Of a DNA stretch of 42,649 nucleotides, positions 1 to 42,649 are shown in pieces; position 1 is the stretch's first letter; each line of letters starts with the position of its first letter. This DNA is from Chitinophagaceae bacterium (GTDB taxonomy: Bacteria; Bacteroidota; Bacteroidia; Chitinophagales; Chitinophagaceae): positions 1 through 42,649 of the forward strand of contig JANWIY010000116.1 of NCBI GenBank assembly GCA_025449645.1, in the 5' to 3' direction. A model generated the notes under the pieces. It was not told the DNA's origin, made no database searches, and was given only the letters and a program-made list of their open reading frames with translations. A program made the translations under genes and the position numbers.

Positions 1-587
1 GCTGCATTCAGTTTAGTAACACTTTCTTCCGTTCCATTAGGATCTTTTGCATAATCCTTCCCTGCAAATGCCGTTTGCTTGGCCAGTTTGTCAATAGCCT
101 GATCCGGCTGAGATTCATTTGATTTCAGTTGGTTGATTGCATCATGTTTTATGCGGTCAAATTCCTTTGTGTCAAACAAGGGTGCTGTCAGCGCATCCGT
201 ATAAAGCGGCCAGACAGTTGCCAGGTCACTGCTTATGCAGTTCAAACGCAGATAGGAATAATCCATGCCGGAAGTTCCGCTGATTTCCGCGCTGACTTTA
301 TCGAGCTTATTCTTAAAACTGTTCTTATCATCCCTGTCGGTACCGCATTCCGCCAATGCGGTCATGGCCAGCTTTTCAATTCCTGCTTTGTCTGCGGAGT
401 AATTCTGAACGCCTCCTTTAAAAATACAGCGGACCTCAACAATCTCATTTCCGCTAGGCTGAACAATTACTTTCACTCCGTTCACAGTCATCTCGTAGGC
501 ATCCTTGTTTTGTGCGGCTGCAGGTAAATTCATAGCGATCCCCAGCAAACTGCCTAAGCATATTGTTATTATCGGTTGAATGCGCAT
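1..587 (-). CDS. M16 family peptidase-like protein, zinc motif degenerate (partial, N-terminal part)
   Basis: An open frame runs on the minus strand from an ATG at 587 to the window edge, giving the first 195 residues. It starts with a signal peptide (MRIQPIITICLG... cleaved near AAAQ), followed by an M16 N-terminal domain. Where M16 peptidases carry HxxEH, this protein reads AGIEKLAMTALAE, so the zinc ligands are missing. The start lies 18 nt after the stop of the catalytic M16 gene at 606-1973, and both are on the same strand, so they are probably co-transcribed. Known M16B enzymes work as a heterodimer of one zinc-bearing subunit and one inactive subunit with a substrate-binding R/Y motif. 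This gene is inferred to be the inactive partner. Its C-terminal half lies outside the window. Confidence 0.85.
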   Translation of the reverse strand, partial: MRIQPIITICLGSLLGIAMNLPAAAQNKDAYEMTVNGVKVIVQPSGNEIVEVRCIFKGGVQNYSADKAGIEKLAMTALAECGTDRDDKNSFKNKLDKVSAEISGTSGMDYSYLRLNCISSDLATVWPLYTDALTAPLFDTKEFDRIKHDAINQLKSNESQPDQAIDKLAKQTAFAGKDYAKDPNGTEESVTKLNA

Positions 588-605
588 GATTGAAATTTTT
601 TAAAA

Positions 606-1973
606 TTATAAAGCGGGTTTGAAATCCGCTGATGCATTAAATTTTTTGTTCATGGCCGGGTTGATGATCATTCCTGCCACATAGGGTTTGCCGGTAATAT
701 AACGGTTCACAAATCGTTTGATATCGTCTCTTGTTACTTTCTGGCAATTGCTATCATAGTCAGTGAAATAATCGAGGCTTGCGCTGCACCAACTATAAGT
801 AAGGTTGTGTGGCAGCTGGGATGGTTTCTCTTTTTGGCGGATCGCATCCCGGCGCATGATCTGCTTGGCATCCTCCAGCTGTGCGTCCGTGAAATAATCG
901 TCATTTCCCCACTGCTTCACCTGGTTTAATATTTCATCGTTGCATTCTTTTAGTTTGCCGGGATTGGGTACCAATAAAAGAAGGACGGGTCCTACGTATT
1001 TGAGGGTATTATAACTCGCATTGGCAGTGCTGGTAAGGCCCTTATCCACAAGCGCCTGCTGCCACTTGGAGGAGTTCATTCCGAGAATAGTAAAGAATAC
1101 ATCGGCGGCTACAGTGGATGCCGAATCATGACGCGTGTCCGGCCCCTGCCACCCGAACAATTCCAACGGCGTCTGGGCAATCGTAGATTCCTTCACAAAG
1201 TATTGGGTTGAAGTCAAAGGCGAGAATTCAGGAATAGGAAATTTTACCTGCGGATCGAATCCGCTGGATTCCCAACTGCCGAAAATGTTATTTGCCTTGG
1301 CAAACGCATCCTCATGCTTTACATCACCGCAGATCACCAGGATGGAATTATTTGGAAAATAATATTTGTTCTTGATGATCATCATCTTTTCAGGTGTGGC
1401 GGTATTGATCACTTCGTGAATGCCGATAGGATTCTTTCGCGTAATAAGGTCCCCCCAGAGCTTTTTCTGACCTTCCAAAAATAACTGGGCAAACGGATTG
1501 CTTTCCAGCCGCTGGAATTCGCCATCCACTACGGGCCGTTCCTTTTTCATGTCTTCTGCCCGGTAAATCGGAAAACGAATGGCCGCATTCATAAAGCGAA
1601 GGCCCGCGTCCAGACTGTCCTTATCAAAAGTAAAATAGTAGTTTACCCGTTCGTTACCTGTGGTTCCATTCCAGATGGCTCCGAGTTCCTGCGTGCGCTT
1701 GAGGAATTTTTCCTGGTCAGGATAATCTTTGTTTGCCTTAAAAAACATATGTTCAAAAAGATGTGAAAGTCCGCTGTACTCAGGGCCTTCTGTAAAGGCG
1801 CCATTTTTTACCGCGATCTCAATGGTCGCGAGCGGGACCTTGTTGTTCTCGATAACGACGACCTCCAAACCGTTGGGCATTTTTTCCCAATAATAGTCTT
1901 GAGGAAGGCGCGGCTGTGCATAATTAGCTCCCGCCAGCAACGCCATTGTGCAGGTGAAGATGATTTTTTTCAT
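606..1973 (-). CDS. M16 family zinc metallopeptidase (insulinase/PqqL/MPP-like), secreted
   Basis: This 455-residue protein has an N-terminal signal peptide (MKKIIFTCTMALLAGANYAQ). The zinc motif HLFEH is at residues 71-75. The third ligand is Glu152, exactly 76 residues after the motif's last histidine, as in the M16 pattern HxxEHx76E. The length fits the short M16B subfamily, which has two homologous halves. It is predicted to degrade peptides in the periplasm. The next gene (1-587) encodes a second M16-type protein without the zinc motif, 18 nt downstream. The ABC permease at 2019-2831 lies 45 nt upstream. Family assignment is firm; the substrate cannot be read from the sequence. Confidence 0.93.
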   Translation of the reverse strand: MKKIIFTCTMALLAGANYAQPRLPQDYYWEKMPNGLEVVVIENNKVPLATIEIAVKNGAFTEGPEYSGLSHLFEHMFFKANKDYPDQEKFLKRTQELGAIWNGTTGNERVNYYFTFDKDSLDAGLRFMNAAIRFPIYRAEDMKKERPVVDGEFQRLESNPFAQLFLEGQKKLWGDLITRKNPIGIHEVINTATPEKMMIIKNKYYFPNNSILVICGDVKHEDAFAKANNIFGSWESSGFDPQVKFPIPEFSPLTSTQYFVKESTIAQTPLELFGWQGPDTRHDSASTVAADVFFTILGMNSSKWQQALVDKGLTSTANASYNTLKYVGPVLLLLVPNPGKLKECNDEILNQVKQWGNDDYFTDAQLEDAKQIMRRDAIRQKEKPSQLPHNLTYSWCSASLDYFTDYDSNCQKVTRDDIKRFVNRYITGKPYVAGMIINPAMNKKFNASADFKPAL

Positions 1974-2018
1974 TTAAGGAATTTTAAGTTTACCGATTTC
2001 ATTTAGCTCATGCTTTTG

Positions 2019-2831
2019 TCAGAGGTCGCTTTTATAGAACCTCCAGCTTACAAAAAATATATAGATCAATAAATAAATCATAGCCAGAGAAAGGTATAAA
2101 GGAACATGTTGTTCCCACAGCTTCACATGGTCCGGAGCCATCATCCTGGGTGCAAAAGGTTGCGGTATCAGCCGGTCCGTTACTTCTTCAGGAAGATAGT
2201 CCACCCAGTCCACCTTGTATTTATTCCTGCCAAGGGAAACAACAAATTGTTCCAATATCATGTATAGGAAAAAAATGCCAATCGCGAGCCCTGCTTTCCG
2301 GATCATCATGGCAAAAATTACAGCGATCATGGAATACGAGAACAGTTCAACAAAAAAGAAAATGACAAACCGGAATTGTGCCCAACCCGGATCTGCATTT
2401 CCCGGTTCGAGTGTATGAAAGCCAAAATATAAGCAGGTGAGAAATACGATGCAAGTCACAAATAATGAAAGCAGGGCGGTTTCCCAAATTTTGATTGAAA
2501 TAAACCTCCCCCTGCTCCATCCGTCAATGATATTCTGACGGTGCGTGCGATAGGTAAATTCATTGGTGAGGAGGGTGATAATTAAAATGGCGGGAATAAA
2601 TAGAAGAAGCCCCGCATTATAAGGTACCGTTTTCCATACATTAGGAAATGAAAATGGATTCCCAAGCAGGTTTTTACCATTCACTTTGGGAAATGTATTA
2701 TTGGTAACATCGAAGATCACGTAATTAAATGCAGGAATGCAAACGGTGATAATGCCGAGGAGAATCCAGAAGGTCCGGTAGTTTTTCACCTTCATCCATT
2801 CGATCCGGGCTGTATTGAAAAATCCGTTCAT
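2019..2831 (-). CDS. ABC-2 type transporter permease
   Basis: This 270-residue integral membrane protein has about six hydrophobic segments (near residues 21-40, 70-88, 112-135, 150-175, 178-200 and 243-264). It has the N-terminal layout of ABC-2 permeases: a short cytoplasmic helix, then a first membrane segment and a large loop. Its start codon lies 3 nt after the stop of the ABC ATPase at 2835-3740, so the two genes form a half-transporter pair. The pair is most likely an exporter of the BcrA/CcmA-like ABC-2 class. The substrate is unknown; nothing nearby points to a specific drug or polysaccharide. Confidence 0.85.
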   Translation of the reverse strand: MNGFFNTARIEWMKVKNYRTFWILLGIITVCIPAFNYVIFDVTNNTFPKVNGKNLLGNPFSFPNVWKTVPYNAGLLLFIPAILIITLLTNEFTYRTHRQNIIDGWSRGRFISIKIWETALLSLFVTCIVFLTCLYFGFHTLEPGNADPGWAQFRFVIFFFVELFSYSMIAVIFAMMIRKAGLAIGIFFLYMILEQFVVSLGRNKYKVDWVDYLPEEVTDRLIPQPFAPRMMAPDHVKLWEQHVPLYLSLAMIYLLIYIFFVSWRFYKSDL

Positions 2832-2834
2832 GGG

Positions 2835-3740
2835 TTAGTTGCTTACATTATTGGTGAGCGCTATGAATTCAGATTCCAGGCTTTTCTTACGAAGCTGCAG
2901 ATGATTGAGCACCACGCCATGGTCAAAACAAAATTGATTTAATGCCCCGGCATCCGGTGAATGTGTTTCCAAAAAAACAAGCAGGTTATTTCCGGCTACT
3001 TCCATTTTTTTGATTCCGGGGAACTCACTGAGAATCGCTTTCAGTTTGTCATTATTTCCACAGCCCATTTCGAGCCATTCTTCATTACTCAAAACTGAAC
3101 GGACATCCCCCGAAGTGATCAGATTCCCTTGCTGGAGAATGGCTACATGAGAGCAGACTTTCTCCACTTCGGACAAAAGATGACTTGCAAGGATAATTGT
3201 TTTTCCTTCTTTGGCAAGTTCGATGATCAGTTCCCGTATCTCGGCGATCCCGCTGGGATCCAGACCGTTGGTCGGCTCATCAAACACCAGCACAGCGGGA
3301 TTACCCAGCAGGCAGGAGGCGATGGCCAGGCGCTGTTTCATGCCTAGCGAATAGGTCTGAAATTTCGAATGCCTTCTCTCATATAACCTTACCAGCCTGA
3401 TCACACGCTCAATATCTTCAGGAGGCCTTTCTTTGATGGCTGCGGCAATCCGGAGATTGCGCTGCCCGGAGAGATAATGATAAAAGTTTGGCGTTTCAAG
3501 CAGGGTGCCGATTTCCTTTCTCTGTTTTTCAGTGGGCAATTTTCCGAACCAGGTGAAGCTTCCCCCGCTGGGTTTGAGTACATCCATGACCACACCAAGC
3601 AAGGTTGTTTTACCGCTTCCATTGGGGCCGAGGATACCGAATACAGATCCCGGAGGAACATCAAATGATACCCCCTTCAGCGCCTGAATTTTGCCATAGG
3701 ATTTGCTTATATTGTTCAAGGAAAGTATAGAAGTCATCAA
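2835..3740 (-). CDS. ABC transporter ATP-binding protein (ABC-2/CcmA class)
   Basis: This 301-residue cytoplasmic ATPase has Walker A GPNGSGKTT at 38-46, signature SLGMKQ at 131-136 (a variant of LSGGQ that is common in ABC-2 exporters), Walker B LVFDEP from 151, and H-loop His187 in ILASHLL. Residues 215-301 form a C-terminal extension outside the nucleotide-binding fold, as in CcmA/NatA-type ATPases. The gene is followed after 3 nt by its permease (2019-2831). A second Met directly follows the first (MMTS), so the start could be one codon later. Export is inferred from the subclass; the cargo is not identifiable. Confidence 0.92.
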   Translation of the reverse strand: MMTSILSLNNISKSYGKIQALKGVSFDVPPGSVFGILGPNGSGKTTLLGVVMDVLKPSGGSFTWFGKLPTEKQRKEIGTLLETPNFYHYLSGQRNLRIAAAIKERPPEDIERVIRLVRLYERRHSKFQTYSLGMKQRLAIASCLLGNPAVLVFDEPTNGLDPSGIAEIRELIIELAKEGKTIILASHLLSEVEKVCSHVAILQQGNLITSGDVRSVLSNEEWLEMGCGNNDKLKAILSEFPGIKKMEVAGNNLLVFLETHSPDAGALNQFCFDHGVVLNHLQLRKKSLESEFIALTNNVSN

Positions 3741-3788
3741 TCGCGAAATGGATCACTAAAGTAAGGAATAAAATTGCTCCGGCACCAT

Positions 3789-4448
3789 CTATTGAGGAGG
3801 ACTGTGTTTCTCATGATAGATACTGGAAAAATCTCCAAGAACGGCAATTCCTTTTTTATTCCATTTTAGTTTATTCAGTTTAAGGAGATCAATATCGGAT
3901 GGCAACACTTTACGGGTGAAGGGATTCAGGGTCCCGCCCGCTTTTAATGGTTCGGCCAATGGATCATACTGAAAATGCGGATCGCATACTGTACCCCGTG
4001 GGTACATGATCCCAGGCTGTCCCTGTCCGCGAATGTCGAGGTTGCGGGGATGATCGAGCCCAATGGTATGGCCGTACTCATGTGCTGCCGTAGTAGAATT
4101 ATTCAGTAGGTTATCCAGCTTGAAATAGCCGGTATTGCATTTGATTCCATCTACAAAGGAAATATGCGCAGGAGAGAATTCCTCAATGCGGAAATAGTTG
4201 TTTCTGGGATCCGTATTGTACCAGACTGTTTCTGGTTTTAAATCCGGCGCATAAATGCCATTTATCAGGAACTCTACATCAATACCTTCGCCGTTTATAG
4301 GTACAGTAGGCCGGGCTTCATTCCAGTGACCGGCCATATCCATGCCGATGGCTAAAGCCAAATCCTGTGTAACCGCATCACCATAGAAATAAAAATCGGA
4401 ACGAATGATCAGCTTATGCAGGCCCTTGTACAACTCTGCTTGTCCCAT
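3789..4448 (-). CDS. Metzincin-type (M10-like) zinc protease without signal peptide
   Basis: This 219-residue protein has a complete metzincin zinc site, HEYGHTIGLDH: His123, Glu124, His127 and His133. A Met-turn follows at Met148 within GIMYP. This is the HExxHxxGxxH ... M signature of matrixin-like proteases. Unlike secreted matrixins it has no signal peptide, lipobox or cysteine-switch propeptide. An in-frame TGA four codons upstream of the ATG rules out a longer N-terminus with a leader. It is therefore probably cytoplasmic, or exported by an unrecognised route. It lies between the TlpA lipoprotein (63 nt upstream) and the ABC transporter genes, in the same orientation. Its substrate is unknown. 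Confidence 0.82.
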   Translation of the reverse strand: MGQAELYKGLHKLIIRSDFYFYGDAVTQDLALAIGMDMAGHWNEARPTVPINGEGIDVEFLINGIYAPDLKPETVWYNTDPRNNYFRIEEFSPAHISFVDGIKCNTGYFKLDNLLNNSTTAAHEYGHTIGLDHPRNLDIRGQGQPGIMYPRGTVCDPHFQYDPLAEPLKAGGTLNPFTRKVLPSDIDLLKLNKLKWNKKGIAVLGDFSSIYHEKHSPPQ

Positions 4449-4511
4449 AAATAATATTCAACAGCAATTGGTTCCGCAATCAGAGCAGGGAACAGGGTGC
4501 GGGAACGAAAA

Positions 4512-5648
4512 TCAATGAAATACTTCCTGTAATTTATTAGCCAGTTCCTCTCCGCGCAATCCTTTTGCGATAATTTTTCCATCCTTATCTACTAAATAGT
4601 TCATTGGAATGCCCTGCACTCCATAAAGGGCAACAACATCGGCCTTCCATCCTTTCAGATCCGAAACCTGCGACCAGTTCAGTCCGTCTTTTTTGATGGC
4701 TTCCTCCCATTTGTCTTTTTTTGTATCCAGGGATACGCCAAGAATATTAAATCCTTTATCGTGAAACTGATGATAAGCCTTTACTACATCCGGATTTTCC
4801 TGGCGGCAAGGTCCGCACCAACTCGCCCAGAAATCCACCAGCACATATCTTCCTTTGAATGATGCGAGGCTCAATGGTTTTCCGTTTTCATCGGTTGAAG
4901 TAAATCCCGGAGCCTGTTTACCAACGGCAGTCATCTGGGCCTTTATCACCAGGTCCTTTATAATCCTGCCATAATAACCGGATTGTATCGAAGCGTCCAG
5001 CGTTTTGTAGAGGCTATCCAATTGATTCGGATCAGGATTATAAGAAAAATTTGAGTAGATTTCAAATGCGGACACATAAGAACCTGGGTGTGTTTTTACA
5101 TAGTCCGCAGCAATTTTCTTTTCCTCATTGTCAAGCGAATCATATTGCCTCCCCAGTTTCTCCATCGTTTTTTTATCGTTACCTGCCCTGGCGGCATCGT
5201 AATTTTTGTCGAGAACCGCCATCCTTGCTCCGGTGGCCTTTTCAACCGCATTTTCATAATCCCTGAACTCATCCTGCACGGGCATTCCTGAAATCAGCGC
5301 TGAATTCATAGAATCTTTTTTTGCCAATACGGTCAGCTTCCCATTCTGAAGGAAGAATCCTTTCACGAATTGTTTTTCACCATTTTTCTGGATGACGTAA
5401 CAATGCTCCACACTGTCTGCCTTCCCCTTAAATGTAAAAAATCCACGATCCAGCCTTGTCGAATCCGTTTTACTAACAAAATCGCGGTGGACAAGATAAA
5501 CAGTTCCGGTATCCAGTCCTGTTATTTTTCCCAGGATAATGTAGGAGGTATCTTTTTCAGCATGCTCTCCCTTACCTGAGCCGGAGGAATTACATGCGGA
5601 AAAGAATAGCGCCGCACAACTGATCCCGGCAATAAATATTTTTTTCAT
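4512..5648 (-). CDS. TlpA family thiol-disulfide lipoprotein with N-terminal DUF4369-like domain
   Basis: This 378-residue protein has a lipoprotein signal peptide ending in FSAC (lipidated Cys19). A beta-rich DUF4369-like domain covers about residues 33-125, followed by a helical linker, and a C-terminal thioredoxin fold runs from about 243. The active site WCGPC has redox cysteines at 278 and 281, and the cis-proline is Pro348 in QGIPMN. In Bacteroidota such proteins act at the periplasmic face as membrane-anchored disulfide reductases. Electrons could come from a DsbD-type protein such as that at 18935-20878 (inference). The gene is 10 nt downstream of the fadN-like gene. Confidence 0.9.
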   Translation of the reverse strand: MKKIFIAGISCAALFFSACNSSGSGKGEHAEKDTSYIILGKITGLDTGTVYLVHRDFVSKTDSTRLDRGFFTFKGKADSVEHCYVIQKNGEKQFVKGFFLQNGKLTVLAKKDSMNSALISGMPVQDEFRDYENAVEKATGARMAVLDKNYDAARAGNDKKTMEKLGRQYDSLDNEEKKIAADYVKTHPGSYVSAFEIYSNFSYNPDPNQLDSLYKTLDASIQSGYYGRIIKDLVIKAQMTAVGKQAPGFTSTDENGKPLSLASFKGRYVLVDFWASWCGPCRQENPDVVKAYHQFHDKGFNILGVSLDTKKDKWEEAIKKDGLNWSQVSDLKGWKADVVALYGVQGIPMNYLVDKDGKIIAKGLRGEELANKLQEVFH

Positions 5649-5658
5649 ATATCGTTAT

Positions 5659-8067
5659 TTAATTTCTGATTGGTTTTCCGGTCTTTAATACAGCCTGCAA
5701 TCTTTCGAGCGTTTTCTTTTCTCCGCAAAGAGAAAGGAAGGCTTCTCTTTCGAGGTCAAGCAGGTATTGTTCTGTGACCAGCGCCGGTTCACTCAGATCG
5801 CCCCCGCACATAACGAAGGCCAGTTTTTTTGCAACCAGCACATCGTGGTCAGTGGCGTAGTTGGCCTTTCGCATGCCATTGATGCCGGCGTACAAAGCGC
5901 CCAGCGCGGACCTGCCCAAAACCTTTATATCACTTCGGGGTGTGGGTGTCGAGTAGCCATCCTCGTATAATTCCAGGGCAGCAGTCCTGGCATCTGCGAT
6001 CCGGCGGTCAGGATTTATGGATACCAGGGCCCTTTCCTTTTTCAGTATTCCCAGTTCGAATGCTTCGAATGCCGAGGTGGAAACTTTTGCCGTTGCAATG
6101 GTAAAGAAACGATTCTTCAGTGGTATGGTTTCCGGTTCGTCGGCGTGCAATTCATCCGAGGCCCTGAGTGCAAACTCTTTAGTGCCACCCCCTCCCGGAA
6201 TAAGACCCACACCCAACTCTACAAGCCCGATATACGATTCCGCTGCGGGAATCACCTTATCTGCGTGCAGGCTCAGTTCGCAGGCTCCTCCCAGGCTAAG
6301 CCCATGCGGCGCAACCACCACGGGCACTGCAGAATATCTTGCGCGCATGATCGTATTCTGGAACAAACGGACAGCCATATCCAGCTCGTCAAATTCCTGC
6401 TCCACCGCCAGCATGAAGATCATGCCGATATTGGCGCCGGCAGAAAAGTTCTGACCTTCGTTTGCGATCACCAGTCCTTTATATTTTTCTTCAGCCATGC
6501 CAATGGAACGCTGAATACCATCCAGTACTTCACCGCCAATGGTTCCGAGCTTGGTATACCATTCCAATCCCAGCACCTCGTCGCCGAGATGGTAAATTCT
6601 TGCTGCGCTGTTTTTCCATAAGGTCTGGTTTTCAAAATTCTTCATCACAATAAAAGCACTGCTATTCCCCGAAACAACAGGAACATATTCCTTATTGCCG
6701 GGGGAATAGCAAAATTTATTGCCATTCTCCACCTTATAGAATTGCTTAAATCCTTTGGCAAGCATACCGGATACCCAGTCAGCCGCTTTATAGCCGGCGG
6801 ATTGCATTTTCTGAAGGGTTTTTTCAACTCCAAAAAGGTCCCAGGTTTCAAAAGCACCAATCTCCCATCCAAAACCCGCTTTCATAGCATCGTCCACGCG
6901 ATAAATTTCATCACTGATCTCCGGAATTCTGTTGGAGACATAGGAAAATAACGAATAATGAAAATTGCGGTAAAAATCTCCTGCCTTATCTTTTCCTTCG
7001 ATAAGCAGCTTTAAGCTTGCTCGGAGATCCTCCGATTGCTTAGCTGTTTCAAGCGTCGCAAATGCTGCCCTGGTCCTTGGCTTATATTCGAAGGAGGAAA
7101 GGTCAAGCGTATAGATTTCCTTTTCCCCTTTTTCATTTTTTCGTTTGGAAAAAAACCCCTGGCCTGTTTTGTCGCCGAGCCAGTTATTCGCGATCATTTT
7201 TTCAAGCCAGGAAGGTATAATAAATGTATTGCGTGCTTCGTCACCCGGACAATTTTCATACACGCCCCTGGCCACTTTCACGAGCGTATCTATTCCAACC
7301 ACGTCTGCTGTACGGAAAGTTGCTGATTTGGGCCGGCCGATAACAGGTCCTGTAAGCGCCTCCACCTGGTCAATGTTTAGTCCAAGCTTATCCATCAATC
7401 CGAAAATGGACATGATGCTGAATACGCCAACGCGGTTGGCAATGAAGGCCGGCGTGTCTTTACAACGGACGGTGGTTTTCCCGAGATGGAGATCACCGTA
7501 GTGCAGCAGGAACTCGACCACTTCCTGATCCGTATCCTGCGTCGGAATAATTTCCAGCAGGCGCAGATAACGCGGCGGATTAAAAAAATGGGTGCCGCAA
7601 AAATGTTTCTTAAAATCGTCTGATCGCCCGGAGGTCATCAGATGAATGGGAATGCCGGAAGTATTTGAACTGACCAGGGTTCCCGGCTTGCGGAATTTCT
7701 CCACTTCCGTAAAAATTCCAGCCTTCACGTCCAGCTGCTCCACAACAACTTCAATGATCCAGTCGTATCCTCCGAGGTCTTTCATGTTATCCGTGAAATT
7801 TCCAGTCGTAATGCGCTTAACTGAGTCCTGCGTGTATACCGGGGAGGGGTTCGACTTCACTGCGGCCGTCAATGCCTCGTTTACGATACGGTTTTTCACT
7901 GCCGGATGATCCAGGGAAAGTTTTTTTGCCTGTTCAGCTTCATTCAGCTCACCAGGTGCCCGGTCTAACAGCAATACCTGTACACCCGTTCCGGCCAAAA
8001 GACAGGCTATCCGGGAACCCATGACGCCACTTCCCAATACTGCGGCTTTTTTTATAATTCTTTTCAT
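5659..8067 (-). CDS. fadN: 3-hydroxyacyl-CoA dehydrogenase / enoyl-CoA hydratase fusion (FadN-type)
   Basis: This 802-residue bifunctional beta-oxidation enzyme has its NAD-binding Rossmann motif GSGVMG at 12-17. The 3-hydroxyacyl-CoA dehydrogenase N and C domains fill about the first 400 residues. A crotonase domain follows, with oxyanion-hole segments (GQNFSAGANI, GLSLGGACEL) and both catalytic glutamates (in GGACEL and in GLVELGVGLIPGGGG). The order is HAD first, hydratase last, as in Bacillus FadN and opposite to E. coli FadB/FadJ. It is expected to hydrate 2-enoyl-CoA and oxidise the 3-hydroxyacyl-CoA in the cytoplasm. No thiolase or acyl-CoA dehydrogenase gene is adjacent, whereas fadN usually sits with fadA and fadE. 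The gene lies 18 nt after metG. The symbol rests on architecture, not on a search. Confidence 0.9.
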   Translation of the reverse strand: MKRIIKKAAVLGSGVMGSRIACLLAGTGVQVLLLDRAPGELNEAEQAKKLSLDHPAVKNRIVNEALTAAVKSNPSPVYTQDSVKRITTGNFTDNMKDLGGYDWIIEVVVEQLDVKAGIFTEVEKFRKPGTLVSSNTSGIPIHLMTSGRSDDFKKHFCGTHFFNPPRYLRLLEIIPTQDTDQEVVEFLLHYGDLHLGKTTVRCKDTPAFIANRVGVFSIMSIFGLMDKLGLNIDQVEALTGPVIGRPKSATFRTADVVGIDTLVKVARGVYENCPGDEARNTFIIPSWLEKMIANNWLGDKTGQGFFSKRKNEKGEKEIYTLDLSSFEYKPRTRAAFATLETAKQSEDLRASLKLLIEGKDKAGDFYRNFHYSLFSYVSNRIPEISDEIYRVDDAMKAGFGWEIGAFETWDLFGVEKTLQKMQSAGYKAADWVSGMLAKGFKQFYKVENGNKFCYSPGNKEYVPVVSGNSSAFIVMKNFENQTLWKNSAARIYHLGDEVLGLEWYTKLGTIGGEVLDGIQRSIGMAEEKYKGLVIANEGQNFSAGANIGMIFMLAVEQEFDELDMAVRLFQNTIMRARYSAVPVVVAPHGLSLGGACELSLHADKVIPAAESYIGLVELGVGLIPGGGGTKEFALRASDELHADEPETIPLKNRFFTIATAKVSTSAFEAFELGILKKERALVSINPDRRIADARTAALELYEDGYSTPTPRSDIKVLGRSALGALYAGINGMRKANYATDHDVLVAKKLAFVMCGGDLSEPALVTEQYLLDLEREAFLSLCGEKKTLERLQAVLKTGKPIRN

Positions 8068-8085
8068 AACCTGGCCATTAATAAA

Positions 8086-10164
8086 TTAAGAAACATTCGA
8101 ACCCGGATTTATTTTTTCGTCGGGGGCTATAAAAATCAATTTTCCATGCTCATCTTCTGCCATCAGGATCATGCCATTGCTCTCAATACCTTTCATTTTA
8201 CGGGGAGCCAGGTTAGTTACTACAACCACCTGTTTGCCCAGGATGGCCACAGGATCAAAATGCAGGGCAATACCTGATACAATGGTCCGTTTTTCAAAGC
8301 CCAGGTCCACTTCCAGCTTAATCAGCTTATCCGTCTTAGCCACTTTTTCTGCCTGTGTGATGATGCCGGTCTTCAGGTCCAGCCTCGCAAAATCCTCATA
8401 TTGGATCCCGGGTTTGTTTTCCGGCGCGGAAACCGGGGCAGCGATTGTTTCGATCTTATCGGCTTTAATTGAATTCCGGTGTAGTTTTTCCATCTGTGAC
8501 TGAATTTCCGCGTCCTCGATTTTTCTAAAAAGTAATTCTGGGGCGCGCATGCTGTAGCCGCTTTTCAGGAGCCCGGTTTTGCCGGCATTTTCCCAATCCA
8601 GGATCCGGTCGACCACTTTCATCATCCGAAGCATTTTTTTTGCAGTACCCGGAAGAAAAGGATTGATCAGAATGGCCAGGCTGGCAGTAAGCTGGAGGGA
8701 GAGATAGAGACAATTATCTATCAGCGCTTTATTTTCAGCAGTTGTGCTTTCCTTTCCTGCTTTTTTCCATGGCTCCTTATCCTGAAGGTATTTATTTCCT
8801 TTCCTTGCGAGATCTATGATCGCGAAGAGGGCGTCCCGGAATTTGTATTGATCGAGCAGGTCTTCCACTGCAGCTTTTGTTTCGCGGATCTGATGTAGAA
8901 GTTCTTCATCCGTCTTATCCTGCAATTCTTCATGCCAAACCGGTACCTTGCCGGTGCAGAACTTATGCACAAGGACAAAAGTCCGGTTCACAAAATTTCC
9001 GAAAATAGAAACGAGTTCGCTGTTATTCCTGTCCTGGAAATCTTTCCAGGTAAAGTCATTGTCTTTTGTTTCAGGCGCATTGGCGCAAAGCACATACCGC
9101 AGAACGTCTTCACAACCCGGAAAGTCCCGGATGTATTCAAGAACCCAAACGGCCCAATTTCTACTGGTTGATACTTTTTCCCCTTCGATATTCAGAAACT
9201 CATTTGCCGGTACGTTGTCGGGCAATACAAAATGGCCATGGGCCTTCAGCATGGCCGGAAAAATGATACAATGAAAAACGATGTTGTCTTTTCCGATAAA
9301 ATGCACAAGCTTGGTATCCGGCTGGCACCAGTAATCGGCCCAATTGGGCGTTAATTCCTTCGTTGCCGAGATGTATCCGATGGGGGCATCAAACCATACA
9401 TAAAGCACTTTCCCCCCGGCATCCGGGAGCGGGACCTTTATGCCCCAGCTGCTGTCGCGCGTCATCGCGCGGCTTTGCAAGCCGTTATCCAGCCAGCTTT
9501 TACACTGACCGTACACATTATTCTTCCATTCTTTATGACCTTCGAGGATCCATTCCTTAAGGAACGTTTCATATTTCTGCAAAGGAAAATACCAGTGTTT
9601 GGTTTTTCTTTTAACAGGAACTGCGTCACTCAGGGTGCTTCTTGGATTAATCAGTTGTTCGGGGCTGAGGGAAGATCCGCATCTCTCGCATTGGTCGCCA
9701 AAAGCATTTGGGTTTCCGCAAACGGGGCAGGTACCCGTGATATACCGGTCGGCCAGAAATGTTTTGGCCTTTTCATCATAATATTGTTCCGTTTCTTTTT
9801 CTTCAAAAATCTGTTCATCATACAGGGTTCTGAAAAAATCCGATGCCGTTTTATGGTGTACGGGATTGGTCGTTCTCGAATAGATATCGAATGAAATATG
9901 CATCTGCTCAAAACCTTCCTTGAGCAGTGCATGGTATTTATCCACTACTTCTTTTGGCGATATCCCTTCATTCATTGCGCGGATGGTAATGGGGACGCCG
10001 TGCTCATCGCTTCCTCCTACAAACAGAATGTCCTTCTTGCGGGCACGCTCATACCGGCAATAGATATCCGCAGGGATATAACAACCTGCGAGATGGCCGA
10101 TATGAAGAGGCCCGTTTGCGTAGGGAAGGGCGGCGGTAACAAGTATCCGGTTGTATTCTTTCAT
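8086..10164 (-). CDS. metG: Methionyl-tRNA synthetase with C-terminal tRNA-binding domain
   Basis: This 692-residue class I synthetase charges tRNA-Met with methionine. The HIGH motif is at 21-24 after PYANGPL. A zinc ribbon has CPVC at 146-149 and CERC at 159-162. The KMSKS-equivalent KVSTS is at 330-334, preceded by LNIEGE. The catalytic and anticodon domains are followed by an EMAPII/Trbp111-like OB-fold (about 592-692, beginning [14 protein letters not shown]) that binds tRNA and dimerises. Length and order match the E. coli-like long MetG form. It is the first gene of the minus-strand run and starts divergently from the LD-carboxypeptidase gene at 10325, leaving a 160-nt promoter region. 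No T-box or SAM riboswitch is apparent in that region. Confidence 0.97.
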
Positions 10165-10290
10165 AGTTCATGAAGGCGGTGCTGGTTGGCCACCGCAAAA
10201 AGCACAAAAATACCAATTCAAATCCATTGTCCCGTTTTCTATCCGCACGAGTTCATCGGATCAACTTTTGCCCGTGAGGAGCGTCCTTCC

Positions 10291-10320
10291 TTGGCAATTC
10301 CGCCTCATCCTTTAACTTTA
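10291..10320 (+). promoter_or_regulatory. Putative Bacteroidota sigma-A promoter of the LD-carboxypeptidase pair
   Basis: TTG at 10291-10293, a 19-nt spacer, and TAACTTTA at 10313-10320 match the Bacteroidota -33/-7 pattern TTG-N19-TAnnTTTG except for the last base. The predicted transcription start falls at or within a few bases of the ATG at 10325, implying a leaderless or nearly leaderless mRNA. This is seen by eye only; such short patterns can arise by chance. Confidence 0.4.
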
Positions 10321-10324
10321 GTTA

Positions 10325-11359
10325 ATGAAGCGCAAACATTTTCTCTCTTCCCTGATTGCAGGCCCCCTGATCCCCGTCATTTCCTTTCGTCCGTTTTTCG
10401 GCAAGTCCCCTTCGCCGAAGGGGTCAGAAGAGCTTTTCACCATTCCGCCTTACCTGAAACCGGGAGATGAAATAGGCATCACCTGCCCGGCCGGCCATAT
10501 GGATGCTGCCGAACTGGAGCCGGCGCTTACAACGATCCAAAGCTGGGGATTTAAACTGCGTTTAGGCAGCACCGTTGGCAAGCGGGATTTTACCTTTGGC
10601 GGAACAGATGAAGACCGAAGGGCCGATTTGCAACAGATGCTGGATGATCCTTCCCTTCAGGCGATCTTGTGTGCACGCGGTGGATATGGTTGTATCCGTT
10701 TCATAGATCAGCTGGATTTCACGAAGTTTGTGGCCAAACCAAAATGGATTATAGGTTTCAGTGATGTTACTGTAATCCACGCGCACCTCAATCATAATTT
10801 CCGGATTGCTTCCATTCATTCTAAAATGTGCAATAGTTTTCCTGACCGGCTGAATGAGGCCGAACCCATGCAATTAAGAAGTATTGTTTCCATCAGGACT
10901 GCGCTTATCGGTAATCGCGTGGAATATCCGCTCGTTCCGGATCCGGGTAACAGAAACGGCACCGGTGCCGGATTACTTACCGGGGGAAACCTGAAGACCA
11001 TTGAAAACCTTGCCGGAACAGCGTCTGACCTGCATACCGAAGGAATGATCCTTTTTGTTGAAGACGTGGATGAATATTTGTACAGCATCGACCGTATGTT
11101 TTATAGTCTCGGCAGAACAGGTAAACTGGATAAACTGGCCGGCCTGATCATCGGTGGCTTCAAAGTAAAGCCGGATGACGCGGGCGATGAATTCGGAAGA
11201 AGTGTTTATAATATTGTCCGTGAGCATGTGGGCTCCTATCAATACCCGGTATGTTTTAATTTTCCAACAGGTCACCAGAAAGCCAATTTTGCATTGAAGT
11301 GTGGTGTCAAACATCAGCTGACCGTAAGCGACCAGGAAGTCATTTTTAAAGAAATCTGA
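10325..11359 (+). CDS. LD-carboxypeptidase (peptidase S66), with N-terminal export-type extension
   Basis: This 344-residue S66 family protein matches LdcA/MccF enzymes, which cleave the L,D bond of murein tetrapeptides or related amides. The Ser-Glu-His triad is Ser146 (GFSD), Glu246 (FVEDVDE) and His317 (FPTGH). Family landmarks ARGGYGCIR and ALKCGV are present. Compared with the paralogue directly downstream it has about 37 extra N-terminal residues. These start MKRKHFLSSLIAGPLIPVIS and look like a signal peptide or anchor with a weak twin-arginine-like beginning. It is therefore probably exported, while its neighbour is cytoplasmic. The downstream paralogue starts 1 nt after this stop codon. 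Confidence 0.92.
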   Translation: MKRKHFLSSLIAGPLIPVISFRPFFGKSPSPKGSEELFTIPPYLKPGDEIGITCPAGHMDAAELEPALTTIQSWGFKLRLGSTVGKRDFTFGGTDEDRRADLQQMLDDPSLQAILCARGGYGCIRFIDQLDFTKFVAKPKWIIGFSDVTVIHAHLNHNFRIASIHSKMCNSFPDRLNEAEPMQLRSIVSIRTALIGNRVEYPLVPDPGNRNGTGAGLLTGGNLKTIENLAGTASDLHTEGMILFVEDVDEYLYSIDRMFYSLGRTGKLDKLAGLIIGGFKVKPDDAGDEFGRSVYNIVREHVGSYQYPVCFNFPTGHQKANFALKCGVKHQLTVSDQEVIFKEI

Positions 11360-11360
11360 T

Positions 11361-12275
11361 ATGGCTCAAATTCCACCTTATTTGTCCGCTGGCGATACAA
11401 TCGGTATCGTTTGTCCCGGCGGATATATGTCGGCCGAAAACACGGCTCAATGCGCGGCTACCCTCACTGAATGGGGATTTAAGGTAAGAACGGGCAGGAC
11501 GGTTGGCGGAGATTCCACCAACTATTTTTCCGGAACGGATGAAGAGCGTCTGGCTGACCTGCAGTCCATGCTGGATGATGAGGAAGTAAACGCCATTTTG
11601 TTTTGCCGTGGCGGATACGGTATCGGGCGCATCATAGAGCAGATAAGCTTTAAACGGTTTCGTAAATCACCCAAATGGATCCTCGGTTACAGCGATATCA
11701 CCTTGCTCCACGCCCATATTTACACTAATTACGATATTGCTACCGCACATTCTCCGATGGCAGGCGCTTTCAATGAAAAACCGGAGCCTAATAAATATAT
11801 CCATTCAATTTATGAATTGCTCACGGGCAAACCGGCATCTTATACCTGCGAACCACATCCTTTCAATCGCAGGGGCGAAGTAAAAGCTGTACTCGCCGGC
11901 GGTAACCTGACATTGCTGGCTCATGCTATTGGTGGTTCATCGGATCTTAAAGCCAAGGGTTGCCTGCTTTTTCTGGAAGACATTGGCGAATATCTTTATA
12001 ACATCGACCGTATGCTTTATCAGTTAAAACGTGCGGGAAAACTTCATAAACCCGAGGGGATCATCATCGGCAGCTTTACGGATTGCAAGGACACGGAAAG
12101 ACCATTTGGAAAGAATGCCTACGAAATCATCCGGGATGTGCTGGATGAATTCGATTACCCCGTTTGTTTTGGCTTTCCTGTAGGACACGCAATGGAAAAT
12201 TTTGCGCTGAAATGCGGCGTGGAGTATAGGTTGAAAGTTGGAAACAATAAGGTTTCGCTTTCGGAAGTAGGGTAG
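11361..12275 (+). CDS. LD-carboxypeptidase (peptidase S66), cytoplasmic form
   Basis: This 304-residue S66 peptidase has no signal peptide. The triad is Ser111 (GYSD), Glu206 (FLEDIGE) and His276 (FPVGH). FCRGGYGIGR precedes the nucleophile region. It is a clear tandem paralogue of the gene ending at 11359; both share the IPPYL..GD.IGI opening, the fold landmarks and the ALKCGV ending. The 1-nt spacing suggests translational coupling. Cytoplasmic LdcA enzymes recycle murein tetrapeptide to tripeptide, a plausible role here. The stop codon is followed after one base by the heptamer array 12277-12444. Confidence 0.93.
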   Translation: MAQIPPYLSAGDTIGIVCPGGYMSAENTAQCAATLTEWGFKVRTGRTVGGDSTNYFSGTDEERLADLQSMLDDEEVNAILFCRGGYGIGRIIEQISFKRFRKSPKWILGYSDITLLHAHIYTNYDIATAHSPMAGAFNEKPEPNKYIHSIYELLTGKPASYTCEPHPFNRRGEVKAVLAGGNLTLLAHAIGGSSDLKAKGCLLFLEDIGEYLYNIDRMLYQLKRAGKLHKPEGIIIGSFTDCKDTERPFGKNAYEIIRDVLDEFDYPVCFGFPVGHAMENFALKCGVEYRLKVGNNKVSLSEVG

Positions 12276-12276
12276 C

Positions 12277-12513
12277 GAGTTATGAGTTATGAGTTATGGT
12301 TTATGAGTTATGAGTTATGGATTATAAGTTATGGTTTATGAGTTATGGTTTATGAGTTATGGGTTACGGATTATGAGTTATGGTTTATGAGTTATGGATT
12401 ATGAGTTTTGGGTTATGAGTTATGGATTATGGATGAGGGATTATGGGCCTGGTCAGTCTTGTCAATCTGATTCCGGGGACCTGGCATAATTCATAACCCA
12501 TAACTCATAACCC
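12277..12513 (+). repeat. Heptamer tandem array with inverted arm, locus 1
   Basis: Twenty-four consecutive 7-bp units fill 12277-12444 in strict 7-nt phase. The commonest unit is GAGTTAT; variants are GGTTTAT, GGATTAT, GGGTTAT, AAGTTAT, GAGTTTT and GGATGAG. The first G and the TTAT are mostly fixed while positions 2-3 vary. After a 41-nt unique stretch, four units in the opposite orientation (ATAATTC, ATAACCC, ATAACTC, ATAACCC) occupy 12486-12513. The opposing arms could pair into a hairpin. The array begins 1 nt after the stop of the LD-carboxypeptidase. Units also occur at 13334-13523 and 28096-28191. Confidence 0.97.
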
Positions 12514-12556
12514 GATAACTCCTCCATTTTCAAATTATTTAATTTTCAAATTACCC

Positions 12557-13333
12557 ATGCGCTTTATCAGAAAATTCCTTCTTCTCACATTTGGTGAAAA
12601 GCGCTATCTCTGGTTGCTGGCAACCACTTTTCAAAAATTATACAGGACCGGCAGCCTTGGGGTCGATTATCAGGATATTTATTTTTTGAAGAACCTGATC
12701 AGGCGGGGAGACCAGTGTATAGATATTGGCGCTCACCTGGGCTATTTTACTCTTGAGCTGAGCCGGCTTACGGGAAGTAACGGGCACGTATATGCGATCG
12801 AGCCCATGTCCAAGTTTTTCCGGACCCTGGAATCCCTGATCAGAAAGCGGAAGATCCGCAATGTGACCCTGGAGCAATACGCCATGGGTGGTGAAGGGGA
12901 ATATGTGGAAATGGGTATTCCCCTGGTAAACAAGACCAAAAAATTTGCCTATGCGCGCGCGGTTCAGTACAATACATTTCTTGAATATGTGGAATCGGAA
13001 AAGGTAAGGAACTTACGGGGTGATGAACACTTTGGGCACCTCCTGCGCGTTGATTTCATCAAAGCGGATGTGGAAGGATTGGAGCTGGCAGTGTTGCAGT
13101 CATTCATGGAAATCATAAGGAAGCACCGGCCGGTCATTTTATGTGAGCTGGGTGACATTCGGGAGCGCGCACAGCTCCTGGAATTAATTCAGGGAAACGG
13201 ATACGGAATGTATTATCTGGAGAATAAGAAATTAAGACCAATGATGCCGGAAAGCTCCATTAAAACGGTTTCCCATAATCATTATTTCATTCCTGAAAAC
13301 AGACTTGGAAGTTTGAAGGAAGTGATTGGCTGA
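12557..13333 (+). CDS. FkbM family SAM-dependent methyltransferase
   Basis: This 258-residue protein has SAM-binding motif I DIGAHLGYF at 56-64 and the acidic post-motif VYAIEP (Glu82). The FkbM hallmark FIKADVEGLELAVLQ lies in the C-terminal half, followed by ILCELG. FkbM-type enzymes O-methylate sugars or polyketides, so modification of a surface glycan is possible, but no glycan cluster is adjacent. The start ATG follows an AT-rich leader. The gene stands alone between two heptamer arrays (12277-12513 and 13334-13523), the second abutting its stop codon directly. Confidence 0.88.
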   Translation: MRFIRKFLLLTFGEKRYLWLLATTFQKLYRTGSLGVDYQDIYFLKNLIRRGDQCIDIGAHLGYFTLELSRLTGSNGHVYAIEPMSKFFRTLESLIRKRKIRNVTLEQYAMGGEGEYVEMGIPLVNKTKKFAYARAVQYNTFLEYVESEKVRNLRGDEHFGHLLRVDFIKADVEGLELAVLQSFMEIIRKHRPVILCELGDIRERAQLLELIQGNGYGMYYLENKKLRPMMPESSIKTVSHNHYFIPENRLGSLKEVIG

Positions 13334-13523
13334 GAATTATGGGTTATGAATTATGAGTTATGAGTTATGAGCTGTTTTCCTCGGGAAGGATAAATAAATA
13401 ATTATCAATGCATAAATCATAATTCGGGTCCAAAATACAATAATTCATAACCCATAACCCATAACCCATAACCCATAACTCAAAACCCATCACCCATCAC
13501 CCACAACCCAGATCCCAGATCCC
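13334..13523 (+). repeat. Heptamer array with inverted arm, locus 2 (between convergent genes)
   Basis: Five units (GAATTAT, GGGTTAT, GAATTAT, GAGTTAT, GAGTTAT) occupy 13334-13368, beginning directly after the stop codon of the FkbM gene. In the opposite orientation, two units lie at 13412-13425 and twelve contiguous units at 13440-13523. The twelve run from ATAATTC through four ATAACCC and decay through ATCACCC and ACAACCC to AGATCCC. The second arm ends 7 nt before the kup stop codon. Read on the kup strand it again runs GGGTTAT away from the stop, so both genes carry the repeat downstream in sense orientation. It may serve as a bidirectional transcript end. Confidence 0.95.
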
Positions 13524-13530
13524 ACTTTCC

Positions 13531-15492
13531 TCAATTCTCCCCCGTTCTCTTTAAATTCAAATCGGGCAGGGGCGAAACAATGAGCGGAAACTTTTCGATC
13601 GTAACATTGGATGGATCCAGACCGAATCCGCGTTCTTCGGAAAGGCTGACTTCTTTGAGCCAGAAATATAATTTCATTATGATCCTTTCAATAAAGGGAA
13701 GTTCATTATCCTGGCTCAGGTATTTTTCCATCACGATGATCTGGAAATCGCCTACGACATTATTTCTTTCCAGGGATTCATAGCGGCTCGTAATATTTAC
13801 TTCTTTATTTTTAACCAGGTCCTCAACAACTTTTCGGAACATGAGGTTGATTTTCGGCTCAATTCTGAAACCAAGCCTGAATTCCACCCGGATGATGTCG
13901 TTCGGTATGATATGCTCTACGGAGTATTCCGCCGTGTAGGGATCATCGAGCGTATCAATATGTACGAACCAATAAATATCAGCTCGTTTGGGTTTTTTAT
14001 TCAGGATGGAATAAATGATCTTATGTTCGATTTCCTTAGGATTGTTTGCACTGGTCATGTACATCAGGTGGGTTGTAAACTTCGGAACGGTGCGATCATT
14101 ACTCAGCTCCTGTATCTGCGGCAGATAATTTTCCATCCGAACGAATTCCACATATCTGTTTTTGATTTTTCGGGAACGGAACCACACATACATGATAATC
14201 GAAAGGGCGCCACCCACGATCAGGGTCACAAAACCGCCGTGTGGAAATTTTTCAAGATTGGCGAAGAGAAAACTGAATTCGATGATCAGGTATACAGTCA
14301 GGTACAGATAGATAAACCCCGAGCGTGCCCGTCGCGAAATCAGGTAATTGGCAAAAAGAATGGAAGTGGCCAGCATGCAGAGCGTAATGGCCAGCCCGTA
14401 TGCTGCTACCATATGCGAGGAGGACCGGAAATAAATCGTTATTCCGCAACAACCGATGAACAGAAGGAAGTTGATTGCAGGAATATAAAGTTGCCCTTTT
14501 TGTTCCGTTGGATAACTGATACGGAATTTTGGCCAGAGGTTAAGGCGCATGGCCTCACTGATCAGCGTAAAGGATCCGCTGATCAGGGCCTGGCTGGCAA
14601 TAATGGCCGCAGCCGTGGCGATGAGGATGCCTGGTATGAGGAACCAGGCCGGCATGATGCTATAGAAAACATTGTTGTGGCCGGTATCGAAAATTTGCCC
14701 CATATGCGAGTGAAGAAGCCACGCCCCCTGGCCGAGATAGTTCAATACCAGGCAGGTCTTCACGTAGATCCAGGATACGCGGATATTACTTCTTCCCACG
14801 TGGCCCAGGTCTGAGTACAATGCTTCTGCACCCGTAGTACAAAGGAACACGGCACCGAGAAGCCAGAACCCCTTAGGGTAGAGCGTGAGCAGTTCAATAG
14901 CATAAACCGGACTCAGCGCTTTAAAAATCTGAAGGTCATCCAGCAGGTGACCGCTTCCCAATACAGCCATCATGGCGAACCAGATGAACATGATGGGACC
15001 GAATAATTTTCCTATGGACTGTGTTCCGAATTGCTGCAAAAAAAAGAGCACTACCATAATGCCCAATACAATATAAACGATCGTGTCTTCCGGAATATAA
15101 TCCAGGGTAGGTAGCTGACGCAACCCTTCAATGGCCGAGGTAACAGAGATCGGTGGAGTGATCATACCATCGGCGAGCAGGGCTGCACCGCCGATCATGG
15201 CCGGCAAAACCAGCCATCTTTTCTGCCGTCGTACAAGGGCATACAGGGAAAAGATTCCACCCTCTCCCTTATTGTCTGCCTTCAGCGTTAGCCAAACATA
15301 TTTAATTGTAGTCTGCAGGGTGAGTGTCCATATAATACAGGAAAGGCTGCCAAGAATCAGCATTTCAGAAACAACCCTGCCGCTAACGATCGCGTTTAAT
15401 ACATAAAGAGGGGAGGTGCCGATATCTCCGTAAATAATACCTAAAGCAATGACCAATGTGGCCAGCGTGACCTTATTAATTTGTTTGCTCAC
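13531..15492 (-). CDS. kup: KUP/HAK-type potassium uptake protein
   Basis: This 653-residue inner-membrane transporter has about 12 hydrophobic segments in the first 440 residues and a soluble C-terminal domain. The N-terminal family signature GIIYGDIGTSPLYVL is present near residues 18-32, and GAALLADGMITPPISV follows around 103-118. E. coli Kup has 622 residues, so the length is normal. It should import K+ with H+. The start codon is GTG (15492); no ATG lies near. Upstream it diverges from the secreted-protein gene at 15662. Its 3' end faces the heptamer array 13334-13523. Confidence 0.95.
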   Translation of the reverse strand: MSKQINKVTLATLVIALGIIYGDIGTSPLYVLNAIVSGRVVSEMLILGSLSCIIWTLTLQTTIKYVWLTLKADNKGEGGIFSLYALVRRQKRWLVLPAMIGGAALLADGMITPPISVTSAIEGLRQLPTLDYIPEDTIVYIVLGIMVVLFFLQQFGTQSIGKLFGPIMFIWFAMMAVLGSGHLLDDLQIFKALSPVYAIELLTLYPKGFWLLGAVFLCTTGAEALYSDLGHVGRSNIRVSWIYVKTCLVLNYLGQGAWLLHSHMGQIFDTGHNNVFYSIMPAWFLIPGILIATAAAIIASQALISGSFTLISEAMRLNLWPKFRISYPTEQKGQLYIPAINFLLFIGCCGITIYFRSSSHMVAAYGLAITLCMLATSILFANYLISRRARSGFIYLYLTVYLIIEFSFLFANLEKFPHGGFVTLIVGGALSIIMYVWFRSRKIKNRYVEFVRMENYLPQIQELSNDRTVPKFTTHLMYMTSANNPKEIEHKIIYSILNKKPKRADIYWFVHIDTLDDPYTAEYSVEHIIPNDIIRVEFRLGFRIEPKINLMFRKVVEDLVKNKEVNITSRYESLERNNVVGDFQIIVMEKYLSQDNELPFIERIIMKLYFWLKEVSLSEERGFGLDPSNVTIEKFPLIVSPLPDLNLKRTGEN

Positions 15493-15661
15493 GGAGTGTA
15501 AGTTATTTTACGGTTTTGATTCAGGACGAATTTTTAAGGCAAACAATCGCTGGTCCCGGGGGCCGTTGCAAAGATATAGGGAATAGGATGAAATTAACAG
15601 ATTCTGAACGGAGTTTTGAGTAACTTACTTCTTGTACCAACCTACTATTAACCGTATATAT

Positions 15662-17176
15662 ATGAAATTACGATTCCTCGGCCTGCTGCTTCTATTTCCA
15701 TTGTTGATGCAGGCTCAGCGCATCCTGTATTCAGATCCGGAACAGGACGATAGCCGAAGAACTAATTTCGATATTATAGGCCGCGTTTCCGGTAATATTC
15801 TGGTTTTCAAGAATAATCATTTCAGCAACGCCATTTCGATTTACAACGATGAAATGAAGTTGATCCAGCGCGTTCCAATAGACTTTCTCCCGGATAAATA
15901 CGTAAATATTGATTTTATACAATATCCGGATTTCTGTTATATGTTGTATGAATACCAGAAGAAAAACGTGGTCCATTTCTCGGCAGTAAAACTGAACGGA
16001 ATGGGGAAACGTATAAGTGAACCGGTGGATCTGGATACCACCCAGGTCAGGTCATCCAACAACAATAAGATTTATACCAATATCGTAAGTGAAGACAAGC
16101 AATATCTGATGATCCTGAAGATCAACAGCAAAAACCAGCGGACCTATGTTTTTTCCACATTTCTTTTCAATAAGAACATGGAATTGCAGGACAGGCACCG
16201 GATCAATATGGATGTGGAAGATCGCAACAATAAGTTTACCCATTTTGAGCTCGATAATGATGGGGGTTTGGTTTTTGCAAAATTCATCAACAGCAGCAAC
16301 GGGGAATATGTTTCCAGGGTTTCCCTCGTCACCAAGTCTGCCCTGGCTGATACTTTTTCAATCAGGGATATCGGCGCGGGCGACCGGATTCTGGATGAGC
16401 TTAAGATAAAGGTGGACAACTTCAACAAACGCTACCTGATCTCGGCATTTTATTACAAGCAGCGACGCGGAAATATTGAGGGCCTGTACACTGTGACCTG
16501 GGATAAAGAGGCCGGCAACAAATTGAAAGAAACCCTCACCGTTTTTAATGATGAATTGAGATCCCTTGCCAAAAGTTCGGAGTCCAGCGTCAAAATGGCC
16601 TTCAATGATTTTTTTATCAAGAACGTCGTTGTTAAAAAAGATGGAGGCTACCTCCTGATCAGTGAGGCCGAATACACCACATCGCGCGGGGGTCCCTTTA
16701 ACCGCTGGGATTACATGTATGGATACTCGCCATATATTGGGCCAATGGATTACTATTCTCCTTATTACAGCCCTTATTCTCCCTGGAACCGGTATGGCTA
16801 TGGCGGCCTCAATATAAACAGGTACAATGCGGAAAATATTATGGTGCTTTCATTTGATAAGAGCGGCAACCTGGAATGGAGCAATGTGCTTCCGAAAAGT
16901 CAATTTGATGACGACGGCAACAGCCTGATTTCCTATCAGCTAGTCAATACTGGCGGCGCATTGCATTTTTTGTATAACCAGTATGAACGAAGAATGATGT
17001 TATTGACAGATCAAAGTATCGCGCCTGATGGTAAGCTTACACGTTATCCAACCCTTCGTAATCTGGACAAAGGCTATGAGTTTATGACAAGATTCGGTAA
17101 ACAGATCAGCAGTAATCAAATTTTAATACCTTGCCTGTACAGGAACTATCTTTGTTTGGCCAAAATAGATTTTTAA
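15662..17176 (+). CDS. Secreted protein of unknown function with Tyr/Pro-rich segment
   Basis: This 504-residue protein has a signal peptide (MKLRFLGLLLLFPLLMQAQ). An in-frame TTG ten codons earlier would only add residues in front of the leader, so the ATG at 15662 is preferred. The mature part is rich in beta-prone blocks with recurring phrases such as VFAKF, LISAFYY and MVLSFDKSGNLEW, suggesting a propeller-like or beta-sandwich fold; this is a guess. Around residues 350-385 lies a low-complexity stretch with repeated YSPY units and Gly/Asn/Arg. No family was recognised. It leads a plus-strand run with the DUF6427-like gene (12 nt gap) and purQ. Confidence 0.75.
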   Translation: MKLRFLGLLLLFPLLMQAQRILYSDPEQDDSRRTNFDIIGRVSGNILVFKNNHFSNAISIYNDEMKLIQRVPIDFLPDKYVNIDFIQYPDFCYMLYEYQKKNVVHFSAVKLNGMGKRISEPVDLDTTQVRSSNNNKIYTNIVSEDKQYLMILKINSKNQRTYVFSTFLFNKNMELQDRHRINMDVEDRNNKFTHFELDNDGGLVFAKFINSSNGEYVSRVSLVTKSALADTFSIRDIGAGDRILDELKIKVDNFNKRYLISAFYYKQRRGNIEGLYTVTWDKEAGNKLKETLTVFNDELRSLAKSSESSVKMAFNDFFIKNVVVKKDGGYLLISEAEYTTSRGGPFNRWDYMYGYSPYIGPMDYYSPYYSPYSPWNRYGYGGLNINRYNAENIMVLSFDKSGNLEWSNVLPKSQFDDDGNSLISYQLVNTGGALHFLYNQYERRMMLLTDQSIAPDGKLTRYPTLRNLDKGYEFMTRFGKQISSNQILIPCLYRNYLCLAKIDF

Positions 17177-17188
17177 AACAACCTGCCG

Positions 17189-18169
17189 GTGATCGGTATT
17201 TTTAAACAAAAGGCCCCCACCAATGCCTTTTTGCTGTTTATTTACGCGCTGGTGCTGAAGTTTTCCATTTTTCTTCATCCGTATTCACCGTTGCTGCATC
17301 CGGAGGATAATTATCTCTACCGCTTCATACTGACGGGTCTGGATTCAATGTTCGGTCATGCCGCTCTTCCATTCGCCATCCTGAGTTTCATTTTATTATT
17401 TTCCCAGGCCACCCTCCTGAATGGGATTTGCAAATCTCATAAGAGTCTGCCCAAAGCAAACTATTTACCCGGGATGTCCTATATCCTTGTTACTTCACTG
17501 TTGCCTGACTGGGGGCATTTTTCCGCACCGCTGCTCATCAATTCCATCATTATCTGGTGCTGGTACAGAATGATCGGATTGTATAACACCCATTCTCCGG
17601 TGGCTTCCATCTTTAATATCGGTTTGCTTCTCGGACTGGCCACGCTTCTTTATATTCCGGCAATCGCTTTTTTATTGCTTTTGTTTTTTGCTTTACTGAT
17701 CATGCGCCCTTTCAGAATCCAGGAATGGTTTGTCGGCTTTATTGGCTTCACTTCTCCTTATTATTTTCTACTGCTGATCCTGTATTTCATTCATCAGCTG
17801 CATTGGAAAAACCTTGTGCCGGCTATTAATTTTGTGATGCCGGAAGTGCCGAATGCCCTCTGGATCACGGCAGGCATCAGTATGCTGATTATTCCGTTTG
17901 TAGTGGGCGGCGTTTTTGTTCAAAACAATTTAAACAAAATGCTGATCCATGTGAGGAAAAGCTGGACCCTGCTGCTCATATTCCTGATCGTCGCCGTGCT
18001 CGCGATCCTGATCAATAAAGCCGGATCTTACGAAAATTGGATCGTCACTGCAATGCCCTTTGCAGTATTTCATTCTGCAGCTTATTTCTATCCGACAAAA
18101 AAAGCACCGCCCTTACTCTTGCACTGGCTTTGCTTTTCGATTGCTGTGATCATCAACTATCTCCTCTGA
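17189..18169 (+). CDS. Polytopic membrane protein, DUF6427-like
   Basis: This 326-residue integral membrane protein has roughly nine or ten hydrophobic segments, for example near 15-30, 58-72, 88-105, 140-172, 180-200, 225-245 and 260-277. The start is GTG at 17189, giving MIGIFKQKAPTNAF, an opening that resembles the Bacteroidota DUF6427 family (recalled, not searched). It follows the previous stop by 12 nt and precedes purQ by 48 nt. The function is unknown. Its place next to purQ may only reflect shared transcription. Confidence 0.75.
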   Translation: MIGIFKQKAPTNAFLLFIYALVLKFSIFLHPYSPLLHPEDNYLYRFILTGLDSMFGHAALPFAILSFILLFSQATLLNGICKSHKSLPKANYLPGMSYILVTSLLPDWGHFSAPLLINSIIIWCWYRMIGLYNTHSPVASIFNIGLLLGLATLLYIPAIAFLLLLFFALLIMRPFRIQEWFVGFIGFTSPYYFLLLILYFIHQLHWKNLVPAINFVMPEVPNALWITAGISMLIIPFVVGGVFVQNNLNKMLIHVRKSWTLLLIFLIVAVLAILINKAGSYENWIVTAMPFAVFHSAAYFYPTKKAPPLLLHWLCFSIAVIINYLL

Positions 18170-18217
18170 TTTCCCCATTCGCAGGAAAGAATTATCTTTA
18201 TCCTGTAATTCTTCCAC

Positions 18218-18922
18218 ATGAAATTTGGAGTAATTGTATTTCCGGGTTCTAACTGTGACAGGGACATGCAATTTGCTCTGCAGGAAGACCTTGGCCAGGA
18301 AGTGGTTATGCTTTGGCACAAGGACAGGGACCTCAGCATGTTTACATCTGAAGATTGTATTGTATTGCCGGGAGGATTTTCTTATGGCGATTATCTCCGT
18401 TGCGGAGCAATTGCCCGGTTCAGTCCGGTCATGCAGCCGCTGATTCAGTTTGCTGAGCGCGGTGGAATGGTGCTGGGGGTATGCAACGGCTTCCAGATTC
18501 TATGTGAATCACATTTGTTGCCTGGCATACTACTCCGCAATGCAAACCAGCAATTCATAAGTAAGAATATTTATCTTACCCAGCATAATGGCCGCCCGCT
18601 GAAAATTCCAATTGCCCATGGTGAAGGAAGATATTATGCAGATGACAGGACCCTGGATGAATTGGAATCCAACAAACAGGTGCTTTGGAAGTATTGTGAT
18701 GAAAAGGGCAATATAACGCCAGAGTCCAACTGCAACGGAAGCACCCGCAATATTGCCGGTATTTGCAATAAGAACAGGAATGTATTCGGCCTGATGCCCC
18801 ACCCGGAACGGGCGAGTTCGGAGATGCTGGGCAATACGGATGGCCGCCTTCTTTTCCAACAACTTTTCCTTATCAGAAAAATTCAATCCGGTCAACGGCA
18901 TCCCGAGTTAGCAAATATTTAG
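18218..18922 (+). CDS. purQ: Phosphoribosylformylglycinamidine synthase glutaminase subunit
   Basis: This 234-residue class I glutamine amidotransferase supplies ammonia for conversion of FGAR to FGAM in purine synthesis, working with PurS and PurL. It opens [15 protein letters not shown], typical of PurQ. The catalytic Cys89 is in LGVCNGFQ, and the His/Glu pair is in MPHPERA (His195, Glu197). Length is normal for the stand-alone PurQ of bacteria that use small PurL. Neither purS nor purL is in the window. The DsbD-like gene follows after 12 nt. Confidence 0.95.
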
Positions 18923-18934
18923 ATTAAAACTGCT

Positions 18935-20878
18935 ATGCCCATACGGTTCGCAGCCTTATTCCTGCTATTCATACCTTTTCTTCAGCTTCGGGCGCAGGAT
19001 AGTGCGGCGGTTGCCTGGCAGGTTTCCTCTGCTAAACTCAGCAGCGGATATCAACTGGTTTTTAAGGCAACAATTAAACCCGGATGGCAATTGTACGGAC
19101 CGGATCAGGATATCAGCGGGTCGTCTTCCATGGAGCTTTTGTTTGCAGACAGCTCCATCAATGCGAATAAGCCATTTATTTCCATCGGGAAATCCATTAA
19201 AAGAAATATCAGCTTGTTTGACAACAGGCCTTTTATCCTGTACGATACAGGTGGAACTTTTACGATTCCGCTCCTGATCAATGGAGCCATTCCCGCACAT
19301 TTGCTGGGTACGCTCAATTTCTTTTATGGAAAGAACAACGAATTTTACACCGGCAGCTATGGATTCACTGCTGACCTGGCAGGTGGCATAAGCAATGCTG
19401 CACGAATCCGGATCCCGGGACTGGATCTGAAAAATCCGGTAAGCCCTTGCGGGGATTCGGGAACTTCAGGAAAAGGATTACTGAGTATTTTCCTGCTGGG
19501 ACTTGTGGGCGGCTTCATTGCCCTGCTGACACCCTGTGTGTTTCCGCTAATTCCCCTTACCGTTTCTTTTTTTACGAAGAAAGCGGATAGTCATGGGAAA
19601 GGAATTGGCCATGCATTCCTGTATGGCTTTTTTATTTTTCTTATCTATCTTTTGCTGAGCCTTCCGTTCCATCTGCTTGATCACACCGATCCGGAAGTGC
19701 TGAACAATATATCCACCAATGTATGGCTTAACCTGGGGTTCTTTGTGATTTTCGTCGTCTTTGCAATTTCCTTTTTTGGTTTTTTTGAAATTAATCTTCC
19801 GGGCAGCGTCGCCAATTCTGTAAATAATAAATCCGGTGGTACCAGTATTGCCGGTATTTTTTTTATGGCCCTTACCCTGGCAATCGTTTCTTTTTCCTGT
19901 ACCGGACCGATCCTTGGTACCCTGCTGGCAGGCGCACTATCCAATAACGGCGGGGCCACCCAGCTTACATTTGGCATGGGGGGTTTCGGACTTGGCCTTG
20001 CCCTGCCTTTTGCCATTTTTGCCCTTTTCCCGGGATGGCTAAGCTCCCTGCCCAAGTCAGGCGGATGGCTTGCTTCTGTGAAGGTGGTGCTCGGCTTTCT
20101 TGAGCTGGCCATGGCAGTAAAATTCCTTTCCAATGCAGATTTGGTTCAACAATGGGGATTGATCAAAAGGGAGATTTTCATCGGGTTCTGGGTCCTGATT
20201 GGCCTGCTGATCACTTTGTACCTTCTGGGTAAGATCAGGTTTCCCCATGATAGCCCTGTACAAAAATTCAGTAAACTCCGGATTGGTTTTATAGCCCTGT
20301 TTGCTGCAGGCACCATATATCTTATACCCGGAATAACAAATACAGAATCAGCCAATCTTTCCCTGATCAGCGGATTCCCGCCGCCCCTGTGCTATTCTGT
20401 GTACCGCAACCCTGTAAATTGTAAACAGGGGATTGAGCCGCAAAGGAACGATTACGAAAAAGCGCTGGCCCTTGCAAAAACAGAACACAAGCCCCTGTTA
20501 ATTGATTTTACCGGATGGGCATGCGTAAACTGCAGACGGATGGAGGAAAATGTATGGACAGACAATGAGGTGAAAAAATTGATGAAAGACTCCTTTGTCG
20601 TGGTTTCCTTATATGTTGACGAACGAAGATTATTACCCGGGTCCCAGCAAATGACCTATACAACCAAAGACAGTACGAATAAGAAGATTATTACCGTCGG
20701 AGACAAATGGGCCACTTTCCAGTCTGAAAACTTCAATGCCGTTTCCCAGCCCCAATATGCTATTGTTAGTCCCGAAGAGAAAATCCTCACCTATACCAAG
20801 GGCTATACGCCCAGACCTTCAGAATTCTCTGGTTGGCTGAATTGCGGACTGAAAGCCTTTAGGGGAATTGTCCATTAA
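18935..20878 (+). CDS. DsbD-like protein-disulfide reductase (cytochrome c biogenesis DipZ type)
   Basis: This 647-residue protein has a signal peptide (about 1-20), a periplasmic N-terminal immunoglobulin-like domain (about 21-160), a CcdA-like membrane domain of about eight segments (about 180-465) and a C-terminal thioredoxin domain. The transmembrane cysteines are Cys201 in TPCVFPLIP and Cys322 in SFSCTGPILG. The thioredoxin pair is Cys530/Cys533 in WACVNC, with cis-Pro in SQPQYA. It should move electrons from cytoplasmic thioredoxin to the periplasm. The N-terminal domain holds no cysteine pair, unlike E. coli nDsbD (Cys103/Cys109). Electron exit may therefore go directly from the C-terminal domain to partners such as TlpA proteins (inference). 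Confidence 0.9.
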   Translation: MPIRFAALFLLFIPFLQLRAQDSAAVAWQVSSAKLSSGYQLVFKATIKPGWQLYGPDQDISGSSSMELLFADSSINANKPFISIGKSIKRNISLFDNRPFILYDTGGTFTIPLLINGAIPAHLLGTLNFFYGKNNEFYTGSYGFTADLAGGISNAARIRIPGLDLKNPVSPCGDSGTSGKGLLSIFLLGLVGGFIALLTPCVFPLIPLTVSFFTKKADSHGKGIGHAFLYGFFIFLIYLLLSLPFHLLDHTDPEVLNNISTNVWLNLGFFVIFVVFAISFFGFFEINLPGSVANSVNNKSGGTSIAGIFFMALTLAIVSFSCTGPILGTLLAGALSNNGGATQLTFGMGGFGLGLALPFAIFALFPGWLSSLPKSGGWLASVKVVLGFLELAMAVKFLSNADLVQQWGLIKREIFIGFWVLIGLLITLYLLGKIRFPHDSPVQKFSKLRIGFIALFAAGTIYLIPGITNTESANLSLISGFPPPLCYSVYRNPVNCKQGIEPQRNDYEKALALAKTEHKPLLIDFTGWACVNCRRMEENVWTDNEVKKLMKDSFVVVSLYVDERRLLPGSQQMTYTTKDSTNKKIITVGDKWATFQSENFNAVSQPQYAIVSPEEKILTYTKGYTPRPSEFSGWLNCGLKAFRGIVH

Positions 20879-20883
20879 ACAAA

Positions 20884-20946
20884 ACTTCCGGTGACAAAGT
20901 GAACTCTTTTATTGAGGATCCTCCGGCACCGGAAGTAAATCAAAAA
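20884..20946. terminator. Inverted repeat between convergent dsbD-like and sigma factor genes
   Basis: A perfect 10-bp inverted repeat, ACTTCCGGTG at 20884-20893 and CACCGGAAGT at 20937-20946, brackets 43 nt in the short space between two convergent genes. It could form a stem that ends transcripts from either side. It lacks the compact loop and clear U-tract of a textbook intrinsic terminator, so that role is an inference from position. Confidence 0.5.
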
Positions 20947-20976
20947 TTTTGCTGAAAAAAGAATGTAAAATTGAAC

Positions 20977-21558
20977 TTATAGGGCAATTCTTTTTTCTGT
21001 CATCATTTTACGCAAATTGATCAGCCCGTACCGCATGCGGCCCAATGCTGTATTGATGCTGCAGTTGGTTAGGGAGGCGATTTCCTTAAAGCTCAGATCG
21101 GCATAATGCCGCAGAATGATCACCTCGCGCTGGTCCTCAGGAAGGAGGTCGAGCATCCGCCGCACGCGGTCGTGGCTCTGCCTTTTCATGATCTTTACGT
21201 CAGCGCCGTCTTCTGTGAAATTGATGACTTCGAAAATGTCCCTGTCATCACTGGTCTTGATGGTAGGGGTCCTCTTCACCTTGCGGAAATGGTCCACGCA
21301 AAGGTTGTGAGCAATGCGCATAGCCCAGGGAAGGAATTTTCCTTCTTCTGTGTACCGGCCGCCACGAATGGTGTCGATAATCTTAATCAGAACGTCCTGG
21401 AAAATGTCCTCGGCAAGATACTTGTCCTTAACGAGGAAGAGAATAGATGTGTACAGCTTGTCTTTGTGGCGGATAACCAGGGCCTCCAGGGCCTGCAGGT
21501 CGCCATCGCGAAACGAATGGATTAATTCATGATCGGTTTTCGTACGTAGCGAATTCAT
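20977..21558 (-). CDS. ECF-type RNA polymerase sigma factor (sigma-70 family)
   Basis: This 193-residue protein has sigma region 2 (about 26-95, with DIFQDVLIKI and PWAMRIAHNLCVDHFRK) and region 4 (about 131-185). Region 4 holds the helix-turn-helix LSFKEIASLTNCSINTALGRMRYGL. It should direct RNA polymerase to a dedicated promoter set. No anti-sigma factor gene lies beside it; the nearest genes are dsbD-like (convergent) and uvrA (divergent). The 258-nt divergent spacer upstream is AT-rich. Confidence 0.92.
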   Translation of the reverse strand: MNSLRTKTDHELIHSFRDGDLQALEALVIRHKDKLYTSILFLVKDKYLAEDIFQDVLIKIIDTIRGGRYTEEGKFLPWAMRIAHNLCVDHFRKVKRTPTIKTSDDRDIFEVINFTEDGADVKIMKRQSHDRVRRMLDLLPEDQREVIILRHYADLSFKEIASLTNCSINTALGRMRYGLINLRKMMTEKRIAL

Positions 21559-21796
21559 AAACTTCTACGGTTTTTAAAGGTGATAGGATATATGTTGGAT
21601 TTTGGAATGCTTGGCTTTTCGGTGTAGAAGTGCTTACTCGATAAAATTTATTTTATTGTGATGTTAAAATTTTAATCAGGAATTAAAGATATACAATTTT
21701 TGGAAAAAACAACATTTTGGGAAAATTATTTGTTCTAATGATTCTCCGGCGTCTGTCCTGAATTGGGAAAACGCTTTCTAATTGTTTCAGTTCCAA

Positions 21797-21804
21797 TATA
21801 TTTG
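21797..21804 (+). promoter_or_regulatory. Possible -7 promoter box of uvrA
   Basis: TATATTTG matches the Bacteroidota -7 consensus TAnnTTTG exactly and lies 12 nt before the preferred uvrA start. The corresponding -33 position, 19 nt upstream, shows only TTT instead of TTG. The predicted leader would be very short. Support is weak and based on pattern only. Confidence 0.3.
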
Positions 21805-21816
21805 TTGTTCTCATTT

Positions 21817-24657
21817 ATGGCAGAAACTATAAAGGCAAAAAAAAATCCGGAAAAAACAGGCAGGCTAAAGGCCCTGGATTCGATCCGGATTAAAGGGGCC
21901 AGGGTACATAATCTAAAGAATGTCTCAGTTGATATCCCGCGCAATAAATTTATTGTGGTGACCGGTGTATCCGGTTCGGGTAAATCTTCGTTGACCATCG
22001 ACACCTTATTTGCAGAAGGCCAGCGCCGTTATGCAGAAAGCCTTAGCGCATATGCCCGCCAGTTCATGGCGAGGATGGACAAACCCGATGTGGACTATAT
22101 CAAGGGCCTGTGCCCCGCCATTGCCATTGAGCAAAAGGTAAGCACCCGGACGCCCAGATCTACCGTTGGCAGCATGACTGAAATGTATGACTATCTCCGC
22201 CTGCTTTTCGCCAGAATCGGTACTACATTTTCTCCCGTTTCGGGAAAGCAGGTCAGAAAGAACGATGTTCAGGACGTGATTCGTGAGATCCAGGCTCAGA
22301 AGACGGGCGACAAAATACTGATGCTGGTTCCATTTAAGCAGCACCTGAACAGGAGCAATTCGGAAGAGCTCAATATCCTGCTGCAAAAGGGATTTGCGAG
22401 GATGTACATCAATAAAGAAACGCTGAGAATTGAAGACCTGCTCCCTCAGGATGGGGTTTTGCCGGGAAAGGCAACCAGAGCCCCGGAACCAAAATTGCCT
22501 AAAAATAATTCCTACCTGCTGATTGACCGCATTGTGGTGAAGGACTTCGATGAGGATGACCTGCATCGTTTAGCGGATTCCATCGGAACGGCATTCTATG
22601 AGGGCGAAGGGGAAATGCTGCTGGAGGTTGATGGAGTAAAGCAAATTCCTTTCAGCAATCGCTTTGAGATGGACGGAATCCGTTTTGAGGAGCCGGTGCC
22701 TAATCTTTTTTCCTTTAATAATCCGTTTGGTGCCTGTCCTGTTTGTGAAGGTTTCGGACAGGTCCTCGGCATCGATCCTGACCTGGTAATCCCGGACAAG
22801 CGTCTGAGTGTGTATGAGGGTGCCGTAGCGCCCTGGAAAGGGGAAAAGCTGAGTGCCTGGAAAGACCATTTTATCAAGAACGTCCGCAAGCACGAGTTTC
22901 CAATACATAAACCTGTCATGGACCTGACGAAGGCGCAGTACGCTCTTTTGTGGGAAGGAAACAAAGAGGCCAGCGGGATCAATGATTTCTTTGCAGAGGT
23001 GGAAAGGAACCTGTATAAGGTTCAATACCGGGTGTTATTATCCAGATACCGCGGAAGGACGGTATGCCCGGCCTGTAAGGGATACCGCCTTCGTCCCGAA
23101 GCGCTGTATGTGAAGGTTGGAGGACTGCACATAGGTGAAGTATGCGAGATGCCGGTGAGCAGATTGTCAGTATGGTTTGGGGAACTATCCATTTCTGAAT
23201 TTCATCAACAGGTAGCCAAGCGGATCCTGATTGAGATCCGCAATCGCCTGACTACTTTGCTGGATGTGGGCCTGGGCTACCTTACCCTGAACCGTCTGGC
23301 GAATTCGCTGAGCGGTGGCGAAAGCCAGCGAATCCAGCTTACACGGTCCCTGGGAAGCAATCTTACCAATTCATTATATATCTTGGACGAACCTTCGATC
23401 GGCCTGCATTCCCGGGACACCCAGCGGCTGATTGCCGTGCTGAAGCAACTGCGCAGCCTGGGCAATACGGTTGTCGTTGTGGAACACGATGAAATGATGA
23501 TGCGGGAAGCGGATCATATTATTGATATGGGACCGCTGGCCAGCCATCTTGGAGGTGAAGTGGTTGCGGAAGGCAATTTTGAAGCGATTATTGAGAATGA
23601 ACAGAGCCTGACGGGCAAATATCTCCGCGGCGATCTCCGGATTGAACCACCAGGAAAAGTAAGGCCATGGAAACGATCTGTTATTATAAATGAAGCCCGG
23701 CAGCACAACCTGAAAAATATAACGGTGGAGTTCCCGCTCAATATATTATGTGTGGTAAGCGGGGTTAGCGGAAGCGGAAAAACAACACTTGTCAGGCAGA
23801 TTTTATATCCTGGATTGCAGAAGATCAAGGGAGAATTTGCCGATAAAGTGGGTGCACACAAATCAATCAGCGGCGACATTGATTCTATAAGCCAGGTTGA
23901 ACTGGTGGACCAAAACCCGATTGGCAAATCATCCCGCAGCAATCCTGTAACTTATATCAAAGCTTACGATGAAATCCGGGATCTCTATTCCAAACAACCT
24001 CTGAGTAAATTGAGAGGTTTTCAACCGAAACATTTCTCTTTTAACGTGGATGGAGGCAGGTGCGATGCCTGCAAAGGGGAAGGAGAACAGGTTGTGGAAA
24101 TGCAATTTCTGGCGGATGTCCATCTGACCTGTGAAGTATGCGGCGGTAAAAGATTTAAGGAAGAAGTGCTTGAAGTGCATTACCGCAACAAGAGCATTCA
24201 CGATGTACTCGAACTCAGCGTGGATGATGCAATAGAATTTTTCAGGGATGAAAAAGATATCACTAAAAAAATCAAACCGCTGAGCGATGTGGGATTGGGA
24301 TATATCAAGCTTGGACAATCTTCTGATACACTGTCGGGCGGGGAAGCGCAGCGCGTGAAACTGGCCACTTTTCTCGGTAAAGGAAAAAGCCTCGGTCAGA
24401 TCCTTTTCATATTTGATGAACCCACCACGGGACTGCATTTTCATGATATAAAGAAGCTACTTACTTCTTTCCGGGCGCTGATCGATCTGGGCCATTCCGT
24501 GCTGGTTGTGGAGCACAATATGGATGTCATCCGTTCCGCGGACTGGGTCATTGACCTCGGTCCGGAAGCCGGGGATGCGGGCGGCGGACTAGTGTACACA
24601 GGAATCCCTGCAGGGTTAAAAAAATCCAAAGCCAGTTACACGGGAAAGTTTATTTGA
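21817..24657 (+). CDS. uvrA: Excinuclease ABC subunit A
   Basis: This protein has 946 residues from the ATG at 21817; an in-frame TTG 18 codons earlier adds a hydrophobic stretch untypical of UvrA and is rejected. UvrA is the damage-recognition ATPase of nucleotide excision repair. Walker A sites are GVSGSGKS (50-57) and GVSGSGKT (649-656). ABC signatures LSGGESQR and LSGGEAQR are present, and Walker B segments read ILDEPS and IFDEPT. The second zinc module is complete (Cys749, 752, 772, 775). The first is not: only CPVC at 307-310 remains and the partner CxxC position reads NRFEMDG. It is divergent from the sigma gene. Confidence 0.96.
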   Translation: MAETIKAKKNPEKTGRLKALDSIRIKGARVHNLKNVSVDIPRNKFIVVTGVSGSGKSSLTIDTLFAEGQRRYAESLSAYARQFMARMDKPDVDYIKGLCPAIAIEQKVSTRTPRSTVGSMTEMYDYLRLLFARIGTTFSPVSGKQVRKNDVQDVIREIQAQKTGDKILMLVPFKQHLNRSNSEELNILLQKGFARMYINKETLRIEDLLPQDGVLPGKATRAPEPKLPKNNSYLLIDRIVVKDFDEDDLHRLADSIGTAFYEGEGEMLLEVDGVKQIPFSNRFEMDGIRFEEPVPNLFSFNNPFGACPVCEGFGQVLGIDPDLVIPDKRLSVYEGAVAPWKGEKLSAWKDHFIKNVRKHEFPIHKPVMDLTKAQYALLWEGNKEASGINDFFAEVERNLYKVQYRVLLSRYRGRTVCPACKGYRLRPEALYVKVGGLHIGEVCEMPVSRLSVWFGELSISEFHQQVAKRILIEIRNRLTTLLDVGLGYLTLNRLANSLSGGESQRIQLTRSLGSNLTNSLYILDEPSIGLHSRDTQRLIAVLKQLRSLGNTVVVVEHDEMMMREADHIIDMGPLASHLGGEVVAEGNFEAIIENEQSLTGKYLRGDLRIEPPGKVRPWKRSVIINEARQHNLKNITVEFPLNILCVVSGVSGSGKTTLVRQILYPGLQKIKGEFADKVGAHKSISGDIDSISQVELVDQNPIGKSSRSNPVTYIKAYDEIRDLYSKQPLSKLRGFQPKHFSFNVDGGRCDACKGEGEQVVEMQFLADVHLTCEVCGGKRFKEEVLEVHYRNKSIHDVLELSVDDAIEFFRDEKDITKKIKPLSDVGLGYIKLGQSSDTLSGGEAQRVKLATFLGKGKSLGQILFIFDEPTTGLHFHDIKKLLTSFRALIDLGHSVLVVEHNMDVIRSADWVIDLGPEAGDAGGGLVYTGIPAGLKKSKASYTGKFI

Positions 24658-24748
24658 TCCAGTTCGGAAGAGTTTCCTGGTTACCATGTTCACTCATTTC
24701 CGGCCGTGCCAGATTATAAAATATAATTTCTTTAATATTCTTTTGTCC

Positions 24749-25039
24749 TCATCTGAGCATTTTTGTCAGCAAAATCATGAGGAATTGGAGAACCCCCACA
24801 CCTACAATCCACACGAGGGTTTCTGTTTTATTTTTATTCATCCGGTCAATCAAATCAATTTTGTCTGCTTTCGCCTGCTCAATCAAATCAATTTTGTCTT
24901 CTTTTATTAAAAAAACATTCGTTTTCATATCCAACTCCGCTTTTACTTCGGAATGGATAAATTGCATGAGCTCAAAGGCTTCCTGTTCACCCATTTTTTT
25001 TCGCAATAGATTATATAAGGAAATTTCGCTAATTCCCAT
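24749..25039 (-). CDS. Small membrane-anchored coiled-coil protein with 11-residue repeats
   Basis: This 96-residue protein has a helical N-terminus, a coiled-coil centre and a C-terminal membrane segment (about 75-92, TLVWIVGVGVLQFLMILL). The centre holds two near-identical 11-residue units (KEDKIDLIEQA, KADKIDLIDRM), encoded by a 21-bp perfect direct repeat with a 33-bp period (24846-24866 and 24879-24899). The arrangement of hendecad coiled coil plus tail anchor resembles the DUF1640/CCDC90 type; this is a resemblance, not a proven match. It lies 64 nt downstream of the DUF4293-like gene on the same strand and converges on uvrA. Function unknown. Confidence 0.75.
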   Translation of the reverse strand: MGISEISLYNLLRKKMGEQEAFELMQFIHSEVKAELDMKTNVFLIKEDKIDLIEQAKADKIDLIDRMNKNKTETLVWIVGVGVLQFLMILLTKMLR

Positions 25040-25103
25040 TATTCAAAGTTAGAAACATTATCAATCCCCATCAATACCACGAATAGGGTGTTTTAACCTT
25101 AAA

Positions 25104-25523
25104 TTACCTTAACCTGTTGAGGCTTTTTATCAGCTTCTGGTCCCGGGAAATACCCTTTGCTGCGAGGAAAAGAAAAACGGGTATCAACAAACTGAGTACC
25201 GCAGTGAGCGCATAAGCTCCATTGGTAAACTTTAATGTCTGCCTATAATAGAGAAATAAATTGAGGAGAGAAAAAAGAAGACTTACAATTACGATACGCA
25301 ATTGAATTTTCCGGTTTTTATATAAAAAAATATCAATGACTGATGCACAAATTAAACCGATCGTGATCACCAGGATCCAGAGATTAAAAGCTGCATTCAG
25401 GTATTGATAGCTGATAGGCTGACCGGGAACCTGCAGGTTTCCACTATAAAAAGAAAGTCGGATGCTGAAGAAAGCGCAAACGGCTGCAAAGAAAAGCCAA
25501 ACGGATTGCATGCGTTGAAGCAT
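25104..25523 (-). CDS. DUF4293-like four-helix membrane protein
   Basis: This 139-residue integral membrane protein has four hydrophobic segments (about 5-24, 43-66, 75-94 and 101-122). The start MLQRMQSVWLFFAA and the size match the Bacteroidota DUF4293 family as recalled. A second Met at position 5 is an alternative start. It lies 26 nt downstream of glyA and is probably co-transcribed with it. No function is known. Confidence 0.8.
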   Translation of the reverse strand: MLQRMQSVWLFFAAVCAFFSIRLSFYSGNLQVPGQPISYQYLNAAFNLWILVITIGLICASVIDIFLYKNRKIQLRIVIVSLLFSLLNLFLYYRQTLKFTNGAYALTAVLSLLIPVFLFLAAKGISRDQKLIKSLNRLR

Positions 25524-25549
25524 AGGTTGATCTGTTTAGTATTAAAAAA

Positions 25550-26833
25550 TCAGCAATTCCAGCCCGGGTACAAAGGAAAATCCTTCATTCGTTCATTCAC
25601 CTTTTTCCGTATGGCATTCAACACCGGCTCTTCATCGGCATGCACGAGTGCTTCATCCATCCAGTCAACTATTTCACTCATGTTCTGCTTCTTCATGCCA
25701 CGAGTAGTGATAGCAGGAACACCAACGCGGATACCTGAAGTTACGAAAGCGCTTTTATCGTCGAATGGAACCATATTTTTATTGACGGTAATATCTGCTT
25801 TGCCAAGGGCAATTTCGGCTTTCTTTCCGCTGATATTCTTGTTGCGCAGGTCAATCAGCAATAAGTGATTATCTGTTCCGCCTGAAACTATATCATATCC
25901 TTTTTTTGAAAAACAACTGCTCATCGCCTGCGCATTTATGATGATCTGTCCGGCATAATCCGTGAATTCATCAGAAAGGATTTCTCCGAAACTGATGGCC
26001 TTGGCAGCGATCACGTGTTCGAGTGGTCCGCCCTGTGTTCCCGGGAAAACGGCCATGTCAAGCAGGTTGCTCATTGGCCGGATATTTCCTTTGTTATCTT
26101 TTAATCCGAACGGATTGGCGAAATCTTTTTTCATGAGGATTATGCCGCCGCGGGGCCCCCGAAGTGTTTTGTGAGTGGTGGAAGTAACAAAATGACAATC
26201 CTCAAACGGAGAGGTTAATAATTTTTTGGCAATAAGCCCGGCAGGATGCGCCATATCGCACATCACCAGGGCGCCGACGCTGTCTGCAATCTGCCTGATC
26301 CTTGGGTAATCCCAATCACGGCTATACGCTGAAGCGCCGCAAATAAGAAGTTTTGGCCTCTCCTTTTTTGCTGTCTGCTCCATCATATCATAATCTACGC
26401 GCCCGTCTTCCTTCTTCACTCCATAAAAAACCGGATGATACAATTTACCTGAGAAATTAACAGGTGACCCGTGGGTAAGGTGACCGCCCATGCTCAGATC
26501 CAAACCCAGGATCTTATCACCGGGTTGCAGAACTGCCAGCATCACTGCAGCATTTGCCTGTGCACCGCTGTGCGGCTGCACGTTGGCATAATCACAGTCA
26601 AAGATTTTTTTGAGCCGGTCAATGGCCAGTTGTTCTGTCTGGTCTACAAATTCGCAGCCGCCATAATACCTTCGCCCGGGATACCCTTCAGCATATTTGT
26701 TGGTCATTACATTTCCCATCGCCTGCATCACCTGGACGGATGTAAAATTCTCAGATGCAATAAGCTCTATACCATGTCTTTGACGTTCAAGTTCCTGCTG
26801 AATGATTTCGAATACCAGGTTATCTCTTTGCAT
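25550..26833 (-). CDS. glyA: Serine hydroxymethyltransferase
   Basis: This 427-residue PLP enzyme interconverts serine and glycine with transfer of a one-carbon unit to tetrahydrofolate. The PLP lysine is Lys222 in [14 protein letters not shown]. Other landmarks are IELIASENF (23-31), [15 protein letters not shown] (45-59) and [10 protein letters not shown]. The ATG at 26833 is chosen because [14 protein letters not shown] fits the family start; an in-frame TTG six codons earlier is less likely. E. coli GlyA has 417 residues. It heads a minus-strand run with DUF4293-like and coiled-coil genes. Confidence 0.97.
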
Positions 26834-27092
26834 GGCGCAAAAATAGGTCAACTAATTATAAAAGATTCAGGACAGAATGATTTGATTTAAGAATTGTACG
26901 GAGAATAATTCATAATGATCCGGATTATTTTCATATCAAAGCCGCCACATGGAGCACATTTAAATTAAGATTGAAAATAGAAATTTCATTACTTTCGGGC
27001 TTTTTACCTGGACTTTAAACCAGGACAGGACCAGCCGGGTCAGCCGGACCAACCGAAGACGGCCCATTTTATTTACCTGGCAAATACTGAAT
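26834..27092. other. Divergent intergenic region glyA / nucleotidyltransferase
   Basis: This AT-rich spacer lies between two divergent genes and must hold both promoters; no convincing TTG-N19-TAnnTTTG pair was found. A short inverted repeat, CCTGG at 27007-27011 and CCAGG at 27020-27024 with an 8-nt loop, is followed by a GC-rich stretch with repeated GCCGG/ACC motifs. No small gene or riboswitch was recognised. Confidence 0.5.
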
Positions 27093-28091
27093 ATGAAAGC
27101 AATCATTCCCGTAGCTGGCGCCGGCACAAAATTACGACCGCATACCTATACCCAACCAAAAGCGCTGATTCCGCTGGCCGGCAAGACCATACTGAGCATT
27201 ATCGTTGATCAGCTGCTTGAAGCGGGCATCACCGAATTTATTTTTATTGTCGGATACCTGGGCACCAAGATCCAGGATTATGTTGTAGACAAATATCCGG
27301 GCCTGAATGCCCGTTTTGTTTTTCAGAATGAAAGACACGGGATTGGTCATGCAATCCTTTTAACAAAAGACCTGGTTGGTGACGATGAAATATTCATTGT
27401 GCTGGGGGATACGATTTGCGAATACGATACCCGCTCGGTTCTTGAAAAACAGGTTTCCACACTGGGCGTGAAAAGAGTGGATGATCCCAGAGATTTTGGC
27501 GTAGCTGAAATTGAGGAAGATGGATTTATCAGCCTGGTTGTAGAAAAACCACAAATTCCAAAATCCAATATGGCGCTTGTAGGTATTTACCGCATCCGGG
27601 AAACTTCGCTTCTGTTTAGCTGTCTCGAGAGCAATATCAAGAGTCAGCTTACGAGTTACGGAGAATATAACCTGACGGACGCGATTGAATGCATGATCCG
27701 CAACGGAGTGAAATTTGAATCATTCAAAGTGCAGAACTGGTTTGACTGCGGTAAAAAAGAAACCCTGCTGGAATCCAACGCCAAACTGCTCAAGAAATTC
27801 GGAAGTAATATTGCGCCGGATCACCAGCTGGAAAATACCATTATCATTCATCCTGTAAATATTGCATCCGGATGTGATATCAAAAATTCCATCATCGGAC
27901 CGAATGTGGCGATAGGCGAAAAAACTTCAGTCAACTATTCTATCATCAAGGATTCTATTATCGGGTCTTTCGCAGACCTGTTCGATATTGTGCTCACCCA
28001 TTCTCTCATTGGAAGTGATACGGAAGTAAAAGGTGAAAGCAGAAGTTTAAATATCGGGGACAATACGGAGATTGATTTGGGGGAAAGCTGA
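27093..28091 (+). CDS. Sugar-phosphate nucleotidyltransferase with C-terminal left-handed beta-helix
   Basis: This 332-residue enzyme has the nucleotidyltransferase signature GAGTKLRPHTYTQPKALIPLAG (residues 9-30, including Lys23). The metal-binding region VLGDTICE is near 108-115, and GEYNLTDAIE lies in the sugar-binding half. From about 250 the sequence shows hexapeptide-like I-I-G-x-N/F repeats (IIHPVNIASGCDIKNSIIGPNVAIG) of a left-handed beta-helix. Such enzymes make NDP-sugars (glucose-1-phosphate thymidylyl- or uridylyltransferase type) for surface glycans. The exact base and sugar cannot be told. The stop codon is followed after 4 nt by a heptamer repeat array. Confidence 0.9.
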   Translation: MKAIIPVAGAGTKLRPHTYTQPKALIPLAGKTILSIIVDQLLEAGITEFIFIVGYLGTKIQDYVVDKYPGLNARFVFQNERHGIGHAILLTKDLVGDDEIFIVLGDTICEYDTRSVLEKQVSTLGVKRVDDPRDFGVAEIEEDGFISLVVEKPQIPKSNMALVGIYRIRETSLLFSCLESNIKSQLTSYGEYNLTDAIECMIRNGVKFESFKVQNWFDCGKKETLLESNAKLLKKFGSNIAPDHQLENTIIIHPVNIASGCDIKNSIIGPNVAIGEKTSVNYSIIKDSIIGSFADLFDIVLTHSLIGSDTEVKGESRSLNIGDNTEIDLGES

Positions 28092-28095
28092 GGAG

Positions 28096-28191
28096 GAGTT
28101 ATGGATTATGAATTATGAGTTATGGGTGGAGAACAGGAGTTACGGGTGGAGAATTATGATTTTAGAACTCATAACCCATAATTCATAATCC
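28096..28191 (+). repeat. Heptamer array with inverted arm, locus 3 (between convergent genes)
   Basis: Units GAGTTAT, GGATTAT, GAATTAT and GAGTTAT occupy 28096-28123. After a GGGTGGA-containing interruption, GAGTTAC (28137-28143), GGGTGGA and GAATTAT (28151-28157) follow. The inverted arm carries ATAACCC, ATAATTC and ATAATCC at 28171-28191. The array fills the space between the nucleotidyltransferase stop (28091) and the stop of the convergent gene at 28201, leaving 4 and 9 nt. The units match those at 12277-12513 and 13334-13523 and point away from both stop codons. Confidence 0.92.
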
Positions 28192-28200
28192 TTAACTAAC

Positions 28201-28614
28201 CTACTTCATTCCCAAAATCCGAAGCAACGGGTATTCTGAATCATCGGGGAGGAGTTCGCCCGAATCCGGGAGTACTTCAACATTGATCTTCACGGTCTTT
28301 TTTTCTGTAATATCAATGACATCCTGGTACTTATATTTCTGATATCCTTTCTTCTCAAAGCGGAGATTAACATGGTTTGAGGGCAGCTGTTTAAAATAAT
28401 AATACCCTTCATTATCGGTGATGGTAGCTTCGCTTGGGTTGGTATTTCCGGAAACTTCTGCAGAAACCAATACACCGGAAACCGGCTTTTTGGTTATGGC
28501 ATCCACCACCTGGCCCCGAATGAGGCAGGGGCCGGATTTCCCATTACTTGCAAACAGGCTGCAGGTTAAGAAGGAAACAACGATCAGAAAAAACAGACCA
28601 AGATACTTTTTCAT
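28201..28614 (-). CDS. Secreted carboxypeptidase-regulatory-like domain protein
   Basis: This 137-residue protein has a signal peptide (about 1-23, ending SLFAS) and a single beta-sandwich of the CarboxypepD_reg type (about 30-112). Hallmarks are IRGQVVDAITKKPVSGVLV and TITDNEGYYYFKQLP. In Bacteroidota this domain is common at the N-terminus of SusC-like receptors, but here it stands alone. Its start overlaps the stop of the nitronate monooxygenase gene by 4 nt (ATGA), indicating translational coupling. No enzymatic role is expected; it may bind or stabilise an envelope partner. Confidence 0.85.
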   Translation of the reverse strand: MKKYLGLFFLIVVSFLTCSLFASNGKSGPCLIRGQVVDAITKKPVSGVLVSAEVSGNTNPSEATITDNEGYYYFKQLPSNHVNLRFEKKGYQKYKYQDVIDITEKKTVKINVEVLPDSGELLPDDSEYPLLRILGMK

Positions 28615-29573
28615 GATGTTTCAGGTTTACAAGATAGAGGATCGGCATGGGTTTTCCTAAATTCATCCCAGATATTTTCGAGGATCCTGGCAGCGGGAAG
28701 AATGTCTCTGACAAGCGAGCAGGCCTGCCCGATTTCAAGTTCTCCTTCTTCCAGATCACCTTCAAACATCCCCCTCCTCGCTCTTCCCTTTCCCAGCAAA
28801 TCCCTTAATTCATTTTCGGATGCACCTTTTCGTTCAGCCTCCGTCACCTGCTCGTAAAATCTGTTTTTAAGCAGGCGCACCGGCATCAATAACTTTAATG
28901 ACAATGAAGTGTCCCCTTCTGTTGCATGGAGCACTTTATTTTTAAAATCCGGATGGGACGATGCTTCTTCACTCAGTACAAAACGCGTTCCCATCTGGAC
29001 TCCCTGCGCACCAAGGCTAAAGGCTGCGAACATCTGCCTGCCGGTTGCAATTCCACCGGCAGCGATTACCGGGATGTCTACAGAGGCAACAACCGCGGGG
29101 ATCAATACCATCGAGGTCGTTTCTTCCCTACCATTATGGCCGCCTGCCTCAAAGCCTTCTGCCACCACGGCATCGCAGCCTGCCGCCTGGGCTTTTCGGG
29201 CAAATTTGCTGCTGCTCACCACATGCACTACCCGGATGCCCTCCTGCTTTAAGACGCTGGTCCAAGCCTCTGGGTTACCGGCCGAAGTAAAAACAATAGA
29301 AATTTTTTCTTCTATGACAACCCGGATATGCTTTTCAATCTCCGGATAAAGCAAAGGGATATTTACACCAAAATGGGCAGACGTGGCCGCTTTGCATTTT
29401 TTAATATGCTCCCTTAAGGTATCGGGATACATGCTGCCGCTGCCAATAAGGCCAAGGCCGCCTGAATTACTTACTGCGGAAGCCAGGCGCCACCCGCTAT
29501 TCCAGACCATACCGGCCTGGACAATGGGGTATTTAATCCCGAACAACCTGGTGATCGCGTTGGAGAAGACCAT
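28611..29573 (-). CDS. Nitronate monooxygenase / FMN-dependent NPD-like enzyme
   Basis: This 320-residue TIM-barrel flavoprotein of the nitronate monooxygenase family opens TRLFGIKYPIVQAGM. The putative catalytic His146 is in EGFEAGGHNG. The FMN phosphate-binding segment GGIATGRQMFAAFSLGAQGVQMGTRF follows. Related enzymes oxidise alkyl nitronates; FabK-type enoyl-ACP reductases share the fold, so the exact reaction is uncertain. It leads a two-gene unit with the secreted protein at 28201-28614. It diverges from the lipoprotein gene at 29662. Confidence 0.88.
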   Translation of the reverse strand: MVFSNAITRLFGIKYPIVQAGMVWNSGWRLASAVSNSGGLGLIGSGSMYPDTLREHIKKCKAATSAHFGVNIPLLYPEIEKHIRVVIEEKISIVFTSAGNPEAWTSVLKQEGIRVVHVVSSSKFARKAQAAGCDAVVAEGFEAGGHNGREETTSMVLIPAVVASVDIPVIAAGGIATGRQMFAAFSLGAQGVQMGTRFVLSEEASSHPDFKNKVLHATEGDTSLSLKLLMPVRLLKNRFYEQVTEAERKGASENELRDLLGKGRARRGMFEGDLEEGELEIGQACSLVRDILPAARILENIWDEFRKTHADPLSCKPETS

Positions 29574-29661
29574 TCAACGTTAAAGGTAGCCCGTTGATAG
29601 TTTGTTTTTTTTAATTCTTGCTAAAAAAGTATATTTATGGGGGATCTTTCAAGATTGAGGA

Positions 29662-30438
29662 ATGAATAAACCTTTGCTGCTACTTCTGGGTGCGGGCTGT
29701 ATGGTTTCATGCCATAAAGACGGGGATAGTCTGGCCAATACCTGGACCTGGTTCGGCACCCAAAATACTGCTGTTTACAATTACGTTCTCATAAATGCCA
29801 ACCAGGTTATCAACAAGGCGGACAGCAATGAACTGCATATCGGGGTCAGTGCTGCTTTTATTGACAGTACCAGCAGGCAGGTAACGGCAGTGAATGCCTT
29901 AACGGTAAACAATCAACAGATCCAGCCGGGCGTTGATTATACTTACAATTACAATTACACCCCCGGTAGCTCCAAAGACCTTCCTCTTTTCGGTACCGAT
30001 GTAAACGTGACTATCCGTGGAACGGGAGATGATGACACGGTCAGCAGGTCTGTTTACCTGCCCAAGCAACTCATGCGTCTGATTTCCGATTACCCTGACA
30101 CGGTTCACCTAAAGCTTGGGGTTCCTTTGAGTTGGTCCCCTGACAAGGACAATACCTGGGGAAATGTATTGATCCAACTCTTCTATTACGTTGATCTCAG
30201 CAAAAAAGTGGATTCGACCCTTCCCGGAAAGATCAATACAGTGAGCATCACTGTACCGGATAACGGGAATTATTTCCTGTCTCCAAAGGATCTGGAGCTT
30301 TTCCCTATCCATGCTATTATCGGAATTACAATTGCACGCGGAACCCAGAATGAAGCCATTCTGCCGCTTTCCCGCAAGCACATTTTTTATTTTTCCAGCG
30401 CTTCCGTTAGCACTACACCCCTTCCGGTCAGGGATTAG
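29662..30438 (+). CDS. Lipoprotein of unknown function
   Basis: This 258-residue protein has a lipoprotein signal peptide; the lipobox reads MVSC with Cys17 as the lipidated residue, followed by HKDGDS. The acidic residues after the cysteine fit the surface-export signal described for Bacteroidota lipoproteins (inference). The mature part is Asn/Thr/Tyr-rich and beta-prone; no domain was recognised. It converges on the ABC-2 permease gene with only 5 nt between the stop codons. Confidence 0.75.
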   Translation: MNKPLLLLLGAGCMVSCHKDGDSLANTWTWFGTQNTAVYNYVLINANQVINKADSNELHIGVSAAFIDSTSRQVTAVNALTVNNQQIQPGVDYTYNYNYTPGSSKDLPLFGTDVNVTIRGTGDDDTVSRSVYLPKQLMRLISDYPDTVHLKLGVPLSWSPDKDNTWGNVLIQLFYYVDLSKKVDSTLPGKINTVSITVPDNGNYFLSPKDLELFPIHAIIGITIARGTQNEAILPLSRKHIFYFSSASVSTTPLPVRD

Positions 30439-30443
30439 GCTGA

Positions 30444-31778
30444 TCATTGTTTTTTCCAAGCCCACTTCCACATGGTTTTCCAGCCCGGCTTTTTACCATA
30501 CATCAGGATTCCTGTTCTGTAGATTTTTCCTGCCATCCAGGTAGTGAACAGAAAACCGGCTGCAAGGAATGTCATCGAAAGCAAAAGCTGCCAGTACGGA
30601 ACGCTTCCCGGTACACCATAGGGGATCCTGGCCATCATCACGATCGGGGAACTGAACGGGATGATGCTTGCCCAAACGGAGAGCGATCCGCCCGGATCCT
30701 GGGCAGCGATGGACATGATAATAAAAGAAAAAATGATCGGCATGCTGATCGGTAATAAAAGCGACTGGGCTTCCTGGGGATCTTCGTTCACAACACTTCC
30801 CACAGCAGCAAAAAGAGAAGCGTAAAATAGATAACCGCCAAGGAAATAATAAATGAAACACCCGATGATCAGCAACCAATTGGTATTGGCGATGGATTGT
30901 TTTACTTCAAAAATCTGTCGGGCGGCTTCACTGGATTGAACGGAGGAGGCGCTTGTCATGGCATTTGTCTGCTGCATATTGTTTACCTCCGTGAGCAATT
31001 CATGAGGAATAAAGGCCTGTGCTACGCCTGCAAGCAATACGATCAGGCCGATCCACAAAATAAACTGTGTAAGACCTACGGCCCCGATGCCAATGATCTT
31101 GCCCAGCATGAGGGGGAAGGGTTTCACGGAACTCACAATCACCTCAGCAACGCGGCTGGTTTTTTCTTCCATGACGCCACGCATCACGGCTGCGCCATAA
31201 ATAAATGTGAGCAGGTAAATTAAAAATCCGCAAGCATAACCGATACCATAGGAAAGCCCCTGGCTCGATGCTCTTGAATTCTTGCCCTCATCAGAGAAAG
31301 TCTTTAGCTCGGCAATATCGGCATCATCACGGATGGAGTCAAGTCGCGCGCGGGTCAGATTGGTTTTTGTGAATATCAGATGGTCGGTAATCGCTGAAGA
31401 AATCCGTTTTTCCAGATCATCGATATTAGCGAGCCCCAGCTGTTTTTTATATTTTAAACGTACGATTGTTTTTTCTCCTTCATTCAGCAATGGAATGATC
31501 AGCACGGCGGAACAATTCTTTTCGGTATAGTTCAGGCTGTCGATGCCCGGACCGAAATCAAAGCTGATTGTTGAATCACTTTTGAGATAGTCTTTAAAAT
31601 ATCCGTTCTGATCAATTACGGCTACGCGATGGCTTGTCTTTCCTTTGATTGCAAGTGCCACCGTTCCTGATATGAGCAGTACAATCATTATGGGCAGGAG
31701 AAAAGTGGAAAGAAGAAATGTTTTATTCCTGACGCGTGTGATATATTCCCTTCGGACGATTAAACCGATTTTTTTCAT
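30444..31778 (-). CDS. ABC-2 type permease, NatB-like
   Basis: This 444-residue membrane protein has one N-terminal segment (about 24-46), a soluble extracytoplasmic region of about 130 residues, and five or six further segments in the C-terminal part. This topology matches NatB, the membrane subunit of Na+-efflux-type ABC-2 exporters, and opens KKIGLIVRREYITRVRNKTFLLS. The partner ATPase (31783-32715) ends 4 nt before this start. The cargo is not established; NatAB homologues are often named from similarity alone. Confidence 0.88.
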   Translation of the reverse strand: MKKIGLIVRREYITRVRNKTFLLSTFLLPIMIVLLISGTVALAIKGKTSHRVAVIDQNGYFKDYLKSDSTISFDFGPGIDSLNYTEKNCSAVLIIPLLNEGEKTIVRLKYKKQLGLANIDDLEKRISSAITDHLIFTKTNLTRARLDSIRDDADIAELKTFSDEGKNSRASSQGLSYGIGYACGFLIYLLTFIYGAAVMRGVMEEKTSRVAEVIVSSVKPFPLMLGKIIGIGAVGLTQFILWIGLIVLLAGVAQAFIPHELLTEVNNMQQTNAMTSASSVQSSEAARQIFEVKQSIANTNWLLIIGCFIYYFLGGYLFYASLFAAVGSVVNEDPQEAQSLLLPISMPIIFSFIIMSIAAQDPGGSLSVWASIIPFSSPIVMMARIPYGVPGSVPYWQLLLSMTFLAAGFLFTTWMAGKIYRTGILMYGKKPGWKTMWKWAWKKQ

Positions 31779-31782
31779 ACAA

Positions 31783-32715
31783 TCAGGATTGAATGGTTTG
31801 AAACTGACGGGAAACAGAAGTTCCTTCTACCAGTTTAATAAAAATTTCGTTCAGAGAAGGCAGGAGCTCCGTAAAATCGGAAATACTGCTCTTTCCGCCG
31901 ATGAAATATTCCAGCACTTCATTGGGTGTATGGCCCTCCTTAATTCGCAGCGTGAGAATACCGTCATGCTGCGTTAGCAGATCAAAGAAATTATTGCTGA
32001 GGTTTTCAGGAAGTGGCCTTGCGGTAATGCGGAAGAGATTCTCCTTGAACTGTTGCTTCACGTCTGAAATGCGACCGTCAAGGATCTTTTGTCCTTTATT
32101 GATCAGGATGATATGATCACATATCTCTTCAACCTGCTCCATCCGGTGTGTACTGAAAATAATTGAAGACCCATTGGCAGCAAGACGGAAGATTTCATCT
32201 TTAATCAGGTTTGCATTGATCGGATCAAGGCCACTAAATGGTTCATCGAGAATAATCAATTCTGGTTCGTGCAGTACAGTAATCACGAATTGAAGTTTCT
32301 GGGCCATGCCCTTACTCAGGTCCTCAATTTTTTTATTCCACCAGCTTTGCATTTCAAAACGCTGGAACCATTTCTTAACACTTGCTGTGGCTTCGGCCCT
32401 GGACAAGCCTTTTAATTGGGCCAGATAAATAGCCTGCTCCCCGATTTTCATTTTCTTATAGAGTCCTCTTTCTTCAGGCATGTATCCTATGCGGTGCGCA
32501 TCATTATCGGGATTGAATTTTTTCCCGTTCAGCATGATGTTTCCTTCATCGGGATAGAATATGCCGGTGATCATGCGGATGAGGGTCGTTTTGCCTGCTC
32601 CATTGGGGCCAAGCAATCCGAAGATGGTTCCTTGCTCTAATTTAAAACTGATATCATCCACTGCTTTCTGCGTGGCAAAATATTTTTTCAGATGAAACAC
32701 TTCAAGCATTGACAT
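31783..32715 (-). CDS. ABC transporter ATP-binding protein, NatA-like
   Basis: This 310-residue ATPase starts at the ATG at 32715; another ATG two codons later is equally possible, and an upstream TTG would add eleven atypical residues. Walker A GPNGAGKT is at 36-43, signature LSKGMAQK at 133-140, Walker B LIILDEP at 153-159, and the H-loop is in STHRMEQ. The C-terminal 80 residues form an accessory domain. Its start overlaps the 3' end of the FAD dehydrogenase gene by 14 nt, linking the three minus-strand genes into one transcription unit with NatB. Confidence 0.9.
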   Translation of the reverse strand: MSMLEVFHLKKYFATQKAVDDISFKLEQGTIFGLLGPNGAGKTTLIRMITGIFYPDEGNIMLNGKKFNPDNDAHRIGYMPEERGLYKKMKIGEQAIYLAQLKGLSRAEATASVKKWFQRFEMQSWWNKKIEDLSKGMAQKLQFVITVLHEPELIILDEPFSGLDPINANLIKDEIFRLAANGSSIIFSTHRMEQVEEICDHIILINKGQKILDGRISDVKQQFKENLFRITARPLPENLSNNFFDLLTQHDGILTLRIKEGHTPNEVLEYFIGGKSSISDFTELLPSLNEIFIKLVEGTSVSRQFQTIQS

Positions 32716-34300
32716 GAATTGTTGTTTTGGATGAAAAAATTCCTGCAATTGTTTCGGCTACACGCTCACCATCCATAGCTGCGCTCATGATGCCACCGGC
32801 ATATCCGGCTCCTTCGCCGCAGGGAAATAGATTTTTCACTTGCGGGTGGGCCAGTGTGCCGGGGTCACGCGGTATCCGCACAGGCGAGGAGGTCCTTGAT
32901 TCCGTTGCCACAATCACTGCTTCGTTGGTATAATAACCTTTCATTTTTTTACCGAACTCCGCGAAGCTTTTCCGCAAACTTCGTGCAATCAGGGATGGAA
33001 ATACTTCCGCTACCGGCGAAGAAGTCAGTCCCGGAACATAAGAACAATCCGGCAAAGAAACTGAATGTTTATTATTTGCGAAATCGATCATCCGCTGGCC
33101 GGGTGCTTTGAAGCGGCCGCCCCCGATCTGATATGCCCGATGTTCCACGGATGATTGGAAATACATGGCCGCCAAAGCTCCGTGTTTTTCAAATTCTTTC
33201 CAATCCGCTGCTTCTATATTGACTACGATACCTGAATTGGCATAAGGATTATTCCGCCTGGAAGGGGACCAGCCGTTAACGACCAATTCACCTTCATCAG
33301 TGGCTGCCGGCGCAATGATCCCTCCCGGGCACATGCAAAATGAAAAAACGGTTTTGGGATTTACGTCACTGACCAGCTGATAGGATGCCGGGGGAAGATG
33401 TTTTGCCCTGGCATCAGCTGGGCCTGGAAAATGGTATTGGATGGCATTGATGAGTTCCTGGGGATGTTCCACACGCACGCCGAGAGCAAAAGGCTTTGGT
33501 TCGATTAGGATTTTTTTTTGGTGAAGCAGTTGAAAGATATCCCTGGCTGAATGCCCTGTAGCGAGGATCAGCGCATCAGCAGGATAGCAAGCGCCATCCG
33601 CTGTAAATACTTCCCGGATCCTGTCGTTTACAGATGACCAGCCGGTGAGTTTTTTCTCAAAAAGCAATTCACCGCCGCAGGCAATAATAAAATGCCTCAG
33701 GGCAGTGATGATGCCGGGAAGTTTATTCGTTCCGATATGAGGATGCGCATCATATAAGATAGATTCGTCCGCCCCGAACTGAACGAAGAGGTCCAGGATA
33801 CGATGGATATTTCCCCTCTTATTACTTCTCGTATATAATTTGCCGTCGCTGTATGTGCCTGCGCCTCCCTCCCCGAAACAGTAATTGCTCTCGGGGTTGA
33901 TGATGCCTTCCTTATTCAAAATGGCCAGGTCACGGCGGCGTGCGCGTGTATCCTTGCCTCTTTCGAGAAGCACAGGCCGGATGCCTGCTTCGATGAGCCG
34001 CAACGCAGCAAAGAGCCCTGCAGGGCCGGCACCTGCGATAAGTACAGTCTTTGCGGCATGTGAAACATCCTTTTTGGATTGATGAGCGATCTGCCGCTGA
34101 AGATAGGGTTCGTTAATAAATACGGCTGCAGTGAGAAGGATCTGGGGATGTTTGGACCTTGCGTCTACAGTCCGTTTGAGAAGATGAAATCCGGTGATGC
34201 TTTTTTCCGGGAAACCAACTGACCGCGCGAGTTCATTTTTAATCAGTTCTTCGCTGGCGGCGACAGAAGGTTCAACTTTTATCTGAATTTTTTTTTGCAT
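32702..34300 (-). CDS. FAD-dependent dehydrogenase (COG2509-like)
   Basis: This 532-residue flavoprotein has an N-terminal region of about 80 residues preceding the FAD-binding Rossmann motif GAGPAG (90-95). Glu at the end of the second strand (LLERG) contacts the ribose. Family phrases FGEGGAGTYSDGKLYTR, GTNKLPGI and PCGEGAGYAGGIMSAAMDG are present. These fit the uncharacterised dehydrogenase group COG2509. The substrate is unknown. It is the first gene of a minus-strand unit with the NatA/NatB transporter. A 659-nt spacer separates it from dnaA. Confidence 0.87.
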   Translation of the reverse strand: MQKKIQIKVEPSVAASEELIKNELARSVGFPEKSITGFHLLKRTVDARSKHPQILLTAAVFINEPYLQRQIAHQSKKDVSHAAKTVLIAGAGPAGLFAALRLIEAGIRPVLLERGKDTRARRRDLAILNKEGIINPESNYCFGEGGAGTYSDGKLYTRSNKRGNIHRILDLFVQFGADESILYDAHPHIGTNKLPGIITALRHFIIACGGELLFEKKLTGWSSVNDRIREVFTADGACYPADALILATGHSARDIFQLLHQKKILIEPKPFALGVRVEHPQELINAIQYHFPGPADARAKHLPPASYQLVSDVNPKTVFSFCMCPGGIIAPAATDEGELVVNGWSPSRRNNPYANSGIVVNIEAADWKEFEKHGALAAMYFQSSVEHRAYQIGGGRFKAPGQRMIDFANNKHSVSLPDCSYVPGLTSSPVAEVFPSLIARSLRKSFAEFGKKMKGYYTNEAVIVATESRTSSPVRIPRDPGTLAHPQVKNLFPCGEGAGYAGGIMSAAMDGERVAETIAGIFSSKTTIHVNA

Positions 34301-34347
34301 CCAAAATTATCGTAACCGTCCGGCAGAAAGTACTTAAAAATCAGTAG

Positions 34348-34436
34348 ATGGTAAAACCAGGGAAGGGAAATTTCTTAAAGAAATTTTCTGTTCAATTTAT
34401 AATCAGGTAGTTTCCTTGAACTGCCTGGTTTACCAT
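34348..34436. repeat. Nested and competing inverted repeats
   Basis: Outer arms: ATGGTAAAACCAGG (34348-34361) and CCTGGTTTACCAT (34424-34436), complementary apart from one extra A. Nested palindrome: AAATTTCTT-A-AAGAAATTT (34368-34386). Alternative stem: CAGGTAGTT (34404-34412) with AACTGCCTG (34419-34427), one G-T pair and a 6-nt loop. The outer and alternative stems share bases 34424-34427, so they exclude each other. On the minus strand this would lie in the leader of the FAD dehydrogenase gene, 48 nt before its start. Confidence 0.65.
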
Positions 34437-34558
34437 GCTTTAATGAAAGGTATGATGAAACCCGGAAGAAGGCTCTAAATTTTTTTTCAAAAAATCGGAT
34501 CATAAAATAGAATGGTATCAAATTATCTGTATCTTCAATCGGTTCTCAACAATATTAT

Positions 34559-34702
34559 ATGGAGAAATATTTTAATCCAGCGCACCGTTCATTTGCCGTC
34601 TCCATTTTTACACTGCGCAAACCGCAGCCCCGCTTGAGTTTTGTTGATCCCGCTCTTTTTGTGAATCGTCGTCTGATGGCGGTTCACCGAAGTCCGTCGT
34701 AA
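34559..34702 (+). CDS. Possible 47-residue small protein
   Basis: An ATG at 34559 opens a frame of 47 residues, starting MEKYFNPAHRSFAVSIF and ending in a basic tail (VNRRLMAVHRSPS). It lies alone in the spacer upstream of dnaA. There is no recognisable domain, no clear promoter, and no paralogue in the window. A frame of this length can occur by chance in 659 nt, so it is listed as possible only. Confidence 0.2.
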   Translation: MEKYFNPAHRSFAVSIFTLRKPQPRLSFVDPALFVNRRLMAVHRSPS

Positions 34703-34959
34703 TTTACTGACTGGTGATGCACGGGTAAATTTAATCCATCAGTTTAAGCTTGAGCTTTCCCGGTTCTTTATTTTTGAAGGTAAAATAACATGATCTCTTA
34801 TGCTTCGGATGGCTACTTGAAATAACCAACTAATAAAAAATTTTTTATTCAGAAATTAATCTTGATATTCGTCCCCCTGCGAAAATTTGGTCCCGGGAGT
34901 TCCCGAGAAAACCTTAAAAAAACGATTTTTCACAAAGCCTTAAAACTGCCCTTTTTGTA

Positions 34960-36393
34960 ATGCCGAAAACCTTTGAAAAAGTCTGGACCAATTGTCTCGA
35001 AATAATAAAAGATATTGTAGAGTGGCAACATTTCAAAACCTGGTTTGAACCCATTCGTCCGGTTGAATTGAAAGAGCAAATTTTGGTGATCCAGGTTCCG
35101 AGTCAGTTTTTTTATGAATACCTGGAAGAGCATTATGTGAATTTATTGGCAAAAACATTGCGAAGGATTTTGGGCAAGGAAGCGAGGCTTGAATACCGGA
35201 TTATGGTAGATAGCGGGAATCAGCAAAACAAACCTTTAACCATGGATGTTCCGGCACACAGCTATAAAACAATTTCAAATAATGAAATGGATTTTCCCCT
35301 GATTATCAATAATCCGGTCAAAAATCCATTTGTTATTCCCGGGCTCAAGAAAATGCAGATTGATTCCCAGTTGAATCCTGTTTATACTTTTGATGCTTTT
35401 ATAGAAGGTGATTGCAACCGGGTTGCCCGCAGGGCCGGGAAAACGGTTGCCGAGAAGCCCGGCGCTAATTCCTTTAATCCGCTTGTCATCTATGGCGGGG
35501 TAGGGTTGGGCAAAACTCATCTGGCTCAGGCCATAGGGAATGAGGTGCGGAGGACGCTTCACAACAAAGTGGTTTTATACGTGAGTTCCGAGAAGTTTAT
35601 CAATCAGTTTATTGATCACAGCCGGAACAACGCCGTGAATGATTTCATTCATTTTTACCAATTGGTGGACGTGCTGATCATCGATGATGTGCAGTTCTTC
35701 AACCGGGCAGAGAGATCGCAGGACGCTTTTTTTGCCATATTCAACCACCTGCATCAGTCGGGCAAGCAATTGATACTGACCTCGGATAAGCCCCCCAAAG
35801 ATCTCGAGGGTGTTCAGGAAAGGCTGCTGAGCCGGTTCCGCTGGGGCCTGAGCGCTGACCTCCAGGTACCTGATTATGAAACCCGGATCGAGATCCTGGA
35901 AAGGAAAATGAAGAATGATGGGTTGGAAATGCCCAAGGAAGTGGTTAAATACCTTGCTTATAACATTAACAGCAATGTGCGGGAACTCGAAGGCGCATTG
36001 ATATCTCTTCTGGCACAATCTTCGCTAAACAAGAGGGAAATTGACCTGGAATTGTCGAAGAAAGTGTTAAGAAATTTTGTGAAGACGAGCAGTAAGGAAA
36101 TTACGATTGAAACTATTCAGCGGATGGTATGCGAATATTTCGATCTTCCTTATGATAAGCTGCTCCAGAAGACGAGGAAGAGGGAGATCGTGCAGGCCCG
36201 GCAGATCACCATGTATCTTGCCAAGGCATTTACCAAAAACTCTTTGAAAACTATCGGAGAGCATTTCGGAGGAAGAGACCATACTACAGTGATCCATTCC
36301 TGCCAGACCGTCAAGGATCTGATGGATACCGACAGCCTGTTTCGCGAAAACGTAACCGAACTACAGCAGAAAGTACAGCTGGCGGCCATGTAG
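34960..36393 (+). CDS. dnaA: Chromosomal replication initiator protein DnaA
   Basis: This 477-residue initiator ATPase has an N-terminal helicase-interaction domain (about 1-80: FEKVWTNCLEIIKD...FKTWFEPI). A variable linker follows, then the AAA+ domain from about 140. Walker A is GGVGLGKT (179-186), Walker B is LIIDD (239-243), and sensor/arginine-finger region ERLLSRFRWGL is present. The C-terminal DNA-binding domain carries GGRDHTTV (437-444), which reads DnaA boxes. Length and order are typical. A strong intrinsic terminator follows at 36423-36447. No recF, dnaN or gyrB lies beside it, consistent with the scattered replication genes of many Bacteroidota. Confidence 0.97.
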   Translation: MPKTFEKVWTNCLEIIKDIVEWQHFKTWFEPIRPVELKEQILVIQVPSQFFYEYLEEHYVNLLAKTLRRILGKEARLEYRIMVDSGNQQNKPLTMDVPAHSYKTISNNEMDFPLIINNPVKNPFVIPGLKKMQIDSQLNPVYTFDAFIEGDCNRVARRAGKTVAEKPGANSFNPLVIYGGVGLGKTHLAQAIGNEVRRTLHNKVVLYVSSEKFINQFIDHSRNNAVNDFIHFYQLVDVLIIDDVQFFNRAERSQDAFFAIFNHLHQSGKQLILTSDKPPKDLEGVQERLLSRFRWGLSADLQVPDYETRIEILERKMKNDGLEMPKEVVKYLAYNINSNVRELEGALISLLAQSSLNKREIDLELSKKVLRNFVKTSSKEITIETIQRMVCEYFDLPYDKLLQKTRKREIVQARQITMYLAKAFTKNSLKTIGEHFGGRDHTTVIHSCQTVKDLMDTDSLFRENVTELQQKVQLAAM

Positions 36394-36422
36394 ATTTTCC
36401 CCTTAAAACAAACAAGACATTC

Positions 36423-36447
36423 CCCACCGGATTCCGGTGGGTTTTTT
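36423..36447 (+). terminator. Intrinsic terminator of dnaA
   Basis: CCCACCGG (36423-36430) pairs with CCGGTGGG (36434-36441) across a 3-nt loop (ATT) and is followed by six T residues. This is a textbook Rho-independent terminator, 30 nt after the dnaA stop. It also separates dnaA from the convergent small gene at 36460-36615. Confidence 0.9.
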
Positions 36448-36459
36448 ATTGGGGTATGT

Positions 36460-36615
36460 TCAGGAAAAAATGGCTTGCAGGAAATGCTGCATCTGATTGC
36501 CGAAAAAAGTTAAGAGCATGGTCGAGAGCAGGTAGCCCGCAAAGAAGCTGGCCAGGAGAAGGGGTTTGGATAAGGATTTCACGTCCCGGAATGCTTCTTT
36601 CCATCGTTTTTTCAT
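36460..36615 (-). CDS. Small membrane protein of 51 residues
   Basis: On the minus strand an ATG at 36615 opens a frame of 51 residues beginning MKKRWKEAFRDVKSLSKPLL and ending with TGA at 36460-36462. It has a basic, amphipathic N-terminus, a hydrophobic segment at about 19-38 (LLLASFFAGYLLSTMLLTFF), and a short tail, i.e. one predicted membrane span with the N-terminus inside. The gene converges on dnaA, and the dnaA terminator lies between the two stop codons. The positive-inside pattern and clean frame favour a real gene. Function unknown. Confidence 0.55.
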   Translation of the reverse strand: MKKRWKEAFRDVKSLSKPLLLASFFAGYLLSTMLLTFFGNQMQHFLQAIFS

Positions 36616-36785
36616 GGCAGTTTTTTTTGGATTCCTGGATAATTCTGAAAACGCTACTTCATTTAGAAATATTGCGCGGTAGGTCAGCGCCGGCCCCAGA
36701 TGTTTTCAAACCTTTTTTTGCCGGAGCCTCAAACCATCAGCCCATGCTTCGGGGATAAAAATGACGAGGGTTTGCAAATAATCTT

Positions 36786-36793
36786 TATTTTTG
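36786..36793 (+). promoter_or_regulatory. Possible -7 promoter box of tRNA-Ser
   Basis: TATTTTTG matches TAnnTTTG and lies 45 nt upstream of the tRNA 5' end, a plausible distance. No TTG occurs at the expected 19-nt spacing (a TTTG lies only 11 nt upstream), so support is weak. Confidence 0.3.
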
Positions 36794-36838
36794 CATCCCC
36801 CGAAAAGAATGTGGATCTTTCGGTTATAAAAACGATTT

Positions 36839-36929
36839 GGAGAGGTGCCTGAGTGGCCGAAAGGGCCGGTTTGCTAAACCGTTATACGAGCTTAAACTTG
36901 TATCGAGGGTTCGAATCCCTCCCTCTCCG
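36839..36929 (+). tRNA. tRNA-Ser (anticodon GCT)
   Basis: The acceptor arms GGAGAGG (36839-36845) and CCTCTCC (36922-36928) pair fully, with discriminator G36929. The anticodon loop TTGCTAA (36871-36877) has anticodon GCT, reading AGC/AGU serine codons. A long variable arm TACGAG/CTTGTA marks a class II tRNA, as expected for serine. The T arm is GAGGG-TTCGAAT-CCCTC (36905-36921). The CCA end is not encoded; the next bases are CTG. Confidence 0.97.
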
Positions 36930-37220
36930 CTGAAACGAATTTAGAATCCTTATGCATTAGGGGTTTTATTGTTTTAGGTTGTATGAGGTAGTAATAAGAG
37001 CAGTAAATAATTCGTTGGCGCCAGAGACAAAACAATTCTACCAATTATCGTGTTAGGAAAATTGACGGATCAGAAGAGGGCAGTCTGAAGAATAAAAATA
37101 TAATTTGAATTCTTTCAGAATAATCGGGTCATTTTCCATAATGGTGCCGAAAAATGTTTCAAAAGATGAAAGCCTTTCTGTCCGCCGCTGCCGCAAAGCC
37201 CCAAGTTATAAGCAAGCATA
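36930..37220. other. Intergenic region between tRNA-Ser and TlpA-like gene
   Basis: About 290 nt with no supported gene. The frames present are short or shadow the TlpA gene. No direct repeat of the tRNA 3' end was noticed here or further downstream in the window, so an integration at this tRNA is not supported. Confidence 0.5.
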
Positions 37221-38303
37221 TCAAAGAAGTTTTTTAATTATCCCTTCAATTTCTTTTGGTGTTAAGTTTACGCCAAGTATTTTACCTTCTTTGTCAAGCA
37301 AGAAGTTCGCAGGAACGCTTTCTATATCATAGTGCAATGCAATTTTCCCCTCAAATGCATTTGGGTCGATTACCTGTGTCCAATTCAATTGATCCTTCAT
37401 AATTGCTTTTGTCCATTTTTGTTTTTCCTTGTCAAGTGATACACCTACCATTTTAAATGCCTTGTCTTTATAGTCTTCGTAAAGCAAATTTAGGCCAGGG
37501 TGTTCCGCCCGGCATGGCACGCACCACGATGCCCAGAACACTATTAAAGTATATTTTCCTCTGAATTGCTTAGTATCTATTTCATTGCCGCTGCTATCCT
37601 TTAATATAAAATCCTGAAAAGCCACTCCGATTGCTTTGTACTTAGATTTATCCAGAGTATTAAGCAAACTGGCGACGTTATTGACTTCAAACGAATTGTT
37701 GAGGGACGTATCAATCATTGAGCTAAGCTCTTTCACCTGAGCGTAAGAAAGAAGGTCCGCATTACCTAAAAGATAGGGGCTTATTTTGCTTTTCGGATAC
37801 TTTTTTATGAATACAAAAAGCTTCTGGTAATAAATTTCCCTTTTCTCTTCATCAGATGCTCTTGATTTATTTAGCGCATTGAGCCAGGATTCAAAATCTC
37901 TTTTAAGTTGATCAGTATTTGAGCCCCTTACACTGATTACTGAAAGCATATTCAAAGTATCTTTTTCGCTATCCCTGTTGCTGATTCTAGTAATGCATTT
38001 TACATACGTCTTACTGTTGTCAATGTAAATGTCCTCAATAAGCGAACGCTGGTCCATATGAAGCCTCCCCTGTATAGGCATGGGGATTTTCCCTTTAATG
38101 TAAAATTTTCCATTTTTAATTTCTGAACTAATGCTGTCCTTCTGCCTGAAATTGCCCTCAAAAAAAAGATACATTTTACTGTTATAATTGCCCGTAATGG
38201 TGCCAAATATTTCAAAATTTCTGCTCTGGCAGAAAGAGAACAATGGAAGTAAAATAGATAGCAGACAGATCTTAAAGATTCGCAATGGGGCGAAAGTTTG
38301 CAC
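37221..38303 (-). CDS. TlpA family thiol-disulfide protein with DUF4369-like N-terminal domain
   Basis: This 360-residue secreted protein has an N-terminal signal peptide. The thioredoxin domain (about 225-360) has active site WCVPC within VFWASWCVPCRAEHPG and a cis-proline in ESVPANF. The N-terminal part (about 28-110, EIFGTITGNYNSKMYLFF...) resembles DUF4369. The start is uncertain: GTG at 38303 or TTG at 38285 (giving MRIFKICLLSI); neither is ATG. The upstream DNA encodes a transposase relic (38285-38440), so the original 5' region may have been altered. It resembles the TlpA protein at 4512-5648. Confidence 0.85.
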   Translation of the reverse strand: MQTFAPLRIFKICLLSILLPLFSFCQSRNFEIFGTITGNYNSKMYLFFEGNFRQKDSISSEIKNGKFYIKGKIPMPIQGRLHMDQRSLIEDIYIDNSKTYVKCITRISNRDSEKDTLNMLSVISVRGSNTDQLKRDFESWLNALNKSRASDEEKREIYYQKLFVFIKKYPKSKISPYLLGNADLLSYAQVKELSSMIDTSLNNSFEVNNVASLLNTLDKSKYKAIGVAFQDFILKDSSGNEIDTKQFRGKYTLIVFWASWCVPCRAEHPGLNLLYEDYKDKAFKMVGVSLDKEKQKWTKAIMKDQLNWTQVIDPNAFEGKIALHYDIESVPANFLLDKEGKILGVNLTPKEIEGIIKKLL

Positions 38304-38440
38304 AAAGATATATAATCGGCCGACGTTGGTTTCTCATTAAGCGCTATGGCAAGGAATTCAAAAGCTCCGAAATTCTAATTTACATCGCTTCGATTTTTAG
38401 GAGATGGGTCATTAATCTTAAACAATTCTCCGTTTTGTAA
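38285..38440 (+). pseudogene. Relic of a transposase C-terminus (IS5-like)
   Basis: A plus-strand frame ending with TAA at 38438-38440 encodes a string containing RRWFLIKRYGKEF, then KSSEILIYIASIFRRWVINL. This resembles the C-terminal end of IS5-group DDE transposases, which typically read RRL.KDYE....SSE..IYIA.I...LRRL. Only about 40 residues remain; catalytic DDE residues and terminal inverted repeats are absent. Its 5' end overlaps the start region of the TlpA-like gene on the other strand. This rests on remembered family pattern and needs a search. It suggests past IS activity in this low-density stretch. Confidence 0.4.
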
Positions 38441-38890
38441 CCTCAATTTAAATCTATTGCCCTAATGAATAGCCTTAGTGCGCTGCATCATGATGCCCTT
38501 ATTAATCATCTTAAGCCCGATATAGACATTTTTCGTCTGCTGGTATAAGTTTTTCTGGCTAGGTTGGCAAAGCTCCGCCATTTGGGGCTCAAAGATCCAC
38601 AGAGAGGGATAATTGATTATTGGAATCCGCATGGCCACCTGCTGCGTAGGTTATGGTAAAAATTTAGAGGTTTTAATCCATTTTTGTTACCAGTTACGTT
38701 AATAACCTTTTTTCTTTCAAATTTGTGCATTGCGGCTTTTAGTAGGCCAGAAAATTTTCCAGACCTCATAAAACTCTGACCGAGGAAGATTGTTATTTGC
38801 CCATACAGGCATATGAAATGGTGTGAAAAACAAGTTGTTAGCAAGAATGATAATAAATTATAAACTCAAAACAGGATATGTTGCCGAAAC
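38441..38890. other. Gene-poor region between transposase relic and MacB/FtsX permease
   Basis: About 450 nt with no recognised gene. The frames present (a 75-codon minus-strand frame at 38617-38844 and a short plus-strand one at 38465) lack any familiar motif or believable start. Decayed insertion DNA is possible. No inverted terminal repeats were seen. Confidence 0.4.
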
Positions 38891-41263
38891 TCATTCTGAG
38901 CGCAGACTCCGGACCGGATTTACGACAGCTGCGCGGATCGTCTGAAAGCTGATGGTGATCAATGCTATGAAAATGGAGACCGCTCCCGCCAAAACAAAAA
39001 CCCACCAGCTGATCTCAATATGATAGGCATAATTCTGCAGCCAGGAATGCATCGCATACCAGGCGACCGGAAAAGCAAGGAGCGCAGAGATTGCAATTAG
39101 TTTTAGAAATTCACCTGATAGCAATCCCGCCAACCGCATCACACCGGCTCCCAGCACTTTGCGGATACCAATTTCTTTGGTTCTGCGCTCTGCAGTAAAC
39201 GCAGCAAGTCCAAACAAACCGAGGCAGGAAATACAAATGGCCAGTACGGCAAATACACGCGACAATTTACTGACCAGCATTTCACCGAGAAAAAGCTGGT
39301 TGAACTGATCGTCCACAAACCGGTACTGGAATGGATAAAGCGGGTTGTCTTTTTTCATCACCGATTCAATTTGCGCGACGGCTTTCCCGGTATTTGCCTG
39401 CTTTTTTATTCTCACATACATCACAGATTCGTATTCATAATGTGGATTGCAGAAAAAAATCAGCGGATCAGGCCTGGTTCCAAACATATTGCCATAAACG
39501 AAATCCTTCACCATACCGATAATGGTATATCGGTTACTGTCCTCACGAATGATGGCGCCAATGGGATTCGGACGGTTCATGATTTTTGCGAGTGATTCTG
39601 TGATGATGATGTTATTGCTGTCCAGCACCGGATCAGGATAAAAATCACGACCCAGCACAACAGGGATGCCGCTGGTGGAAAGCAATTCCGGACTTACATA
39701 CCTCTGCGAAATGATTTGGGTCGCGTTGGGATCCTTCCCGTCCCAGCTGTCATGATCACTGTTGTTTCCGCCATAAATGGTTTCGTGATCCGAGAGGGCT
39801 GCTTTTTCCACCACGCCGGTATTCAGCAGATCCTGTTTTATGGCATTAAATTGCTTACCCATATTCCCCTGCACATCCATGACTAGCAGGTTGTTTTTGT
39901 CGTATCCGAGATCGCGATTCCTTGCATGCTCAATCTGCTGGAAAATAATGATGGTGCAGATGATCAGTATGATGGAGACTGAAAACTGCATCACGACCAG
40001 CCATTTCCGGATCAGGGCAGCACTCCCGCTTTTCATTTTAATTCCTTTCAGTACAAAAGCGGGGTTAAAGGAAGACAGATATAAAGAAGGATAGCTGCCT
40101 GCCACGAGACCGCAAACCAGGGTGATACCTAAAAGACTAAAGAGATGGACCGGGTCAGTCAAATTCAGTGCCAGCTGCTTTTGGGCAAGTGTATTGAAGA
40201 AAGGCAATGCGATCATCATGATGAGAATGCCGACTATGACCGAAAGAAAGGCAAGGAACAGGGCTTCCGAAATGAATTGTGCAATGAGTTTTCCTTTGCC
40301 CGACCCGAGCACTTTTCTTACACCTACTTCTTTTGCGCGTTTTTCGCTGCGGGCTGTAGCCAGGTTCATAAAATTAATGCATGCGAGAAAAAGGATGATC
40401 CAGGCAATCAGACTGAACATGTGCACATACTGGATCCGTCCCCTGCCCGTGGGTTTCCCGTTCTCAAAATCCCAGCGCAGATGCCAGTCATTCATTGGAA
40501 AAAGAAAACTGCTCACGATGGTTCCCGGTACTCTCTTTTTTATAAGGTCATGGAGTTGCCGATTCACTTCATCCGCATGTGCGGCATTCTCCAGTTCCAC
40601 CATGGTGAGAATCCCGTTGGAGTCCCAGTTCGATAACCAGCTATTGTCCTTATAAAATATATCGAAGGGCACAAGCCACTCAAACTGTATTGAACTGTTT
40701 TCAGGGAAATCTTTCACAACACCGGTAATCAGGTAATCCTGTTTGTTGTCGAGACGCACGGTTCTCCCCAAGACTTTATTTTCGCGGCCGAAATACTTCC
40801 AGGCTGCCTTTTGTGTGATGACCATGGAATGGGTTTGGATGAAGGCCGTTCTGGCATTACCCTGGACAAAGGGAATAGTGAACATACTAAACAAGGAAGA
40901 ATCCGCATAAATCCCATCGGAATAGATTGATTTATTGCCAATAACAATCAGCTTGGTAGACTTACCCTCCGTAGTCCGGCAGGTATTGGCAACACCCGGA
41001 ACCTCTGCTTTTATTGCTGGACCCATCAGTCCCGGTGTACTTTCATAGGTGCTGAAATGCTGTGAAAAAGGCCAGTTGTTCAGCACCATATAGAGCCTGT
41101 CTTTTTTTACGTTCACCCGGTCAAAGTTGGTCTCGTCTTCCACCCATAAAAAGATAAGCCCCGCACAGGCGATCCCGATCGCCAGCCCCAATATGTTCAA
41201 AAAACTATAACTTTTGTTTTTCCAAAAATTGCGGAATCCGGCTTCTAAACTACTGCGAAACAT
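38891..41263 (-). CDS. MacB/FtsX-type ABC transporter permease
   Basis: This 790-residue protein starts at the ATG at 41263 (MFRSSLEAGFRNFWKNK, the usual start in this family); an upstream in-frame ATG at 41362 would add 33 untypical residues. It has two repeats of membrane segment, MacB-like periplasmic domain and three-segment FtsX domain. Both FtsX domains carry the hallmark (KEVGVRKVLGSG and KEIGIRKVLGAG). Such large single-chain permeases are abundant in Bacteroidota. They pair with LolD/MacB-like ATPases for mechanotransmission or export. No ATPase gene is adjacent here. The substrate is unknown. Confidence 0.92.
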   Translation of the reverse strand: MFRSSLEAGFRNFWKNKSYSFLNILGLAIGIACAGLIFLWVEDETNFDRVNVKKDRLYMVLNNWPFSQHFSTYESTPGLMGPAIKAEVPGVANTCRTTEGKSTKLIVIGNKSIYSDGIYADSSLFSMFTIPFVQGNARTAFIQTHSMVITQKAAWKYFGRENKVLGRTVRLDNKQDYLITGVVKDFPENSSIQFEWLVPFDIFYKDNSWLSNWDSNGILTMVELENAAHADEVNRQLHDLIKKRVPGTIVSSFLFPMNDWHLRWDFENGKPTGRGRIQYVHMFSLIAWIILFLACINFMNLATARSEKRAKEVGVRKVLGSGKGKLIAQFISEALFLAFLSVIVGILIMMIALPFFNTLAQKQLALNLTDPVHLFSLLGITLVCGLVAGSYPSLYLSSFNPAFVLKGIKMKSGSAALIRKWLVVMQFSVSIILIICTIIIFQQIEHARNRDLGYDKNNLLVMDVQGNMGKQFNAIKQDLLNTGVVEKAALSDHETIYGGNNSDHDSWDGKDPNATQIISQRYVSPELLSTSGIPVVLGRDFYPDPVLDSNNIIITESLAKIMNRPNPIGAIIREDSNRYTIIGMVKDFVYGNMFGTRPDPLIFFCNPHYEYESVMYVRIKKQANTGKAVAQIESVMKKDNPLYPFQYRFVDDQFNQLFLGEMLVSKLSRVFAVLAICISCLGLFGLAAFTAERRTKEIGIRKVLGAGVMRLAGLLSGEFLKLIAISALLAFPVAWYAMHSWLQNYAYHIEISWWVFVLAGAVSIFIALITISFQTIRAAVVNPVRSLRSE

Positions 41264-41440
41264 ATATAAGATTTGAGTTGGGCGTGAATAAGAAGTGCAA
41301 GATATATCCCCCGAATCAAATACAGCGAAAAAATGAATTTGTTGCATTGGACTTCCGATCAACTAATTTTAACCAATCTTTTTGTCATTTCCTCTGCTTT
41401 GGGAGATGAATTATGATAGATTATTTAACGACATAAAATT

Positions 41441-41842
41441 ATGACAACAAACAATTCTAAAACACTTGTTTTAACTTATCATGATGCGTTTTACAGAAAC
41501 GACAGGGCAGCAGTTCGAAAACTGCTTGCAGACAATGGGACATTCATTGGGCCATTGAATTCGTTCTCTAATGCTGACCATTTTCTTGATGCAGCAGCAG
41601 TCTTCATGCAGCTTTCCGAGAAAACAGAAATCAAAAAGGTTTTCGTAGATGGTGATGAGGTGTGCGTCCTTTATGACTCAAAGACAATTGTCCCTTCAAT
41701 TCCGATACTGCCTATCGCTTCGTGGTTCAAAATCGAATCTGAAAAAATTAAATTTTTTCATGTCCATTTCGACCCGACTCCTTTCGTAAAAGCGAAGGAA
41801 AACGGGGATATAGCAAAAGCTCTCCAGGCTCGTACGAAATAA
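41441..41842 (+). CDS. SnoaL-like / NTF2-fold small protein
   Basis: This 133-residue protein starts with the helix pattern of the cystatin-like alpha+beta barrel: YHDAFYRNDRAAVRKLLADNGTFIGP. Beta strands follow, ending in IKFFHVHFDPTPFV, typical of SnoaL-like proteins. The family includes isomerases, cyclases and many binding-only members, so no reaction can be assigned. It is transcribed alone, divergent from the MacB/FtsX gene and convergent with the TlpA-like gene at 41950. Confidence 0.7.
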   Translation: MTTNNSKTLVLTYHDAFYRNDRAAVRKLLADNGTFIGPLNSFSNADHFLDAAAVFMQLSEKTEIKKVFVDGDEVCVLYDSKTIVPSIPILPIASWFKIESEKIKFFHVHFDPTPFVKAKENGDIAKALQARTK

Positions 41843-41949
41843 CTGTAATGGCCTCCAAGCCCGACGCTCCTGGTAATTATGAAGTGCAGGGATGTGTAAT
41901 TTTCTTACGATTTATTCACTCACGCAAGGGCACGCCTGGGCTTTTAAAA

Positions 41950-42649
41950 TCACTTATTCAACAAATACCTGTCAATCTCTTCTTTTAATTTATTCAATTC
42001 TAATGGCGATGAGGCATTGGGCAGAACAATGTTTTTTTGCTTTGAAACAAGCAGATATCTTGGGATAGTAATACCTTCTTTTTCCTTGATGCTATTTAGC
42101 TGTTTAATTTCCCTGATAAGATCGTTGTTTGCCAGGATGTGAAAACCACCAAGCTTATATCTTTGAATGGCATTCTTCCATGCTTTTATTTGAGACTTCC
42201 CATCAAGGCTTATATATAACTTTGCTATGTTGTGTTCGAGGAGAAATGAATCTAATTCGCGGTTGAATCCAAAAGCTTTTACACAGGGCCCGCACCAGGA
42301 CGCCCAGATATCGATAAACACGGGTTTGTCAACAGGTATTAGTTTGAAAATTCCTTGTAATGAATTTGCGTCTGGTGAAACCTTCGTTTCCTTTACCAGT
42401 GAATCCATGTAGATTACAGGTGATGAAAAGGCATATTCTTCAAATTTTGTTTTGGTACAGTCGGACTCCTGCTTGGCGAGGACCGGAAGCCATTTGCTAA
42501 CAGGGAAAATAGATTTATATTTTTGTATTGTTTCTGTGAGTACCCCGTCCGGGATAAAAAATAGGAGATTTACCATAAAAACTCCCCACAAATCTTCAAC
42601 TACATTTAAATCCTTGATATATAAAAATTGGCTGCATTCATTGTCAATA
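41950..42649 (-). CDS. TlpA-like thiol-disulfide protein (partial, N-terminus outside window)
   Basis: The frame is open from the window end to the stop at 41950; an internal TTG (42591) is not a convincing start, so the gene begins beyond the edge. The visible part includes a thioredoxin domain with active site WCGPC (in DIWASWCGPCVKAF) and cis-proline in ITIPRY. Upstream residues (about 100) include a helical region with LTETIQKYKSIFP. It is a third TlpA-type protein in the window. Whether it has a signal peptide cannot be seen. Confidence 0.85.
   Translation of the reverse strand, partial: IDNECSQFLYIKDLNVVEDLWGVFMVNLLFFIPDGVLTETIQKYKSIFPVSKWLPVLAKQESDCTKTKFEEYAFSSPVIYMDSLVKETKVSPDANSLQGIFKLIPVDKPVFIDIWASWCGPCVKAFGFNRELDSFLLEHNIAKLYISLDGKSQIKAWKNAIQRYKLGGFHILANNDLIREIKQLNSIKEKEGITIPRYLLVSKQKNIVLPNASSPLELNKLKEEIDRYLLNK

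Follow-up and report, generated by a model that had tools for sequence, protein, structure and literature searches.

A 24-unit heptamer array in a Chitinophagaceae genome, probably one arm of a palindromic repeat dispersed between genes

The 42,649-nucleotide stretch of contig JANWIY010000116.1 of a Chitinophagaceae bacterium (assembly GCA_025449645.1), hereafter the window, carries just behind a stop codon an array of 24 heptamers of the GRNTTAT type. In our judgment, this array is probably the long arm of a slippage-expanded, dispersed palindromic intergenic repeat, an element of a broadly known kind with a conserved core that is unusual. The build of such elements, in which a loop separates a purine-rich arm of 7- or 8-nt units from an inverted one, recurs at many intergenic sites, and both the dispersal of the elements and their turnover could be observed; slippage, for its part, is suggested by a 49-bp repeat within the long arm and by the unequal length of the two arms.

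Direct reading and position-matrix scoring agreed on 24 units in a single 7-nt phase at 12277-12444, the number given in the first-pass annotation of this DNA, which had also recognized the four reversed units beyond a 41-nt loop and the start of the array 1 nt past the stop codon, a TAG at 12273-12275 (Table 1). An additional imperfect reverse unit extends to about position 12521. The first letter is G in 23 of the 24 forward-arm units and positions 2 and 3 are variable, while TTAT is kept in 21 units, the exceptions being GGGTTAC, GAGTTTT and GGATGAG; GGGTTAT and GGGTTAC account for one unit each, and on the minus strand the units read TAACTCA, TAACCCA, TAATCCA and similar. Moreover, the forward arm forms a higher-order repeat of 49 bp, or 7 units (3.2 copies, 87% matches), an internal duplication that supports the slippage expansion proposed by the same annotation. 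These unit counts hold for the genome as assembled, a draft of 190 contigs. Ahead of the methyltransferase start, an AT-rich TTTTCAAA-type stretch (12515-12558) has counterparts on seven further contigs of this assembly, and in the relative G019 a palindrome of the TTTTCAAA-type motif is located 3' of the LD-carboxypeptidase gene.

Table 1. Heptamer elements of the window and their neighbouring genes
Feature	Position	Strand	Basis
Upstream gene, LD-carboxypeptidase (peptidase S66)	11361..12275	+	ORF
First element, forward arm, 24 GRNTTAT units with 49-bp higher-order repeat	12277..12444	+	reading, matrix, unit list
First element, 41-nt loop, loop family A	12445..12485	+	95% identity over 40 nt with the loop of an element on C173, another contig of this genome
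First element, reverse arm, 4 GRNTTAT units in minus-strand reading	12486..12513	-	reading, matrix
Downstream gene, FkbM-type methyltransferase	12557..13333	+	ORF, domain
Second element, forward arm, directly after the gene ending at 13333	13334..13375	+	matrix
Second element, weak 4-unit reverse segment	13398..13425	reverse	matrix
Second element, reverse arm, 10 units, with 21 nt between it and the end of the convergent Kup gene	13440..13509	-	matrix
Convergent gene, Kup-family potassium transporter	13531..15492	-	ORF, domain
Nucleotidyltransferase of sugar-nucleotide kind, before the third element	27093..28091	+	annotation
Third element, forward arm, 4 units	28096..28123	+	matrix
Third element, reverse arm, 5 units	28164..28198	-	matrix
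Gene with a carboxypeptidase-regulatory-like domain, convergent, behind the third element	28201..28614	-	annotation

Besides the element at 12277-12513, the window contains two others, at 13334-13509 and 28096-28198, both between convergent genes. In the third, the two arms mirror each other in unit order, a likeness ranking 1 of 200 against unit shuffles. On reading the sequence, a T run directly behind the hairpin is absent after the reverse arms of all three elements. Elsewhere in the window, the convergent gap at 20879-20976 holds a ACTTCCGGTG...CACCGGAAGT hairpin, unlike the heptamer elements, with similar hairpins at the same place in G007 and G019; the dnaA gene (34960-36393) is followed by a gap with an ordinary T-tailed hairpin and, further on, by a tRNA match (36839-36929), and the domain search recorded a SusC-like match. 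Apart from one tRNA, no Rfam family reached the gathering score in the window.

Such arrays are frequent in this genome (G000). A three-unit pattern with at most one mismatch matched the window 35 times and none of 100 dinucleotide-preserving shuffles; the genome-wide count, which the first-pass annotation had proposed, gave 163 matches (92 + 71) compared to 0 in the reversed control, and the matches listed form at least about thirty clusters. The matrix scan of the window and 32 fetched stretches, taken from clusters among the matches listed, so that some clusters are possibly missing, returned 54 arms and, in reversed sequence at the same threshold, a single one. With gene calls throughout made by a simple codon model, called genes contain 3 of these arms and 51 are intergenic; thus, a scatter over random positions including the inside of genes, the pattern named beforehand as speaking against the annotation, was not seen. 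The outer arm edge is directed toward a stop codon in 35 of the 51 intergenic arms and toward a start in 15 (one has no neighbour), and 20 of the 35 stop-facing arms lie within 8 nt of the gene end or overlap it. Some elements sit between divergent genes. On contig C90 (locus L054, 4033-4109), about ten uniform GGGTTAT units occur with no reverse arm detected; a putative G-quadruplex is thinkable for that array, not for the array of the window.

Across genomes, the GRNTTAT unit family is patchy. A four-unit match was found in 6 of 39 genomes, namely, four of the genus (G000, G015, G017 and G019) and two from other families, G033 with 2 matches and G034 with 207 (83 + 124); the taxa among the matches listed at 80 named loci comprise Bacteroidota, cyanobacteria, Lentisphaerae and others. 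Together with the SusC-like match, these taxa would suggest Bacteroidota for the window, whose proteins had only distant matches when compared with the 80 loci. Wherever two arms lie within 200 nt, in the own genome, its relatives and the 80 named loci, their arrangement is mostly +- (46 pairs), sometimes ++ (9) or -- (5) and never -+. Furthermore, among the matches listed at the named loci, 66 of 96 intergenic arms are directed inward from the nearer gene and 30 are not (p 0.0003).

The same order extends to other unit families, several of which occur among the period-7 and period-8 tracts in sampled intergenic DNA of G000 and two congeners. In a set partly made of stretches chosen for elements, intergenic tracts comprised 118 of period 7 and 49 of period 8, with at most 4 for each of the periods 4-6 and 9-13 and with harmonics at periods 14 (28 tracts) and 16 (11); the genes, with ten times the bases, have no peak at period 7 or 8. 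When G000, G007 and G017 were sampled with 20 stretches apiece, picked by contig number, with C18 of G000 left out and L108 and L110 added, repeats of 12 nt lay mostly at a distance of 7 or 8, and none at 5, 6, 9 or 10. A rare period other than 7 or 8 was noticed in a convergent gap of G017 (L110, 10605-10796), with 11-nt tandem repeats (AACGATATACG). No 7- or 8-nt tract was present in three stretches of G003. Scored for purines over all families, 145 of 190 tracts are purine-rich inward from the nearer gene and 45 are not; next to stops the inward polarity holds for 89 of 114 tracts, and next to starts for 56 of 76. Of the pairs of neighbouring tracts, 54 run from purine to pyrimidine, 3 run the opposite way and 12 are alike. 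When G was scored against C, 115 of 155 tracts agreed with the inward polarity, and the 40 exceptions include families such as AAAGCCT and arms reaching past the middle of the gap. The two arms of one gap sometimes belong to different unit families.

Evidence for dispersal comes from C173, another contig of this genome, where positions 11781-11923 are 88% identical to 12371-12513 of the window, that is, to 143 bp comprising about ten units, the loop and the reverse arm. The similarity goes no further than the reverse arm's outer edge, and a DNA comparison of 1.1 kb around the window element with 8.1 kb of C173 gave matches confined to the element; by this element-bounded match, the window element is a dispersed one. 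When 10 genomes were queried, loop family A was found in G000 only, at two places (the window and C173), and loop family B in G000 and G019 only, and further loop families recur between different sites. The mirrored unit order is mixed, with 15 of 22 elements leaning toward it and 7 away (z sum about -13; the row for 13334 pairs the weak segment at 13398-13425, not the main reverse arm), and in the elements that have it, it fits fold-back copying or pairing.

Several arm families are linked by a palindromic core, which is an unusual feature of these elements. This 36-nt near-palindrome, with the consensus ATGGATnTCAGGTGCGGATTCGCACTnAAAGTCCAT, is common to loops with GGTTGAC, GGTTGAT, GGTATAT and GRNTTAT arms, the latter surrounding it at L050, L118, L124 and one gap of G019. 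Among 118 scored candidates per genome, the core model gave 103 matches in G000, 97 in G007 and 63 in G019, figures which count both strands of the palindromes and are not copy numbers, one match each in G017 and G027 (E 0.07 in the latter), and none in 53 of 58 genomes of the genus, family and order. In the three window elements the core is absent (best match, E 0.13). We inspected 33 copies, the best matches, from 29 loci with four extra copies at the same loci (L329 was dropped, with no match at 0.001). Of their left flanks, 29 show period 7, as do 31 of the right flanks, and 27 copies show it on both sides; it is the best period in 60 of the 66 flanks, in which no other best period occurred, compared to 11 of 1000 random 44-mers with period 7. 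None of the 33 copies lies in a called gene. The possibility that the core is a structured RNA was set aside, base-pair covariation not being clearly above that of shuffles, 48 of 500 of which reach the score.

Related species differ in what such gaps contain. Between the methyltransferase and Kup genes, the octamer AGTATAAG forms an almost perfect hairpin in G005, GACAATG heptamers form a short one in G007, CCATCAA heptamers are present in G019 (at a contig start), and the gap has no GRNTTAT arms in G015, G017 and G003. At 28092-28200, GRNTTAT arms are present in G019 (at a contig end) and in neither G007 nor G003. The turnover of the elements emerged from a comparison of 34 gaps in up to five species, with many entries missing and with two of the three regions chosen for carrying cores. 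The window gap 18170-18217 is 48 nt long in three of the species (G000, G019 and G007); in G017 its length is 243 nt and it carries GRNTTAT arms. At L355:5660-5855, a divergent gap, an element is present in G000 and G007 and a shorter element in G019, whereas G017 and G003 have 90 nt without an element. At L355:301-400, G000, G019 and G007 all have the core; the arms around it are of the GRNTTAT family in G019 and of the GGTATAT type in the other two, an arrangement suggesting that the core was kept while the arms were swapped, though separate insertions at the one gap may also have produced it. The element at L355:12689 is nearly identical in G000 and G019, and some copies are therefore stable; several of the compared gaps have no element in any species. 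At L355:8423 of G017, the arms flank a sequence that by eye resembles the terminator of G003; the loop would then be host sequence, which argues against a single copied unit there. Of the marks of a MITE, inverted arms and empty gaps were found, and by eye no target-site duplication was seen. The contigs C379, C10 and C181 of G019 end inside or beside repeats, in gaps orthologous to those of the window elements, so that the assembly breaks there; such gaps are one reason for the ends of draft contigs.

Taking the array as the long arm of a dispersed repeat, it is possible to hypothesize that copies of the elements enter the DNA between genes, which would be the least harmful place, and that their arms grow, shrink and are overwritten through replication slippage and exchange between copies, with a preferred slip length of 7 to 8 nt. 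Arms would abut stop codons because they cannot readily grow on into coding sequence. In transcripts, the elements would form hairpins, and RNA ends would perhaps be stabilised or insulated as a by-product. The strict polarity goes beyond what neutral growth alone explains, and it counts against the dispersed-repeat reading. So do the negative searches for a mover described below, the lack of the core in the window elements, a mirrored unit order that is not general, arms of different unit families in one gap, the apparent host sequence in a loop of G017 and the 45 of 190 tracts outside the inward polarity.

What had been a by-product there would be the purpose if the arrays were selected RNA elements, in which a long hairpin behind the stop codon shields or sets the 3' end and, where two genes converge, stops antisense transcription in both directions; we consider this unlikely. 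The placement of the arms speaks for it, 35 of the 51 intergenic arms facing a stop, often at a few nucleotides, as does the almost perfect octamer hairpin of G005. Furthermore, the three window elements have predicted RNA folds far better than those of shuffles (z of -8.1 for 12276-12525, -4.8 for 13334-13480 and -6.0 for 28092-28200), as would be expected of the structure-forming element that the first-pass annotation had envisaged; in 12276-12525, about half of the long forward arm pairs with itself instead of with the reverse arm. From these folds, it is possible that the hairpins of the window elements affect RNA. However, the inward polarity is equally found next to starts (56 of 76 tracts), elements are present between divergent genes, orthologous gaps are empty or differently filled, the covariation of the core does not clearly exceed that of shuffles, and the window has an ordinary T-tailed hairpin elsewhere, in the gap after 36393. 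The polarity at starts and the turnover of gaps argue that an RNA effect is not the cause of the arrays, and of the transcript-end signal suggested earlier there stands the orientation toward stops, offset by the same polarity at starts, the divergent gaps and the turnover. Arrays adjacent to stops are thus not safely read as terminators. A role of the C-rich arm as a candidate Rho loading site is unlikely where the arm is paired.

The 49-bp internal duplication, the inequality of the arms (24 and 4 units) and the elements without mirrored unit order would also suit a plain heptamer microsatellite, grown by slippage only, with inverted arms arising through local template switching and with no dispersal, and an earlier survey, as cited in the available text of PMC4679880, had heptamers as the most common class of long simple repeat in the majority of genomes. 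This explanation is already weakened by loops and a 36-nt core shared between different sites, as well as by the element-bounded 143-bp copy on C173, and we hold it to be quite unlikely. The paired arms strictly directed inward, the quantised unit length and the replacement of one unit family by another at one gap could instead point to a repeat-writing, telomerase-like enzyme adding templated 7- or 8-nt units to 3' ends, with arms running inward from the two sides of a break. RVT_1, the domain sought for telomerase-like or retron-like writing, occurs in 3 of 15 genomes, including, with one match each, G034, rich in GRNTTAT (83 + 124), and G003; however, it was not found in G000, G005, G007, G015, G017 and G019, the stretches of G003 lack 7- or 8-nt tracts despite its match, and loops of host sequence or a conserved core between the arms are unexpected from simple break healing, so that we find such an enzyme very improbable. 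Mobilisation of the RAYT or IS200 type was rejected as well: PF01797 (Y1), present in 15 of 23 genomes searched (G015, G017 and G019 were outside that search), was not found in G000 (86% complete), G003, G005 and G007 (99% complete). As a long shot, a cell function of the genus might build palindromic intergenic elements stepwise, 7 or 8 nt at a time, swap the arm units and keep the 36-nt core with neither Y1 nor reverse transcriptase; if true, repeat families would have a novel means of spreading and of rewriting themselves.

Tandem heptamers have long been noted in intergenic DNA, and the STRR sequences of cyanobacteria are heptamers of this kind in non-coding DNA, with a unit sequence different from that of the window; the likeness drawn by the first-pass annotation is in this respect a fair one. 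The known systems nearest to the dispersed repeat favoured here are REP-like repeats and the inverted GGGNATC heptamers of Xanthomonas. The GGGNATC and GGGGA(C/T)T heptamers of Xanthomonas and Nostoc are described in the available text of Rehm et al. 2015 (PMC4692102) as degenerate, intergenic arrays with 2 to 26 units, which on the sense strand lie near stops and on the antisense strand near starts; relatives mostly have them at the same gaps, where their length and sequence vary. Convergently oriented inverted pairs number 70 in Xcc and 75 in Xac, and the inward polarity and inverted pairs are thus already known for the Xanthomonas heptamers (PMC4692102). Our arms share this polarity (46 +- pairs and no -+ pair for GRNTTAT, 54 to 3 over all families). 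The Rehm-type unit forms G-quadruplexes, with four units preferred (PMC4692102), whereas the GRNTTAT units of the window mostly have no GGG run and do not resemble GGGNATC.

Further likenesses are partial. The TAACTGA heptamers treated in the available text of MacGregor 2015 (PMC4679880) are intergenic, also occur in some Bacteroidetes and cyanobacteria and form longer mixed heptamer arrays in some species; in the main species they are mostly short, direct and just upstream of start codons, with one inverted case. TAACTCA, a reading of GAGTTAT arrays, is one base away from them; the window unit is not TAACTGA, and the description of the TAACTGA repeats, as far as that text goes, has no loop core. 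The BrickBuilt MITE of Porphyromonas gingivalis is intergenic, with tandem repeats and inverted-repeat ends, but its unit has 23 nt, it has 19 copies in one strain, and its repeats lie inside the frame and do not form arms (PMC4596501, available text). REP/BIME sequences are described in the available text of Di Nocera et al. 2013 (PMC3733652) as palindromes of 20-40 bp with many copies in convergent or unidirectional gaps, often in pairs of opposite orientation. The 36-nt core of G000, G007 and G019 is likewise a many-copy intergenic palindrome, but it is absent from the three window elements; different from REP/BIME, no RAYT was found in G000 or G007, the arms are tandem heptamers, and the core consensus has no GTAG tag.

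Families of 7- and 8-nt units that coexist with a common polarity, a palindromic core shared between them and a swap of arms at one gap are not described in the available text of PMC4692102, PMC4679880, PMC4596501 and PMC3733652 or in the literature searched. The same four texts do not settle the origin or role of intergenic heptamers; the idea, reported in PMC4679880 and PMC4692102, is that their excess is due to the length of DNA contacting the polymerase. Different from the Rehm-type repeats, several 7- and 8-nt families coexist here, with a 36-nt core between the arms of some elements, and the genus displays empty, filled and arm-swapped gaps together with this linking core, so that the origin and spread of such repeats become testable.
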